Part shown: positions 1-64,000 of the stretch, piece after piece | Layout: the number at the start of each line of letters is the position of its first letter | Position numbering within the stretch: position 1 is the stretch's first letter | Notes under the pieces: generated by a model | Told to the model about the DNA's origin: nothing | The model's database searches: none | What the model saw: only the letters and a program-made list of their open reading frames with translations | Assembly (NCBI GenBank): GCA_947168725.1 | Contig: CAMVNA010000001.1 | Coordinates: 124,001 to 188,000, forward strand | DNA: 64,000 nucleotides | Direction: 5' to 3' | From: an uncultured bacterium | GTDB lineage: Bacteria; Patescibacteriota; Gracilibacteria; Absconditabacterales; Absconditicoccaceae | Program-made: the position numbers and the translations under genes

Positions 1-97
1 GGTATCCAGGTAGTGTGTAGGTGCCAGTACCAGTGCGATCATCAGTTTTTACGCCATTATCCAAGATGGCTTTAAGCAATGATAAATACTGTTTCAT
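1..97 (-). CDS. thyA: Thymidylate synthase, N-terminal fragment
   Basis: The first 32 residues of thymidylate synthase, which methylates dUMP to dTMP using methylene-tetrahydrofolate. The N-terminus MKQYLSLLKAILDNGVKTDD is followed by RTGTGT, the phosphate-binding arginine loop typical of ThyA. The rest lies beyond the left edge of the window. The start is the only ATG in register with this motif. No in-frame TGA falls in the fragment. It diverges from the large ATPase gene at 301. Confidence 0.85.
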   Translation of the reverse strand, partial: MKQYLSLLKAILDNGVKTDDRTGTGTYTLPGY

Positions 98-235
98 AAA
101 TTAAAAATTTTTGTTTTGAGTTGATTATTAATATTTTATTTAATTTTTTTGCAGGAGGTAGAATAAGTAAACAATAAAAAAAGTCAAGTTATAAAAATAT
201 AAAAAAATTTTTTAAGTAAAAAAGTCTGATTTTTT

Positions 236-264
236 TTGACTTTTTTTGTTTGTTGGATTATAAT
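236..264 (+). promoter_or_regulatory. Sigma70-type promoter for the ATPase gene
   Basis: TTGACT (236-241), a 17-base spacer, then TATAAT (259-264). This is a near-consensus promoter giving a leader of about 30 bases before the ATG at 301. The -35 box overlaps an A/T-rich inverted repeat (218-226 with 238-246), which could also act as a weak terminator. The rest of 98-300 is AT-rich with no gene. Confidence 0.7.
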
Positions 265-300
265 TTGTTTGTGATTTATAATATTGTTATATTTAGGTAA

Positions 301-3300
301 ATGGGAATCGATAGAGATAATTGTGTAAAGTTGCTTCATGATCAGTTTGTATCTGATTTTTCACAAATTAATAATATTTCTAAACTTACATCAAATTCTT
401 GGTGAAATAATAAGGCAGAATGTCTTTCGTATTACTGAAATAGTTATATAGAAGTAAAAAATACTTTAGAGAATTGGAAACAAACAGAAAGGGAATGAAT
501 AGTAAATCAAGTTGAAGAAAAATCTACTCAAGAAGAAAGGGGTGATAAATTTATGGCAGCGATACAAACATTATGAGATGCTAATTTTGAAAATTTACCA
601 GAAATGTGACAGTCTTTGTTGTTTCTTGGTAAGTATATACTTATATGATTCTTTGCGATAATACTGTTAGGTATTTTTATGAGAGCGATGAAAGTCTTTT
701 TGAGATATCTTTATGGTTTTTGTAATTCTCATAGGTTGATATTTTTGAAAGTTCTTTTACCTAGATGAGATTGAAAGTCTGATCGTGAACAAGAAAAAGA
801 AATAGCAAAAGATATGAAAGAAAAGATCGGTAGGATGTCTCAGGTTTTGTGAAATTTACATAAAATGAATGAAATTAGTACACATGAAAAAATAATGCAA
901 TTTTTTTTCTGAAAACATAAATTAGTTTTTATTTATCAGTATGAGAATGGTCAGCTTTCTTGTTTGGTATGAACATATCCAGAATATCAAGAAATGGTTG
1001 AAAGTGCAATAGCTTCTCAATATTCAGCCGCATCTATTGAGAGGGTTTCTAGACCTAAATTTTTTAAGAAAAAATATTTTGATGTTCAAGTTTTGGAAAC
1101 AAAAAAAGATCCTTTATATACAATTAAACTTTATAAAAATATTCCAGACGATCCGATAAATAACATTATAGATTCTATGGGTAAAGTGAGTGCGGAAGAT
1201 ACTGTAAGCATTGTTTTTGTTGTAAAACCAGAAAAATCATCGTTTAATATGCGTAGACAAATCGCTTCAGATAGATTATATAAAAATTTAGATCTTTATG
1301 AAAGAAGGCGATTTAGTTGGAAAAATTTAATAAACCCTTTTATGTGGATTAAATTTGCTATACTGTGACCACAAAATAGTCTAGTGTCTGACAAAAAGGA
1401 AGAAAAAGAAGTAACAATGGTTCGTATGGTTAAAGCAAAAGAGGATAGTAGGAATGCAATGTGAGAAGAAGCGGCCAATCCAACATTTCGTTCTACAATA
1501 TCTATTATAGCATCTAGTAATGTACAAGGTAGGCCAAGGGAAATTATTAATAATTTGGAAAGTGCTTATAATGTGTATAGTGATGAATATAGTAACGCAC
1601 TTGAGTGTTCTAATTCAAAACATGATGTATTTTGATTTTTTTATGTGCCTTTATGGAGTGTTGGTGTATCGGTATATTTAACATGATTTTTTTCTAAATA
1701 TTCATATTTTTCAACAAATGAATTATCTTCCTTATTTCATTTTCCAGATGGATTGTATAACCGTGCTCCAGTAATAGAATGGATGCAATATAAGGTTGTA
1801 GCACCTCCGAGTAATTTACCAATGTTTGATGATGAGTGATGGAATGGTCGTGTGATATCTTGAGTATTGGCGGAGAAATATAAAAAATGAAATTTATCAG
1901 CAATCCTTGATGAATATCCTCATCATTGGGCGGTTTGAACTAGAACAGATCAGATTGAAGATTTAAAAATACTTTCGGATTGTAGTACAAAAGAAAAGAA
2001 AGAACACAATATTCATGAAGAAAATAATAAAATCTTTGTGAGAATTGTTAATAAAACAGATGATTTGAAGCCAATTTCTGAATGTATATGAGATAGTATT
2101 ATAGAAAAAGATGGAATATATTTTGTTGTTATAAAAAATAGTAAATGAAATATAACAAAGCCAATTTCTGAATGTTCACCTGAAGAGTTAATAGAAAATA
2201 ATATAATTGAAAAGGATTGAATGTTATATGTTAAGTTTGAAAAAGAAGAAGAAATAATAAAGCCAATTTCTGAATGTTCACCTGAAGAAAAAGAAAAAAA
2301 TGGAATTATAGAAAAAGATTGAGAAATATTTTTGAGTATAAAAAAAGAAAAAGTCATAAAATGATATAAAACTTATAAATGATGAGTTTTACTCTGAGTA
2401 AATATTTATAGAAATGTTTATTCTCCAGTGTATATTAAACGTGACGATAGGACGAGGCATCATTATGCTATATGAAAATCAGGTACATGAAAATCAGTTT
2501 TTTTACAAACTATTGCTAGACAAGATATTTGGAATTGAGATGGAATTTGTCTTATTGATCCACATGGAGATCTTGCGGAAGATATGCTAGCTTATATTCC
2601 AAAAGAAAGGGCAAAAGATGTAATATATTTTGAAGCATGAGATGAAGAAAGACCTATGTGACTTAATCTTTATGAAATAGATAATCTAGATCAGGCGGAT
2701 AGAACAGTAAACGATGCTACAGAAATTTTCCTTAAGATGTTTTGACCAGAAATATTTTGACCAAGAATTCAGGAATATTTTAAGTATGGAAGTCTAACTT
2801 TACTTGAGGATTTTGAGGATAGACCAACATTACTTGATGTAACGAGGCTTTTTACAGATGATGGATTCCGTGAATTTAAATTAAAAAAGGTTACAAATGC
2901 TGTAGTTAGAAATCGATGGGAAAAGACTTATAATGCGATGTGAGATAGAGAAAAACAGGAAATTATTCCATATTTCTCTTCTAAATTTGTGTCGTTTAAC
3001 ACAAATAGGCTTATTAGAAATATTATTTGACAGACTAAATCAGCATTTCAATTTGACGATGTTATGAATAATCAAAAAATATTACTTATTAATCTTTCAA
3101 AAGGTAAAATTTGAGAAATGAATGCCCAACTTTTGGGTATGATTATAGTATCAAAGGTTTATAATTCGGCGATGGCTAGAGCTTCGATTCCAGAAAGTGA
3201 AAGAAAAGATTTTTATCTTTATGTCGATGAATTTCAGAACTTTGTATCATGAACGTTTGCAGATATTTTATCTGAGGCCAGAAAATATAGACTTGGATTA

Positions 3301-3789
3301 ATTATGGCTCACCAATATATTGCCCAGTTAGATCCGGCTAAATGACTTGGGGATTCTTGATGATGAAAATCTGATGTAAAGGCTGCTGTGTTTGGTAACG
3401 TTGGTACAATGATGTCATTTAAAGTTGGTGCGCCGGATGCTGAATTTTTGGAAAAAGAATATGCTCCAGTCCTTTCTGGACAAGATATTGTGTGAATTGC
3501 AAACTATAAATCATATATCAAACTTAACATTGATAATGCAACAACACGTGTATTTAGTATGAACTCAATTTATACTAAAGATTATCAAAATAAAAAAATA
3601 GTTCCAATTTTAAAAGAATATTCAGCTAAAAAATACGGAAGAAGAAGAGAATTTGTGGATGCTGAAACTAGAGCAAGACTTTGACTGTGAATTGATGAAA
3701 ATGATTTACCAGAATCTTCGGATGTGTCTGATTCATCTTGAGAATCTTCATCTAATACAGAATGAGATAGTTGATGAGGAGAAGAATAA
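301..3789 (+). CDS. Type IV secretion-type DNA-binding ATPase (VirD4/TraG/HerA-like)
   Basis: A 1162-residue protein read through many TGA-Gly codons. The N-terminal part has a hydrophobic segment around residues 115-135. The C-terminal third is a motor ATPase: Walker A GKSGTGKS at about 725-732, then LIDPHGDLAEDML, and Walker B YLYVDEFQ near 973-979. This is the VirD4/TraG-type family common in CPR genomes, thought to pump DNA or protein at the membrane. Residues about 588-665 hold three copies of KPISEC, two continuing as SPEE, inside an acidic linker. The codon at 2914 (CGA) sits where relatives usually have an aromatic residue before Trp, so it probably encodes Trp. The tail is Ser/Gly/Glu-rich. 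No other T4SS parts are adjacent. Confidence 0.82.
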
Positions 3790-3895
3790 AAAACGTTATA
3801 ATATGGAGTATTAATTAAAAATGTAGATTTAGCCTATCAATCTTTTTCTTGATTTTAAAAATCTATTCAATATTATGCATTTGCCCACGGACAAT

Positions 3896-3969
3896 GGCAC
3901 CTTGACAGAGTGGTCTATTGTACGGGTCTGCAAAACCTTGGTTCGTCGGTTCGAATCCGACAGGTGCCT
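3896..3969 (+). tRNA. tRNA-Cys(GCA)
   Basis: The acceptor stem GGCACCT pairs with AGGTGCC. The anticodon loop is CTGCAAA and the T arm is GGTTCGAATCC. The discriminator is T and CCA is not encoded. The anticodon stem has one weak pair. Confidence 0.9.
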
Positions 3970-4034
3970 TGATCGGTGTTTCTGTCTGAAAACCAAGAGA
4001 TAGTTCTTTATAGGACAAACAATTCCGTACGAAA

Positions 4035-4066
4035 AAACCTGAACCGAAATTCAGGTTTTTCTTTTT
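4035..4066 (+). terminator. Rho-independent terminator after tRNA-Cys
   Basis: The stem AAACCTGAA / TTCAGGTTT has a six-base loop and is followed by a T-rich tract. It closes the ATPase/tRNA-Cys unit. The stretch 3970-4034 holds no gene that I can see. Confidence 0.85.
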
Positions 4067-4133
4067 CCTTTGATTTTTGGATATATTTTGTTACAAGTAA
4101 TAGGAATAAAAAATTTATATGTTTTTTGTGCAA

Positions 4134-5348
4134 ATGAAAAAATTTCTGTTTATTATCTTCTCTTTTGTTGTCATTTTTTTAGCATGATGTTCAAATTCAG
4201 ATAAACAGATTATAAAAATAGATCCACAAGAATGGATTTCTAAAAATTGAGTTTCTATTGAAGATAGTTTTAGTAAACAATTGGATGAAACTCAGTATAT
4301 TCAAGATTTAGAAAAGTTTCTTTCTTATGATATACTTTCTTTAACGGAAGATAGACCATTTAATTCTGATTTTTCTTTTTCTGTAAATTTTGATGAAAAA
4401 TCATCAGTTCAATGATGAGTAGAATTTTCTCAAAAAAAAGTTTCAAAATCGCGTAATGTGGAATTTTCAGATATTGATTTTGATATAAAAGCAGAGAATT
4501 TGGAAAAACAAGGAGAACCTTTTGATTTTTCTTGAAGTCTTTCTCTTTTGTATAATGATGGAGAAATGTATGCAAATTTACATGATTTGCATGTTTTTAT
4601 GGGAGAATGAAATGTAGTGGCTAAGATGTATACTTTATTATGAGATTTGGTTATTGATAATCGAGTAAACTTGGAGATTAATAGTTGATGAATTATTTCA
4701 GTAGATGAAAATGAAAATAAAAAATTACCGTATATGGTTTGAACAATAAAAAATGTATTGAAAACGGAAAATGCTCAATCTAGTCCGAATTTTTTGGGTA
4801 GTGTGACAGAACTACTTGATACAATAAATTCTTATATTGATTTAAGAATTTCAACAAACGAGTTGGGTATTCTTAATCAGGAAATATCATATTTTGAATT
4901 AGATGACAAAACCATCCAAAAAGAATTTACATGAAATTTTCAATGAAAAGATTCGGCGTTTGATTTATCTTTGCTTGTGTCTAAAAAGTGATTAGAAGTG
5001 CATATATATAATGTGAAAGAGTATGATGAAGCATCTCAACATTACCAGGATCTTGAATCTGAATTTATATTTTCTTTACAAGAAAAAGAAAAATCAGGAT
5101 ACTCTTTTATTTTTCAGTCAATGAAAGATCAACAAAAATTAGTTGATTTACAATGAAAGGTTAAATATGATAGTGTGATGAAATTTTCTGCTGATTTTGT
5201 TTTAGAACCACTAGAAATTATATCTTGACAGAAAATTTCGTGAAAACTTGATTGAAGTATTTTAAAAGAATCATGAAGGTGAGATGGAAAGATACCTGAG
5301 CTTACAGGGAATATTCTTTTGCGAAGTGAATTACTAGCCTCATTATAA
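4134..5348 (+). CDS. Putative lipoprotein of unknown function
   Basis: A 404-residue exported protein. The N-terminus MKKFLFIIFSFVVIFLAGC is a lipoprotein signal with lipobox FLAGC, so it should be processed by the Lgt encoded at 36414-37274. The mature part is rich in charged and beta-forming residues and includes the phrase SPNFLGSVTELLDTINSYID; I do not recognise a family. An upstream in-frame ATG at 4119 is possible, but the chosen start gives the cleanest signal peptide. It is followed after 31 bases by the LCP-family gene, so both may be envelope proteins. Confidence 0.75.
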
Positions 5349-5379
5349 TCAGAATTTTAATTATTTTATAGTAAGAGAT

Positions 5380-6963
5380 ATGTCTACTAAAAAGTCGTTT
5401 ACATCTTCAAATCTTTCAGAAAAAAAATGATTAATTCCGAGAAAAAAGTGATCAAAATCCGGAAGTAGCTTTTTAAAATGATTTTTGGTTTTTGTTTGAA
5501 TCTTGGTAATATTTTGTTTATCTGTTTGAGCTATTTCATGATTTAAATGATTTTTTGATAATATTAAAAAATCGATAATTTCATCTGTATCAAAAACGGT
5601 TTGAACTCCAATGAAAACGGATCAATATAATAGTGTAAATGTATTGTTGCTTTGATATGGATGAGTTGGGCATCAATGATGATTTTTAACGGATTCTATA
5701 ATGGTTGCATCATGGAATCCAGATGAAAATAATGTTACTTTGTTTTCTATCCCTCGTGATTTGTATGTTAAAAGTCCTGTGACTAATACATACTGAAGAG
5801 TTAATGCTATTTTTCAGCAGTATTATAGCAGAACAGAATCCATGGAGGAATCTGCTTTATGATTTGCGTGAAAGGTTTGAGAAATGTTATGATTAGATAT
5901 TCCATATTATGCAACTATAGATTTTCAAGCATTCAAAGAGATAGTAGATTCATTATGATGAGTGGATGTTTATGTGGAAAAAACCATTAATGATCCACAG
6001 TATCCAGCAGATAATATGATAAATTATAGTCCATTTTATATAGAGGCGTGAGATCAACATTTAGATGGAGCAACTGCATTAAAATATGCAAGATCTCGTC
6101 ATACTACTTCGGATTTTGATCGTGCAAAGCGTCAACAGAAATTGATTATTGCGATTAAGGATAAAATGCTTGAATCTTGATTAAGCGTTTCAACAGCAAG
6201 TCAGCTTTATGATCAATATAAAAAATATGTTCAGACAAATATTACGGCTCAGGAAATGCTTCGAACGGTTCAGTTTTTACCAGATATTAAAGAATTTTCA
6301 TCTTTTGGATATACTTCAACATGTGGAGATAGAGATGTAACGAGAATGGTTCCGTGATGCTTTTTATATAATCCTCCAATGGCACAATTTTGAGGAATGT
6401 CTGTGTTGCTTCCAGATGGGGCAAGTAGTAGAAACGTAAGTTATTATGATGAAATGAAAACTTTTGTTACATTTCTTTTGACTCATCGTAAGTTTTTAAC
6501 AGAATGAGCAAGTGTAGAAGTTGTGAATTGAATTGATGGCTGAGTATTGAATTCTAACTGACTATGAAGAGCTTCAGTAGCGACAAAATTGTGAGTGAAG
6601 ATGGTTAAATATTGATTAAATGTAACAAATGTTACGAATGGAGAGCATACAGATCATAGTTACATAACTATTAATATGGTATGAGATTTTAGTGGAACAA
6701 TTGATGCAATTCAGACATTTTTACCTATTCAAGATATTAGGGTGGATACATGAAGTGTACAAGAAGAGTATGATTCTGAATGAAATTTTATTGAATATTG
6801 GACAGATAGAGCGTATATAACGATTACTTTGTGAGATGATTTTGTTTTATGAAATGAATACTTTCCATGATTAGCACAAGAAAATTTTAGCTATAAATTG
6901 GATATAGAGCCAATACCTCCGTTAATTGAAGAGGAAGAATACGGAGATAGTGTTTTGGAGTAG
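5380..6963 (+). CDS. LytR-CpsA-Psr (LCP) family cell-wall glycopolymer transferase
   Basis: A 527-residue membrane-anchored protein. A cytoplasmic Lys/Ser-rich start is followed by one membrane segment (residues about 28-50). The LCP domain follows, with LLLGYGG, TDSIMVASWNP, SIPRDLYV, the conserved YARSRHTTSDFDRAKRQQKL and acidic and basic residues that bind polyprenyl phosphate. A C-terminal LytR_C-like domain (about 385-460) starts with SVEVVNGIDGGV. LCP enzymes attach lipid-linked glycopolymers to peptidoglycan. The catalytic arginines are CGT codons, in line with CGT, not CGA, being Arg here. It fits with the cell-wall genes ftsW and the CHAP hydrolase nearby. Confidence 0.9.
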
Positions 6964-7067
6964 GGGAAAAAAGAGGATATAAAAATTTAAAAAAGTTATT
7001 TGTTTGGTGTGTAAAAAGCATTGATTAACTGATATGTTTATTGTAATATAAAAATTTATAAAAACAC

Positions 7068-7095
7068 TTGACTTTTAACAGAATTAATATATTTT
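7068..7095 (+). promoter_or_regulatory. Possible promoter of the small membrane protein gene
   Basis: TTGACT at 7068-7073 and TATTTT at 7090-7095 with a 16-base spacer, in an AT-rich gap. The -10 match is imperfect. The gap 6964-7135 holds nothing else that I can see. Confidence 0.45.
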
Positions 7096-7135
7096 TATTT
7101 TTGTAAAAAAATAAAAATAACTAATAAAATTAATT

Positions 7136-7399
7136 ATGAACAGGAATTTTACTAGGAGCTACGCGCTCTTTGTGGCGATTATCGCCGTGGTGCTTGTTGG
7201 TCTTGAGATTGCAAACTTCATTAATGTGATGGGTTTCTCTTCCACAGGAGAAGGGTTCACTGTTACTTGGAATCAGGATGCTCCTTGGACTTTCGTTGCA
7301 ACTATCAAGTCGTGGTGGGTCTGGATTCTTGGAATCCTTTCCTTGTTGTTTCTCTTGTTCTGTCGTGAGAAGAAAGATTCAAATTCTACAACAGAGTAA
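7136..7399 (+). CDS. Small two-helix membrane protein with atypical codon use
   Basis: An 87-residue protein with two hydrophobic segments (about 8-30 and 58-78), separated by an aromatic-rich loop with TVTWNQDAPWTF, and a charged tail CREKKDSNSTTE. Unlike its neighbours it has no TGA. Its glycines are GGT, GGA and GGG, and it uses GC-richer codons such as GCG, GCC, GTG, CTC and ATC. This could mean recent acquisition or selection for high expression. It has its own promoter and terminator. I do not recognise a family. Confidence 0.7.
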   Translation: MNRNFTRSYALFVAIIAVVLVGLEIANFINVMGFSSTGEGFTVTWNQDAPWTFVATIKSWWVWILGILSLLFLLFCREKKDSNSTTE

Positions 7400-7431
7400 G
7401 AAATAGTTCCCATTTTGGGTAATTCTATGGA

Positions 7432-7457
7432 GGCACGCATACCGTAATTCGGCAGTG
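7432..7457 (+). terminator. Probable terminator of the small membrane protein gene
   Basis: GCAC...CCG taatt CGG...GTGC forms an interrupted hairpin followed by six T. It closes the single-gene unit. Confidence 0.6.
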
Positions 7458-7546
7458 TGCTTTTTTGATAATGGAAAATTTTGCTCTTGAAAATAATATC
7501 TCTAAATCTATTTATAAGAGATATTATTTATAATAAAATTCAACGT

Positions 7547-8281
7547 ATGGATCTATTGGTGCCAGAAGAAGTCCGTAAAAAGGAAAAAGAGTTACGTGAA
7601 TATGTAAAATGACTATGAATAGATGAAGATCAGATTAAAAATTCCGATCTTTTCCTTGTTGCTTTTATGCATAAATCTTATGCTGCTGATTTTAAAGTTA
7701 TTACATCACATAATGAAAGATTAGAATTTCTTTGAGATTCTATTTTATGAGCTTGTGTAGCAAAATTACTTTTTCTTAATCATGCGGAAATGACGGAATC
7801 TACAATGACGCTTTATAAAATCGCTCTAGTTCGTGAGGAAACTTTGGCAGAAGCTGCAAAAAAAATTTGATTAAATAAACAGTTGTTTATCAGTAAGTGA
7901 GAGGAAAATAATAATTGACGTGAGAAGGAGACAATTCTTTGAGATGCATTTGAGGCATTACTTGGGTATTTGTATATAGATTTTTGACCAGATGAAGTGC
8001 TGAAATTTGTGGAAAAATATTTATATCCCTTTATGGAGAGTATTTCAGCACATCCTGTTAAGTCATATAAAACATTAGTTCAGGAGCTGGTTCAAAGGGA
8101 TACTAAACAGATTCCAGAATATCGTGAAACTGAAGCGGAAGTTGATAAAAAGGGAAATGTTTTATTGTATAAATCGGAATTATTTATAAATGATGAAAAA
8201 TTTGCTGAAGGAACTTGAGTAAATAAAAAAAAGGCTCAAGAGTCGGCAGCTAAACAATATTATCAAAGATATAATAAATAG
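7547..8281 (+). CDS. rnc: Ribonuclease III
   Basis: A 244-residue double-strand RNA endonuclease for rRNA and mRNA processing. The RNase III signature HNERLEFLGDSIL lies near residues 55-67, with the second catalytic stretch GDAFEALLGYLYID around 130-143. A double-stranded RNA-binding domain at the C-terminus ends with KKKAQESAAKQYYQRY. The Gly of FLGDS and of GDAFEA are both TGA. Length and domain order are standard. Confidence 0.95.
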
Positions 8282-8366
8282 TAGTTTGGTTATGTTGTGA
8301 TAATTTGTTATTAAAAACGGAGGTTTATAGAACACTTTCAAAGATTTTTGGATGTAAGATTTTTAA

Positions 8367-8897
8367 TTAATCTTTGATTTTTCTTATTTTTCAAATCACT
8401 TTGTCAGTGAATAAAATTCATTCTAAATGATCCATTTCGTGCTGGATGACCACTGCACTAAATCATGAATATTTTTGGGTGTGAGTTTTTCATTTTTTGT
8501 CCTGATATTTTACAACTATCCATATCCATCTTTCAACATCTCCACATAAGCCAGGAACCGAAAGACAAGCCTCTTCTCATTTTCTTTTTTCTTCAGAATG
8601 TTCGATTATTTCTGGGTTTATCATTGCCGTTTCTCAGATGATTTTTTTGTCAGTTTTGTTTCACTTTTTTACTTTTTTCCATTGTGTAGTAGCTATAATA
8701 CGAACATTTTTTCCCACTTGAGGAGCTGCTAATCCAACTCAATCGTATGCATACATTAAATCTAATAGAATTTCAGAAAAGTCTTTAATGTCTTCATCAA
8801 AAATGTCAACGTTTTCAGATTTTTTTCTTAAAATCTGGTTGTTCTCTCAGGTTTGAAGTGGATAAAATACTTTTATTTGTTCTATGTTGTTATACAT
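8367..8897 (-). CDS. def: Peptide deformylase
   Basis: A 176-residue metalloenzyme removing the formyl group from nascent proteins. All three motifs are present: GLAAPQVG, EACLSVPG (usually EGCLSVPG, so Ala replaces the first Gly) and QHEMDH with the metal-binding histidines. The C-terminus continues LEGILFTDKVIGKIRK. The start codon gives MYNNIEQIKVFYPLQ, the usual distance from the first motif. It is divergent from the tRNA-Ser/LysM unit and may share the 8942-8991 promoter region. Confidence 0.93.
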
Positions 8898-8941
8898 TAT
8901 TATTAATATAAGTAAATATATTTATGTTATAATTATATGTA

Positions 8942-8991
8942 GTATAATTATATCAGACTTGAAAATCAATCTGAAATCGATATAATTATAC
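8942..8991. repeat. Perfect 13-bp inverted repeat with TATAAT boxes
   Basis: GTATAATTATATC (8942-8954) and its exact complement GATATAATTATAC (8979-8991) flank a 24-base loop. Each arm contains TATAAT, so the element can present -10 boxes in both directions between def and tRNA-Ser. It may be an operator or a hairpin. Confidence 0.6.
8959..8986 (+). promoter_or_regulatory. Promoter for tRNA-Ser(TGA) and the LysM/CHAP gene
   Basis: TTGAAA (8959-8964), a 16-base spacer, TATAAT (8981-8986). The start would be near 8993, about 67 bases before the tRNA. That leader (8992-9059) has no gene that I can see. Confidence 0.6.
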
Positions 8992-9059
8992 TTGCAATAA
9001 AGTTCAGCCGCAGTGGATTCTTATCTCCGAGTTATGGACTGTAATATGAATTCTCTTGT

Positions 9060-9146
9060 GGAGGGGTGGCAGAGCGGTTGAACGCGGCAGTCTTGAAAAC
9101 TGTTAACCGACTATTCGGTTCGTGGGTTCGAATCCCACCCCCTCCG
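9060..9146 (+). tRNA. tRNA-Ser(TGA)
   Basis: Class II tRNA with acceptor GGAGGGG / CCCCTCC, anticodon loop CTTGAAA, a long variable arm and discriminator G. CCA is encoded at 9147-9149. The next gene starts within a few bases, so both are probably cotranscribed. Confidence 0.95.
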
Positions 9147-9152
9147 CCATTT

Positions 9153-10256
9153 ATGTTATCTAATTATATGACTAGAACTCACAAAGTGAGCAAAATCAGA
9201 ATCTTCTTGACGATTGCTTGTTTGCTCGTATTCGGTGTCCTTGTTTCAGTGGCAGATAGATGCTGCTCTCCTGCAGATTTGCAGTATGTAAATCCTACCT
9301 TTGTCTCAGATTGATCAAAGGATGTGGCAATTAATTTAGATGCGATGAGTATTTCTATGGATGAGACCACAGATTTGGCGGTGGTTCAATACATAGTTCA
9401 AGAATGAGATACTTTGGAATCTATTGCAACAGAATTCTGAACGACAGTTTCAAATCTTCAGAAAATTAATTGAATTTCTTCAATTAAACCATGACAAAAG
9501 ATTGTGGTTACAAATGAGGAAGATGGAATTCTGTATAAAGTTAGAGAAAATCAGAATATTAAGGTTTTTGCAAATAAATACGGATTAGATCTAAAAGATT
9601 TGATGACGTTGAACTATATTACGGATGATAGTGAGATCCTTTATGAAGGACAAGAGATTTTTATAAATCTTTCAGAAGAAAAGGCTAATAATATTCCAGG
9701 ATTTATTGATAAAGCTCAACCTGATTTAACAATTCCTGTTGTGAAACCAAAACCAACAACAAATAAAACAACGACAAGAACAACTAGTAGAACGAGAGGA
9801 AATAGTGCAGGTACTACAGCGACATCAACATCTTCATCAGCTTCATCTTCTAGTTCAAGTAAGATAGTTAAAAAACGAACATATAATGCTAATATTAATA
9901 ATGGATTCTATCGTTGATATTGTACATGGTATGTTGCAACGCAAGTTCCTTCTATATTTAAGTATACATCGGAGGGAAGTCAGGATAGACCATTTGGATG
10001 AAATGCTTTGACTTGGTATAGTGCAGCTAAGGCAGCATGATATACAGTTTCAAAAACTCCTCGTGCTGGTTCAATAATAGTTTATAGTAGAATACGTTCA
10101 TCTGCGGGTCATGTATGAATAGTAAGACAATATCCTTATAATGGTGATAGTTCAAAGATGTTAGTAGAAGATATGAACTATGCAGGAAAGTTTGTGGTAA
10201 CACAGAGAATTGAATCTACATCACGTGGATGAATCATTTGATATATTTATTATTAG
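9153..10256 (+). CDS. LysM and CHAP domain cell-wall hydrolase
   Basis: A 367-residue exported protein. An N-terminal membrane or signal segment (about 14-32) is followed by two LysM peptidoglycan-binding units (YIVQEGDTLESIATEFG and YKVRENQNIKVFANKYG). A Thr/Ser-rich linker comes next, then a C-terminal CHAP amidase/endopeptidase domain with the nucleophile in GYCTWYVA (Cys257) and the histidine in SAGHVGIV (about His320). It probably cuts peptidoglycan during growth or attachment. A second ATG at 9168 is an alternative start; the first lies only a few bases after the tRNA. The 5' part is GC-richer and uses GGT for glycine, then TGA becomes common. Confidence 0.9.
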
Positions 10257-10280
10257 TATAGTTAAAAATTAATATATTAA

Positions 10281-10303
10281 GGCAGAGAAATCTGCCTTTT
10301 TAT
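10281..10303 (+). terminator. Rho-independent terminator after the CHAP gene
   Basis: GGCAGA gaaa TCTGCC followed by TTTTTAT. Confidence 0.9.
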
Positions 10304-10370
10304 ATTGAAAATTTTTGATAAAAATTTATGTTGTAGTTGGTTTTTTTATTGTGTTTTTTAAAGATTTTCA

Positions 10371-11411
10371 ATGAATTCAAAATATGTAATAAATTCTAAA
10401 TTGGAGGTGAAAGGTAAGGATATATTGATTGTTTGAAATCGATGATATAGAAATTTGTGAGATGAGTTGATTTTACTTTGAACTGTGAAGTTACTTTTAC
10501 AGCAAAATAAAAAAGTAACAATAGTTTGTTATGATCCAGAATGGTTACGTGGTTTTTTTGTGCAGTTTATTGATGTAAGAAAAGTCTCATTTATTCCTGA
10601 ATTGCCTAAATGAATTCGTTCATTGTTTAGGTATATTTTTATGTATTGACTGAAGTGATTTATTAGATTTTTATGAGCAGATACGATAATACTTTGATGA
10701 TGAGAAATATTAACCGAAGAAAATCCATGAGCTTATTGGTACTGGAGAATGAGTATTCGACCATTTTTATGGAAAAAGAAACTTGAAAATTTATTTAAAG
10801 AAAGAAATAAATCAGATTTATATATAATGTGATGAGTTCAGATTCCTAAAAATTCTAAAAAGAAAAGGCAATTACTATCGTTGTTAAAATATACTACAGC
10901 ATGTTATTTAAGAGATTTTGATGCAGTTGATGAAATAGCTACACATATTCAGAATTGTGAATTTTTTATGGATACGAGTTATTTTGCTTATGAGTGGGAT
11001 AAAGTTTCTTTGAGTAATGAAAAAAAGATAGAAAAGTCATATGTTGTTGTGAACTTAAATAAAAATGCGGAGAAGTTTTTTGATGAGTTCGTTCAAGATA
11101 TTAAATCTTATTCTCAAAGAGGTTATCGTATTTATTATGTACCAGTGGCAAAGGGAAATAATGTGTATTATCAAGATTTACAATATTCTCAGCGTTTGGA
11201 AAAAGCTTTGTGAGAAAATGTAGATTTTGCTTTATTGGATTGGGAACCTGATTTTGATAGTTTTGCTAAGGTTTTAAAGTGAGCTAAAAAAGTGTTTAGT
11301 TCGAGGTTGCACTTATATTTAATAGCGTCATTTCTAGGTTGTGACACGAAAGTATATCCATATCAGAGAAAGATACTTAAAATGCAAAAAGTAATAAAAG
11401 AATTATTATAA
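10371..11411 (+). CDS. Polysaccharide pyruvyl transferase family protein
   Basis: A 346-residue protein with a GT-B-like fold. An N-terminal GN-x-GYRNLGDELIL motif near residues 22-36, a following GGGEILTEENPGAYWYWR and a C-terminal SSRLHLYLIASFLG are typical of the CsaB/WcaK pyruvyl transferase family, which ketalates cell-wall sugars. CsaB-type proteins can mark the wall for binding of surface proteins. The codon inside GN-x-GYRNLGDE is CGA (10440-10442), where relatives have Tyr, Phe or Trp; this supports CGA=Trp. It follows a terminator, so it is likely its own unit. Confidence 0.8.
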
Positions 11412-11416
11412 AAAAA

Positions 11417-11487
11417 CAGGCGGTGAGGGGATCGAACCCCCGACAGCGGTTCCGAAGACCGATGTGTTACCACTACACCAACCACCC
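11417..11487 (-). tRNA. tRNA with UCG anticodon, probably tRNA-Trp(UCG)
   Basis: 71 bases: acceptor GGGTGGT / ACCGCCT, D arm GTGT/ACAC, anticodon loop CTTCGGA (anticodon at 11453-11455), T arm GGGGG-TTCGATC-CCCTC. A tRNA finder would label it Arg by anticodon. However, CGA and CGG stand at Trp positions throughout this window, and this tRNA has discriminator G73 and U72 as TrpRS prefers. Its anticodon arm CGGTCT-UCG-GAACCG and the following TGTCGGGGGTTCGA resemble ordinary tRNA-Trp. By contrast tRNA-Arg(GCG) at 26132 has A73. The charging identity is inference. Confidence 0.75.
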
Positions 11488-11490
11488 GTA

Positions 11491-12342
11491 TTAAACTTTT
11501 TGTAATAATTTTACACAAGAATTATTTATTTTTGTTATTGATTCATTTTTTCATTCATTTGATAAGAAAACTTTTAAGGCTTCAATTGCTTCTTGTGTCT
11601 GCTCTCTTTTAGTGATTTGAGAGAAATTTTCAACAGGAAGGTAAAGCTTAGAGAAGGTTTCTAGTAATTCATAATCATTAGAAGTTATTTCGTATGTATG
11701 TTTATCTCATTGAATATTTTCAGAAATCTGAATGAAAATTCATTCATTTTGTAGATTCTTTTGTATATCTTTGATTTTATCTCAGATTGATAAAAATTGT
11801 CCAAAAAGAGGAAGTTGTATTTTAATTGCTGATAGCTTTTCTCATTTGTTTTCAAATTTACCGTATAATAGGATTAGTCCAAAAAGAAATCAAATTTTTC
11901 ATTCAATGTCTAAATCTTCAACTAGGATCTTACTGTGTGATTCATTATTTTTAATCAAAACTCATTTTGGACTATTGGATAACTCGATATTCAATCATAA
12001 TTTTTTAAAAATCTGATTTTTTTCTTCTACAGCTTTGGTGGAGAAGTATGGTAGAAAATTGTAAAATCATCCATTCTCTTCATCAAAAGCATTAAATGTC
12101 TGACAAGCAGTTAAAATTCATGATTTAATGTCGTATGTTAATTCTTTTACTTCAAATTTTCCGTCTTTTAAGAAAAAAACATTCATAGTAGATCATAGAT
12201 TTTTGGATTCAATTAATTTTATCTCTTTTTTGTGCCATACATAAAATACACAATTTTCTTCTTCAAAATCATATCACTGAAAATTGTGATGATATGTTTT
12301 ACCTGTTAGTATAGTTGAATCATGTTTAGTTAAAAATTTCAT
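11491..12342 (-). CDS. Conserved hypothetical protein
   Basis: A 283-residue, apparently soluble protein with Asn/Lys/Glu-rich composition and several TGA-Gly codons. It starts MKFLTKHDSTILTGKTYHHN. A segment near the middle reads LFGLILLYGKFENKGEKLSA followed by IKIQLPLFGQF. No signal peptide or known motif is recognised. It lies downstream of ftsW on the same strand after only 9 bases, so the two are cotranscribed. It ends 3 bases before the UCG tRNA. Confidence 0.6.
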
Positions 12343-12351
12343 AATTATATG

Positions 12352-13524
12352 TTATTTTACAGGTAAAACTTTATTTTCCAATTTTAATATTTTATATAGA
12401 AGAAATAATTCTATACAGTTCACCATAAGAGAGCTTCATCCAGCACTGATGAAAGGTAGAGTCACTCATGTGGTTGGAATTATTTGAACATTCACTCACA
12501 TGTTTACGAATGTTTGTACGATGATTAGTGAAATAATTCAGACTCATATCAGTTTTAATTGAGGATCGTTAACTTTTTGTAAATGTTTTAAAACATATCG
12601 AAACATCCGTATATAAAGACCAATTAGGAAAAGATTTCATATAAATCAAATTTCTTCTGAGAATGCAGCAAATATAAAGTCACAATACGATTCTGGTAAA
12701 TTTGAATATTTTTGTAGACCTCTTCCATATCAATTTCAAAAAAATCATCATCATCAAATGGCAATAAGAGCTTGGGTGGTTTGCCATCATGTTCTTTCTC
12801 TTTCTTCTTCAATTTTTTCTTTGTTTGTTGTGAAAAAGTACTCAAAACGTTTAGTTATGTAACTAAATTTTTCACTTACTAATCCAAGAGTTAGTCAAGC
12901 AATAAGTCATGCTCATAATCAGATTCCTAATATTGCTAAGGTCTTTTTAAGTTTTAGTCATGAAAATCGAACCATTACTAGGGCAGTAGCTCAGATTATT
13001 AATACGGTTCAAAAATCTGGAATTAATAAAAACACAAAATATAATAAAGCACTTAAAATAACAAAAGTTAATAAAAATCTTGGAGAATTCATGTCCTCTT
13101 TTTTTCTAGTTAGTCGACTTGCAAGGAATATTATATACGCAAGTTTAAAGAATTCTGATGGTTGAATACTTGGAATTCCGGGAATATCTAACCATCATCT
13201 GGCTCAGTTATATGAACCTCATAATGGAGTAAAAACTAAACATTGAAAAATAAATGTTAATATCATTATAGTTCAAGCGAATTTATGATTCTTTAGTGTT
13301 TTTATTGGAAATTTTCGTAAAATAAGAAAAAGAACAGCGATGTATATTAGGGCTTTTATTTGTTGATAAAAATAATAATAATTTGTGGGTTCGCTAAAAC
13401 TAGATGCAGCTCAATATTTAGCAATAGATGCCATACTCATTGTAAATGATTCATAGACACTAGTACTATACACGGCTAATAATCAGAATATTAATAATAT
13501 GATTCAGTTTATTAATAGAGGCAT
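12352..13524 (-). CDS. ftsW: SEDS-family peptidoglycan polymerase FtsW
   Basis: A 390-residue polytopic membrane protein. The SEDS landmarks are in order: YNGARGWLDIPGIPSIQPSE, then KLAYIIFLASRL, LIPDFGTVLIIGATALVM, the RFEYFF loop, and near the end IIPTTGVTLPFISAGGSSL. Glycosyltransferase SEDS proteins build septal (FtsW) or side-wall (RodA) glycan strands from lipid II; TTGVTLPFIS favours FtsW. The NGAR arginine is AGA. It is followed closely by 11491-12342 and preceded 66 bases upstream by the U32 protein. Confidence 0.9.
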
Positions 13525-13590
13525 AATTTATTGTTTTTTGAACAAAAAATCTGAACTTAATGTACGTAAAAGAATAAAATTTTCAATTGT

Positions 13591-14880
13591 TTATTTGATT
13601 TCTTCCGGTGGTAAATATAGACATTCTCGTCAATTCAATTCATGGTCTGTGGCAATGTAAACATCTTGCATGTTACAGTCACCTTTTTCTAAAGTTTTTC
13701 CATTTTTATCTAATATATCTGTAATTTCCAAGATTCACATATTATCTGGAGATATGAAATTTAATTTCATTCAGCGGCGTAATTCTTCTTTTGGATCGAT
13801 ATGATGATAAATGATTCAGTCTTTTTCTTTTGTATCTTTTGAGAATATGCCAAAGAAATTTCTATTAAATAAAGGTCAAGCTGTTCATTTTGTGGTTGTA
13901 ATAAATTCTTCAGTAGTAGTTTTTCTTTCTTCAGGAGATATTTCTCCGTCAGGGAATTCTTGTAAATTGTGGAATAAGAACCCATCTCGATACGTTCTAT
14001 GTGGAATCATTTCGACCAAATTTCTAATATTTTCATCAATAGGTTTTCAGTTAGCTATACAGTCACGCACATGTTTATAAGCTTTAACAACAGCTGCTAC
14101 ATAGAATTCTGATTTACTTCTTCACTCAATTTTCATTGAATCTAAGATAGGCATTAATTCGTTTAGACGGTCAATTGTACATAAATCACGAGAAGAAAAT
14201 ATATGTTCACCATTTTCGTCTTCTGTAACTTCTAGCATTTTTCATTCTCTTCTAGCTTCTTGAATAAAGACTCTGTATTGAAATCTACATGAATGATTAC
14301 ATTCTCATTTATTTGCTGGGCGTCCTCATAGATAATCTCCAAGTAAGCAACGTCCAGAATATGTCATACACATTGCTCCATGAATGAAAGCTTCTAATTC
14401 GATTTCTGGTACAGCTTTTTTGATTTCTCCTATTTCTGATATATGTAATTCTCTAGCTAAGATTATTCTTTTTACTCATAAATCCGCCCAAAATTTTACA
14501 CTATCAGAATTTAATGTGGTAGTTTGAGTAGATAAATGAAGAGGTATATTTGGTAAATATTTTCTAATTATTCTAAATGTTCATGGATCAGAAAATATGA
14601 TACTGTCGGCACCACAATCTGCGATTTTTTCTGTAATAGATTCAAAAATCTGAATATCTTTATTTCTTGGAAAAATATTCATTGTAAGAAATGCTTTAGT
14701 TCACTGTGCATGAAGTTGATTTATCGTATCTTTCAAATCATCAAAATTATAGAGTTTATTTTGTCTCATTCTAAGAGATGTAAAAGGTACTCATAGATAT
14801 ACTTCTTCTGCTCAATATGCAGAAGCGACTACAGCTTTTTGATGTGATCATCCTGGTGCAACAATTGATGGAATATTCAT
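13591..14880 (-). CDS. trhP: Peptidase U32 family protein (TrhP/YegQ-like)
   Basis: A 429-residue protein of the U32 family, members of which act in prephenate-dependent tRNA uridine hydroxylation. Visible signatures are [20 protein letters not shown] at the start and the Cys-rich core [19 protein letters not shown]. Then comes [18 protein letters not shown], four or more cysteines expected to hold an Fe-S cluster, and [19 protein letters not shown]. The C-terminal part is longer than the minimal family and ends in a beta-rich domain. Start MNIPSIVAP fits the family. Which substrate it modifies here is inferred from the family. Confidence 0.85.
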
Positions 14881-14951
14881 TTTTACAAAAATTTATCATA
14901 AAATTTTACAATTTTTATTATAATTTATTGCTTAGTTTTCTCAATGAATTT

Positions 14952-15845
14952 TTATCTTCTTTGAATAATTTCAAGGATAGTGTTTAGATTATTTTCATCT
15001 ACATTTGTAATAATGTATCTATTGAAAACATGTAATGAATTTTCATTTTCTACTATGATAGTATTTTCATCTTGTCAGAAAACTCGAGCTCATTTTCAAG
15101 CATCTCGTGATCATTTAGCTTCAAAACTTCAATCAGATCAGAAATAGATAGTATTTTCTCCGTTATCTTCTGATATATAATTGTAGTGTAAATCGTTTGT
15201 TTCTTTAAGTGATTCATCATCTTCTGGAGTGTAATTGTAATATCGGAGTTTGTCACAGAATTTGCATTCAAACTGATTTTCAACTTCTGGAATAATTTTT
15301 ACATTGAAGAACTCCTCTGCTTGTTCAAGTAATGGTTTATCATTTATGTATGTATATTTTTTATCTTTTCGAGTCTTATATGCTTCATCGTTAAACATTT
15401 CTTTTACTGAACTGTCATATTCTGTTCAATCTTTGGCTATTTCATAGTGCTCTAAATGATATTCTCAATTTTCATCTTGTGAAAGATCTATCGTTGTTGG
15501 AATATTACCAAATCCAGAAGTATCAATTAAATTACCTCTTTCATCAATTTTGTAACATTCTCAATCAGCTACTAAGAAGTATGATGTAGTTCAATTTGGT
15601 GCTATTGGCTCTGTACTTCATAGTATAGCGATGTCTACGAAAAGTTGGCTATCGTCCCAACATTGATTATTTTCCATTACTATATTTTTTAATATTTCGT
15701 TAATATCTCATTGTGTATTGGTTGTTTGTTCTATATTTATGTTGTCTTGATTATTATTTTCTTGTAATACAACCTTTCTATTGTTTCCACATCATGCTAA
15801 TAAAAATACACTTAACAAACAGATACTAAATAGTCATTTTTTCAT
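14952..15845 (-). CDS. Putative lipoprotein of unknown function
   Basis: A 297-residue exported protein with the signal MKKGLFSICLLSVFLLAGCG, a clean lipobox (LLAGC). The mature protein is acidic, with several cysteines, among them the pair CKFCDK. No domain is recognised. It lies 24 bases downstream of the ValRS-like gene on the same strand, within a long minus-strand series. Confidence 0.7.
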
Positions 15846-15869
15846 TTAATTTAAAGTTAGGAAATAAAA

Positions 15870-18800
15870 TTATTTACTACTGAGTAAACTATGTTTTATA
15901 GTCAGATTTTCTATTTCTTCTTTTGTTTTTGCATATTCTTCTTCTGTTTTTGTACGCTGTTCTCATTCTAAAAGAGGTAGACGTTCTTTTAGTAAATTTA
16001 ATTTGTCATCTAAGTTTTTTATTTCTTTTTCAATATTTTCTAAAGATTCTTTATCTTTTCAGAGATTGTTATTTCAATGCTGGATTCATATTGTTACGAT
16101 ATCGTTTGAAAAAGTTTCGTATCATAGAGGAGTTTGTTCGTGAAGCCTAAAATAATTTATCTCTGAGAGATGAAAATGGTTTATAAAAATTTGTTCATAT
16201 TGAGCGAATAATTCACATATTGCAGGATTTGATTTTATGAATATGTTACAAGGTTCATGTTGTTTAATATTGTTTTCTATTTTCATTTCCTTTATTTTGA
16301 TAAATGTGTTGTAAAGTATGTTTATATTATAGTTTGTAGTTCTGTTTAATTCCAAAGGTTTTAGTGGTTTAATAAAAGTTTTTTTTGAAATATATTGTAA
16401 AGCGTGTATAAATTCCGGAGTTAGGGGATACAATATTGTTAGTAAAAAATTGAAAAAATAAGAGCAGACAAATTGAGTATTTTTTGTTGTGTTTATTTTT
16501 TGTACTTCTAAATATCGTGAGAAAAATATATTTTGAGTAGATTCTTTAAAATTGTTAAAAAAGTTGATGTAATCTTCATATGTTATTACGTTTTCTCGTT
16601 CATTATAAAGCTCTTTTAATTTGTCTAATACTATTATATCAAAATCTTCAAAGTCTTGAGGTTGATTATTTAGGCAATTTTCTATATTTTCTGGTAAAAA
16701 GCTTTTTTGTGTACATAATCTGACAGAATTCCAGATTTGTTTTAAAAATATATTATTCAATAATATTTGTTTTTGGTCAAAAGTTTGATTAATTAGAAAA
16801 TTTAGTCTGATTGGATTCTCTCAGTATGAAGAAAATATGTTCCATTGAGCCTGTTCAAGTTGAGATTTTGAAAGCTGCCTGTCTCCCAAAAATTCATTAT
16901 TTTTTTGGTATGAACATTCTATAAGATTTTTGTTTATTGTTTTTGAAAGCAATAGTTCTTGAGTTAATAATTCTTTGAAAACTTTTTCTTTTTCATTTTC
17001 ATCAAAGATTGTTTGACTATTTATTATTATTCATTTATTGTATAAGTAGCAAGGTATACAAAGTTCAATGAAATCGGGATTGATAATATCATTTGTGTTT
17101 CATTTTAACTTTACGAATAGAAAATTTCACTCATGTCTTAGAAATTTACAATTTTTAATTAGGTTAGATAAATCTTTTATTGTTGAATTGTTTTCGTCCG
17201 TTAAATCTTCGATAATTTTTAAGAATTTATTATAATCAGAATTGTTTCAAGTTGTTGTTTCGAAGTATTCTATTAAATATTTTATTTTTTTCTCATTTTC
17301 CGATAAAATTTTATGAAATTTTTCGTATTCACATAGTTTATATTCATTGTTACCTCAACATTCTTTTACTGGTAAAGTTCATGCACGGATTAATGATAGT
17401 AAAATAAAGTCAAAACATGACTGTATAGGATTTTGTGTTTGAGAAGAGATGTCTTTTTCTATTGAAAAGAAAGTTAAATTTCAATTATTATCTTTAATTA
17501 ATGGTATTTTCCATCAAAATGGAATCTGACTATTACAAATGAAATAGTTTGGTAAATATTTTTCTAATTCTTCAATAATTTGCTGTTTAATTGTGTTGGT
17601 ATTCTCATCTTCGCCGTTAGAAGTTATGTCAAATCATTCGATATTTGTTTCAAAAGTTTTATCTTGTCAATCTTCTAATAATATATTTTCTTGGTGTTCG
17701 TTATTTTCTTTTATTAATTGAGATAGATTATTGTTTGAAGATGTATAGTTTATGTTGTTTTCGAGAAATTGATTTATAATTTCCTCTTTTTCTTTTTGTA
17801 AATTTATGATTAGCTGATCTATTTTATATGGTACCAAGCGTTCATTTATTTCTTCTAAATAAGGTATTTCTATTGTTTTTTCTCATTTCTCTGCTAAGTT
17901 TCATATATCTTCCATGAAATCTATAATGTTGTTGTAATATTTTTTTCTTTCTTGTCAGATAAATGCAGTTTCATGGATATAATTTGTATATAATCACTCT
18001 TTATCAAAAACGTAAATATCTGTTGGTAATCAATATTTTTTGGCCAATTCAATACTTTCTTCATCATAGCAAGGACAGATTCTTTTTATTCAATTATTAA
18101 CGGCAATGTTTACATTATCATCTCCTATAATGGGAATTTGACGATTACATAGTGGAATGATGGCATTTTTTCAAATATGTTTATTATATCTTTTATCTTT
18201 TGGATGAACGAGTAATGCAACATCACTACAACAGAGATCAACGTCTTCAATGCATACAGGTAGAGCTTCAGCTTTTGTTCATACAAAATATTTTAGTGTA
18301 TAACAAGGAATTTTTTCTTTTTTCCAGGAAATTTTTTCGTATGGAATTGATGTTTGTAAGTTAAAAGATCGGTATCAAATTTTAGTTTCGTTGGTGATTT
18401 TTCACTTTTCTCGTAATAAACGAAGTTGTTCTAAAATATATATATATAAATCAGAATCTGGTATGTATATTTTATGGTTACTAGAAGAATAACAATCCAA
18501 AATTTTATGATTTGCGTTGATATATTTTTTATTGCGTGAAATTATGTGTTTTTCTAATTTATTTGATCATACTTGAGATATTGTTTGGCGTTTTTTTGAA
18601 AAAAAAAGGAAACTTGAGAAAATGTTATCAAGTTGGTTTCAATAAATGATAAAAAGCTGTTCGTATAATTTATTTATTCAATCTTCAAAATTTTGTGGAT
18701 TCTGAATTATGTTTTTTTGGTTAAAAAAATCTTTTAAATAAATTAAAAAGAAGTCTTGGTATGATAATTTTTTCGAACTTGATAAAATATTTGGTGAAAA

Positions 18801-18896
18801 AGTAGATTCTATGTTGTTGTTTATATATTTTTTTTTATCTAAGATAGATCGTTTACGTAAATCTTTTGGATTATATTTTTTAGGAAAATATTCCAT
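15870..18896 (-). CDS. Degenerate valyl-tRNA synthetase-like protein without HIGH or KMSKS
   Basis: A 1008-residue protein that follows the ValRS layout but has lost its active-site motifs. The N-terminus FPKKYNPKD matches the ValRS start. Where HIGH should be (residues about 34-50) there is SPNILSSSKKLSYQDFF. The CP1 region is recognisable by GYWSFNLQTSI (Trp from CGA at 18369) and by SDVALLVHPKDKRYNKHIGK with IIPLCNRQIPIIGDDNV. However, the TTRPET editing motif is replaced by LPVCIEDVDLC. I find no KMSKS. The C-terminus is a coiled coil, like the ValRS arm. The frame is intact, so it is probably functional in some other role, not as a synthetase. Upstream a tag stop precludes a longer start. 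Confidence 0.75.
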
Positions 18897-18941
18897 TTTA
18901 TCTTTTATATTAATGAAATTAAATTTTGTTTTTTGGAAATT

Positions 18942-20684
18942 TTATTCTTCAGTATGTCTAAATAATTTTATTCAAAAATATATTAATAAAGTTAAACACA
19001 CTAATAGAAAGAAATTTTCAGCTGGTCAAACTTGTACTTTTGTGGCTCAAGTTAACTCAATTTCTTCTCAATCTTCACACACTCAAATCACCCAGAAATA
19101 CATGAATACATCTTCTTTTGATGTGTGATCAAATGGATATTCGTAGCTTGTATCTGTTGTTTCATATACTTTTACTTTATCTTTTCAGTCGGGCGACGGT
19201 GAGCTATATATAATATATTTTTTCACACTTTCAGCCTTATCTCGTACAAGATAATAACTGTTTCAGATTTTTTCTGTATGTGTAGAAATGCTTTGAGCTG
19301 GGCACGAAGGTCATAAAATTATTGTTGTTTCTCATTCTCATTCGCAATCTTGGGGACATAGTTCATGACTTTCTCAATTGTCGCAAGTTCAGTTTCAACA
19401 AGTGTTTTGATCTTTAGATATTACAAACTGTATTGTCTTTGATGCAGCTCCATGATTTGATTGATTGTTCCAGTAAGGTGTAATGTTTAATTTTACAATT
19501 GTGTCGTATGGAACATCTTTAAATTTGAAAGAAGTTTTTTCGGATCGTTCTTTTCATGAAAGAGTTTTTGATCATTCAATTCGTCGGTCAATTAGGTAAG
19601 AAGAAACGCTATTGTTCGGTGCATCCCATGAAATTTCTGCTGTTTTTGTTTCTGGATCAGTATTGATTTTAATATTACTTATAGACGGAGAATCTGATAC
19701 AGTGATTGATTTGTAGTTATCATATGATCTGTTTATGGTATTGTTTGAAGAAGATATATTGAAAGATAAAAAAACTTCTCAAGAGCCAATTAAAAATACA
19801 TTTTGAACGAATTGCCCTATTCATTTTTTATTCATTATTATACTTTCGCTACTAGGCCTATCGGATAAGCTCAACTTTATTGATTCTACATTTTCATCTG
19901 TATTTACTGTTATAGTTGTCATATCTCACACAACTAGTCATATTTCAGGCTCTACTGTTATGTTTTTTATTCAGTCAGTTCAATCGGAAGAAACAGTAAA
20001 TGAAACAGTTTCAGATTTTCATATTATGTTTCAGTCCAAATCTGATATTTCAATTGAAAGTGTATGTTGTCATGGATTGATATTTGAAATTACATGATTA
20101 ATCGATCAGTTGGATGATACGTTAGCAGTATCTATTTTGTTTCAATCGATATAAATCGAAGCGTTGGAATTGGGTACATCAGAAGCTGTTGCTATGACTT
20201 CTACTTTGTTACCAATCAAATTGGCATTGGAAATTGGAGAAAAAATCTCAATATTTTTTGTTTCGTTGGATGAATCACCTATAACATGTATCAATTGTTT
20301 TCAAATGGGTTTTTCGTCATCCTCGTTAAGATCTTGTATTTCAATATAAAATGTTCATTCTTTCTTTATCTCTAATCATTTTTGAAATTCTTTTTCTCAT
20401 AAATCTGATGATAAAAATTTATACATTCATTGACTTGGAACAGTGTATTCGTTGCTTTTGAGTATTTTTCAGTTTTGATCAGTAACGGTTATCCGAATGG
20501 TTCATTTATATGTTGTCATTTTAGATCAATTCTTCATCATAGTGATTTTTAGGTTTGTCGCTTCTCACACTGTCAAAGGATCTTTCACTGAAATTTCTAC
20601 ATTATCGGGTATGCTTTGAGCAAAAACAAATCAAAAACATACTAGTCATATAGAAGCCAATATTCCGAATGCAAACTTTTTCAT
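18942..20684 (-). CDS. Surface protein with Ig-like/fibronectin-like domains and C-terminal anchor
   Basis: A 580-residue exported protein with signal segment MKKFAFGILASIGLVCFGF and FVFAQS as probable cleavage site. Several beta-sandwich repeats follow. One, starting ISNIKINTDPETKTAEISWD, looks like a fibronectin III domain. A Cys-rich stretch (CGNGTCDNGESHELCPQDC) lies near residue 440. The C-terminus has one membrane segment (FFLLVCLTLLIYFGIKLF) and a short charged tail. It is downstream of the small membrane protein at 20707 by 22 bases, so the two may form a surface complex. Two adjacent CGA codons in the FN3 region read as Trp-Trp. Confidence 0.7.
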
Positions 20685-20706
20685 TTTGTGAATAACGAAA
20701 ATAAAA

Positions 20707-21204
20707 TTAGTGAATCTGATTGTTTTCTATGTTATCCAAATTTCAAATAGCAAAATTTAAATTTGTAGATTTGATGTATTCGAGGGTTATATCTTTAGAA
20801 TCTCAACTGTATGGTAATTCAAATATTCATTCAGAAAAATCTCAATTTTCATATCAATCGACATTTAGTATTATATTTCATTCATTTTGTTCAGCGATAT
20901 TTACGGAATAATTTGTATTTATTTGGTTACTGAATCGTTCTATGTTATTTGGAGAATAAAGTATAGAGATTGTTAAAGGTCACTCATTTCTGGTTTGTTC
21001 GGCTAGAAAAATTTCAAAAATCTGGTTTTCTTTTTTGTATCATGCATCCCATTTTGTGGATTCAAAAAAATCTTGTTCAGTAAGTGATAGTATGCTTGCA
21101 GATAAATCTTTGGTATCATACTGGATTCGTGCCACAAAAAATGCAAGTAAAATACCGAAGATAACTATAATTAAGTATTTAGATATATTTTTTACAATAT
21201 TCAT
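20707..21204 (-). CDS. Small membrane-anchored exported protein
   Basis: A 165-residue protein with one N-terminal membrane segment (YLIIVIFGILLAFFVA) and a beta-rich outer domain. That domain includes EGIFELPYSGDSKDITLEYI, reminiscent of cohesin- or pilin-type sandwiches but not diagnostic. It lies directly upstream of the Ig/FN3 surface protein in the same orientation. An in-frame ATG at 21231 would add nine residues; the chosen start gives a more ordinary membrane anchor. Confidence 0.6.
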
Positions 21205-21324
21205 TTTTCTAGTATTATAAAAACCCCACAAGATACTTGTATTTAAATATCTATAAAAGTCAAATCAAACTTGATAAGATTTTGAATTCTTGTCCACTAA
21301 ATTTATGCAATAATTGATAATTTT

Positions 21325-21822
21325 TTATAATTTATCAAAAAAACTAGCTTTTACTCATTGATTTTTCTTTTCTTCTCTTATCATAAAATAACTCTTTCTG
21401 ACTAATTCACGAATATCTGCATAATACATCAATCATAAAGCTTCTTCAATTGTTGCTCGTTTGTAAACTCAGATATATCATTCTCATTCAATTAGTTTTA
21501 CACTATTTGGGTCTCCTGTGAATTTCATCAAAAAATATGTCACATCTTTGTCTAAGTGTCACAATTTAGTTTCACTACTTCTAAGAGATGTTGTTCAGAG
21601 AAGCTGTTTGATAATCAAATCTTCTTTTTTTAGTCAGGTTTCTTCCCAGATTTCTCTAATGGCTGCTTTTTTTTCATCTTCTCAAATCTGAATTTTTCAT
21701 TTTGGAGCCACTCGTTCTATTTTCCCAGATAGGGCATGACGTTTAATTAAAAGATATCTAGGTTCTCATTGTTTATCTAGATAATATACGATTCATCATG
21801 CACTCTGGACAACCTCTTTCAT
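21325..21822 (-). CDS. Nudix hydrolase
   Basis: A 165-residue hydrolase of nucleoside diphosphates linked to other groups. The Nudix box is GEDEKKAAIREIWEETGL (about residues 47-64), matching Gx5Ex7REUxEExGU within usual variation. Just before it is VAPKGKIQ, and the residue two places before APKG (CGA at 21712-21714) is usually Trp in this family, again consistent with CGA=Trp. The substrate cannot be told from sequence. Confidence 0.88.
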
Positions 21823-21850
21823 TTGAAAATAATATTAAATAAATTTTATC

Positions 21851-22345
21851 TTATGCCATCAATCTTTCCATTCGTTCCCCTATTTTTCTAGCAATGGGAT
21901 TTCTATCCTGAGATGCTTCACGAATAGTCGTTTCTAAATTATTTGAAGCAAAATCAATTCATTTTTTAGCTTCAAGTGAACGTATAGGATTTCGCAGTTT
22001 GTTCTCTTGAATTCATTGTTTTAAACTTGCTAAATCTTTTTTAGTTAAACTTTCAAGTAAATTTATTATTTCTTGAACTTCACTTCTGAGTATGTTTTCA
22101 TCAATATTTTTTTCTAGCTGGTTCAATTTGTCAAAAGCTTTTCATATTTCGTTTTTATCTTTCTGTTCTAATTTAGTTCATTGTAGCCATTCATTAACTT
22201 TGTTAAGTTCATTTTTCGCTTCGTCTATTGTTATTTTTTTTTCAATTAAACCTTCGTGGATGGGGACTAGTTGATTTTTAGTTTCTTCAATAATTTGCGA
22301 ATCAGATAGTTCTTCAGATTTTTTAATATCTACATTTTTTGCCAT
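21851..22345 (-). CDS. Helical hypothetical protein downstream of hrcA
   Basis: A 164-residue, charged, apparently all-helical protein starting MAKNVDIKKSEELSDSQIIE and ending RKIGERMERLMA. It lies 53 bases downstream of hrcA, the place where many bacteria have grpE. I do not see GrpE signatures, so I leave it unnamed. It may form coiled coils. Confidence 0.6.
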
Positions 22346-22398
22346 GGGCTCCGCTTGTTTATTAATAAATACTTAATATTTTTTATTCAGATTTATTT

Positions 22399-23076
22399 TT
22401 ATTGGTCTAATTTTTGTAAAACTTGTGACAATATCGCTACATTTTTTTTATAATTTACTCTAAGTGGTCAAACTACAGCTAAAATACAATCATATCATTC
22501 TAATACAACCTTTGCATATACAGCAGAAATAGTTGTATTTTCATCATCCATAAATGTATAATAAATCTGATTTTTTTTCAAAATTTTTCAGTCGATATGT
22601 TTAACTATTCTTTTTTCCTCAATAAATGAAATGATTGATTTGGTTTCATCCAGGTGATCTCTGTCAGTCTCTTTTAGTAAATTATTCACTCATAAGTAGT
22701 AGTATTCGTCGTTTCTAAGAAAACCAATAATTACTCCATCTACCAAACTTCCCAGCATTTCTACCATTTCCTTCATATTTTGTCTAGCACTATCAACTTC
22801 TAAACTCTGCATATCTTCCATTTGCTGAAGATAGTTTTCTATATATAGTTTTAGTCAATCAACGGTAGGAATTCTTCAGCTAGAATTATAGGGTTGATAT
22901 ACCATTCATTGTTTTTCTAGTTGATTTAAGTGCTTTCTAAGCGTAGAAGGAGCATCTTCAACTCATTCTAAAGAATTCAAAAATTTTGAACCTACAGGTT
23001 CTCATTTATTAATATAAGTATCGATAACTATATCGAGTAATGTTAATAATTTTTCATCGCCCTTCTTTTTTGCCAT
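22399..23076 (-). CDS. hrcA: Heat-inducible transcription repressor HrcA
   Basis: A 225-residue protein. The winged-helix part carries YINKGEPVGSKFL (residues about 21-33), STLRKHLNQLEKQGMVY and SSGRIPTVDGLKLYIENYL, the strongest HrcA landmarks. The shorter C-terminal GAF-like portion ends ILAVVGPLRVNYKKNVAIL. HrcA binds CIRCE operators upstream of chaperone genes; I saw no CIRCE-like element and no dnaK, groEL or grpE in this window. It is slightly shorter than typical HrcA (about 340 residues), mainly in the C-terminal half. Confidence 0.85.
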
Positions 23077-23192
23077 TGTAGAAAAGCAAATAACTAAAAT
23101 TCAATAAGAATTATATAAATCTGAAAAAGGAAAGCAAGAAAATAAAAAAATTTTTAGTTTTGAATTAGAGATTTAAAAATATGGTTAAAAAT

Positions 23193-23221
23193 TTGCAAAA
23201 ATTTTAAAAAAAGAATATAAT
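23193..23221 (+). promoter_or_regulatory. Promoter of the FISUMP surface protein gene
   Basis: TTGCAA (23193-23198), a 17-base spacer, TATAAT (23216-23221), ending 36 bases before the ATG. Confidence 0.6.
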
Positions 23222-23257
23222 TAATATTGCTTTTATATGATCTATCAATAATAGAAA

Positions 23258-25237
23258 ATGAAGAAAAGAGGAAATTTGTTGCTGTTAAGCATGATGTTTA
23301 TGTTAATATTTAGTTTTGTTTATGGAGAAGATATAACACTATATTCTCCTGACAATTCTTATCGAATAACACTACAAGATAAAGATTTATGAGCAGAATG
23401 AATATGAGAAATAGGTGATTATTATCAGTACGGAAATAATGAGCCACGAGATGAAACAAATGAAGAAGTAAAGAATAGGTGGGCTAATTATGATTCAGAT
23501 ATACATAAGTATGCTTGGTGATGACAAGATGAGAATGTAGCAGTTTTTTATGAAGGATTTTTGGGATATGATACATGAAATCATATACCATTGAATGAAG
23601 AAAAAAGACAAGGACCATGTTCAAGTGGGTATCATATTCCATGAGCATGAGAATGGAATGAATTAGTAAAAATACGATGTGAACGTAGAGGTTGATGATG
23701 TACAGTTGAAGAAAGTTTAGATAGACGTATTTACACTATAACAGATTATGAAGCATGACAATCTTTTATTAATGAAATGCATTTAAATTCTGGTTGATTT
23801 TTGTACAATAAAAATACTATATTTAATAATGCTTGAGATTTATCTGATAGTGGCATATTTGGTTACTATCGATCTTCTAGTTATAGAGAATCTACATCAA
23901 GTCCTATATACACAGCTATATGATTTGAAAATTGAAAGATTAAACCATTTAATTATAATTATATATACAGTAGCACTCCTTGAGTTAACAAAAATTATTG
24001 AATGAATATACGTTGCTTTAAAAACCAGTATATGTTCACATTGTCTATATCCTGAGTTGAAGATAAAAACATAAGATTTTCATATGAGGAAAGACCTAGT
24101 TCTGATAAAATTAATGAAATTATACATGAAATTGAGACTGAAATTGGTTTATCGGATTGACAACATATTGAATGGTATACAATAGATGGATCTGATAAAA
24201 TTCCATTCGAATTAAAAAGTGAAAACATTCCAGGTGACAACAATTTAACTATATATTGAGAAATAAAGACAAACACATATACAATTAAATTTGTAGATGA
24301 AGAATGAAATGAATTGATGAAAGATTTATTAGTTGAATATTCAAATATTACTACATGACAAATCGAGAATTATACATGAATTAAAGAATGATATACTTTC
24401 AAATGATGGAAAGATAATAATGGAAATTTATATGCAGATTGAGAAGAAATTACTAATAATTTATCACTTACAGATGGGGATATAATTTATTTTGTAGCTC
24501 AATGGGAACAAACAAAGAAAAACTGATGATACAGTGGAGGATGAGGTGGATCTCATGCTACAAACTTTCATTGATCAGCAAATAATAAAACTTGAGTAAG
24601 TCCACAGATTATTGAAAAAAACGATAAATCCGATTTAGATAATGTTACTGATAGATGAGATAATACTAATGAGTGAAATAATAATGAAGTTAAAATAACA
24701 GAGGATGATCATAGTAAATATGGAAAAGACTTAATTGAATCCTACAGTTGGGCGTATGAGAAAGGTTTAACCAAATACATAAATATTGAAGATGCTAGAT
24801 TAAATGATTGATTAAACAGGCAAGAAATGGCAAAAATATCATCAATTTTTGCAATAGAATTTTTAGGAAAAGATCCCGGTGAAAGCAAACAAAACTTTTG
24901 TTCACAATATTTAGATATGTGAAAAGTTGATAATGAAATGAAGTTCTTTATTGTACAGTCTTGTAAATTATGATATATGTGATATGAATCTAATTGAATT
25001 GATACTTTACGTAATTTTCGTCCATATACTAAATTAACATTAGCAGAAGCCTCTACAATATTATCAAGAATTGTTCGATGAAATAAGTATATGATGAATT
25101 GAAAGTGGCGATTTTTAAAACATTTATATGCTGTATATGAAAAATGATTAATTGATGATATTGAAGATCCGTATACCATAATTACTAGATGAGACGTATA
25201 CAAAATGTTATACAGATTATCTTTATTAAATGATTAA
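23258..25237 (+). CDS. Surface protein with FISUMP domain and Listeria-Bacteroides-type repeat
   Basis: A 659-residue exported protein with signal MKKRGNLLLLSMMFMLIFSF. Residues about 30-260 resemble the fibrobacter-succinogenes major paralogous (FISUMP) domain: ITLQDKDLGA, YYQYGNN, SSGYHIPGAGEWNELV and GYYWSSSYR. The last Trp is a CGA codon (23870-23872), exactly where the family has its YWSS motif. A Flg_new-type repeat follows (TIKFVDEEGNEL ... GYTFKGWKDNNG), then a Gly-rich linker. The C-terminal region (about 480-655) is helical and SLH-like in spacing (YSWAYEKGLTKY ... LNRQEMAKI ... LTLAEASTIL). It probably sits on the cell surface. Confidence 0.75.
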
Positions 25238-25259
25238 GAAACAATTTAAAACAAAAAAA

Positions 25260-25284
25260 GGAGGTCAAATGACTTCCTTTTTTA
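25260..25284. terminator. Bidirectional terminator between convergent genes
   Basis: GGAGGTCA aa TGACTTCC with A-rich left and T-rich right flanks. It can serve the FISUMP gene and the minus-strand gene ending at 25301. Confidence 0.85.
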
Positions 25285-25300
25285 TTTTAAATAAGATTTT

Positions 25301-25987
25301 TTATTCGAGAATATTTAGAATTTCGTCAATGTCATCCTTTTCATTCTGTAGAGACGATTCATCATTTTTTACTTCAACTTCATTTGTATCTATTTCATCC
25401 TCTTCATTATTACTATCTTCATCCACAACTTCATCTAATTCATTTTCATCGTTTTCATCAACTTCAGGAAATTCATTATTGTATCTTTCTAACGAATTTT
25501 CAAACCCTTGTTGCAACAATCCAAAGAGTACATAAGCTCATTTTTCTAACGTGTTAGATCATGTGCTATTTTCAAGCAGTGTTTTGAATTCTTCTTCAGT
25601 TAGAGAAGCACGAATATTATTGAATTCTTCGTTTGTTATAGCGTTGAATCTATCATTATCGAAGTTTTCATCATCTATATTTTCAAACTCTATTTTTATC
25701 CAATCCGTGAACTGTGTAGTCGGAGTTTTTATAGATGACCAAACATAACAAACTACTGATGCCAGAGCAATAAATACAACTAAAGGAATAGATACAGCAA
25801 CTCGAGCCTTTCCTCTAGGTTTATAGAACAATCCAATTATTCATAGTATGAATCACACCAATAACAAAGGAAGTCAAAGTCGTATAAAAAATACAGTAAT
25901 TAGAGCAATCAATCATATTATGCTAAATCGCATTCCAGCTGTACCAACTGTGTTTTTTTGCTCATTTTGAGTTTTTTCTTCAGTCAT
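25301..25987 (-). CDS. Membrane protein with acidic C-terminal tail
   Basis: A 228-residue protein. A short polar start leads to two or three hydrophobic segments (about 18-36, 38-55, 64-85). A soluble part follows, with ITNEEFNNIRASLTEEEF, and then a long run of Asp/Glu and Asn (about 165-225). The acidic tail could bind cations or basic proteins. No family recognised. Confidence 0.65.
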
Positions 25988-26131
25988 TTCGAAAAAAAAT
26001 AAATATAAAAACCTATATGCATTGTAGGTTAGTTTTAATCATACAAAAATCAAGTAAAAATTCAGATTTGGATTTTTTTGTCTTGTTTTTTCTGTGTGAT
26101 TTATTACAATTAGTTCGCAACGTTTTTTAAC

Positions 26132-26203
26132 GTCCCGGTCGTTCAATGGATAGGACACAGTCCTGCGAAGACTGTAATCCCGGTTCGACTCCGGGTCGGG
26201 GCA
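26132..26203 (+). tRNA. tRNA-Arg(GCG)
   Basis: The acceptor is GTCCCGG / TCGGGGC, the anticodon loop CTGCGAA and the discriminator A73. The anticodon is GCG in place of the usual bacterial ACG (inosine-modified). G34 reads CGU and CGC only, so it would not compete for CGA, which appears to mean Trp here. Confidence 0.92.
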
Positions 26204-26303
26204 AATTGAATAAGCTTCCTAATATTGTCCTTATTCCATAACGAATGAGGATTTTTATTCAGGCTATTTATTAAAACTTGTTGTAAATTTTCTTAGTAAA
26301 AAT

Positions 26304-26331
26304 TTGCAATATTAAAAAAAAGGTATATACT
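26304..26331 (+). promoter_or_regulatory. Promoter of the gene at 26371
   Basis: TTGCAA (26304-26309), a 16-base spacer and TATACT (26326-26331). The region 26204-26303 has no gene. Confidence 0.55.
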
Positions 26332-26370
26332 TGACGTATGAAATTTTATTTATAAAAATCAAAAACAAAA

Positions 26371-27012
26371 ATGGCAGAAGCAAAAAAAACAGCATCTAAA
26401 GCTGTAAAACCAACTCTTAAAAAATCAGAATCAGTTGATCCTGAAGTGATGAAGAAACATCAACAAATGATTAACTTTCTTCGTAATGAAATCACAAATG
26501 TTGAGGTTGAACTTAAGAAAATGAAGGTAATTCTTGATCAATTGGTAAATTTTGATCCAATGGATATTAAATCTTTAAGTTCAGCTGAATGAGATGATAC
26601 TATAGGAAATCAAGAGCTTAATACTTATTCAGAAGAATGAGTAGAAGTTATTGAATGACTTTTTGATGGATATTTTATGGTTGGTGCTGATCAGAAAAAA
26701 TATCCAGTTCCAATGAATTATTCTTCAAAAACAAAATTAATTCCATGAGATACGTTGAAATTAAAAGTTATGCCTGATGGAAAATTTATTTATAAACTCA
26801 TTAAACCAGCAGATAGAAAACATCTCAGAGCTATTCTTTCTCGTACAGATGATAATAAATTTACTGCAGTTACAGATGAAGGAACAGTTTATTTCCTTAA
26901 TCAAGCAGCTGTAACTTTCTTCAAATGAACACCTGGAGATGAACTTTATATCATTATTAATGAAAAAGATAAAGGTTCATTTGCTGCTATCGAAGCAATC
27001 ATTAAGAAATAA
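26371..27012 (+). CDS. CPR-conserved two-domain protein of unknown function
   Basis: A 213-residue soluble protein. A Lys/Ala-rich start and a coiled-coil helix (about residues 28-62, with NEITNVEVELKKMKVILDQL) are followed by two small beta-barrel parts. Recognisable phrases are EVIEGLFDGYFMVGADQKKY, PVPMNYSSKTKLIPGDTLKL and GTVYFLNQAAVTFFKGTPGD. Proteins with this layout recur in CPR genomes, and the second half looks OB- or SH3-like. The role is unknown. It has its own promoter and terminator, suggesting steady expression. Conserved Gly in GDTLK and KGTPGD mixes TGA and GGA. Confidence 0.7.
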
Positions 27013-27033
27013 ACTTAAAAAATCAGCATATTA

Positions 27034-27060
27034 AAAGTAGGATTTAACTCCTACTTTTTT
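27034..27060. terminator. Terminator, overlaps the 3' end of the methyltransferase gene
   Basis: AAAGTAGGA tttaac TCCTACTTT followed by T. The left arm starts with an A-run, so it can end transcription from both sides. The minus-strand stop codon (27051-27053) lies inside it. Confidence 0.88.
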
Positions 27061-27662
27061 CAAATTATTAAATCTCCAGTGTGTACTCATTTATCGCTCA
27101 TAGGAACTATATCTACATCAAAAAAACATTCTTTCATAACTTGTTCAATATCTTCAGTTGAGCGTTTGTATTGCTGAATTTTGAATTTTTTTTGATTAGC
27201 TGTCCATTCAAATTCTCTTCTTTGAAAAAAATGACCAATAAAAATTTGACCATCATCTGAAAGAATGCGATATGTTTCATTGAAAAAGTTTTCAATATTT
27301 TGGATATGTTCAAGCGTAAAAAAACAAAAAGCTAAATCAAAAGAATTATCATCAAATGGAAATGTTTGTTCTAGATCAACAACCTGTTTTTTTGCTCATT
27401 TTGGATACTTTTCTAACATTTTTTCAGAAATATCACAAGCCGTAATTTCAGTATGAGGAATAGAGTTTAAAACTGAAAACATTCTACCATCTCAAGCTCA
27501 TAAATCAATAATTCTAAAAATTTTTCATCTGGGTAAAAAACGTAAAAATTCTACGCGATAAAATGAATTTAAATGTTTGTGAGATTGGTTATACTGGTCG
27601 GCTACAGCGTTATATCATTCTTTTGGTGATCGAATTTCAACATGTTTACTATCGTATCACAT
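27051..27662 (-). CDS. SAM-dependent methyltransferase (class I)
   Basis: A 203-residue enzyme of the Methyltransf_11 type. Motif I is RIIDLGAGDGRMFSVL, followed by ITACDISEKML (acidic residue binding the ribose of SAM), VVDLEQTFPFDDNSFDLAFC and FTLEHIQNIENFFNETYRIL. The substrate is unknown. The start MGYDSKHVEI-x-SPKEGYNAVA, with x encoded by CGA, is typical of small methyltransferases that begin with a Trp- or Tyr-rich segment. It is the last gene of the minus-strand series starting at 28073. Confidence 0.82.
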
Positions 27663-27686
27663 CTATTCTTAAATACTTTTTTAAAA

Positions 27687-28073
27687 CTAGAAAAACTTTT
27701 TTTCTTCCTCAGATTTCTTATTATTATTTTTAATTTTTTCTTCTAATGCCTCATCTGGATTTGTGAGATATTCATTTAGCTCTTGAGTTTTTTCGCTAGC
27801 TTTTTTGATATGAACATAATAAGTCGACAATTCTGACACAACTTCATTTAAGTTATCGTTTTTATCAAGAAGTTTTGTTGCTTCTTCTTTCAATATTTGG
27901 TTTTGTAGCATATATTCATCCAATTCTTCCTGTAGGTGTTGTATTTGATTGTTTGCTTCTTTTAAATGAGAACGAAGTTCACTTACCGTGTCTTTGTATT
28001 CGTAACGGAGATAAAAAATTAAATATCAAAAAATTGCTCATAATATTCATGCTCAAATTCAAACAGCTATCAT
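27687..28073 (-). CDS. Membrane-anchored coiled-coil protein
   Basis: A 128-residue protein. One N-terminal membrane helix (MIAVGIGAGILGAIFGYLIF, three Gly encoded by TGA) is followed by a long heptad-patterned coiled coil (about 30-115) and a Lys/Glu tail. The topology resembles small cell-division or envelope scaffolds, but no family is recognised. It lies 24 bases upstream of the methyltransferase. Confidence 0.65.
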
Positions 28074-28137
28074 GGACTACCATTAAAGAAGTAAATCTCT
28101 ATCCAAGATATATTTTCCATCTTTAAAGTCAAAAGAA

Positions 28138-28168
28138 AAAAACAGACTTCTAAGTCCGTTCTTTTCAT
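28138..28168 (-). terminator. Terminator of the small lipoprotein gene
   Basis: On the minus strand GAACGGACTT ag AAGTCTGTTTTTTTCTTTT forms a nine-pair stem with one mismatch and a long T tract, just after the gene ending at 28185. Confidence 0.7.
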
Positions 28169-28184
28169 ACACCATTTTATTATT

Positions 28185-28631
28185 TTATTGTATAGTTAGC
28201 AAAAAATCCCATCTATTCGGATCTAAAGGTTCGTTTGGTGTATAACTTCTTTCAATATCTGATATATAAGAATTTAAACCATCTATTGCCTCAATTCTAT
28301 CTTTCGCCAAATTTTCAATTTTTTTGTCATAATCTGTAATAACCTCATAAATTTGAGCTAATGATTTATTTATATCAGATTTATTTGTTTCTGTTCTTGG
28401 ATATCTCAGTAATGTATTATAATCCTTAACTAATTGTTTGCGGGCATTTATATAATGGGAAACCTGAAAAGAAATACTTTCTACTTTTTCTTGTTGTTTA
28501 TTAACATTTTCTTGTGTAGTTTTGCCACATGAAATATTTCAAAATGCTAAAGCTCCACACAAAGCAAGCGTTGAAAGTTTTCATATAAATCCTTTTTTCT
28601 TTCCTGAAGCATTTGTTAATAATGTTTCCAT
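28185..28631 (-). CDS. Small putative lipoprotein
   Basis: A 148-residue protein. A basic start (GKKKGFIGKL) leads into a hydrophobic stretch ending FGNISCGK, which could be a lipobox with Cys near residue 35. The mature part is helical and charged, with KQQEKVESISFQVSHYINAR. The signal is atypical because of the long n-region. It lies between two large membrane-protein genes of unknown role. Confidence 0.6.
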
Positions 28632-28739
28632 CTTTTTTAAAAAGAATCATATAAAATTAAATTATATATACATTTTTAATAAAAAAAGTCAATATAAAAT
28701 TACATTGACTTTTTAAGATTTTTTGTAGACAAATTCTTA

Positions 28740-31700
28740 CTATAAAGCAGATCATCGCATCTTATTTGAAGGATTATTCAGTGCATTTAAAAACTTTTCT
28801 TCATTTCCTGTATGTGTTAGTGTTGGAAATTTTTTCAAAACATTTTCAGGAAATTCTTCCATATCTCAATTTATAGTTTTAAATCTTAATTTATTTCAAA
28901 AAATTTTTATAGAAAAAGGATTTCAATCTGGATGACACTTGAAAACTTTTAATTTTTCTTTTACTCATTTTAACCAAGTTTCTAATTCTTTTACTTCTTG
29001 TTCGTTAAAAAATTGTATTCATGAACTTGATAACACTTTTACTAACGGATATGATGTAAAGTCAATGTTAACTTTATTATCTTCAATTCGACGATTTGAT
29101 AAATATTGAGCATATTCTTCTGGATGTTCATAAAGGGTATCTATTTTACTTGTTGCTCATCGCCAACCCGTTGACAAAACTCTTGTGTCCATATTAAAAC
29201 TTATCATGTCTGCATTATTGAAACATATTCATTTTCTAGATTTTTTATACTGGAACGGTGGAAAGTTCGAAATTTTTTGTCATTTTTGTTGACTTAATAT
29301 ATTGTTTGTTAAGTCGGCAACGTTGAAAAGGTCGGATAGATTATAAAAACTTATTTCGTAACTATTTCAGTTTTTTGATCAGAATCATTGTATTGAGTTA
29401 TTCTTTATATTAATTTTTGTTTTTTGTCAATTATGACTTTTAACAATTAAAGAATTGCTTTCTATCTCCAAAGAAAAATCGTTTAAGTTTGGTTTGCTGT
29501 TTATGCTTCTTTCATCATAGAACGTTTGTATGGCTTGTTTTAATTGTTCTTTTTTTTGTGGATCTATAGATAAAGGTTCTAGTTGATTTACTAATTTTTC
29601 TTTATTTTGTTTATCTTCATCTCTTTCTGTATAAGATAAATTACCATCTGGCTTGAACCAATCATATTTATGATCTTCCAAAACTTTCATATCTATAGTC
29701 TGATTTCTTTGTTTGAGACCATTAACATAATCATATAATTCTTGTTTTTTGTTTGGGTTGTCTGTTTCTTTAAGTCAATTGTCTGATTTAAACTTACTTA
29801 AAACAACTTCATTAGATGAAGAATTGCCAGCTAATTCATATATTGTTTTTTTATCATTAGTGGAATCCGTAATTCACATGGAAGCGAGCCATTTATTTCG
29901 TTCTTCTTCGTTAAAATTATTTGAAAATGTAGCAGAAAAACGCTCTATACATGCATTTCCATAATTACCAGATTTAAGTTTATCAATAGCCTGTTGACGA
30001 AAATTTATCCACGCATTCCCATTAGTTTTGAATGTTGAAGTTAAATTGCGAATATCTCAAACTGTAGTCGTTGGATTAAAAATCATCATAGAGTACATTG
30101 AAGGAACGATTGTTTCCGATGATTCTACTCAAGAATTTCATATTCAATCTATGGCATCTCAAAATGAATTAAAAATACCTCATCAACATTTTGATTCTCG
30201 CCATTCTTTTGTAAATCATCATGTCATTAATTTATTGAATAAACTTATTGGTCATTCTCATGTTAATATTTCGGTTCAAAGTATTGTTGCTCCTGCGATT
30301 ACTGCTTTTTCACCTCGTTTTCTTTTTGATGTAACAAATTTATACAATCAAAATATTCATGCAGCAAAACCTCATAAAACAGCCAAACTTTTCCAAGTGC
30401 TCCTTTGTCATGGGGTCATGTTTTTACAATTATTTAGTGCCTTGTCAACAACTCACGCTACTCATCATTCTTGAAAGGCCTCTCATAAACTCATATTGCT
30501 GTAATCAACTGATCAACGAGGCGCTCATGATAATTGTTCGGCTCATCATCAATTCATTCAGATTGGTCTTGGTGGCCATATAGGAATATCAATTCCGCAG
30601 TTTTCAAAACAAGGCATGAGAACAGCAGCATTAGTTGTAAATAATTGGTAATCTGCTTGTGTATATTCTCATTGGGCAATTCTTATAAGGAAATCTGTAG
30701 CCTTTTGTACATTTCATTTAAAAATGTTTAAAATGGCTCATTGTTTAGCTTGTTCTAATATTTTTTGTTCTGATTTTAGATAGTTACCTACTGATTTATT
30801 CGATTCTTTTCCAAGTTCTCGAGAAGTATATATACTAGGTGCTTTTTTGGAAAGCTCTCATCTTCATCAAGCTGCTATATCTTCTTTTACTAAATCTACG
30901 TATTCGCGTAATTTTTTAATAAATGTTATATCATCATTGCGAATTTCAGCCCTATTTTGTTTTTTTAAAGTTTCTTTTGCTCCATTGAGTAGTTTCTCAT
31001 ATTGTTTTAGATTTCCTTTGGCTAGTTCCATTGTTCTTTTTCAAGCGTCCGTTAGTTTTTTCTTTGAAATGTCATCAATTCAGTTTTTAATTTCTTTAAT
31101 TTCTTGTAGTAAGTTATCAACCATAGTTAGGAATCAAACTAGAGTCATGGTGTCTGGTATTCTATCTATGGTTGTGTTGTTTAAAAATTGCTCTGAGGTT
31201 GGAGTTATTGTTGGAGTTGTAATTCTTGGAGTTATCGTTGGAGTTTCAGGTTTTGGAGTTATTGTTGGAGTTGTAATTCTTGGAGTTATCGTTGGAGTTT
31301 CAGGTTTTGGAGTTGTTGTTGGAGTCGTAATTCTTGGAGTTATCGTTGGAGTTTCAGGTTTTGGAGTTGTTGTTGGAGTAGAAGATATAGTTTTTGTAGC
31401 CGCTGGAGTTAAGTTAATGTTAATTGTTATATTTGTATTATTTGTTGTATTTGTATTATTTGTTGTTTTATCGTTTATTATTGATACTACATTTCCATTA
31501 TTATCTCTTTGTATGTCAACAGTTGATGTATTTTTTGTTTTATTTTCGATATTGTTTTGGTTTGTAATTGATTGTCACAAGTTTTTTAAGTCTTTTTGGG
31601 TTGTGGTTGTAGTTTTTTCTTTATCAAGATCGCGAATTTCTTGTAAAGAATTCAGAATTACAGGAAGGACTTCCTGTATTTGTTTTTCAGAAAGATTTGC

Positions 31701-31766
31701 ATCTTTGAGCTTCACTCTTAGCTCTTCAGTTTTAATATCATTTTTTATAGATATCGTATTATTCAT
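28740..31766 (-). CDS. Large repeat-containing membrane protein of unknown function
   Basis: A 1008-residue protein. An N-terminal helical domain (residues 1-65) is followed by an Asn/Thr-rich linker. Then comes a Pro/Thr region made of about three 18-residue repeats (TPTITPRITTPTTTPKPE), encoded by a 54-bp tandem repeat at 31198-31380. A helical part with KEDIAAGGRGELSKKAP follows. The middle has two hydrophobic stretches (SLAVLGGFAAGIFGLYKFV and KAVIAGATILGTEIL). The C-terminal 400 residues are soluble. The Pro/Thr segment is a likely stalk or glycosylation region. No signal peptide is seen. The CDS ends MWGSAL with CGA as the predicted Trp. Confidence 0.65.
31198..31380. repeat. 54-bp tandem repeat, about three copies
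   Basis: A 54-bp unit repeated about three times with few differences, lying inside the minus-strand coding sequence and giving 18-residue Pro/Thr repeats. It can expand or contract in frame. Confidence 0.85.
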
Positions 31767-31893
31767 TTATCTACATATTTATGTAAAGTACATTAGTTAA
31801 TTATAATCAAAAATTAGAAAAAAGTCAAATTTTTTTAGACTTTTTAATTGTTTTATGTGAATTTTTTGGAAGAAAGAATTATTAATCTTGGTT

Positions 31894-32484
31894 TTATTCA
31901 AGATATAACTTTTCACGTATTATTTCTTTATATTCTTTATCAACATTCTCTCATAATTCAGAATTCGAATTATTAGGCAAAAATTCTTTAAAAATTTCTA
32001 CCAATAATTGGATAAAACTATCTTGATTAATCGGAATATTATCATGATAATGATCCGATAAATCTTGGAGATATGAAATATATCACTCCACAGACTTTTT
32101 CCCAACGTTATTCAGATTTTCATAATAATGAGAAACCTCAATCTCTTTAGCTTTTTCTATATAAAATGGATAAAAAAGTCAGACAACAACGACATCATTC
32201 ATACTTTTACGAAAATATGGAATATTAGTTTTTGGATCTATTGTAATAAAAAATGTATCATACAATCATTTGATAATTTTTTCATTAGAAATTTCACTAA
32301 GAAGAAATGTCAAAAAATTTGCAAGTTGGTTATTCTGCTTTTTGTTTTGCTGTAATTGTTGAGCAACTTTTTTAGCTTTACGTGCCTCTTCTTGAACTCT
32401 TTGCACATCAGCTTCTGTAACTCATTCTTTTAAGGATCACCCAGTTTCTCATGATTCAATAACTCAAACTACTTCCTCTGCCAT
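31894..32484 (-). CDS. Hypothetical acidic helical protein
   Basis: A 196-residue protein starting MAEEVVGVIESGETGGSLKE, with a Gln/Lys-rich helix (EARKAKKVAQQLQQNKKQ). A more hydrophobic core follows (NQLANFLTFLLSEISNEKII ... VVVVGLFYPFYI), then an acidic end. No known domain. It lies upstream of the large repeat protein on the same strand (127-base gap), so it may be coexpressed with it. Confidence 0.6.
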
Positions 32485-32604
32485 ATTTTACCAATAATTT
32501 ATAAAATTCTGAAACACATTCAGACTGAAATAACACTTTCTTCTATATTTTTTCTCTTGAAATACAACAGTAATTCTATATATTCAATCCGCGAATTGGT
32601 GGTT

Positions 32605-32691
32605 GGTGAGGTGGATGAGAGGCTGAAATCAACTCACTGCTAACGAGTCAAGCTGTAACAGGCTTCGTGGGTTCGAATCCCACCCTCACCG
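32605..32691 (+). tRNA. tRNA-Ser(GCT)
   Basis: Class II tRNA with acceptor GGTGAGG / CCTCACC, anticodon loop CTGCTAA, long variable arm and discriminator G. Confidence 0.93.
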
Positions 32692-32715
32692 ATTTGTGTT
32701 TTGTATAGATTTTAT

Positions 32716-32789
32716 GGCTCTGTAGCTCAGCAGGTTAGAGCGCGCCTCTCATAAGGGCGAGGTCGGTGGTTCGAGTCTACCCAGAGCCA
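32716..32789 (+). tRNA. tRNA with CAT anticodon (elongator Met or Ile2)
   Basis: The acceptor is GGCTCTG / CAGAGCC, the anticodon loop CTCATAA and the discriminator A. It lacks the three G-C pairs of the initiator tRNA (see 55763), so it is elongator Met or lysidine-modified Ile2. Sequence alone does not settle which. Confidence 0.9.
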
Positions 32790-32843
32790 AATTATGATCA
32801 TCTACGTCATTCAAATATTTTATTTGTATTCCTTACTTAAATT

Positions 32844-33017
32844 ATGGCAAAGAAAAAAGGTGGAGTAATTACTGTTGCATTGGTTTGTCCTGAATGTAAA
32901 GCGACAAATTTTTTCACATCTTTGAATAAAGCAACTACTCCAAAATTAGCTGTGAATAAATACTGCAAACACTGCAAAAAACACACAGAACACACATCCA
33001 GAGAAAAATTAAAGTAA
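32844..33017 (+). CDS. rpmG: 50S ribosomal protein L33
   Basis: A 57-residue zinc-ribbon ribosomal protein. Two Cys pairs (CPEC and CKHC) bind zinc, followed by a basic end. The motif YCKHCKKHTEHTSREKLK is characteristic of bL33. No TGA is used. It sits between the tRNAs and rpsP. Confidence 0.92.
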   Translation: MAKKKGGVITVALVCPECKATNFFTSLNKATTPKLAVNKYCKHCKKHTEHTSREKLK

Positions 33018-33065
33018 AATCAGATTTTTCGTTAAATTTTTATTTATGTTTTTTAAAAGTTAAAC

Positions 33066-33365
33066 ATGTTAGCTATTAGACTTTCTAGACAAGGAAGATC
33101 AAAGAGACCTTTTTATAGAGTAGTTCTTACTGAGCATACAAAGCCAGCTCAATGTGGGCATTTAGAAGTTTTAGGTTCATATGATCCATTAAAACATATA
33201 TTTGAAGCTGATATTGAAAATATAAAATCTTGGATATCAAAATGAGCTCAACCATCAGAAAGAGTTGCAAAATTGCTTTTCAAGTCAACAAACGATGCAA
33301 TGTTCAAAAAATTTTATAAAGAAGTAGAAAGAAAAGCTTTACCAAAGAAAGAAAAAACAGAATAA
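33066..33365 (+). CDS. rpsP: 30S ribosomal protein S16
   Basis: A 99-residue protein. MLAIRLSRQGRSKRPFYRVV is the canonical bS16 N-terminus, followed by EVLGSYDPL and a Lys-rich end. All the conserved N-terminal arginines are AGA, so CGN is avoided in a highly expressed gene. One TGA-Gly lies in the SKGAQPSE segment. Confidence 0.95.
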
Positions 33366-33424
33366 ACTTATGGTTTATTTCAAATATATACTTATTTGAA
33401 TATAATATATTGTAAAAATTTTTA

Positions 33425-33886
33425 ATGGGAAGTGCTTGCTCTAATATTATTACTCCAAATCCAGCAGATGTGATTCTGCTCGTTTTTGCTTTAATCGTAC
33501 TCGCTGTATTGGTTTGATGTATTCGGGCTTTTTTTTATGCAGTTTTTCTGTTTATTTTCTCTAGATGAGACGATTCAAAAGTTAAACTGGCATGGAATGC
33601 TATAAGGTACATGATAATATGACTTTTCATTACTGTTATGGTTTTATTTATGGCTCCAACCATTTTAAAAATATTTAGAGTACCAAATCCTGATAATTAT
33701 TCTGCAAAGTATATTTTTGTGAAGGTTTGAAATATCGTGAGTTGTGTTAGTACATGAATAACTAGTGTTGTAACAGATTATTCTAATAATAATCCATTTT
33801 GAGATCCTGAATATCCAGTATGAATGACAGAAACTGCTTGAACATACAATACATACAATGATAATTTTACAGTATATGATTTATAA
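33425..33886 (+). CDS. Pilin-like two-helix membrane protein (VirB2/T4SS pilin-type)
   Basis: A 153-residue protein. Two membrane helices (about 18-45 and 60-80) are joined by a short basic loop RGDDSKVKLAWNAIRYMIIG. This hairpin is the layout of VirB2/TrbC-like pilins found beside CPR secretion genes. A CGG codon inside helix 1 (CI-x-AFFY) is better read as Trp than as Arg. The C-terminal 50 residues are polar, with NNNPFGDPEYPVG. The assignment rests on topology only. Confidence 0.55.
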
Positions 33887-33912
33887 GAATTATTCAATAA
33901 TTACTTGAATTA

Positions 33913-34632
33913 ATGGTAAAAACTATTAACTTATTTTTCAGTTTAGATATTTTTAATCTAATTATGCACACTATTCAACTTATAGAGCCTTCACGATGAA
34001 TGAATATTTTAAATCGATGACTTGATATTCAGAATAAATATGAATGGATAATGAACTTAGCCCCAACTTTTGCTGATATCTTTGTAATAGTTTATCCTAT
34101 TTTTCTAATTAGTGTTTATTTTTACGCAATAATAAAGAAAAAACCAGTCATAAAACAATGAGCTTTTTATATATTTTTTGCCACATTTGTGGCAGTATTA
34201 GTAAACATTTGAATTCAAACGTTTTTTTATAAAGAAAGGCCTATTGTAGTGCTAAATCAAGTGGAAGCTGAAGAAACTATTTTACATGATATTTTGCCTA
34301 CCAGTTCATTTCCATCCGATCACGCAGTAGTGTCAATGGCTTTTGCCATAGCCACGTTACTTTGGGGAATTTATAGTAAGAAAAAGCTATTTACTTGATG
34401 CTGAATTTTGCTTATAATAATTTCCTTTATAATGACAACATGCAGAATTTTGACATTAGTACATTGGCCAACCGATATTTTAGCATGACTTGGTTTGTGA
34501 ATTTTAATTCCTTTAATATTAATGATTAGGCCAATTAGATATGCTCTAATTAGGTATATTATTAATCCAATAATTCGTTTTGAACAATGGGTTATAGATA
34601 ATTTGTTTAATTATCAGCAACCAAAAGTTTAA
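33913..34632 (+). CDS. PAP2-family membrane phosphatase (undecaprenyl-diphosphatase-like)
   Basis: A 239-residue protein with about six membrane helices. The PAP2 motifs are present in order: KERPIV (motif 1, usually KxxxxxxRP), SSFPSDHAV (motif 2, catalytic His) and TLVHWPTDILAGLG (motif 3, catalytic His-x3-Asp, preceded by CRILT). Such enzymes recycle undecaprenyl pyrophosphate or dephosphorylate lipids in the outer leaflet. It follows the pilin-like gene by 26 bases and precedes ung by 15, suggesting one transcript. Confidence 0.88.
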
Positions 34633-34647
34633 TTATAATTATTAAAA

Positions 34648-35325
34648 ATGATAGATCCACAAATAGAAGATAGCTGGAAAAAAATACTACGGGATGAGTT
34701 TCAGAAACCTTATTTTACTGAAATAAAGAATTTTTTACAAAAAGAAAAAGCTGAATGAAAAACAATCTATCCAGCATGAAACCAAATTTTTAATGCTTTT
34801 GATAAAACACCTTTTGATAAAGTGAAAGTGGTGATAATTTGACAGGATCCTTATCATTGAGAATGAGAAGCTCATTGATTATGTTTTTCAGTTCAGGATG
34901 GAGTAACTATTCCACCATCATTAAGGAATATTTACAAAGAAATGAACTCAGATTTATGATTAACTCCACCAAAATCTGGGAATTTGACAAAGTGGACACA
35001 AGAGTGAGTATTTCTTTTGAATGCAACTTTGACAGTTAGGAAAGATACACCAAATTCACATAAAGATATTGGTTGGCAGACTTTTACTGATGCTGTTATC
35101 AAATTTTTATCTGAAAAAAAAGAACATTTAGTTTTTATTTTATGGTGAGCTTTTGCACAGCAGAAGAAAAGTTTAATCGATGAAAGTAAGCATTATGTAA
35201 TTTGTTCTGCTCATCCATCTCCATTTTCAGCCGATCGTGGATTCTTTGGAAGTAAACCTTTTTCTAAAACTAATAAATATTTGGAAGAAAATGGAATAAA
35301 ACCTATAAATTGGGATTTAAATTAA
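34648..35325 (+). CDS. ung: Uracil-DNA glycosylase
   Basis: A 225-residue family 1 enzyme that removes uracil from DNA. Motifs: [20 protein letters not shown] (catalytic Asp67; its three non-terminal Gly are all TGA), [19 protein letters not shown] and HPSPFSA with His189. The length is normal. Start [14 protein letters not shown] fits the family. Confidence 0.95.
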
Positions 35326-35397
35326 TTAGTTTTGTAAGATAATTAAATTTAGATACTAAGAAATAAAATATTTTATTCCTAATTATTATATTAAACA

Positions 35398-35580
35398 ATG
35401 AAGAAATGGAAGAAAATCTGTAAAACAGTATTAATAATATCTGTTATTTTAATTTTGATTCTCTGTATTTTTAATCCAGATGCTCAATTTTTGGTCTTAA
35501 ATATCATAGTCTGAATATTATGATTTATAGCATTTTTATCTATTGTATGATGGATTATATTCAAGATACGAGAAAAATAA
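35398..35580 (+). CDS. Small two-helix membrane protein
   Basis: A 60-residue protein with a basic start (MKKWKKICK) and two hydrophobic helices (about 9-25 and 34-55). It ends FKIREK. No family. It is the last gene of the plus-strand rpmG-ung stretch. A weak hairpin (CTCC ctatt GGAG, near 35590) follows. The remaining gap to 35727 shows nothing clear. Confidence 0.55.
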
Positions 35581-35727
35581 TAAAAATACTCCCTATTGGA
35601 GATTTCTTTATTTTATTCTTTTTCTGAAAATTCTGTGAGACTCAGAAATATAACGAAATGTTTTATAACAAAATTCTTCATATCTATTATAAGTTATGAC
35701 AACAAAAAAAACTATACAAGTCATCTA

Positions 35728-36411
35728 TTAAAATAAAATAGGATTTTTGCACCATTTTTTCAATACACAATTTTCGCATTTTGGTTTTTTTGCAGTACAG
35801 TAATATCTTCAAAACAATATCAATGCGTGATGAGCAATTCTTTTCCATTTTTTTGGTACAGTCTTTTCTATCTCTTTGGAAGTTTCTAGTGGTTCGTTAG
35901 TTTTTACTATTCATAAACGATTAGCTACTCTGTGAACGTGAGTATCTACAGCGATTAAATCATGTTTATATCGTACGTAAAGAATTACTTTTGCAGTTTT
36001 TTCTCCAACTCATGGCAGTTTAGTCAATCATTCGAGACTTTCAGGTAAATAATATCCATATTTATTTAAGCATTCTTTTTCATTTTTGGTTAGTTTAGCT
36101 TTTTTATTTTCAGCTAATTCAACCAATTTTTTAGCAGTTTCTCTGATGTGTTTAGCTTTCATTTTGTAATAATTTACTGAAGAAACTTGTTTAGTAAATT
36201 CCTCTTCAGAAAGCTTTAAAACATCATTTGGTTCTTTTATTTTCAAAAAAAGCTTATCTGTAACTACATTTACCTGTCTATCTGTAGTTTGAGCAGATAA
36301 CATCACTGCAACAAGTAATTGAAATGGAGTTTGATAATTTAATTCAGTATCTGGATTTGGAAAAAGTTCCAAAAGTTTAGTAAAAATTTCATCGTAATCT
36401 TTTTTGTTCAT
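35728..36411 (-). CDS. nth: Endonuclease III (DNA glycosylase/AP lyase)
   Basis: A 227-residue base-excision repair enzyme. It has LVAVMLSAQTTDRQVN, the helix-hairpin-helix LTKLPGVGEKTAKVIL with the catalytic Lys in GVGEKTA, and AVDTHVHRVANRLGIV with the catalytic Asp. The C-terminal [4Fe-4S] cysteines are C-x6-C-x2-C-x5-C in YCTAKKPKCENCVLKKWCK. It begins only 2 bases after lgt ends, so it is in the topA-lgt-nth run. Confidence 0.95.
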
Positions 36412-36413
36412 TA

Positions 36414-37274
36414 TTATTTCTTATTTTCTAAATTTTCTTTTGGATGACGATTTAGACAGAAATATATAGTTATTCATATGATAATGAATATTACAAAAAA
36501 TCGTTGGCTTCTCGTGAATGGTCATATAAATTCAGACTGAGAATCTTGTCTAAGATATTCAAATAAAAATCTGATTATACTATATCGAAGTAAAAAAATC
36601 ACTCATATTTTTCAGATTTTTCGTCTATCTTTTTTAATTTGTTTAACGAAAATGATTATCAATGTAATGAATAATAAAATTCACTCAAAAATGATGGAAA
36701 GCAAATTGGTATTAATTCTAAGAGATGAATCAATCTTATCGTAAATATGCAAAAATCATAGTGATGTCAGAGTTCATACCACTCATTCGCTTCGTCATAA
36801 TGGATTTGTAAATATAATTCAGTATAATTCTTGGTTTAAGAAATTTCATAGTCTTCAAAATGCTATACATAGTGGTAATATGCAACACAATAAGTCTAAT
36901 AAAATTATATATTCTTTTCGTGAAAACTTTTTCTTTTGTATAAATAAAGTAACTCAAAGTACAACTCACAGTATTCATCCAATAAAAGACATTCATCATT
37001 GTCGAATTTTGAACACATCCAATGGATTACCTACGAAATATTGAAAATCATAAATAAAAACATGCCCAACTCTTCATCATATCAAAACTCACAGAATTAA
37101 GACAATAAATAAAGTTTCTAAATTATTTTCTAATATATTTTGCAAATTTGAAAATTTATGAAAATATTTTTTTTTTCAAATGAAATACAAAAAGTAATAA
37201 GATATTATGAAACCTATTAAATAGAATATTCAATATCGATATATATTAATTCAAAAAATCGAAAAAGCTATCAT
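36414..37274 (-). CDS. lgt: Prolipoprotein diacylglyceryl transferase
   Basis: A 286-residue polytopic enzyme that adds diacylglycerol to the lipobox Cys of prolipoproteins. The N-terminus INIYWYGIFYLIGF, then LIGGRVGHVFIY, KIWQGGMSFIGG and GRLGNFLNQELYG are Lgt signatures. The Trp of YWYG (codon 13, 37236-37238) and of IWQGG (codon 91, 37002-37004) are CGA codons. Under the standard code the gene is broken by many TGA and would lose both Trp. It serves the several lipoproteins in this window (4134, 14952, 28185). Confidence 0.92.
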
Positions 37275-37288
37275 TAAAAATCAGAATT

Positions 37289-38390
37289 TTATCTAAAGAA
37301 TATTTTTTGATAAATCATTTGTAATCATAGTTTTATACTATTAGAATTCTTTTGTCATTTTCAGAGACTGTAATCTGTGTAACGTATATGTACTGGAATC
37401 TCTTTAGTTCTGAAACGATTTTTTTGCATTTGTTCATTTAGTTCATTTGCATAGTGCATTCAATCGGCAGTAAGCTGAATCTTTTTTAATGCTTCAATAT
37501 CTATTACTCTGTATCAGTTGTGAGGATCGGATACTTTGATTCAGTAAAATATTTTAGTAACGATTTTGGATATTGTAAGAATTCTTTTTCTAGATTTTGG
37601 GATGTTGTATGATGATCATCATTTGATAAAGCGTGAACCGAGATATGCATCAAATTTTCAATTGTCATTTTGAATCGCTGAAATGAATGTATCCATATCT
37701 TTTATGTCCATTTGCCCATCTGGATCAAATCATACAAACCATTTAACTTTTAATTCTTCAGCATATTTTTGTATGAATTTATATCATGTTTGATTTGCTG
37801 CTCATCATCATCTGTTTATTTTATGAGTTAGAATCACGAAAATACAATCTGGATGTTTTTCTTTTTCATTTTCAAGTATTTTCTGTGAATTATCTTTTGA
37901 ACCATCATTTATGAATACTAATTTTTTGAATCAAGCATTTATTACTTCCCCAATTACTTGTTCTAGCATAGATGCTTCATTATATACTCTGATATTAAAA
38001 ACAAATTCATCTTTAAAGTCTGAATTCTTATATTTTTTTATTTTTTCTTTTTCTTCTTCGTATCATTTTTCTATTGCTAATGCAGAAATTAGTTTTGTAA
38101 GTTGTTGAGTATCTCTAATATTTTTATTATATAGTGAAATGTAAAAATATGCTAATATAATAATTGAAATATATACAAGTAAATCCGCTCATCTAGCTAA
38201 TCCAAAGAAAGATCCAAAACTATTTAAAGCATTTATATCTAATGAGAATAGGATCAACAAAAAACTACCTCATATGAATACTATCAAATGTAAGATGTTT
38301 GCTTTTTTGCGTCTGAATAAATCAATTCAAAAAAGAAAGAATATAACAGATGTAATAATAATGAGGAATTGGAGTAAGCTTAAATGCATT
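37289..38390 (-). CDS. Family 2 glycosyltransferase with N-terminal membrane domain, apparent frameshift
   Basis: About 366 residues. Two or three N-terminal membrane helices (DUF2304-like, about 1-90) are followed by a GT-A domain with FNIRVYNEASML, VFINDGSKDNSQ, VGFDPDGQMDIKDMD (metal-binding DPD) and AYLGSRFIKGG. It probably transfers a sugar from a dolichol- or undecaprenyl-type donor at the membrane. The good reading frame from the stop at 37289 runs into a TAA (38381-38383) with no ATG before it. The natural start MHLSLLQFLIIITSV (38390) is in another frame. One extra base in the A-rich stretch around 38330-38343 would explain this. It could be a sequencing or assembly error, a real mutation, or a non-ATG start. 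Confidence 0.72.
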
Positions 38391-38411
38391 TGTTATATTA
38401 TGATATAAATA

Positions 38412-38714
38412 TTATTTTAGGATAATATCTTCTATTTCTGTTTTATATCCGATTTCTGATAATTTTTGATTTATTCTTTTTATGATACTCAATTTCTCTT
38501 TAAAAATTTGAATTTTTAAACTTTGCTGTGTAGTCTTAATAAATAATCTATCATGTCTTACATATCATGTCAAAATCTCATCTTGTGTTTCTGCATCTAT
38601 TTTCTCAATATTCAAATATGATTTTATTTCATTCTTTGCAATACTTCCAATCATATTTTTACCACGATGTTGAATGGATAATCTTTTTCTCATCACATCT
38701 TTTATTCCATCCAT
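38412..38714 (-). CDS. Small DciA/DUF721-like protein
   Basis: A 100-residue protein, basic at the start (MRKRLSIQHRGKNMIGSIA). A core RLFIKTTQQSLKIQIFKEKL then SIIKRINQKLSEIG has the spacing of the DUF721/DciA KH-like domain, which in some bacteria helps load the replicative helicase. The similarity is short, so the assignment is tentative. It lies between topA and the glycosyltransferase, 21 and 25 bases away. Confidence 0.55.
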
Positions 38715-38739
38715 ATTCAGATTTATAAATTAATAAATA

Positions 38740-41094
38740 TTATTTCTTTTTAGTTGCGATTTTTTTCTTGGTCGTAGATTTTGTAGTTTTCTTAGCTCAT
38801 TTTTTAGTAGCCGTTATCCCAATTATTCAAAGACAATCTTCTAAAGTCAAATCTGTAGCATCTTTTCCTCATTTCGGAATTTTATAATTCTTCTTGTTAT
38901 ATTTGATATATGGACCATAAGGACCGTTTAAAACTTCAATTTTTTCTTTTTCATATTCAAATTGATTAATATTTTTATTGTTTTCAAATTCTAGTTTTTT
39001 CTGAATGATAGGAATTGCTTGCTGGAGTGTAATTGTGTGAGGATCTAGTGGATCTTCCGGATTCTTTGGAATAGATGCAAAAATATTTTTATATTTTAAA
39101 TATGGTCAAAATCTTCCGATAGCTGCTGTAATTTTTTCTCATTCGTATTCTCATACTTCTCTTGGAAGAGAAAAACATTGTAAAGCTTCTTCAAGAGTGA
39201 TTGTTTCTAGTGATTTATCACTAGGAAGATTTGCATATTTTTTATCAGGATCATCGGAATTTCAAATCTGAACAAATGGTCAGAATTTTCATGTTCTAGC
39301 AATTACAGGTTTGCCTGATTTTGGATCTTCTCATAGAGTTATTTCAGAAATAATTCTGTCCACTCATTGAGCTTTAACTACCTCATTATGGAATGGTCCA
39401 TAAAATTCATGCATCATTTTTACCCATTGAATTTTTCCTTCAGCGATTTCATCAAAATCAGTTTCAACTGATGCCGTAAAATTATAATCCATAATATTTT
39501 CAAAATTTTTCATTAGAAAATCCGTAACATCTCTTCATGCTTGAGTTGGGAAAAGTTTTCACTTTTCAGCTCAACTATTTTGATTTTTTATTTTTTCAGA
39601 TATTTTTCACTTTTCAAGCATAATTTCTTTATAATCTCTTTTTTCTCAAGTTCTATCCTCTTTGATCACATATTTTCTATCTTGAATCTTTGTAATAATC
39701 GATGCATAAGTAGATGGACGTCAAATTCATCTTTTTTCCAGTTCTTTTACAAGACTAGCTTCTGTATATCTAGGTGGATGTTTCTTAAATTTTTCTGTGC
39801 TGACAATTTTAGACATGTCTAAAACTTCTCATTTTTCTAGCTTTGGAAGCAATATTGTATCTGCAGTTTCATCATCATCTGTTCACTCAGAATAAACTTT
39901 CAAAAATCCGTCAAATTTTATAATTTCTCATTCAGCAATAAATTTGCTTTTGGCTCATGAAATATCTATTGTTACAATTGTTTTTTCTATATTAGCAGGA
40001 GCCATTTGTGAAGCAATTGTCCTTTTCCATATTAAATCGTAGAGCTTTTTTTGAGATGGATCATCTCATGCATTACGAATTTCTAAGTGTGCAGGTCTAA
40101 TACATTCATGAGCTTCTTGTGCTCATGCAGATTTAGTTTTGTAAGCTGTAGGATTAGAATATTTTTCTCCATAATCTTTTATAATTTCTTGTTTTGCAGA
40201 ATTTACTGCGTCTTGAGAAAGATTTACAGAATCAGTTCTCATATATGTAATTTTTCATGATTCGTATAATTTTTGAGCAAGTTGCATTGTACGTGATACA
40301 GAAAATCCTAGTTTTCTACTAGCTTCCTGCTGTAATGTAGATGTGGTAAATGGAGCAGAGGGGGCTTTTTTTCATGGTTTTTTTTCTATATTTTCTACAC
40401 TAAATTTTGCAGTTTTACAATATTCTAAGAATGGAATAACTTCATCAGATTTTTTAAATTCTTTGTCCAATGTTGCAGGAAAACATTTTTTAGACGTTCA
40501 TATAAATGTTCAAACCGTTTTAAAAGACGAAGAACTATTAAATTTTTCTATTTCTCTTTCCCTTTCTACGATTAAACGAACAGCAACCGACTGCACTCTT
40601 CATGCAGATATTCATCAAATTACTTTTTTCCAAAGAACTGGAGATAGCTCAAATCACACTAAATAATCCAGAACTGATCTAGCTTGCTGTGCATCTACTA
40701 AATTCATATCTATAGTTCTGGGATTTTGTACGGCATTTTTAATAGCTTTTTCTGTAATTTCGTGGAACACAATTCTGGGTGTTTTATCTATAGGTAGTCA
40801 TAATTCATTAGCGACATGCCACGCAATAGCTTCTCATTCACGATCTTCATCGGTTGCTAGCCATACTTTTTCAGCATTTTTTGCTAAACTTTTTAATTCT
40901 GATACCACTTTTTTCTTCTCAGGATTAATTTGATATAATGGTTTAAAATCATGTGCAATATCTACTCATTTTCAATTTCTTGGTAATTCAACAATATGTC
41001 ATAGAGAAGCCTTTACTTCAAAATCTGATCATAAAATTTTAGTAATAGTTTTTGATTTTGCAGGAGACTCTACAATCACAAGATTTTTTGCCAT
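38740..41094 (-). CDS. topA: DNA topoisomerase I
   Basis: A 784-residue type IA topoisomerase that relaxes negative supercoils. It has the TOPRIM start [33 protein letters not shown] (metal-binding DxE/DxD), [27 protein letters not shown], the active-site Tyr in KITYMRTDS and [13 protein letters not shown]. The C-terminal part has two or three topoisomerase C-terminal repeats beginning RTGKFGPFVQIG and GRFGPYLKYKN, and a Lys-rich tail. Length is usual. It heads the topA-DUF721-GT2-lgt-nth run. Confidence 0.95.
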
Positions 41095-41173
41095 ATTCTC
41101 GGACAAATATGTAAATTTTATTTATTATTTTTAATTGTATAAATGTGAAAAAAAAATGCAATAGAGAGAAATT

Positions 41174-42724
41174 TTATATTTTGCTTTTTATTTTTATTCT
41201 GGATTTAATTACTGGAATTGAATTATACCGTAAAGGTACGGAAATTTTTACGCTTCAAATTTCATCATATGTCGATAAAATATAATTTCTAGCTTCCTCT
41301 ACTCACAATCCTGCAATATTATTTTTAATTTCAGCAAAAATTTGTTTTGGATCATGCTCAAAGTCGTAACTTTGAACTACATTAATTTGAGTAGATATTA
41401 CATAGCTATTTCATATTTTTTTGATTTCGTATGTATTTGTTGTGTTTGAATCTTTCAAAAACTGTAATGTATTTTGGTCCACTCTACTTATTACATTGTT
41501 TTCTGATTGTCTTTCATTGATGTAAGTCATAAATACTTGATATAAATCTGGTCGTAAAACGTATATGTAGTTATAAGTCACATATGCTGTTCATTTTATT
41601 GTAGATACATTATCTCCACTTGATTGAGAAATCTCTATATTGTTAAATGTTGTTGTTATAATAGTTTCAAAAGGTAATACTAATCATCATGTATTTTGAA
41701 AGTTTTCGCTAACAATTTGTACTTTTTTTGAATATGCTTGATCCATCAACTTTTCTTTAAGTTGTTGGATATCTTCATCTGTTACTGTTCAAATAGATTC
41801 ACTATTCCATCAATAAAACTTTTCAATAGACTCAGCCCAAATATCCTTTTTTATAGATGATTCTTCCAATTTTGTTATATACATTTGTGTCTTAAATGGT
41901 ATATTTCAACGAATACCAATTAATTCTCAATTATCATCATATTCGTCAGCTTTTACCATAATAATTGTTTCTGATGGATTTTTTTCTGTTCAAGGAGGTA
42001 AAATAAAATCATCTATAGCACGGAATATTAATCCATCAGGTGTTTTGAATTGGGTATCTTTCATTATATTGTACTCTTTATCTCTTTTGTTGTAAATTTT
42101 TATTTTCCCCTGAGATGGATTAGAAATATATTTACTATTGGCTGTAGATATAGTTAATTCGTGTTTATAACTTAAAGATCATGTATAAAAAGGAACATAT
42201 AAAAATCTGGTTTCATTTGCAGATTTTGGATCACTATTTGGATAATAGCGTACATTATATATTATTGTTTCAGTGGTTTCAGAAGGTTGTAATGTTATAC
42301 TAGCATTTGGAACTATCAACGAAATAATGAATCGCAGGATTCATAATATCAATAATATTTCAAGAAAAAAAACCACAATAAAAAGATATTTTTTGCTTTC
42401 ATATGTTTGTAAATGAAATCTTTTTATATTGAAAAAAAACAAATACAGTGTGTTTATAGTTCTTTGTATACGTTTTTCTTTGATTAGATTTACTTTCAAT
42501 CAAACTGAATTCAGATAATCTCTATTGTTTTTATTCTTCGTTACAAATGTTGCATCTATTTTATTCTTATCAATAATATCTTTTATTTGTTGTCATCGCC
42601 ATTCATTATCAAAAAGTGCATGTTCAGGATCAACAAAAACTTCAACACTTCTATGAGAAGGGATTCTTTCTAAGGATTTAAATATTTTATATAAACTATC
42701 TGTTTTTGCAAAGAAGAACTTCAT
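41174..42724 (-). CDS. Membrane protein with baseplate J-like exterior domain
   Basis: A 516-residue protein. A cytoplasmic N-terminal part (about 1-115) begins MKFFFAKTDSLYKIFKSLER and is followed by one hydrophobic segment around 118-140 (YLFIVVFFLEILLILGIL). A long beta-rich extracellular part ends YDEIGSVKISVPL-x-YNSIPVI, where x is CGG (41228-41230). Similar CPR proteins have Trp at this position (P-x-W pattern), so CGG=Trp fits. Related proteins are annotated baseplate J-like; the function is unknown. It is the first gene upstream of topA and is likely in the same transcript as rny. Confidence 0.6.
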
Positions 42725-42747
42725 AATAAGAACCTAAACATGAATTT

Positions 42748-43530
42748 CTAAAATCTTTTCTTTTCTCGACGAATTGCCGTAATAATTGAAAATACGATTA
42801 CTATCAACGAAACGTATTGTTTTATGTCAAATGATGTTCATAGAATTGATATTATTCAATATCTTGGATAAGATTGAAACAAAAAAGCTATATTAAGTAC
42901 AATTAGTATTCAAATTAGTCATCGCATTCACAATCCATTCTTTTTAAGAATTATGCTTAGAATGGATATCAATACATGAACAATTAATACTCAAAAAGAT
43001 ATGAAGAGTCATACAGGGTAGACACCATCAAATTTGGTTAAGGCACTATTATCGCTTAAAGCGCGTATTGCAAAATTACTTTCTGTTGGTTTTCATATAA
43101 TAGAGTCTCATAATGTAATAAAAATTCATAACACAATTAGAGCATTTGCTATTGATAAAAATAATATATCTGCTCGTATTTTTTTATTCTCAGTTCTTTT
43201 TATACTAGAAAAAAACATTATAGAACAAATACAAGTAGCTATAAGAATTCATACAAAATGAAAATTAAAATTCTGAGGACTTAATATCGTTAATAAATTT
43301 GAAAGAGATGATGGAATATATGTTCCTGTTTCTAAAGAAAATGAAACATAACGTCACAATAAATAAGACAGTATAACCCATCACGGTAACCAGTAAAACA
43401 GTTTTAGAAAATCTTGATGATTTCTTTTTGTGAGAATCCATGCTGTAACCAAAAAAACTACTGCGGCAATAATTATACCAACAAACATCATAGAAATTTC
43501 TATACCGAAAATCTCAACATATGGAAACAT
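42748..43530 (-). CDS. Polytopic membrane protein of unknown function
   Basis: A 260-residue protein with about seven hydrophobic helices. The segment FYWLPGWVILSYLLGRY and then TLGDSIIGKPTESNFAIRAL and LTKFDGVYPVGLFISFGV have a layout reminiscent of Lgt-type proteins. The Lgt signatures are missing, so I would not assign that function. It lies between rny (29 bases) and the baseplate J-like gene (23 bases). Confidence 0.6.
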
Positions 43531-43559
43531 AGTTTTTTAACAATAGCTAAATATCGATA

Positions 43560-45065
43560 TTACCTAAGATATTGAATGATCTTAGTCTCTCTAATTCACG
43601 AAATTCTGATTATTCATGGATAATCGAGCTGATCTTCGATTTTTACTCAGATTTCTTCTAAAACTTTTTCCACTTCCTGATCAGGAATTTCTTTAGGATT
43701 TACATAAACCATAATTTCTCTTCAAGCTTGCATAATATGAACCTTATCTACACCATTTACTTCCGTGATAAGCTTTTCAAGTTCTCACATTTTTTCAATG
43801 AATAATTCTTTCGTATCGAATCTGGCGCCAGGACGAGATGCAGACATGGCATCAGCTGCGGCTACCACCCAAGAAATTGGGTGAGTCATTGCTACATCGT
43901 AATGGTGAGATTCTGCAGCGTTTATGATGATTGGATCCATTCACCATTTTCTAAGTAAGTCAGCTCATAATTTTGTATGAGATTCTCATGTAGTTGAAAG
44001 AATTTTTCAAACGTCGTGTAGAAGTCATGCTTTTTTAGCCATTACAGGATCTAATCACACTTCAATTGCAATAGCTTCAGCTATTCTTGCAACTTCTACA
44101 GAATGTTGCCAAAGACTTTGCCCATAACTGAAACGCAAGAAAAATTGTCATATTGTCTTTACGATTTCAGGGCTCATCATAGGAAGATTTAGTATGTTTA
44201 GAGCTTCCTTTCATTTTTCTATAAATGTTTGATCAAGATCGGCTACAACCTGATTATAAATTTTTTCGATATACATTGGATTAATTCTTCAATCTTTTAC
44301 CAATTTTTCCAAAGTCTGAGCAGCAATAAACCTTTTTTCATGATCAAATGATGAAAGTTTTACACATCCAGGTGTATCATCAATAATCAATTCAACTCAT
44401 GTTGTTTTTTCAAAGAATGATATATTTCTTCACTCCCTTCATATTAGCTTTCCTTTAAATTCTTCGTTTGGTAAATCTACAGTTTTTGTAGTAAATTCAT
44501 CAATATTTTGAGTAGCCAATTTTGGTAAGGATTGAACGATAATTTTAGCCGCCTCATTCTCTGCTTCTTCAGTCTTTATTGTTTTATACTTTTCTACAAA
44601 ACGCTCAATTTCAGAAGCTTGTTCTTTTTCAATCATAGCAAAAATTTGCTCCTTAGCTTCTTTTGGAGATAGTTTTCAGATTTCAGATAATTTATCCATT
44701 TGCTGTTTTACTAAATCTTCTGCTTGTTGACGCAAATCGAGAACCTTTTTCTTTTCCTCTTCGAGTTTTTCTAATCTCTGTTCCATTTTTTCTTCTCTAT
44801 CCAAGAGACGATTTTGAATCTCTTCCATTTTTGCTAATCTTTGTTCCTCAATTTTCTCAGCTTTTTTTTCAGCTTCTACGATACGTGCTTCTCATTTTTT
44901 CTTAGCTTCTTCCAAAATTTCTTCTTCAATTTCTTTTGCTCTAGCCATTCTTTCCTTGAATTTTAGAGCCTTTTCTGTCATAGTTTTTTTGTATCCAAAA
45001 AATCATCCCAATCATCAAACAATTACTCCTCATGCTACGAGGAGCGCAGTTATAAGCATAGACAT
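43560..45065 (-). CDS. rny: Ribonuclease Y
   Basis: A 501-residue membrane-anchored endoribonuclease that starts mRNA decay. An N-terminal membrane helix (MSMLITALLVAGGVIVGGLG) leads to a long coiled coil (about 30-140). The KH domain follows, with KGKLIGREGRNISFFEKTTG and VELIIDDTPG. The HD phosphohydrolase domain has LLHDVGK and the SHHYD segment. The last stretch IEDQLDYPGIIRISGIRE is standard. Domain order and length are typical. Confidence 0.95.
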
Positions 45066-45213
45066 TATTATTTATGTGAATTTTAAAATAATACAAACTA
45101 TGTATTGTGCATGATAGTATAGATAATTTTGACCAAAAATGCAAGTAGAAAATCTGGGTTTTTTAACATATTTTTACTAAATTAAAAGTTCTATGAAAAA
45201 AGTCTTAAAATTT

Positions 45214-45241
45214 TTGCATAGAAATTTTTTTTGATTATAAT
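45214..45241 (+). promoter_or_regulatory. Promoter of pilT
   Basis: TTGCAT (45214-45219), a 16-base spacer and TATAAT (45236-45241). The intergenic gap 45066-45285 between the divergent rny and pilT holds nothing else clear. Confidence 0.65.
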
Positions 45242-45285
45242 AAGAGTGAGAATTTTATTTTCTTTTAAACAATAAAAATAAAAAA

Positions 45286-46539
45286 ATGGCAGATTTAACT
45301 AACGTTTTAAGTGATAATCCACAGGAACAAAATCAAGACAATTTACAAAAATCTGAAACGTCTTGAGTTGGTGGGCTTTTAAATAATTGAATTAATAACA
45401 ATCCGGGAGAAAAATGAACCCTGGAAGATGGTTCTGTTATTTTGTCAGGCTGAACCCTTATGGATCCTGAAACTTATTTATTATATCTTGCTGAATTAAT
45501 GATTCATAATAAAAGTTCAGATATATATTTTACGTATTGAGAAGAACCCGCAATTAGAATTTATTGAGAAGTTCACAGGGTAATGACGGCTCCAAAATTG
45601 GAAGATACTACATTAGAAGCTATATCTAATATTCTTATGACAGAAGAAGATCAGATTTTGTATAAAGAAAATCTTAGTTGTGACCTCTGATATTCTGTAC
45701 ATGGACGTCGTTATAGAGTAAACATCTCTCGTCAAAGATGACATAAAATGATTGTGGCGAGGTTACTTGAGGAGAAAATTTTAACAATTCAAGAGTTGTG
45801 ATTGCCTGAGATTTTAAGAATATTAACAAAAAAGACGAGTTGAATAATTTTTGTAGCATGACCTACATGATCATGAAAATCTACAACACTTGCTGCAATG
45901 ATTGAAGAGATTAATACTACTAGGTCTTCTCATGTTATTACAATAGAAGATCCTATTGAATATATCTTTGAACCAAAAAAATGTATTTTTGAACAAAAGC
46001 AACTAGGTAAAGATGTCACTTCTTTTGCTTCTGCTATGAAATATGCGATGAGACAAAGACCTGATGTTATTTTGTTTGGTGAAACTAGAGATTCAGAATC
46101 TTTAAGAAATGCAATAGCATTAGCTGAAACTTGACACTTAGTTTTGACTACAATCCACTCGAGATCTGCAGAACAAACTATAAATAAAATTATTTCAATG
46201 GTGCCAGAAGATGAACAACCAATTATTAAGAACCAAATTTCTGAAAATATGACAGCTATAATTGTTCAAAAATTAATGACAGCAATTGAGTGAAAATGAA
46301 TGGTACCAGCACATGAAATCTTGTTAAATAACAAAGCAGTAGAAAATACAATCCGTGAAAATAAATTGAATCAATTGAGAAATGTAATGTATACTTATAG
46401 AAGTAGTGGAATGTGTTTGTTGGAAGATAGTCTTGTTAACTTAGTTAAGATGGGGAAAATTACACCTGAAATGGCTATGTTTAACGCAAATGACCGTAGT
46501 ACACTAAAAAGAGAATTAACAGAAAATGGATTGATCTAA
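45286..46539 (+). CDS. pilT: PilT-type type IV pilus retraction ATPase
   Basis: A 417-residue GspE/PilT family ATPase. A low-complexity Gln/Asn/Gly N-terminal extension of about 60 residues precedes the N-domain (SSDIYFTYGEEPAIRIYGEV). The core shows Walker A GPTGSGKSTT (residues 192-201; all three Gly are TGA), the Asp box VITIEDPIEYIF, Walker B AMRQRPDVILFGETRD and the His box HLVLTTIHS. Retraction ATPases power twitching and DNA uptake; no pilin-assembly genes are directly adjacent, but ComM and pilin-like proteins occur elsewhere in the window. Confidence 0.93.
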
Positions 46540-46598
46540 AATCTCAAACATTAATCGAAGTATAAGTTATCAAATAAAAAATATTATTCGGTTGAATA

Positions 46599-46625
46599 CC
46601 TCGTCCATAAAGGGCGAGGATTATT
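46599..46625 (+). terminator. Terminator after pilT
   Basis: CCTCGTCC ataaa GGGCGAGG followed by ATTATTTATT. A strong stem with a modest T tail. Confidence 0.75.
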
Positions 46626-46702
46626 TATTAAGTATTATCTTGAATTTTCAACGATAAATACTACATTAAAGTCAGGTTTTTAAATTGTAAACTTATTGTT
46701 GG

Positions 46703-46948
46703 ATGGATTATATGATGTTCGTTTATAGATGAACTGCAAGAGAATTAAGAAAAATTATATTAGCTATATTAAAATCATGAGTGGCTGATGAAATAAAGAG
46801 ATTCAATTATGTTCAAAATTATTCATTTAAAGAAAAAAATCTCGAAAAATCAGAAGAAAAAATTCTTTTAATTTATACTAAAGAACAGGATAATTTATTA
46901 GATTTTTTATCTAAATTCACACAAATAGAAAGAATAAATATAGACTAA
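46703..46948 (+). CDS. Small CutA-like protein
   Basis: An 81-residue protein. The strand-helix pattern MMFVYRGTARELRKIILAIL, then YVQNYSFKEKNLEKSEEKI and LLIYTKEQDNLLDFL resembles the CutA1 ferredoxin-like fold, but it is shorter than CutA (about 100-110) and lacks the HPYE-type end. The function is uncertain. An internal ATG (46712) is also possible. It lies 18 bases before the membrane protein gene. Confidence 0.45.
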
Positions 46949-46966
46949 TTTATCATACAATACAAT

Positions 46967-48142
46967 ATGAGAAAACAACAGTTGATACAATTATTACAAT
47001 TTATACTCGCATGGATATTATTATGATTATTTGTTGTTTTTGTAATGAAAGAATCTTTTGTTGATTTTATTCTTAAATACTGGCTATACCTTTTAATTGT
47101 AAGTGTTTCCTATTTCTACTACTATTCTATTGAATATGAACCGGATAAGAAATACAATCTTATTAGAAATGTTGTAATTTATGGTAATGTATATCTATTT
47201 CTTCATATATTTTTTCGTCCACTATTAAATATTTCTCATCAATTGTTTGTCTTGTTATGATTAATTATTTTGTGAATACAATGGACTACAACACTAAAAA
47301 GTAGATGGAGATATTTATTGCAAATAGTTTGATGAATATTCAGTTTTTTTATTATGATTTCTGGAATGTTTTATTTTTATCCAGAAGAACCGGATATAAG
47401 TTGATTTTTGGAGAACAAAGATAATAAAATTTCGGTTTTATGAGTGTGAAATTCCGTGGACAAAAGAGATGCATACATCAAAATAACAGGTTTAAAATGA
47501 AGTGAAGATTTTAATATACAGTCAAGTTTTGAAAGATCTTTATCAGAAAATGGGAAAATAGCATATCCTTCATTAAAAAAAAATAGAGATGAAAAAGTCA
47601 TAATCACTACTTCATATTGAGATTTGATTCAAGTATTTCCACAATCAGAAATTAGTTTAGAATTTTCTTGAAAAGACTTAAAAATGATAAAAAAACTAAA
47701 TTGAAAAATCTGATTTTTATCATGAATATTTGAATCTCAAGTAAAAGTTATATGAATGGATAAATTATCACAAGAGGAACAAAAGCGAATACAATGGGCA
47801 CAAGATATATATAAATATGAACTCATATCTTATCTAAAAAATCAAATTTCTGAAAGTAGAATCGATTTAGCAAATAATACAATAATGTATAATATTGATG
47901 GAAAGATCATCAAATTTTTATCAAAAATGTTTCCTGTTACTTTTGGTAAAAATTTACATAATTATAATGAATTTATGAAATATTTTTCGTTGCTTGAATG
48001 AGATGAGATAGATTTAAATAGATATACTATTAAACAGTGAACATGAGAGTCCATAAGCTCATTTTGGTGAAGTTTAAAAGAAAATATAAATATGTGAAAA
48101 AGTAATACTTATGGTTGGTTTAAAAAACCTAAAAAGAGATAA
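46967..48142 (+). CDS. Membrane protein of unknown function
   Basis: A 391-residue protein. Four hydrophobic segments (about 8-28, 33-51, 64-105 and 118-140) are followed by a soluble C-terminal part of about 250 residues with GVGNSVDKRDAYIKITGLKG and MDKLSQEEQK-x-IQWAQDI (x = CGA). The tail ends WFKKPKKR. Not recognised. It shares the strand with sufB (83 bases downstream). Confidence 0.6.
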
Positions 48143-48225
48143 TTTAAATAAAACACATAGTTTGTGGAATTGATTTTTCAGACTCATTTGTTATATTACT
48201 TTAAATTTATTTTTTATTTTTAAAA

Positions 48226-49611
48226 GTGGTAAACAAATCGTTTATAGATAATCCCGATAACGTATTCTATGATATATTTTTGAAATGATTAAACGAAGAA
48301 ACTATCAAAAAAATATCATTTGATTTAGATGAGCCTAGTCGAATATTAAATCATAGATTACAAAGTTTAAAAGTTTTTTATGAAATTAAAAAACCATCAT
48401 TTTGACCAGATATTTCATCCATAGATTTTGATAACCTTGTTTATTATGCTAAACCCAAGAAATGATTTACAGGAGCGGCTGATTCACGAGATAAAGTCCC
48501 ACAAAACATCAAAAATATATTTCAACGTCTAAATATTCCAGAAGCAGAACAACAATTTTTAGCATGAGTATGATGACAATTTGATTCATCAGTAGTCTAT
48601 CATAAGCTCAAAGAAAAACGACAAAAAAGCTGAATAATTTTTGACGATATTTCAGTTGCTATCCGTGAACATTGAGATTTAGTTCAGAAATATTTCATGA
48701 AACTCGTTCCTCCCACTGATCATCAATTTGCTGCACTTCATGGAGCTGTTTGGAGTGGTGGAACTTTTGTTTATATCCCCAAATGAGTTAAAATATCTGA
48801 TCCATTACAAGCATATTTTCGTATGAATACTTATGAATGAGGACAATTTGAACACACTCTAATAATTCTTGAAGATGAAACAAGCTGTAGCTATATAGAA
48901 TGATGTTCTGCGCCAAAATATGATAAACGTTCACTTCATGCTGGTTGTGTAGAGATTTTCGTATGAAAAAATTCATCGATGCGTTATACATCAGTAGAAA
49001 ATCGGTCATTAAATACATTTAATCTGAATACAAAACGTGCCTTAGTTGAAGAAAATAGCCATATGGAATGGATTTGAGGGAATTTAGGTTCATGAGCTAC
49101 AATGCTATATCCTTGTTCCATTTTGAAATGAGATAATTCTACTTCTGATAACCTTTCATTGGTAGTAGCATCCACAAATCAACATCAGGATGTATGAACT
49201 AAAGTTATCCATATATGAAAAAACACATCCTCAAACACCATTTCTAAATCAATCTCAAAAAGTTGATGAGTAAATACGTATCGTTGATTAATTCAAATTC
49301 AACCAGGTGCAGAAAATGCTGTAGCTTCAACGCGTTGTGATGCTTTACTTTTAGACGAAATTTCTATTTCAGATACGATTCCAGTTATTGAAATTAAAAC
49401 TGATGATGCAACAGTTTCTCATGAAGCTACTGCGTGAAAAATCGATGAAAATCAGCTTTTTTATCTAATGAGTAGATGATTAACTGAAGAAAAAGCTATG
49501 GCAATGATTGTAAATGGATTCATTTCATCTATTACCAAAGAACTCCCTCTAGAATATGCATGAGAACTCAATCATCTAATACAAATGGAAATGGAAAATA
49601 GTATAGGATAA
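48226..49611 (+). CDS. sufB: Fe-S cluster scaffold protein SufB
   Basis: A 461-residue SUF scaffold subunit. Alignment by eye to the family gives four sites where CGA or CGG equals the conserved Trp: EPS-W-ILNHRLQSLK (48340), SWDKVPQNIK (48487), KEKWQKSGIIF (48619) and ENWSLNTFNL (CGG, 49003). By contrast YRG and the Arg of TRCDALL are CGT. The usual GTG start gives VVNKSFIDNPDNV. SufB works with the SufC ATPase and SufD; neither is adjacent here, which is unusual. Gly in the core, for example GGTFVYIP, mixes GGT and GGA with TGA elsewhere. Confidence 0.95.
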
Positions 49612-49648
49612 TATTTCAAGTCAATATAACGATAAAAACAATAAAAAG

Positions 49649-49678
49649 TCCTGTAAAATTTGACAGGATTTTTTTTTT
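49649..49678 (+). terminator. Terminator after sufB
   Basis: TCCTGT aaaatttg ACAGGA followed by ten T or near-T bases. Confidence 0.88.
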
Positions 49679-49728
49679 GAATATAATTTGAATATAGGAT
49701 GTATTTTACATGTTTTAAACAAAAAGAT

Positions 49729-52674
49729 ATGAAAATTTCAAAATCAGGATTATTAAATTTATCATTGGTTTTTACAGTACTTGGACTATGACTAGTAGCT
49801 GTATCTATGGCCCAAAGACAATTATATGTAGATCTAAATAACGCAGCCCAGTATATGGAGAAAGTGAAATTCATTTCAACCTGATCGAATGATTCAGCGT
49901 TTTTGGAACAAATTGGTGATGGTTCTGTGAAAATACAAACGAATAATTTTATTCTATCTAGGACATGAAGCGACGAAAATATTATTTCTGGTGCATATTA
50001 TTCTAGTATCCTATGATGAATAAAAAACAAAATTGAATGAAAAATAAGAAAGGGTACAAATGTAATAATTGGATGATCAGAAAATTTAATAAATAGTGAA
50101 TATAATGTAATTTTATGATGAAAATGAAATCAAATAGAAAACTGAAAATATTCAGTAATTCTTTGATGAAAAGACAACAATTTAAGCTGAGATTACTCTG
50201 TTATATTGTGATCCGATAATAAGCTAGAAGGTTCACAATCTACTGTGGTATGAAAAAGTGGATATGTAAAAGGTAATTACTCTGCTGCTTTATGAACAAA
50301 TTCTAAAGTAGAAGCAAATAATTCTTTTTTGTGGACCGATGGTAGTACCACAGAAACTTTGACAGGAGATAATCTATTTGTAATTATGGCAGGTAGTGGA
50401 ATGATAATCAACAACAACGTAGCTCACAGATTTGCTAAACTAACTATATGATGACCTCTTATTGTTTCTAGTAAAAATACAGATGAGAACATTCAATGTG
50501 GAACATGAAAAGGTTGATGAATACTGAAAATAAAAAATGCTGGTAGTCAAATGTGTCTATGTAGCTGTAATGGATCGTGACGAAATTCTATGCTAGGAAA
50601 GGGTAAATGTATGGGTATATGTGACTCAAGTATAAAGCCAGAATGTGGTAATGATGTACAAAGAATTAAAGTATGAAATTTTATCGAATATTCTTGATCT
50701 TGTATTTTTGGAAGGGTGGTAAAATGAACATGAGCTTACTTGGTAACAAAAGATGATAAGGTACACTGGTCATGTCAAACTGATGATGGGCAAACAATCG
50801 GATGTTCAGGTACTGCTACAGGTTATCCATACAGATCATGTTGAGGAAGTCATCCGACGGCATGAGTAATTGTCTGAAGTTCAGTATACGTAGAAGTTAA
50901 TTGAATTAAAGCTTGGTATTATACATCAGGTTCGACCCCATGAGTGTGTGAATATACTTGTGATACAAGTAAAGGTTATCATTGGAATGGTGAAATGTGT
51001 GTTAATACATATGAATGTATATGAGATCAGCCATGAGAGAATACAACAAGATCAACAGTAGTACCAACATGATGAAATAAATCATGGACTTATAGAGAAA
51101 CATGAACATTATGAGCATGTGAGTGGAGATGCGAGAACTCAGATTATGAAAGAGATTGAGATACAATGAATTGTAAACCAAAAACATATGCTTGTCAATG
51201 AACAATGCCGTGAGCACATACGAAAACATGATCTAATGTAACAACACAACAAAATCAACAATGGGAATATACATGAAGTTCAACTCCATGAGCATGTGAA
51301 TGGACGTGTATTGATTGATATAAACCTAAGAGTGATGGAAGTAAATCATGTGAACCATCAACATATATATGTACATGAACGGCGCCATGATTACATACAA
51401 CAAGATCAACAGTAGCACCAACATGATCAAATAAATCATGGACTTATAGAGAAACATGAACATTATGAGCATGTGAGTGGAGATGCGAGAACTCAGATTA
51501 TGAAAGAGATTGAGATACAATGAATTGTAAACCAAAAACATATGCTTGTCAATGAACAATGCCGTGAGCACATACGAAAACATGATCTAATGTAACAACA
51601 CAACAAAATCAACAATGGGAATATGTAAATAATCCGAATCCATGAGTGTGTGAATGGGCATGTGAGGACGCATCTTATTATAGGGTGCCTGGTAGTAATT
51701 ATTGTGCGGAAAGGGTTTCATGAATTTGTTCTTTAACTCATTTTAATTGTGAATGATGAAATCCGTCTGAAGAATACACATGATCTGACGCTTGGACATG
51801 GAAATGTTGAGATGCTGAGTGTAAAGAATGTAGAGAAGATAATTGATATTATTTATCCGGTTGAACATGTGAACTATGTACTAATTTTTACTTTGATGTT
51901 CATAGTGTTTCGTGATGTGTTGTTAATTATCATATTGCTCCGTATACGCCAAGTTGGACAACTTTGAATAATTTAGGTCTATACTATAGTCGTAATAATA
52001 CTAATAATTTTCAATATTATTATTATGGTTTGCAGACTTGATGAAAAACTTATCCAGGTGCTATTGTTTGAAATTGATACGCTTGAATTGTTTATTTTAG
52101 GATAAAGGATAATGCAAAAAATTGTTTTGGAAAAATTACATCAACTGAAGTAGAAACTCAAAGTTGTTGAGGTTCCACATCATCATGTACTTGTGCAAAT
52201 AGAAAAACATTTCATGATAGAAATTGTTTGAATTGGAAATACGATATTTTATACTCATCGAACAGAACAGAGATAGCAACAATTTCAACAAGTGGTGTGA
52301 GTGGAAATTCAAGTAATTATTTCGGTAAGGTGGCAACATGTAACACTAATTCTTCTTATACAGACACTTCCTGTAATATCATTGGTTCCAATCTGTGTTG
52401 TTGTCAAAATTCATCGGACTGTAGACTATCAACAAATTGATCTAGTCCAATGGCATGTCCTCAAAAATATTATTTTTTCGGTAACTCACGACAATTATAT
52501 CAGACTATCTCTAATAAAGTTAGTTCAGCTTTTGCTGGTAACCCTACTTTATATATTCCATCAACAGAGGGTCAGTGGTGTAGAATTAAACTAAAGTATA
52601 TTACAACATCATATGGTTGAGGCGGAACATATTATGTGGAAGAAAGTACTAAATTGTGAAGTCTGCAATGTTAG
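49729..52674 (+). CDS. Giant cysteine-rich, beta-roll adhesin-like surface protein
   Basis: A 981-residue exported protein. One membrane or signal helix (residues about 10-30) is followed by a Gly/Asn/Ser-rich region (about 60-220) of short repeats (VIIGGSENL, VILGGKGNQIENG, VILGGKDNN, VILGSDN). These resemble the left-handed beta-roll heads of YadA-type trimeric adhesins. The rest is a chain of Cys-rich repeats (GACEWRC..., KTYACQGTMPGAHTKTGSNV). Two blocks of 76 residues are nearly identical and 354 bp apart (51043-51270 and 51397-51624). A C-terminal region from about 620 has its own Cys pattern with CCCQNSSDC. I infer a host-contact or fibre protein. TGA is used very heavily for Gly. Confidence 0.75.
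51043..51624 (+). repeat. Duplicated 228-bp block, offset 354 bp, inside the adhesin gene
   Basis: 51043-51270 and 51397-51624 are near-identical, differing at a few bases. The unit encodes 76 residues and the offset 118 residues. It is an in-frame duplication. Confidence 0.9.
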
Positions 52675-52685
52675 ATACGGCTTCC

Positions 52686-54776
52686 TTAAATATTGATTGA
52701 AAAATCTTTGTCTATATTTAGTCCGTTCCAATTATCGTCTATAGCAATGATTTTTCAATTTATAATTTTTCATTTGTATCACATTTTAGCACATAAATTT
52801 CAGTTTAATCTCCATTGTAAATTCATAGGATTCTGACTTTTGATTAATGATTTATTTTTCTCATTATAAGCTATCCATTGTCAATTTATCTTAACTTCAG
52901 CTCAAGGGATATCAAAAATTACTCCTTTATAGTATCATTTATTTAGAGAAATAGTTTCTCATACGTTAATTTGAGTTGGTAAATTGGTGGGCATACAATA
53001 TTTCTTAAAGAATCATGCAGGATTCATCAGGATTAATGATTGGTCTTCTCAATTAAATTTAATATGATCTCTAAGGTCAGTAGATGATTTAATCATGTTT
53101 AGTAATTCATTTACATCTTGTACTTCGGCAAACATTTGAAAACATAAATCAGCTATTGCAACATTTACGTAATTAGTATAAGATGTAGCATATTTTCAAG
53201 ATTCACCTTCAATTTTTCATGATGCAGCTGAGTGAGCAGGAAAGGCACGTCAAGCAAATAAACTATTATTATTAAATCATACTGGAAACTTACTACTTTC
53301 ATATGTTTCATTTGTTTGATCTATATTCCCATTAGCGTTTGTTCATATGGTGACAATTAAATGGTTATTTGCATTATTATTTTTTCCATTACTAGCTGAT
53401 GCTAGAGAGTAAACTCAATGTTCGTCTCCATCTACAGTTTCATTGTAAATCTTATTTTTTAATATTCCCGCTTCATGTCCTATGTTTGTTCCAGCAACAA
53501 ATATTATAAAATTAGGGGATTTACTTAAATCTTTTCGTTTGTTGATTTCAGATATCCAACCATTATACCAAGATTTACTACCGTATCAAAAACTTGAGTT
53601 TCAAAAAATATAAATATTGTTTGGATTTTGTTGTATCATATTTTTGACGGCATCGAGTCATCATGAATCTCGTATCTTAAAATTTGTATGATTAATAAGA
53701 GAATTTAAAATATGCCATTCTTTATGTGCATGGTTTCCAGGTTCGTGACTTATTGATCATATGCTTTCATAATTGTTATATCAACTAGGTTGTTCACAAG
53801 TCATTCCTGTATTGAGTCTATTCATTAGTTGTTGATATTCAGCAGCGGAATGATTACCAGCACCATATTTCCACATCATATCTCTAATTTTAGTAGCTTC
53901 AGCTATTCTTAGATGTTCTATGTGTTCATATACATTCTTGTCTCATGATTCTACTTGTCATATAATTGGTAATATGTCTACAGGTCTGATATTATTTATT
54001 TCCATTGCTTGATATTCTAGAGCTTGAATGTTCTTATTTACTTTTTCTGTAACTATATTACCATTCTTATCTTTTACTGTAAGTATGATTGTACATGTTC
54101 ATGGATATTGTGGAGTATAATGATTAGGATCAGTAATCTGTGTAGTTTCTCAGTCCATTTCTATTTCTACTTTTACTAAGCTAGCTCCATTTCAAAAAGT
54201 TATTCAATTAAGTAGATTTACTTCTTGATCTACTTGCATATTTAAATTTTGAAGATTCTCTAATCATGAAATTAATTGATTGCTTACAGTTAATTTGATG
54301 TCTATAGTTTTTGCGTTTCCAGCTTCGTCTGTTACTTTTACAGTTAATATTCATCATTCATTCACAATGGTTCATGAAGAAATAGTTTTTCAGTTTATAG
54401 ATAACTCTACTTTACAATTTTTAGTTACATTATCTGTCCATGATGCTACTAAAGTATCTCATATATAGAGCTGATTTCAGCTAACACGAACTTGTTTTCA
54501 TCATGTAATATCTACGTCATGTTGGCTTACGTTTACAGTAGGAGCAATAGTATCACTTGGATTATCTGGTTCATCATCACTACATGCAGTTAATACAGTA
54601 GCAACTGCTGCTCAAGTTGCAGGAATAGTAGCAGCAGGTAATCATCATAAAGATATAGATCCAGCAGCTATAACTGGCGCTAGTACTTTTCTGCTAGAAT
54701 TTCTAATTCTTTCCAAAAGTCATCATTTGTGCTCATTTAGTTCATTAGAATTGATAGAATTTAGATTGTCGGCCAT
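52686..54776 (-). CDS. Exported subtilase-like protein with Ig-like N-terminal domains
   Basis: A 696-residue protein. After a charged start, a hydrophobic stretch (about 25-55) ends VLTACSD, possibly a lipobox. Two Ig-like domains follow (DVDITGGKQVRVSGNQLYIG ... LTVKVTDEAGN). From about 280 the sequence has the layout of an S8 subtilase: SISHEPGNHAHKEWHIL (His region), NIYIFGNSSFGYG, FIIFVAGTNIGHEAG (AAGN-like) and YATSYTNYVNVAIADL (GTSxAxP-like with Ser). The last two differ from consensus, so catalytic activity is doubtful. It converges on the adhesin gene with only 11 bases between. Confidence 0.6.
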
Positions 54777-54935
54777 AGTAATATTTTGTAGTGATAAAAT
54801 ATATACAAATAAATTATTATGTTTTTTGTATGAAAAGTCAAGCAACTAATTTTGTAAGATTTGTATTTTTAGCTTGCTATTTTGTCAATTTTTTCTATAA
54901 GTGAAATCGGTTTTTATATGTTATAAATTAATCTC

Positions 54936-55490
54936 ATGGTAAAGATTACAACTTCTGATGTTAAAAAATGATCAATTTTATTAATTGATGGAAAACTGTT
55001 TAAAGTAACTGAAACGGCACACACTCATATGTGAAGAGGTGGAGCAAACGACACATATAAAGTAAAAGATATCGTAACATGAAAATCTAATGTGTTTACT
55101 TATAATTCTGGAGCAATACTAGAACAAGCTGAAATAGCTACTCAAAACGCTGTTTATTTATATAACTCAGGTGATACATACTCTTTTATGGAAAATGATA
55201 CAGGAGAGATTTATGATATCGAAAAAGAAAAAATAGATGATATTATTTGATATTTAAAAGATAACTTGGACGTATATCTACAAATGTATCAATGAAATGT
55301 GATAAATGTAATTCTGCCTTCTACGATTACGTACAAAATCACATCTACAGTTCCAGGTGTAAAATGAGATAGAGCTCAAGCCTGAACTAAACCAGCTACT
55401 ATCGAAACATGAATGGAAATCCAAGTTCCTCTTTATAAGGAAGAATGAGATGAAGTCGTTGTAAATACTTTAACTGGTACTGTTAACTAA
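54936..55490 (+). CDS. efp: Translation elongation factor P
   Basis: A 184-residue three-domain factor that rescues ribosomes stalled at polyproline. The N-terminal start MVKITTSDVKKGSILLIDGK, the tip loop HTHMGRGGA and the C-terminal GVKGDRAQAGTKPATIETGM with QVPLY are clear. Residue 34 at the tip is Arg (AGA), where many bacteria have Lys; Arg EF-P variants are known. Several Gly are TGA. It is followed by a strong terminator. Confidence 0.95.
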
Positions 55491-55512
55491 TTTGACATAA
55501 ACCTCACCTAAA

Positions 55513-55539
55513 CCCTCTCCTATCAGGAGAGGTTTTTTT
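55513..55539 (+). terminator. Terminator after efp
   Basis: CCTCTCC tatca GGAGAGG followed by eight T. Confidence 0.93.
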
Positions 55540-55580
55540 TATAAAAATAAAAAATCACCCTTAAAGAGTGCTTTTTATGG

Positions 55581-55662
55581 TACCGGGAACAGGACTCGAA
55601 CCTGCACACCGTAAGGCACTTGGTTCTAAGCCAAGCATGTCTACCAATTCCATCATCCCGGC
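55581..55662 (-). tRNA. tRNA-Leu(TAG)
   Basis: Class II tRNA, acceptor GCCGGGA / TCCCGGT, anticodon loop CTTAGAA, long variable arm. Last of five in tandem on this strand. Confidence 0.93.
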
Positions 55663-55671
55663 ATATATATT

Positions 55672-55744
55672 TTCGGGACCTAGGATTCGAACCTAGAACC
55701 CCCAGATTCAGAGTCTGATGCTCTACCAATTAAGCTAGTCCCGA
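55672..55744 (-). tRNA. tRNA-Gln(CTG)
   Basis: Acceptor TCGGGAC / GTCCCGA, anticodon loop CTCTGAA (CTG), discriminator A. Confidence 0.88.
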
Positions 55745-55762
55745 CTATCAAATCTTTTTTGG

Positions 55763-55834
55763 TTGCGGAGGATGGAATTGAACCACCTACCTTCGGGTTA
55801 TGAGCCCGACGAGATACCGTTTCTCCACTCCGCA
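55763..55834 (-). tRNA. Initiator tRNA-fMet(CAT)
   Basis: The anticodon arm CGGGCTCATAACCCG has three consecutive G-C pairs, the initiator hallmark. The acceptor is TGCGGAG / CTCCGCA, giving T1-A72 in place of the usual C1xA72 mismatch. Confidence 0.9.
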
Positions 55835-55843
55835 ATATCAATT

Positions 55844-55914
55844 CTGGGGAACCAGGATTCGAACCTGGACAAACGGAGTCAAAGTCCGGTGTCCTACCTT
55901 TAGACGATTCCCCA
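55844..55914 (-). tRNA. tRNA-Gln(TTG)
   Basis: Acceptor TGGGGAA / TTCCCCA, anticodon loop CTTTGAC (TTG), discriminator G. Confidence 0.92.
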
Positions 55915-55934
55915 ATGTATTGGCAATTAGTAAC

Positions 55935-56016
55935 TGCTGAGGAAGGGACTCGAACCCTCAAGCCATAAGGCATACGCACCTCAAGCGTACATGTATACCA
56001 GTTCCATCACCTCAGC
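55935..56016 (-). tRNA. tRNA-Leu(GAG)
   Basis: Class II tRNA, acceptor GCTGAGG / CCTCAGC, anticodon loop TTGAGGT (GAG), discriminator A. First of the five-tRNA series. Confidence 0.92.
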
Positions 56017-56106
56017 ACTAATCAATGCTGTGGATGAAATATAATAATTTTCCATTAAAAATCAAACAGAAAATCACTTTTACGCGTTATTGGTGTATTG
56101 TTTTTG

Positions 56107-57393
56107 TTATTTGAGATATTCTTTTGCTGTTATTTTGTATTCTATAAGTTCTCGAAATTTGTTTATTCACTTGAGTGTTTTGATGTAATCTCATCATGAT
56201 GGTAATACATATCATCTGAGTCATATGTATTCGTTGTCGATTAATCAATGTCATTCATTGTTTTTAAATACAGGTATAGTGGAATTTCGGAGGTTGTATT
56301 GATTGTGGTAATTCATGTATTGTTTTATAAATTCATAAACTCAATTAATTGTTTCTGGGTCTTCTAGGGAGCTAGGCATTCATCGTCATCGAATTCTAAC
56401 AGGGGATTCTAATTGAGAGAATGGCATTTTTAGCTTTTTAAGTGACGAAAATACAGATTTTTTATTGTGTAAATATTGATTAACTATGTCTGTATCAGAT
56501 AAGAATCAAAATCTTATTCATACAAAATTATAAATCTGAAAACATATTGATGGAAAATATTTACATTCAGGGTTCGTGATTATGTTTGAAATGGTTTTTA
56601 GGCTAGATATGTTATATTTTTGCAAAACATTACTATCGATTCGAATTTGCAAATCGTGGCTGTCGTTATTTGTTTTGAAATAGTGTATTAATGCATACCA
56701 GACTATGTCTTGATATTCTCGAGAAAATCAATCATCTCCGAAATCTTCGCTTGTTACTCCGAAAAACAAAGGGAAAGATAAAGCTCTAATAGGTTCTCGG
56801 TTTAATACAAATTCAGATATATCATAAAAATTACTCACTCATGGGTATCATGAAATTGTGTACATAATCATAGGATCTGCAGAAAATGGCAAAAATGCAG
56901 TTTGATTATTTTGTATTAAAGGTGATAATAATTGATCAAAATATGGTTGTATATCTTGTTGAGCAGAAAAACTTCTGGTAGATATTTTTTCATTTCGATC
57001 ATATGGAAATAAAAATAAATCTGCTTCGGAAAAATCAGGATTATATAATTGATTCTTGTAAGAATTTAAATCATCGATGAAAATAAAATTTATGTATACT
57101 TTTTGATTGTTTAGTAAATCTTGTGCAAACTTTTTCCAACCAGAATTATAAAAATATTTGGGCATCATTACTTTTATTTCTGTGTAGTCTTTTTGTGATT
57201 TATCGGGCAATACCATATCTCATGTATCCAAAATATCTCAAGTATTTGTTAACTCTTCTATGAATCAGCTAGTCTCGTATTGTGGGATGTCGGTTTGGTT
57301 TGTTTGATTTGGAGTTCATCCGAAAAAAGTTCGGATTATTAGTCAAATTCATATTATCATAGCAATCAATACGAAAAAATTCTTTCTTTTCAT
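56107..57393 (-). CDS. Exported protein resembling an extracellular solute-binding protein
   Basis: A 428-residue protein with N-terminal membrane or signal segment NFFVLIAMIIGIGLII. The outer part shows VMMPKYFYNSGWKKFAQDLL, FSEADLFLFPYD, LLSPLIQNNQTAFLPFSADP and VSNFYDISEFVLNREPIRAL, which follow the pattern of bacterial solute-binding proteins (PFAxDP segment). No permease or ATPase is adjacent, so transport is uncertain; it may bind a ligand at the surface. It starts 3 bases after the gene at 57397 ends, so the two are cotranscribed. Confidence 0.6.
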
Positions 57394-57396
57394 AGA

Positions 57397-58506
57397 TTAG
57401 AATATCGATGTAAAGTTTCAGAGAATTGATTCTTTTGCTGTTGGCTTTTGAATAATTGTATTAACTTGGTAATCCTTGAAATTTCATTGGCCATTTATTG
57501 TGAAATATTTATCAGATACTTTTGCTCATCAGAAATCAACATAGTATTCCAAAAATGGATATACATATCTTCATGTTCATAGTAAGTTTAGTAAGCTAAA
57601 TCTGAGTTGTGTGCCTGAAGCTACACCAAAGAGATTTTCATAGCCTAGTCCGACAATTTCGCTTTCTTTTTGGCTAATTATTGTTGGTGAAGCTTGTGAT
57701 GATCTGGCTATTGGAGATCGTTTGTCTTTAAAAGTGAAAAGTAATCCATAATCTCAATTTCCATTTATGTCATCTTCTCTAAATACGCTGTCTTTATTTG
57801 TGTCGACTATTGGTTTGGGTCCTCAGATTATTAATGATTGTGTAGAAAATATTGTAAATGGTGAATTGTTATAATTTCATCTAATTTGTCGGTCTACCAT
57901 AGCATCATTTGTAGGTAAACTACCGCTTAATCAAATACTAGAAGTTCATGTATCTAAATACCAAAATCAACTTTCAAACAAAAGCTTTGGTAATCTGATT
58001 TCTCATGTTATTTGGGTAAGTGTAGATTTGCTAATGTTTCCATTGTCATATGGGTTACCATTACTATTGTCATAATACAACAAAAATATTTCGGCATCTT
58101 CGTAATCCATCATATTATAGTTATTTGAATCATCAGCAGACAACATTCGTTCAACATCTCATTTTTTTTCTCTAGGTATTCTTGTAGTTCTAGAATTTAT
58201 TGCCCAAAAGACTGAAGGTTTATTTTCATTACCTGAAAAATATGAAAATCAAGATAGACTTATATCGGATCAAATAAAACTTCAAGTTCATTCTCATTGT
58301 TTAAATCCTCAACTTCATATGTATCATGGTTGACGTTGTTTGGTTACTAGTTCTCATCTTTCTAAGGCCGAAATTGAAGCATAATAAGCTTTATGATAAT
58401 TTTCGGCTTCTGAAAAATTTGAATGAAAAACTAAAAAATTTGAATATATTGATCAAACTACTGCTGCTCAAAGAAGTACAAGTATTATTATAAGAATTGC
58501 TAGCAT
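57397..58506 (-). CDS. Exported protein, PilX-like envelope or pilus-associated
   Basis: A 369-residue protein. A single N-terminal hydrophobic helix (MLAILIIILVLLGAAVVGSI) without a basic head is followed by FSEAENYHKAYYASISALER. A hydrophobic helix leading into an aromatic/charged helix is typical of type IV pilin-like N-termini, here of the minor PilX type. The outer part is Ser/Asn/Gly-rich beta structure with SGSLPTNDAMVD and SLIIGGPKPIVDTN. It precedes the solute-binding-like gene. Confidence 0.55.
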
Positions 58507-58544
58507 ATTTTTTGATCAAGTTGGTTAAAATTTAATTAAAGTAA

Positions 58545-59057
58545 TTATTGTTCTAAACTAGGGGCTCCACAATTTGGACAGTAAGAATATGAATTTGAAA
58601 ATTTATTTTGACATTCGTGGCATGTTGTGTGTAGAGTTTCTCAGCATTTTGTACAATATAAATTGTTTATTTGATTAAATTCTCAACAATTTTCACAAAT
58701 TTGTGATTTTTGAAATAAAGTATCTCTTCGAGCTGTCTTGTCCCATCTCCATCATTGTGGACGTATTGCGATGTACAGTACAAGTCATATAATGGGAGTA
58801 AAAGCTATAACTAGAAATACTGATAATAATTGAAACCAAAAAGAATAGCTACGAGCGGTAGAATCTTTGATTACCCATACTAATATAGCCAATCGTAATA
58901 GAAAAATTACTATAGCTCATCGAAATCGAACAGAATTATCCATAATTGCACTGAAGAATCATTCGGAAGATGTGAAGGGATTTCATATTGTATCTATGAT
59001 ATCTCAGCTTCACTCTAATATATTTATAGCAGTTTGAGTTAAATCTCACGTTTCCAT
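58545..59057 (-). CDS. Membrane protein with C-terminal double zinc ribbon
   Basis: A 170-residue protein. Two membrane helices (about 42-62 and 74-98) are followed by two CxxC zinc-ribbon units: CENCGEFNQINNLYCTKCGE and CHECQNKFSNSYSYCPNCGA. Such double zinc ribbons occur in many membrane proteins of unknown role. In the first helix, NSV-x-F-x-GAIVIFLL has two CGA codons, which as Trp suit a membrane boundary better than Arg. It is divergent from comM. Confidence 0.7.
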
Positions 59058-59270
59058 GATTATACAAAAAACATGTAAAAATCTCGATTGATTAAAATTC
59101 AGAATACGATTTTTATTTATAAATGCAAGTGACAACGTTGTTTATCCAAATGGTTTTTTTGACAAAGTATATTTATTTTTTGACAAAAGAATAATATCAA
59201 ACTTTGACTTGATTTTTGAAAAATAAAAAATAAAATAAAAACAGATTTATATGAAATTATTGTATTTGAA

Positions 59271-60818
59271 ATGGTGGAAATCGTAAAGACATTCGCGAAT
59301 ATTGGATTAGTATGACATGAAATTTATATAGAGGCAGATAGTGTGAGAGCGTTGCCGACTATTGAAATAATTTGATTGCCGGATATGACAGTCAAAGAAT
59401 CTAAAGAACGTATTAGGGGTACATTTCGTAATTCATGAATCGAATTACCAAAGAAAAAATTTGTGCTAAACTTAGCACCATCAGATACCAAAAAAATCTG
59501 AACATGATTTGATGTTCCAATGGCTTTTGCATTATTATTGCATATTTGGTCACAAAAACTTTATCATGAGGAAAAAGTTCAGAATTCATTGTTTTTTGGT
59601 GAATTGTGATTGGATGGTAGTATCAAGAGAATAAATGGTTTGCTCCCTTCGGTTCTTTCTGCCAAAAAGAAGTGACGAAAGGAGTTTTTTATTCCATCGG
59701 AAAATTTATATGAATTGGAATATGTGCCATGAATTAAAATTTATCCTTTAAGGCATTTCTGACAATTAATAAATTATTTCTGTGAATGAAAGGAATTAGA
59801 GTGGATTGAATGATGAAAGGATGTATCATCTTTAAGCGAAAATCAGACTTTCGAAGTAGATTTTGAGCATATCAAATGACAATTAGTAGCCAAGAGAGCA
59901 TTATCTATTGCGATGGCATGATTTCATAATGTTCTCATGGTAGGAGCACCATGAAGTTGAAAAACAATGATGTCCAAGGCGATGAAAAGTATTTTTCCTC
60001 CACTCACTTTTGATGAAATATTGGAAGTAAGCCAGATTTATTCTGTGGTATGAAAATTAAATAAAAATTTGCCTCTTATTACTCATAGGCCATTTCGTCA
60101 GGTGCATCATACAGCGTCTAGATTTAGTATTATTTGATGATGAACTCACCTTACTCCTTGAGAAGTATCACTGGCACACAAAGGAATTCTTTTTTTTGAT
60201 GAATTAACCGAGTTTCCTCGTGAGACTTTGGAAGTTTTGCGTCAACCGTTAGAAGATCGTTTAGTGAATATTTCGAGGGTATCATGAACTGTGGAATACC
60301 CAGCAAATTTTATGTTTATCGCATCGATGAATCCGTGTAAATGTTGATATTATAAAGATAGACATAAGGCGTGTACGTGTTCTCCGATGGATATAAAACG
60401 TTATCAATCCAAAATTTCCTGACCATTGCTTGATCGTATTGATGTGATTCTTGAAGTTCCTAGAGAAAACATTGATACAATATTGGATAATAATCTTTCA
60501 GAAAATTCTGCTACAATTCGTCAGAAAGTAATCCATGCATGGGAGATTCAGCAAGAACGTTTCAAATGAATGTGACTTTCTGCTAATGCACATATGTGAG
60601 CCAAAGATATCCAAAAATTAATACATCTGTCTAGTGAATGTAAAGATTTTCTTTCACAAGCTGCAGATAAGTTAAATCTTTCTTGAAGAGTTGTTCATAG
60701 AACTATAAAATTGGCTAGAACTATTGCAGATATGCAAGATAAATCTGAGATTTCTGTTCAGAATCTAGCTGAAGCCGTGCAGTATCGTAGTAGGACAATG
60801 TTTGTGGATAACGAATAA
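59271..60818 (+). CDS. comM: ComM/YifB-family Mg chelatase-like AAA ATPase
   Basis: A 515-residue AAA+ protein of the YifB/ComM family; ComM drives branch migration during natural transformation. The N-terminal domain [40 protein letters not shown] and [20 protein letters not shown] are conserved. The ATPase part has [15 protein letters not shown] (Walker A), [20 protein letters not shown] (Walker B/sensor) and [16 protein letters not shown]. The C-terminal domain is normal. The segment KKG-x-KEFFIP has CGA at x (59674-59676), where an aromatic or hydrophobic residue is usual. It fits with PilT as a DNA-uptake set. Confidence 0.93.
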
Positions 60819-60881
60819 TTAATGATAAAAAAATATCTTGTTTTTGTATGAAGCTTTTGTCATAAAAAAGTCTTTCAAATT

Positions 60882-60909
60882 TTGACAGATAAAAAAAAAT
60901 GATTATAAT
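60882..60909 (+). promoter_or_regulatory. Promoter of the dockerin/beta-roll surface gene
   Basis: TTGACA (60882-60887), a 16-base spacer and TATAAT (60904-60909), 40 bases before the ATG. Close to consensus. Confidence 0.75.
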
Positions 60910-60948
60910 CAGTAGTGGATAGTGTTTTATTCTTTAAAATTTCTTGAT

Positions 60949-62136
60949 ATGAAATCTGTCGTAAAAAAAAGTCGTTTATTACTTTTATCATTGATATGAT
61001 TTTTGGTAATTTGATTTGTAAGTGTGGCTGTTTGAATAACTATTATAAATACGTCTCCTGATGATTCTGAGCATAAAGTAACATTGCATTCTTTGTTTCT
61101 AGAGGGAAATGTGACTAATAAAGATTTGATTGGGGTTGAATCAGGGAAGGAAAATCTAGATATAAATAATTGATTGATTGTTGGAACTGGTAATATGCAA
61201 TGACAGGGCGAATTAAGTAGTATTTGATGATGATCAGGTAATGAGATATGATCTATCCATGAATGAGGTATATGATGATGAAAAACAAATAAGGTTTTTA
61301 ATGGATATTATTCAGTGATAGGTGGAGGATCGGACAATCAAACGAATTGAAGTAATTCTGTGGTTGTGTGATGAAAAACAAATAAGGTTTTTAATGGATG
61401 AATTGTTTTGTGATGAAAATCAAATACTGGTACGAATTGAATCGTTTTGGGAGGAGATACAAATCGAGCAATGTCAAATAGTTTAGTTTTGTGAAGAAAA
61501 GCTGCATGAAATTCTGGTTCTTTTGCGTGGAATAGTCAAGCTGAACCTAGTTCAGCAAGAATTAAAGCGGATAGTTGAGTGTTAATTTGAACATATAATT
61601 CAGTAAATGGTGTTAGTTTGGTTGTTAATTGATCCGTGAAGCTAGATGATGGAAGTGATATTGAGTGAGCGATAAGGTTGAATCGTAGCTGATGTTTAAC
61701 TATGTATGATGGACATACTCATGTTTTGGGTAAGAGCAGTAAATCTGTATGTGGTGTAGCTTCATGATGTCAATTTGGTAGTACTTTGTTGCAAGATTGA
61801 GATATTGTGACAGGATATATAGTCTCGTATTCTACTAATTGTAGCGGTCAAAGAACACAAGTACAATGTAATCACTGAGAGCTTTCGCGCCCAGTTTATC
61901 CATATTGTTATAATATAGACTCTAATCCAGTGAGAAATGGGGGGGGTAGAAATAGATGTGATATTAATGGAGATTGAGGAATTGAAATAGATGATTTAAA
62001 TATGATAATAAATTGTGTTCATCTTGGAGTGTGCTCTAATAATTGGGATTTAAATGAAGATGGTAAAGTTGATAGTCAGGATGCTCAAATTATCAATAAT
62101 TGGCTTTTGAACGGAGAAGAAACATACTGTTATTAA
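60949..62136 (+). CDS. Surface protein with beta-roll repeats and C-terminal dockerin domain
   Basis: A 395-residue exported protein. An N-terminal membrane helix (about 10-35) is followed by Gly-rich repeats (VIGGGSDNQTNG, VVVGGKTNKVFNG, IVLGGKSNTG, IVLGGDTN, LVLGRKAAG) like the beta-roll heads of YadA-type adhesins. A Cys-bearing middle comes next, then a dockerin-type domain of two Ca-binding loops (DINGDGGIEIDDLNMI and DLNEDGKVDSQDAQII). Dockerins bind cohesins, so this protein may be docked to a cohesin-bearing partner, although no cohesin was identified here. Architecture and TGA use link it to the giant adhesin at 49729. Confidence 0.8.
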
Positions 62137-62190
62137 AATATAAGAGATATAATTTATATTATCATTAAACATGGCAAAGAAAGTAATAAA

Positions 62191-62215
62191 AATCCATAAT
62201 ATCGTGGATTTTTTT
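62191..62215 (+). terminator. Terminator after the dockerin surface gene
   Basis: AATCCA taatatcg TGGATT followed by five T. It lies between convergent genes. Confidence 0.75.
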
Positions 62216-62226
62216 GAGAGAGGGAT

Positions 62227-63153
62227 TTAGAATCGCTTTTTTCGCTTAAAATATATCATAGTTCATATTGTAATCCCTATCATTCATCCAAGTAATCGCC
62301 AAAAAATTCATACTATATTTTGAGCAGGAAGTGATACATTCATTCAGTATAGTCAACTTATTCGAGTCAATATCCCTAGTAAAACTGTGAAAATTGTCAA
62401 AATTGAAATAATTTTATTTGTTCTAATAGTCGTTAGTGTATCGGATACATCAAATAAAGATTCTGTGTTTTCGTGAGCGATAGATACTAATGATAATATT
62501 TTATCGGTTTTATATAAAAGATCTTCAAAATATACATCTAAATCTCATTCATAAAAGTTTACAGTTGCTGTTTGTAGTTCACTTAGGATTTCTGTATGTG
62601 GTGTAATAATATGTTTCATTAGTACGGCACTTCTCTTTTTGATTAATAATTCTGAAAGAGTTTCTTGTGTCACAGAATTGGCATCCATAGCAGCATCCTC
62701 AATTTTTAGTAAATCTAGTGAAAACTTGGACATTCACGTCAAGACTTTGTCGTACATTGCATCGATTATTTTGTATAATATGTAGTATGGAGATAGCTTA
62801 AATTCTTCATCATCTTCTGCTTCGGCGATTTCTTTGCGATATTGTTCTTGGATTTTTTCTACATTATTCGTTACATGGGATGTTACGGTTATGATAAAAT
62901 TTTTTCAGAGGATTGCGTGCATTTGATTAGCAAAATGTTTTTTTGTTCTAGTGTTAAATTTAGGAAAACGCATAACTAAGAAAAGACAATCATCATATGT
63001 GTCTATTTTGTCTTGAGTGGTAAAATCTAAAAAATCTTGTTCGATGATTTCATGTAAGTCGTATTTATCTACAAGTTTGTCTATTTGTTTTTTATCAGGA
63101 TCTACAAGATGGATTCGAGTAGTTCATCAGATTGTTATTTGTTCATCTTTCAT
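62227..63153 (-). CDS. corA: CorA-like Mg2+/metal channel
   Basis: A 308-residue pentameric divalent cation channel. The N-terminus TTWIHLVDPDKKQIDKLVDK has its Trp from CGA (63115-63117), precisely the conserved W of WIDL..P in CorA. The last two helices carry the signature LYGMNVSLP, preceded by ILT-x-ISG with CGA at x (62362-62364). The short basic C-terminus, with two more CGA codons, matches the usual KKW end of CorA. It lies 23 bases after the gene at 63177. Confidence 0.93.
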
Positions 63154-63176
63154 TAAAGTTTTTGTTATGTTATAAA

Positions 63177-63812
63177 TTATTCGTATACTTCTTCATTATT
63201 TTTATTTTCCATGTAGTCTCTAATAACTTCTCACAGTGCATCTACTAAAATGTCAAATTGTCTTTGGTCTCATTCTAAATCTTGTTCAATTTTTTTCTTT
63301 TTTGCCTCTTCATAGCTCTTTTTGTTTAATGTAAGTTTTGTGGCAGATTTTTTTGGGTGTGAGACATCATTAAAAGAGAAGTTTATATCATTTCACATTT
63401 GAATTAACAAATCTCATTTACCACAAATCTTATCTCGAAAACTGTTTTGACGATGTGAAATTACTAAAATTTTTGATCGATCGATAATTTCTGTTTTATA
63501 TTCGAGTAGTCAATCTCGTAAAAATATGGTTAGAGCTTCTTTGCTAATAAGAATACAGTCGAGATATAAGTTTAAGAATCAGAGTAGTCGTTTAAAAAAA
63601 ATGAAAAGTCAGAGAACTCAAGCAATTCGTTTTATATATGGTACATTCTGATATTCTGGATATTGTTGGGATACGGCATATATTACATAAACAAGAAAAA
63701 GAAGAGCACTATAAACCAATACACCTCTTATGTATATAAAAGGACTATGGCTTAGAATCTCTTCAGTATCTTTTAAATCAATATATCTTCCTAATAAATA
63801 ATGTCTTAGCAT
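63177..63812 (-). CDS. Membrane protein of unknown function (PH-like core)
   Basis: A 211-residue protein. Two hydrophobic segments (about 32-48 and 63-82) are followed by TEIID-x-SKILVISHRQNSF and KICGKGDLLIQ, a strand pattern like bacterial PH domains. A basic/acidic helix (EEAKKKKIEQDLEGDQRQFD) and an acidic tail close it. CGA codons recur in the second helix region. It sits upstream of corA and may share its transcript. The role is unknown. Confidence 0.6.
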
Positions 63813-63891
63813 GGATAGTTATTTTGCCTTGATAAAAAGTGGATTTTCCACAGTCAAGGCATACCTTCATTTGAAGGGATACCATAAACCA
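63813..63891 (-). promoter_or_regulatory. Structured leader with two hairpins upstream of the 63177-63812 gene
   Basis: On the minus strand, GCCTTGA...TCAAGGC encloses a second stem GTGGA/TCCAC, preceded by CCCTTC aaat GAAGGT. These lie between the stop of the gene at 63892 and the next start codon. They could be a terminator, processing site or translational control element. Confidence 0.5.
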
Positions 63892-64000
63892 TTAAGCAGA
63901 TTTTTTTGCTTGAGCGGCTTTGATTGCTTCTTGTTTTTCTAAGAATTTTTCCATTCTTCATTTAATTACTTTTTTTACTTCCTTATTTTCATTGAAAGCT
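63892..64000 (-). CDS. C-terminal end of a small basic protein (possibly ribosomal protein L31)
   Basis: The last 35 residues are visible: AFNENKEVKKVIKGRMEKFL followed by EKQEAIKAAQAKKSA. The GRMEKF phrase is like the GRVEKF ending of bL31, and the short Lys/Ala tail is typical of a small ribosomal protein. The identification rests on a few residues only. The rest is outside the window to the right. Confidence 0.4.

Follow-up and report, generated by a model that had tools for sequence, protein, structure and literature searches.

The window (the whole 64,000-nucleotide stretch that was analysed) carries a tRNA gene with the anticodon UCG that is recognized by ARAGORN and scores 58 bits against the Rfam model RF00005, for which the cut-off is 29 bits, confirming that the gene proposed by the first-pass annotation is real (Table 1). 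The acceptor stem has seven pairs, including G1.U72, G2-C71 and G3-C70, the CCA end is not encoded, and the other Sprinzl positions of note are U8, U20, U33, the anticodon U34 C35 G36, G37 and G73; the G73 discriminator and the G1-U72 pair that had been claimed are thus both present. ARAGORN labels the gene tRNA-Arg, as had been anticipated for any automatic annotation. The uppermost position of the anticodon stem is a U27.C43 mismatch that leaves a stem of 4 bp. The tRNA(UCG) of most congeners shares this feature, which also occurs in the Lys, Cys, Thr and Gln tRNAs of this genome. RNA folding of the tRNA on its own was uninformative (z of -0.76). At least 12 genomes of the family (here always the genome's own family, with "class-mates" for the other members of its class and G000 for the genome of the window) have the gene roughly 1 kb away from ftsW, and this synteny indicates an inherited ortholog and not an accident of assembly.

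Table 1. Features of the window and of the genome referred to in the text.
Feature	Position	Strand	Remarks
tRNA gene, anticodon UCG	11417-11487	minus	ARAGORN and Rfam RF00005; proposed tRNA-Trp(UCG) for CGA (CGG via wobble)
Anticodon UCG (U34 C35 G36)	11455-11453	minus	ARAGORN
Identity positions of tRNA(UCG)	G1 at 11487, U72 at 11418, G73 at 11417, U20 at 11469	minus	
FtsW/RodA/SpoVE-family gene	12352-13524	minus	near tRNA(UCG); CGA codon 137 (13116-13114), Trp in 5/6 standard-code homologues
Peptidase U32 gene	13591-14880	minus	CGA codons 298 and 418 swap with TGG within the family
tRNA-Arg(GCG), internal contrast	26132-26203	plus	A73 and A20; reads CGU/CGC
lgt (prolipoprotein diacylglyceryl transferase)	36414-37274	minus	CGA codons 13 (37238-37236) and 91 (37004-37002)
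sufB	48226-49611	plus	CGA codons 39, 88 and 132; CGG codon 260 (49003-49005)
corA	62227-63153	minus	CGA codon 264, membrane segment before the GMN motif
Family TrpRS sequences	L317 (G000:C4:80950-82100); relatives L318-L340		

The meaning of the codons that this tRNA should read was assessed by codon alignment of four window genes (lgt, ftsW, sufB and peptidase U32) with their counterparts in as many as 40 relatives, where CGA and CGG were masked as X to keep either reading from biasing the alignment. The columns used comprised 13 CGA and 2 CGG in G000, and 59 CGA and 20 CGG across the family. At the CGA columns of G000 the standard-code relatives have Trp in 49% and Arg in 1% of cases, with BLOSUM scores of +4.3 for Trp and -2.3 for Arg; at its two CGG columns the figures are 54% Trp and 0% Arg, and at the 20 CGG columns of the family 44% and 0%. 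Control columns in the same alignments gave 55% Arg for CGU/CGC, 49% Arg for AGA/AGG and 67% Gly for UGA. Within the family, the partners of CGA are TGG, CGA or CGG in 60% of cases and Arg codons in 0.9%, whereas those of CGU/CGC are Arg codons in 55% and TGG, CGA or CGG in 0.6%. Individual positions follow the same pattern, since CGA codons 13 and 91 of lgt are Trp in all five standard-code relatives and in E. coli Lgt, and the sufB codons are Trp in 7/7 (codon 39), 7/7 (codon 88), 6/7 (codon 132) and, for CGG codon 260, 7/7 standard-code homologues. The CGA codon of corA aligns with a Phe of solved CorA structures, an aromatic residue and not Arg. The earlier premise that CGA and CGG encode Trp therefore stood up well in the four genes (Trp near 50%, Arg 0–1% in standard-code relatives), and we regard the case, made by comparison of aligned sequences, as strong that both function as Trp codons here.

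The four conserved genes of G000 contain 16 CGA and 2 CGG against 5 TGG, and CGA also outnumbers TGG in these genes in the relatives G005, G007, G009, G019, G021 and G024. The 48 open reading frames of the window (301-63812) contain 101 CGA, 7 CGG and 136 TGG, with CGA at 53 per 10,000 codons. The choice among them depends strongly on the strand, plus-strand genes having 30 CGA/CGG against 73 TGG and minus-strand genes 78 against 63 (Fisher p 5e-5), and the choice of AGG or AGA for Arg is likewise strand-dependent in the same reading frames (Fisher p 8e-8). This dependence is probably the replication-strand composition bias, and the fact that Trp codons follow it as AGG and AGA do for Arg fits true synonyms under mutational bias.

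The features by which aminoacyl-tRNA synthetases recognize their substrates were compared across the 30 tRNAs found in the genome, whose assembly is 91% complete. Only three of them combine G73, a purine-1:U72 pair and a residue other than A at position 20, namely tRNA-Trp(CCA), the tRNA(UCG) of the window and another tRNA of this kind, with anticodon CCG, encoded elsewhere in the genome. Position 20 of tRNA(UCG) is U and not A, so that a major Arg determinant is gone; A20 is confined in this genome to the two undisputed Arg tRNAs, GCG and CCU. No tRNA(ACG) was found in the assembly, in which tRNA-Arg(GCG) is present. The pattern is conserved in the family, where G73 and a non-A20 are found in 18/18 UCG tRNAs (one per genome) and 18/18 CCG tRNAs, and A/G1:U72 in 16 of the UCG tRNAs and all 18 CCG tRNAs, the two exceptions being the G1:C72 pairs of G002 and G006. 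By contrast, A73 with A20 occurs in all 11 undisputed tRNA-Arg of the family that were read (GCG, CCU and UCU) and in seven tRNA-Arg of class-mates, six with anticodon UCG and one with CCG. BLAST searches, which were not exhaustive for these genomes, gave no UCG or CCG tRNA in G009, G010 and G016.

One class-mate that also reads UGA, G035, has a tRNA(CCG) of mixed character (L366, G035:C5:3000-3150), with A1:U72 and G73 as in tRNA-Trp and A20 as in tRNA-Arg, possibly an intermediate state; no UCG tRNA was found in this genome. Another sister genome that may represent an intermediate, G037, has a UCG tRNA of the Arg type. G035 carries two tRNAs with the anticodon CCA (L308 and L364), of which L308 is without any Trp acceptor features (C1:G72, A73) and is perhaps mis-assigned or unusual.

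An ordinary tRNA-Arg(UCG), with CGA and CGG still read as Arg by an ArgRS that tolerates G73 and a D loop that has drifted, would agree with the ARAGORN label and with an anticodon arm that almost equals the arm of a standard-code tRNA-Arg(UCG). ArgRS can accommodate C35 and G36, and it takes either A or G73 by the rule given in PMC8629427; indeed C35, G36 and G73 fall within the general pattern for tRNA-Arg (C35, G or U36, A or G73), a pattern that does not discriminate against Trp. This reading is nevertheless extremely unlikely, as it would turn the two conserved Trp residues of Lgt into Arg, relatives have Trp and almost never Arg at the positions of CGA and CGG, and A20 is found in none of the 18 UCG and none of the 18 CCG tRNAs of the family, against 11 of its 11 Arg tRNAs. 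Ambiguous decoding, in which both Trp and Arg would be loaded onto the tRNA or CGA and CGG would be read partly as each, has somewhat more room, because comparative data reveal the dominant meaning only and C35 and G36 keep some compatibility with ArgRS. It too is very unlikely, with Arg making up 0–3% of outgroup residues at CGA/CGG columns, Arg codons 0.9% of the family partners, and both A20 and A73 lost.

The remainder of the code of this genome is also non-standard. A tRNA-Gly(UCA) with G1:C72, C2:G71, G3:C70 and U73 is present in G000, G002, G015 and G011, in-frame TGA occurs, and a search for RF2 above its curated cut-off found it in no family member, against 14 class-mates that have it; UGA is Gly in this genome. 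In the one protein compared, SufB is 69% identical to that of 'Candidate division SR1 bacterium MS502-49' and 57–59% identical to records named Gracilibacteria.

We conclude, at a probability of about 0.93, that the gene encodes a putative tRNA-Trp whose anticodon is UCG, and that its host, a probable member of the Absconditabacteria (SR1) lineage, uses UGA as Gly and CGA and CGG as Trp. It would work like a tRNA-Trp, although not a canonical one, C35 being the only position shared with the canonical anticodon CCA. The single TrpRS would charge tRNA(UCG) through G73 and C35, both common to tRNA-Trp(CCA), and ArgRS would be expected to ignore it for lack of A20 and A73, and likewise to reject tRNA(CCG), which also has no A20. 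U34 would then read CGA and, by wobble, CGG as Trp, the companion tRNA(CCG) would read CGG, and Arg would be left to AGA/AGG and CGU/CGC, served by the tRNAs UCU, CCU and GCG. The first-pass annotation had cast tRNA(UCG) as the agent of the recoding; the Trp-type identity features over 18 family genomes support this, except that it would not be the sole agent, as tRNA(CCG) shares the task.

The origin of this tRNA is a separate matter. Its anticodon arm (17 nucleotides), which had been described as Trp-like, in fact shares 15/17 positions (88%) with tRNA-Arg(UCG) from a class member with the standard code and only 8/17 (47%) with the genome's own tRNA-Trp(CCA), with 65% identity to the tRNA-Trp of a congener. 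The T arm is also 88% identical to the standard-code tRNA-Arg(UCG), and the D arm is 27% identical to the genome's tRNA-Trp. These values favour an identity switch of an ancestral tRNA-Arg(UCG) over duplication of tRNA-Trp(CCA) followed by a change of anticodon. A tree built on all columns except the anticodon points the other way: it separates the UCG, CCG and CCA tRNAs from the Arg tRNAs of the family and of the standard-code class-mates by a branch with 100/100 support, the opposite of a clustering with tRNA-Arg, with the exception of G035, whose two divergent CCA tRNAs fall on the Arg side and whose mixed CCG tRNA falls on the Trp side. When the identity positions are removed, however, the AU test does not reject a placement of UCG among the Arg tRNAs (p 0.36, or 0.29 without the acceptor stem); the split leans on these positions, and the tree is thus no proof of descent from tRNA-Trp. 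The nearest whole tRNA is tRNA(CCG), at 65% identity, which also speaks against a switched tRNA-Arg, and the number of informative columns, approximately 60, is too small. We give a switched tRNA-Arg an even chance against a remodelled tRNA-Trp, and the switch is compatible with the assignment as tRNA-Trp(UCG). A tRNA body derived from tRNA-Gly(UCC), a visual impression, was discarded, as the nearest tRNAs do not include Gly(UCC).

A match to TrpRS was obtained in 23 family genomes, of which 22 have a single copy, and with one TrpRS per genome the same enzyme would have to accept the anticodons CCA, CCG and UCG; the family search gave no match in G022 and G023. The remaining genome, G017, has two different enzymes (L334, G017:C1:8060-9200, and L335, G017:C5:255080-256220), one with the anticodon loop Thr-His-Ser and the other with Thr-Asp-Ala. 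In the structure of the E. coli complex Thr225, Asp226 and Lys274 recognize C35, Ser227 recognizes A36 and Glu155 recognizes G73; C34 is contacted through the backbone at Tyr270 and Gly271 (PMC12135181). The whole anticodon CCA is an identity element of the E. coli enzyme (PMC12135181), and UCG would therefore be expected to serve poorly as a substrate of an unchanged TrpRS. The 24 TrpRS of the family and 13 of class-mates were aligned to E. coli TrpRS, whose numbering is used. The equivalents of Thr225, Lys274 and Glu155 are invariant in all 24 family enzymes, and Asp226 is retained in nine. Ser227 is kept in 3/24, against 11/13 class-mates, with variable residues in its place, and position 271 is Lys in 22/24 and Gly in two (G015 and G024), against Gly in 12/13 class-mates. 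When the 334 residues are ranked by divergence, the top 25 include three of the nine contact-loop residues (hypergeometric p 0.02, post hoc).

Most readers of the shared determinants C35 and G73 are thus constant and the readers of the changed anticodon positions 34 and 36 are not, a pattern that is suggestive only. The family is one clade and the changes could be clade drift, and the solved bacterial TrpRS of PDB entries 5tev and 2el7 are also without the Thr-Asp-Ser loop. The replacement of Gly271 by Lys was ruled out as a tracker of CGA use, as CGA is in use in G015 and G024, both of which retain Gly. On the sequence comparison, we put it at slightly under even odds that relaxed anticodon reading by TrpRS enabled the reassignment, with one enzyme accepting CCA, CCG and UCG and CGA becoming in places the main Trp codon. 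One enzyme, three anticodons and two changed contact sites would bear on how a synthetase acquired the ability to use a tRNA with a foreign anticodon. A text search of PMC8629427 (Shulgina & Eddy 2021) found no mention of TrpRS.

Sense-codon reassignments are rare in bacteria, and the support for CGA and CGG as Trp is computational; tRNA(UCG) is the adaptor that would make the reassignment work. Default annotation mislabels it and would place Arg at about 44% of the Trp codons of the window (108/244). The change of CGA and CGG to Trp was predicted in Absconditabacteria with tRNAs classed by identity rules, and mixed states were noted in sister Gracilibacteria (Shulgina & Eddy 2021, eLife 10:e71402, PMC8629427). 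A 2026 paper takes the reassignment as established for Absconditabacterales, and no charging experiment was found in the literature searched. The recoding and its tRNAs being already published for Absconditabacteria, the finding itself is known. Since then, an Absconditabacterales code has been entered by NCBI as table 37. Code 25 is still used for annotation in recent papers on this lineage.

The genome agrees with the published Absconditabacteria code in CGA/CGG as Trp and UGA as Gly, in a tRNA(UCG) and a tRNA(CCG) with G73, non-A20 and A/G1:U72 as support, and in a tRNA-Arg(GCG) for CGU/CGC (PMC8629427). The reassignments were described there as early-stage, with CGA below 37 per 10,000 Pfam-aligned codons (PMC8629427), whereas here CGA stands at 53 per 10,000 in window reading frames, counted in another way, and is more frequent than TGG in the four conserved genes; allowing for this difference of measures, the reassignment looks more advanced in this lineage than in the published account. 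Anaerococcus and a clade of Bacilli (RFN20) have made a similar change from Arg to Trp through a Trp-type tRNA(CCG), but only for CGG and with no tRNA(UCG), CGA remaining Arg via an inosine-modified tRNA(ICG) (PMC8629427). The SR1/Gracilibacteria reading of UGA as Gly (table 25) is shared by this genome, with its tRNA-Gly(UCA), in-frame UGA and no RF2, but it concerns another codon and another tRNA and is independent of the CGN change. Beyond the published work lie the excess of CGA over TGG in conserved genes, the strand-dependent choice of Trp codon and the TrpRS pattern.

Follow-up and report, generated by a model that had tools for sequence, protein, structure and literature searches.

The window analysed here, a stretch of 64,000 nucleotides from an uncultured member of the Absconditabacterales (GenBank assembly GCA_947168725.1, contig CAMVNA010000001.1), carries on its reverse strand a gene for a protein related to valyl-tRNA synthetase (ValRS), which we refer to as pseudo-ValRS, preceded by two genes of surface proteins, c3 and c2. 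Under code 25 the gene is a single frame of 1008 codons with exactly the limits 15870-18896 and with 29 in-frame TGA codons. A better fit was obtained with TGA read as Gly and CGA/CGG as Trp, the latter assignment being the one published for Absconditabacteria (PMC8629427). Re-translation turned in-frame CGA codons into the Trp of YWSFNLQT and of SWYLEVQK, restoring the Trp of the YWS-x-LQT-like motif that had been pointed out in an earlier note on this DNA, made from the letters alone. In the canonical ValRS of the same genome a CGG codon likewise sits on an apparently conserved Trp. A wrong genetic code as the source of the missing motifs (see below) could be dismissed, as the re-translation sharpens the match to ValRS and restores no catalytic motif. 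The window also encodes a tRNA with anticodon TCG that should read CGA/CGG, Trp codons here, and would by function be a Trp carrier.

Table. Features of the pseudo-ValRS locus, with the TCG-anticodon tRNA of the same window.
Feature	Position in window	Strand	Basis or remark
Pseudo-ValRS gene, 1008 aa	15870..18896	-	Read with TGA=Gly, CGA/CGG=Trp
Residues 1-174, N-terminus with FPKKY and first Rossmann half	18375..18896	-	Fold, alignments
Residues 175-385, CP1 (former editing domain), best-conserved part of the degenerate clade	17742..18374	-	HMM match, structure superposition, identity
Altered editing pocket: R272 (K in all intact copies), S281 (substrate-anchoring Asp in all intact copies)	18054..18083	-	Alignment
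Order-specific helical insertion, approx. residues 469-603	17088..17492	-	Alignments; limits approximate
QLSKS, KMSKS-like string, residues 674-678	16863..16877	-	Alignment
Helical anticodon-binding region, approx. residues 690-875	16272..16829	-	Conserved W722, N723, R726, Y795, K800, P824, P827
C-terminal region, residues 876-1008	15873..16271	-	Long helices 945-975 and 979-1007 (coiled-coil arm)
c2, secreted Ig/fn3-type surface protein, C-terminal transmembrane stretch	18942..20684	-	Upstream, 45 nt from pseudo-ValRS
c3, 165 aa, N-terminal transmembrane helix and cohesin-like module	20707..21204	-	Upstream, 22 nt from c2
tRNA with anticodon TCG	11416..11488	-	ARAGORN call tRNA-Arg

Alignment with orthologues from the same order confirmed what the earlier note had read from this gene, namely a ValRS-like protein without HIGH, a usable KMSKS or the TTRPET editing motif. 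The HIGH site is replaced by LSYQDF (18767-18750), with S, Q and D at the H, G and H positions, which read H-G-H in 16/16 intact orthologues. The QLSKS string cannot be taken as a conserved motif because the nearest relatives read QLSKI, QLTKL or ELTKL there, and the aligned second lysine of KMSKS is gone in all 31 degenerate copies. Both HIGH histidines and the KMSKS lysine are found in none of these 31 aligned copies and in all 16 intact ones. The loss extends well beyond the signatures: in the first catalytic half 39 of the 52 columns conserved among intact copies have been lost and only two are kept in the degenerate copies, and in the second half 41 of 45 are lost. Motifs that are intact and simply diverged, which the earlier note had named as a way to be wrong, appeared in none of the 31. 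A synthetase or amino-acid-activating enzyme that is still active behind diverged motifs would agree with the Rossmann fold kept in the predicted model, with the QLSKS string of the window copy and with the precedent of archaeal LeuRS-I, which makes leucyl-adenylate without charging tRNA (PMC9437257). The joint loss of the HIGH histidines and the KMSKS lysine, the scale of the column loss and the presence of an intact ValRS alongside in the genome make such an enzyme scarcely credible.

Profile scores and predicted structure give different views of the same protein. Against the NCBIfam bacterial ValRS model PRK05729 pseudo-ValRS scores 137 bits, far below the cut-off of 704, and in the HMM comparison, as proposed earlier, the support from curated models is limited to CP1. 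Searched against Pfam, the protein gives next to no match, so that domain libraries alone would miss it; related copies do match Pfam Anticodon_1. The AlphaFold model (pLDDT 82.7, pTM 0.73) is not fully independent of intact ValRS because the 18-row alignment behind it includes intact ValRS sequences. Its best Foldseek match is the Thermus ValRS 1gax_A (E 1.1e-30), the fold is that of ValRS over the whole length (1gax_A, Z 19.4 over 726 residues), and its CP1 fits the editing domain structure 1wk9 of ValRS (Z 20.9, rmsd 1.6 over 143 residues). The ValRS scaffold that had been recognised in the earlier note is thus covered in full by the prediction, which gave no sign of an unrelated fold. Intact copies and the majority of degenerate ones have the order-specific helical insertion (G036 and G041 have lost it), and the anticodon region carries no positive net charge in intact and degenerate copies alike.

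CP1 calls for separate consideration. The segment corresponding to TTRPET reads CIEDVDL in pseudo-ValRS, and the substrate-anchoring Asp of intact copies is a Ser. Of the degenerate copies, 30/31 no longer have the TTRPET Arg and 29/31 have S, G, T, H or L, mostly Ser/Gly, at the place of the Asp; the CP1 Lys has become Arg in every one of the 26 main-clade copies. This last replacement shows that the pocket is under constraint; it is not drifting freely and has changed in a consistent manner. From the alignment here and from general knowledge of the family, we take the aligned CP1 column to be that of the Asp characterised biochemically in IleRS. Changing that residue to Ala in IleRS lowers deacylation by a factor of 10^4, and the same Asp serves in ValRS and LeuRS (PMC4861432). 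With the pocket residues changed and this role for the Asp, canonical editing by pseudo-ValRS is therefore unlikely. The same figures weigh on the idea of a free-standing trans-editing enzyme, in which CP1 would hydrolyse mischarged tRNA and back up an incoming ValRS. CP1 is indeed the best-conserved domain, and several degenerate sub-clades retain the PET of the editing motif with the following Asp. Nevertheless, the anchoring Asp and the TTRPET Arg are gone almost throughout, and the archaeal-type ValRS of the window's own genome (see below) retains TTRPE and its own CP1 signature, so that we regard trans-editing as improbable.

The second, intact valS that the earlier note suggested looking for is present in the genome, at L007:1455-3899, next to a HisRS-like gene. 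It encodes 814 aa with HIGH, KFSKS and TTRPE and is of the archaeal type (P0002; PRK13208, 906 bits against a cut-off of 738). IleRS, LeuRS and MetRS are also encoded in this genome and are distinct from pseudo-ValRS. Pseudo-ValRS thereby fits the description of a pseudo-synthetase, an aminoacyl-tRNA synthetase (aaRS) derivative with a lost active site in a genome that has the active enzyme elsewhere. We then surveyed 49 genomes of the order, belonging to 22 genera, two of which (G018 and G047) could not be scored; G047 has no detectable copy of the gene in a fragmented assembly. The resident bacterial-type ValRS is degenerate in 33/49 genomes (12/22 genera) and intact, with HIGH, KMSKS and the editing Asp all present, in 14 genomes from 10 genera. 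This distribution excludes an assembly artefact, the same degenerate state being found in 33 genomes, and shows the gene to be conserved in other Absconditabacteria, a point that the earlier note had proposed to check. In 31 of the 33 the gene is one open frame of about 790-1016 codons, and these frames come from all 12 genera; in G005 (L058:6067-9010) and G043 (L077:6015-8638), both MAG assemblies, the frame is split by one apparent frameshift each. Outside the order, among the matches listed in a class-wide profile search, the rows look like pieces of one ValRS per genome.

Nearly all genomes with the degenerate gene (32/33) have another intact ValRS, which is archaeal-type in 26, standard bacterial in four (880 aa; G010, G014, where it is partial, G015 and G016) and an intact order-type copy in two (G042 and G044). 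No other intact ValRS was found in G033, a genome that is 73% complete. The archaeal-type enzyme was found in none of the 14 genomes in which the resident ValRS is intact. In an RpoB tree, from which two outgroup loci with wrong reading frames were left out, genomes with the intact gene formed a basal grade and those with the degenerate gene a derived group. The intact G024 fell inside this group, a single clade not being rejected (p-AU 0.17). A gene tree of the CP1 and C-terminal columns placed the 31 degenerate copies in one clade with 100/100 support, a value that long branches could have inflated, and the window gene branches off the bacterial-type ValRS resident in the order. The active enzyme tells a different story, with several further replacements, by a standard bacterial enzyme in g7 and G010, by the order-type in G042/G044 and by a distinct archaeal-type one in G006. 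Its tree is tangled, with the g1 subclade of the window nested among g12 sequences and G006 an outlier, which indicates that the active enzyme was exchanged repeatedly and the dead copy inherited. The position of the archaeal-type ValRS of this g1 subclade (L089-L094 versus P0002) inside g12 suggests, at the level of the tree, a recent transfer between these two genera.

Sequence divergence is very unequal along the degenerate protein. Mean pair identity between genera is 0.16 and 0.14 in the catalytic halves, 0.40 in CP1 and 0.22-0.26 in the C-terminal parts; in intact copies the catalytic halves reach 0.56 and 0.69. Between the window copy and its nearest relative G040 (73% identity, whole frame open) we obtained dN 0.156 and dS 1.25, i.e. 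a dN/dS of 0.125, which is a rough value because dS is near saturation, and the range against close relatives was 0.125-0.23. The gene has been retained in the lineage under purifying selection. Slow neutral decay of a non-functional gene could account for the two broken frames and for the strongly diverged catalytic halves. Against it stand the 31 long open frames, the low dN/dS, the K-to-R change fixed throughout the main clade and the conserved gene position, and we consider it very improbable.

The gene neighbourhood adds a further regularity. The c2 gene lies directly upstream of pseudo-ValRS in 28/29 degenerate loci (median gap 55 nt), the genes downstream vary, and the exception is G029, where pseudo-ValRS lies away from c2-c3. 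Its downstream neighbour there is a gene of the FemAB family (L087:3276-4172); this family includes aminoacyl-tRNA-dependent peptidoglycan transferases. None of the 11 intact loci examined has c2 directly upstream of the ValRS gene, the distance being three genes in G024. Relatives of c2 occur in 118/127 sampled genomes of the class, and the c3-c2 pair, which follows an MltG/YceG-like gene in some genomes, is maintained throughout the order. Because the pair is also found in intact genomes with no ValRS behind it, its function does not depend on pseudo-ValRS, and the notion of c2-c3 as strict functional partners of pseudo-ValRS is weakened. The fixed position behind c2 therefore suggests shared expression, perhaps a shared pathway, and is no proof of either. 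A promoter scan did no better than chance.

This arrangement is an argument for a protein scaffold or chaperone of the surface system that would no longer bind tRNA and make only protein contacts, with the products of the c3-c2 operon or with its regulators. The position is maintained across many genera while other neighbours are scrambled, and CP1 has stayed while the catalytic halves drifted strongly. However, the model is that of a cytoplasmic enzyme fold with no evident signal peptide, whereas c2 and c3 appear to be exported or bound to the membrane, the gene was kept away from c2-c3 in G029, and the anticodon-binding core (W-N-R, Y-K and P-P) is still conserved. We see a scaffold of this kind as unlikely, albeit the strongest of the competing explanations, which in order of likelihood continue with trans-editing, neutral decay and, last, cryptic catalysis.

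The best explanation, to which we give a probability of about 0.62, is that a resident ValRS was displaced and retained as a full-length non-catalytic protein with a new job. Working from sequences and models, we could document the displacement pattern, the apparent loss of both chemistries, the retention, the constraint, the predicted fold and the position; the loss of catalysis together with the retention of the protein is well supported. In this scenario the window gene would be the former bacterial-type ValRS of the order, an archaeal-type ValRS would have arrived in the ancestor of one clade and assumed the charging of tRNA, and the old gene would then have lost aminoacylation and canonical editing and stayed full-length. 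Pseudo-ValRS may still bind tRNA or tRNA-like RNA through its anticodon-binding and C-terminal regions, as we infer because the anticodon core (residues in the table) and the C-terminal helical arm remain. The conserved core hints at such binding, but these residues may also only maintain the fold, and the lack of a positive net charge in the anticodon region tells against it. CP1, with its altered pocket, would be the part selected for the new role, as a module for RNA binding or docking, and the whole protein could act as a tRNA-responsive regulator or scaffold co-expressed with the c3-c2 surface genes. Pseudo-ValRS is thus most likely a tRNA-binding factor or a scaffold built around CP1. 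The data support the repurposed, lineage-specific synthetase relative that the earlier note proposed, through the second valS, the ValRS fold and the conservation in the order, and the tRNA-binding or regulatory role that it guessed is plausible. Displacement by a foreign enzyme, the intact orthologues of sister genera and the constant place behind two surface genes lay beyond what the letters alone could show. A more specific version, tentative and rather doubtful in its details, is that the dead ValRS links the translation state (e.g. charged/uncharged tRNA-Val) to a surface system in bacteria that are reduced and depend on a host. It would do so as a tRNA-sensing regulator or scaffold, through a CP1 pocket rebuilt alike across the main clade, and would be kept while the active ValRS is repeatedly exchanged.

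Pseudo-synthetases are a known kind of protein. With the bacterial ValRS (PRK05729/TIGR00422; T. thermophilus 1GAX) pseudo-ValRS shares orthology to the copies of sister genera, the whole-length fold, CP1, the anticodon helices and the C-terminal arm, and differs in the absence of HIGH, KMSKS, TTRPET and the editing Asp and in its low family score. The archaeal-type ValRS is the active enzyme with which it coexists and not a close relative, since it is the bacterial-type model that gives the window gene its highest score. LeuRS-I of Sulfolobaceae and LeuRS2 of Halobacteria are also full-length class Ia relatives beside an active enzyme. Each of them reportedly binds tRNA-Leu and charges it very little or not at all; the CP1 editing domain is disrupted in LeuRS-I, a protein that is important for growth (PMC9437257). 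LeuRS-I is the closest functional precedent, although it still makes the adenylate and pseudo-ValRS lacks both catalytic signatures; unlike in the LeuRS-I/LeuRS2 cases, the dead protein here is the displaced resident and the active one is foreign. HisZ, PoxA/EpmA and others are aaRS descendants with roles outside charging (PMC9437257), but their ligands or reactions are known and the tRNA-binding parts are often missing from them, while pseudo-ValRS keeps the full ValRS architecture. ValRS receives no mention in that review (PMC9437257), and the literature searched, which took in a minor part of the subscription papers, yielded no earlier report of a full-length dead ValRS that became fixed in a clade of bacteria once a foreign ValRS had displaced it.

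In one clade of the ultra-small Absconditabacteria an essential enzyme seems, as happens rarely, to have persisted beyond the loss of its original function, which offers a natural experiment on the fate of such an enzyme after horizontal replacement. That a 3-kb gene has been kept without catalytic sites through the diversification of a clade, in genomes near 1 Mb, points to a second task for which the foreign enzyme is no substitute. The intact orthologues in sister genera provide before-and-after pairs, which make the new role testable. Annotation should be handled with care, as such genes can be called valine--tRNA ligase and yet probably cannot charge tRNA.

Another synthetase of this genome, the IleRS (L008:873-4904, G000 contig C3), of at least 1343 aa, contains two inserted enzyme domains, NUDIX (E 2.1e-10) and histidine-phosphatase (E 4.7e-17).
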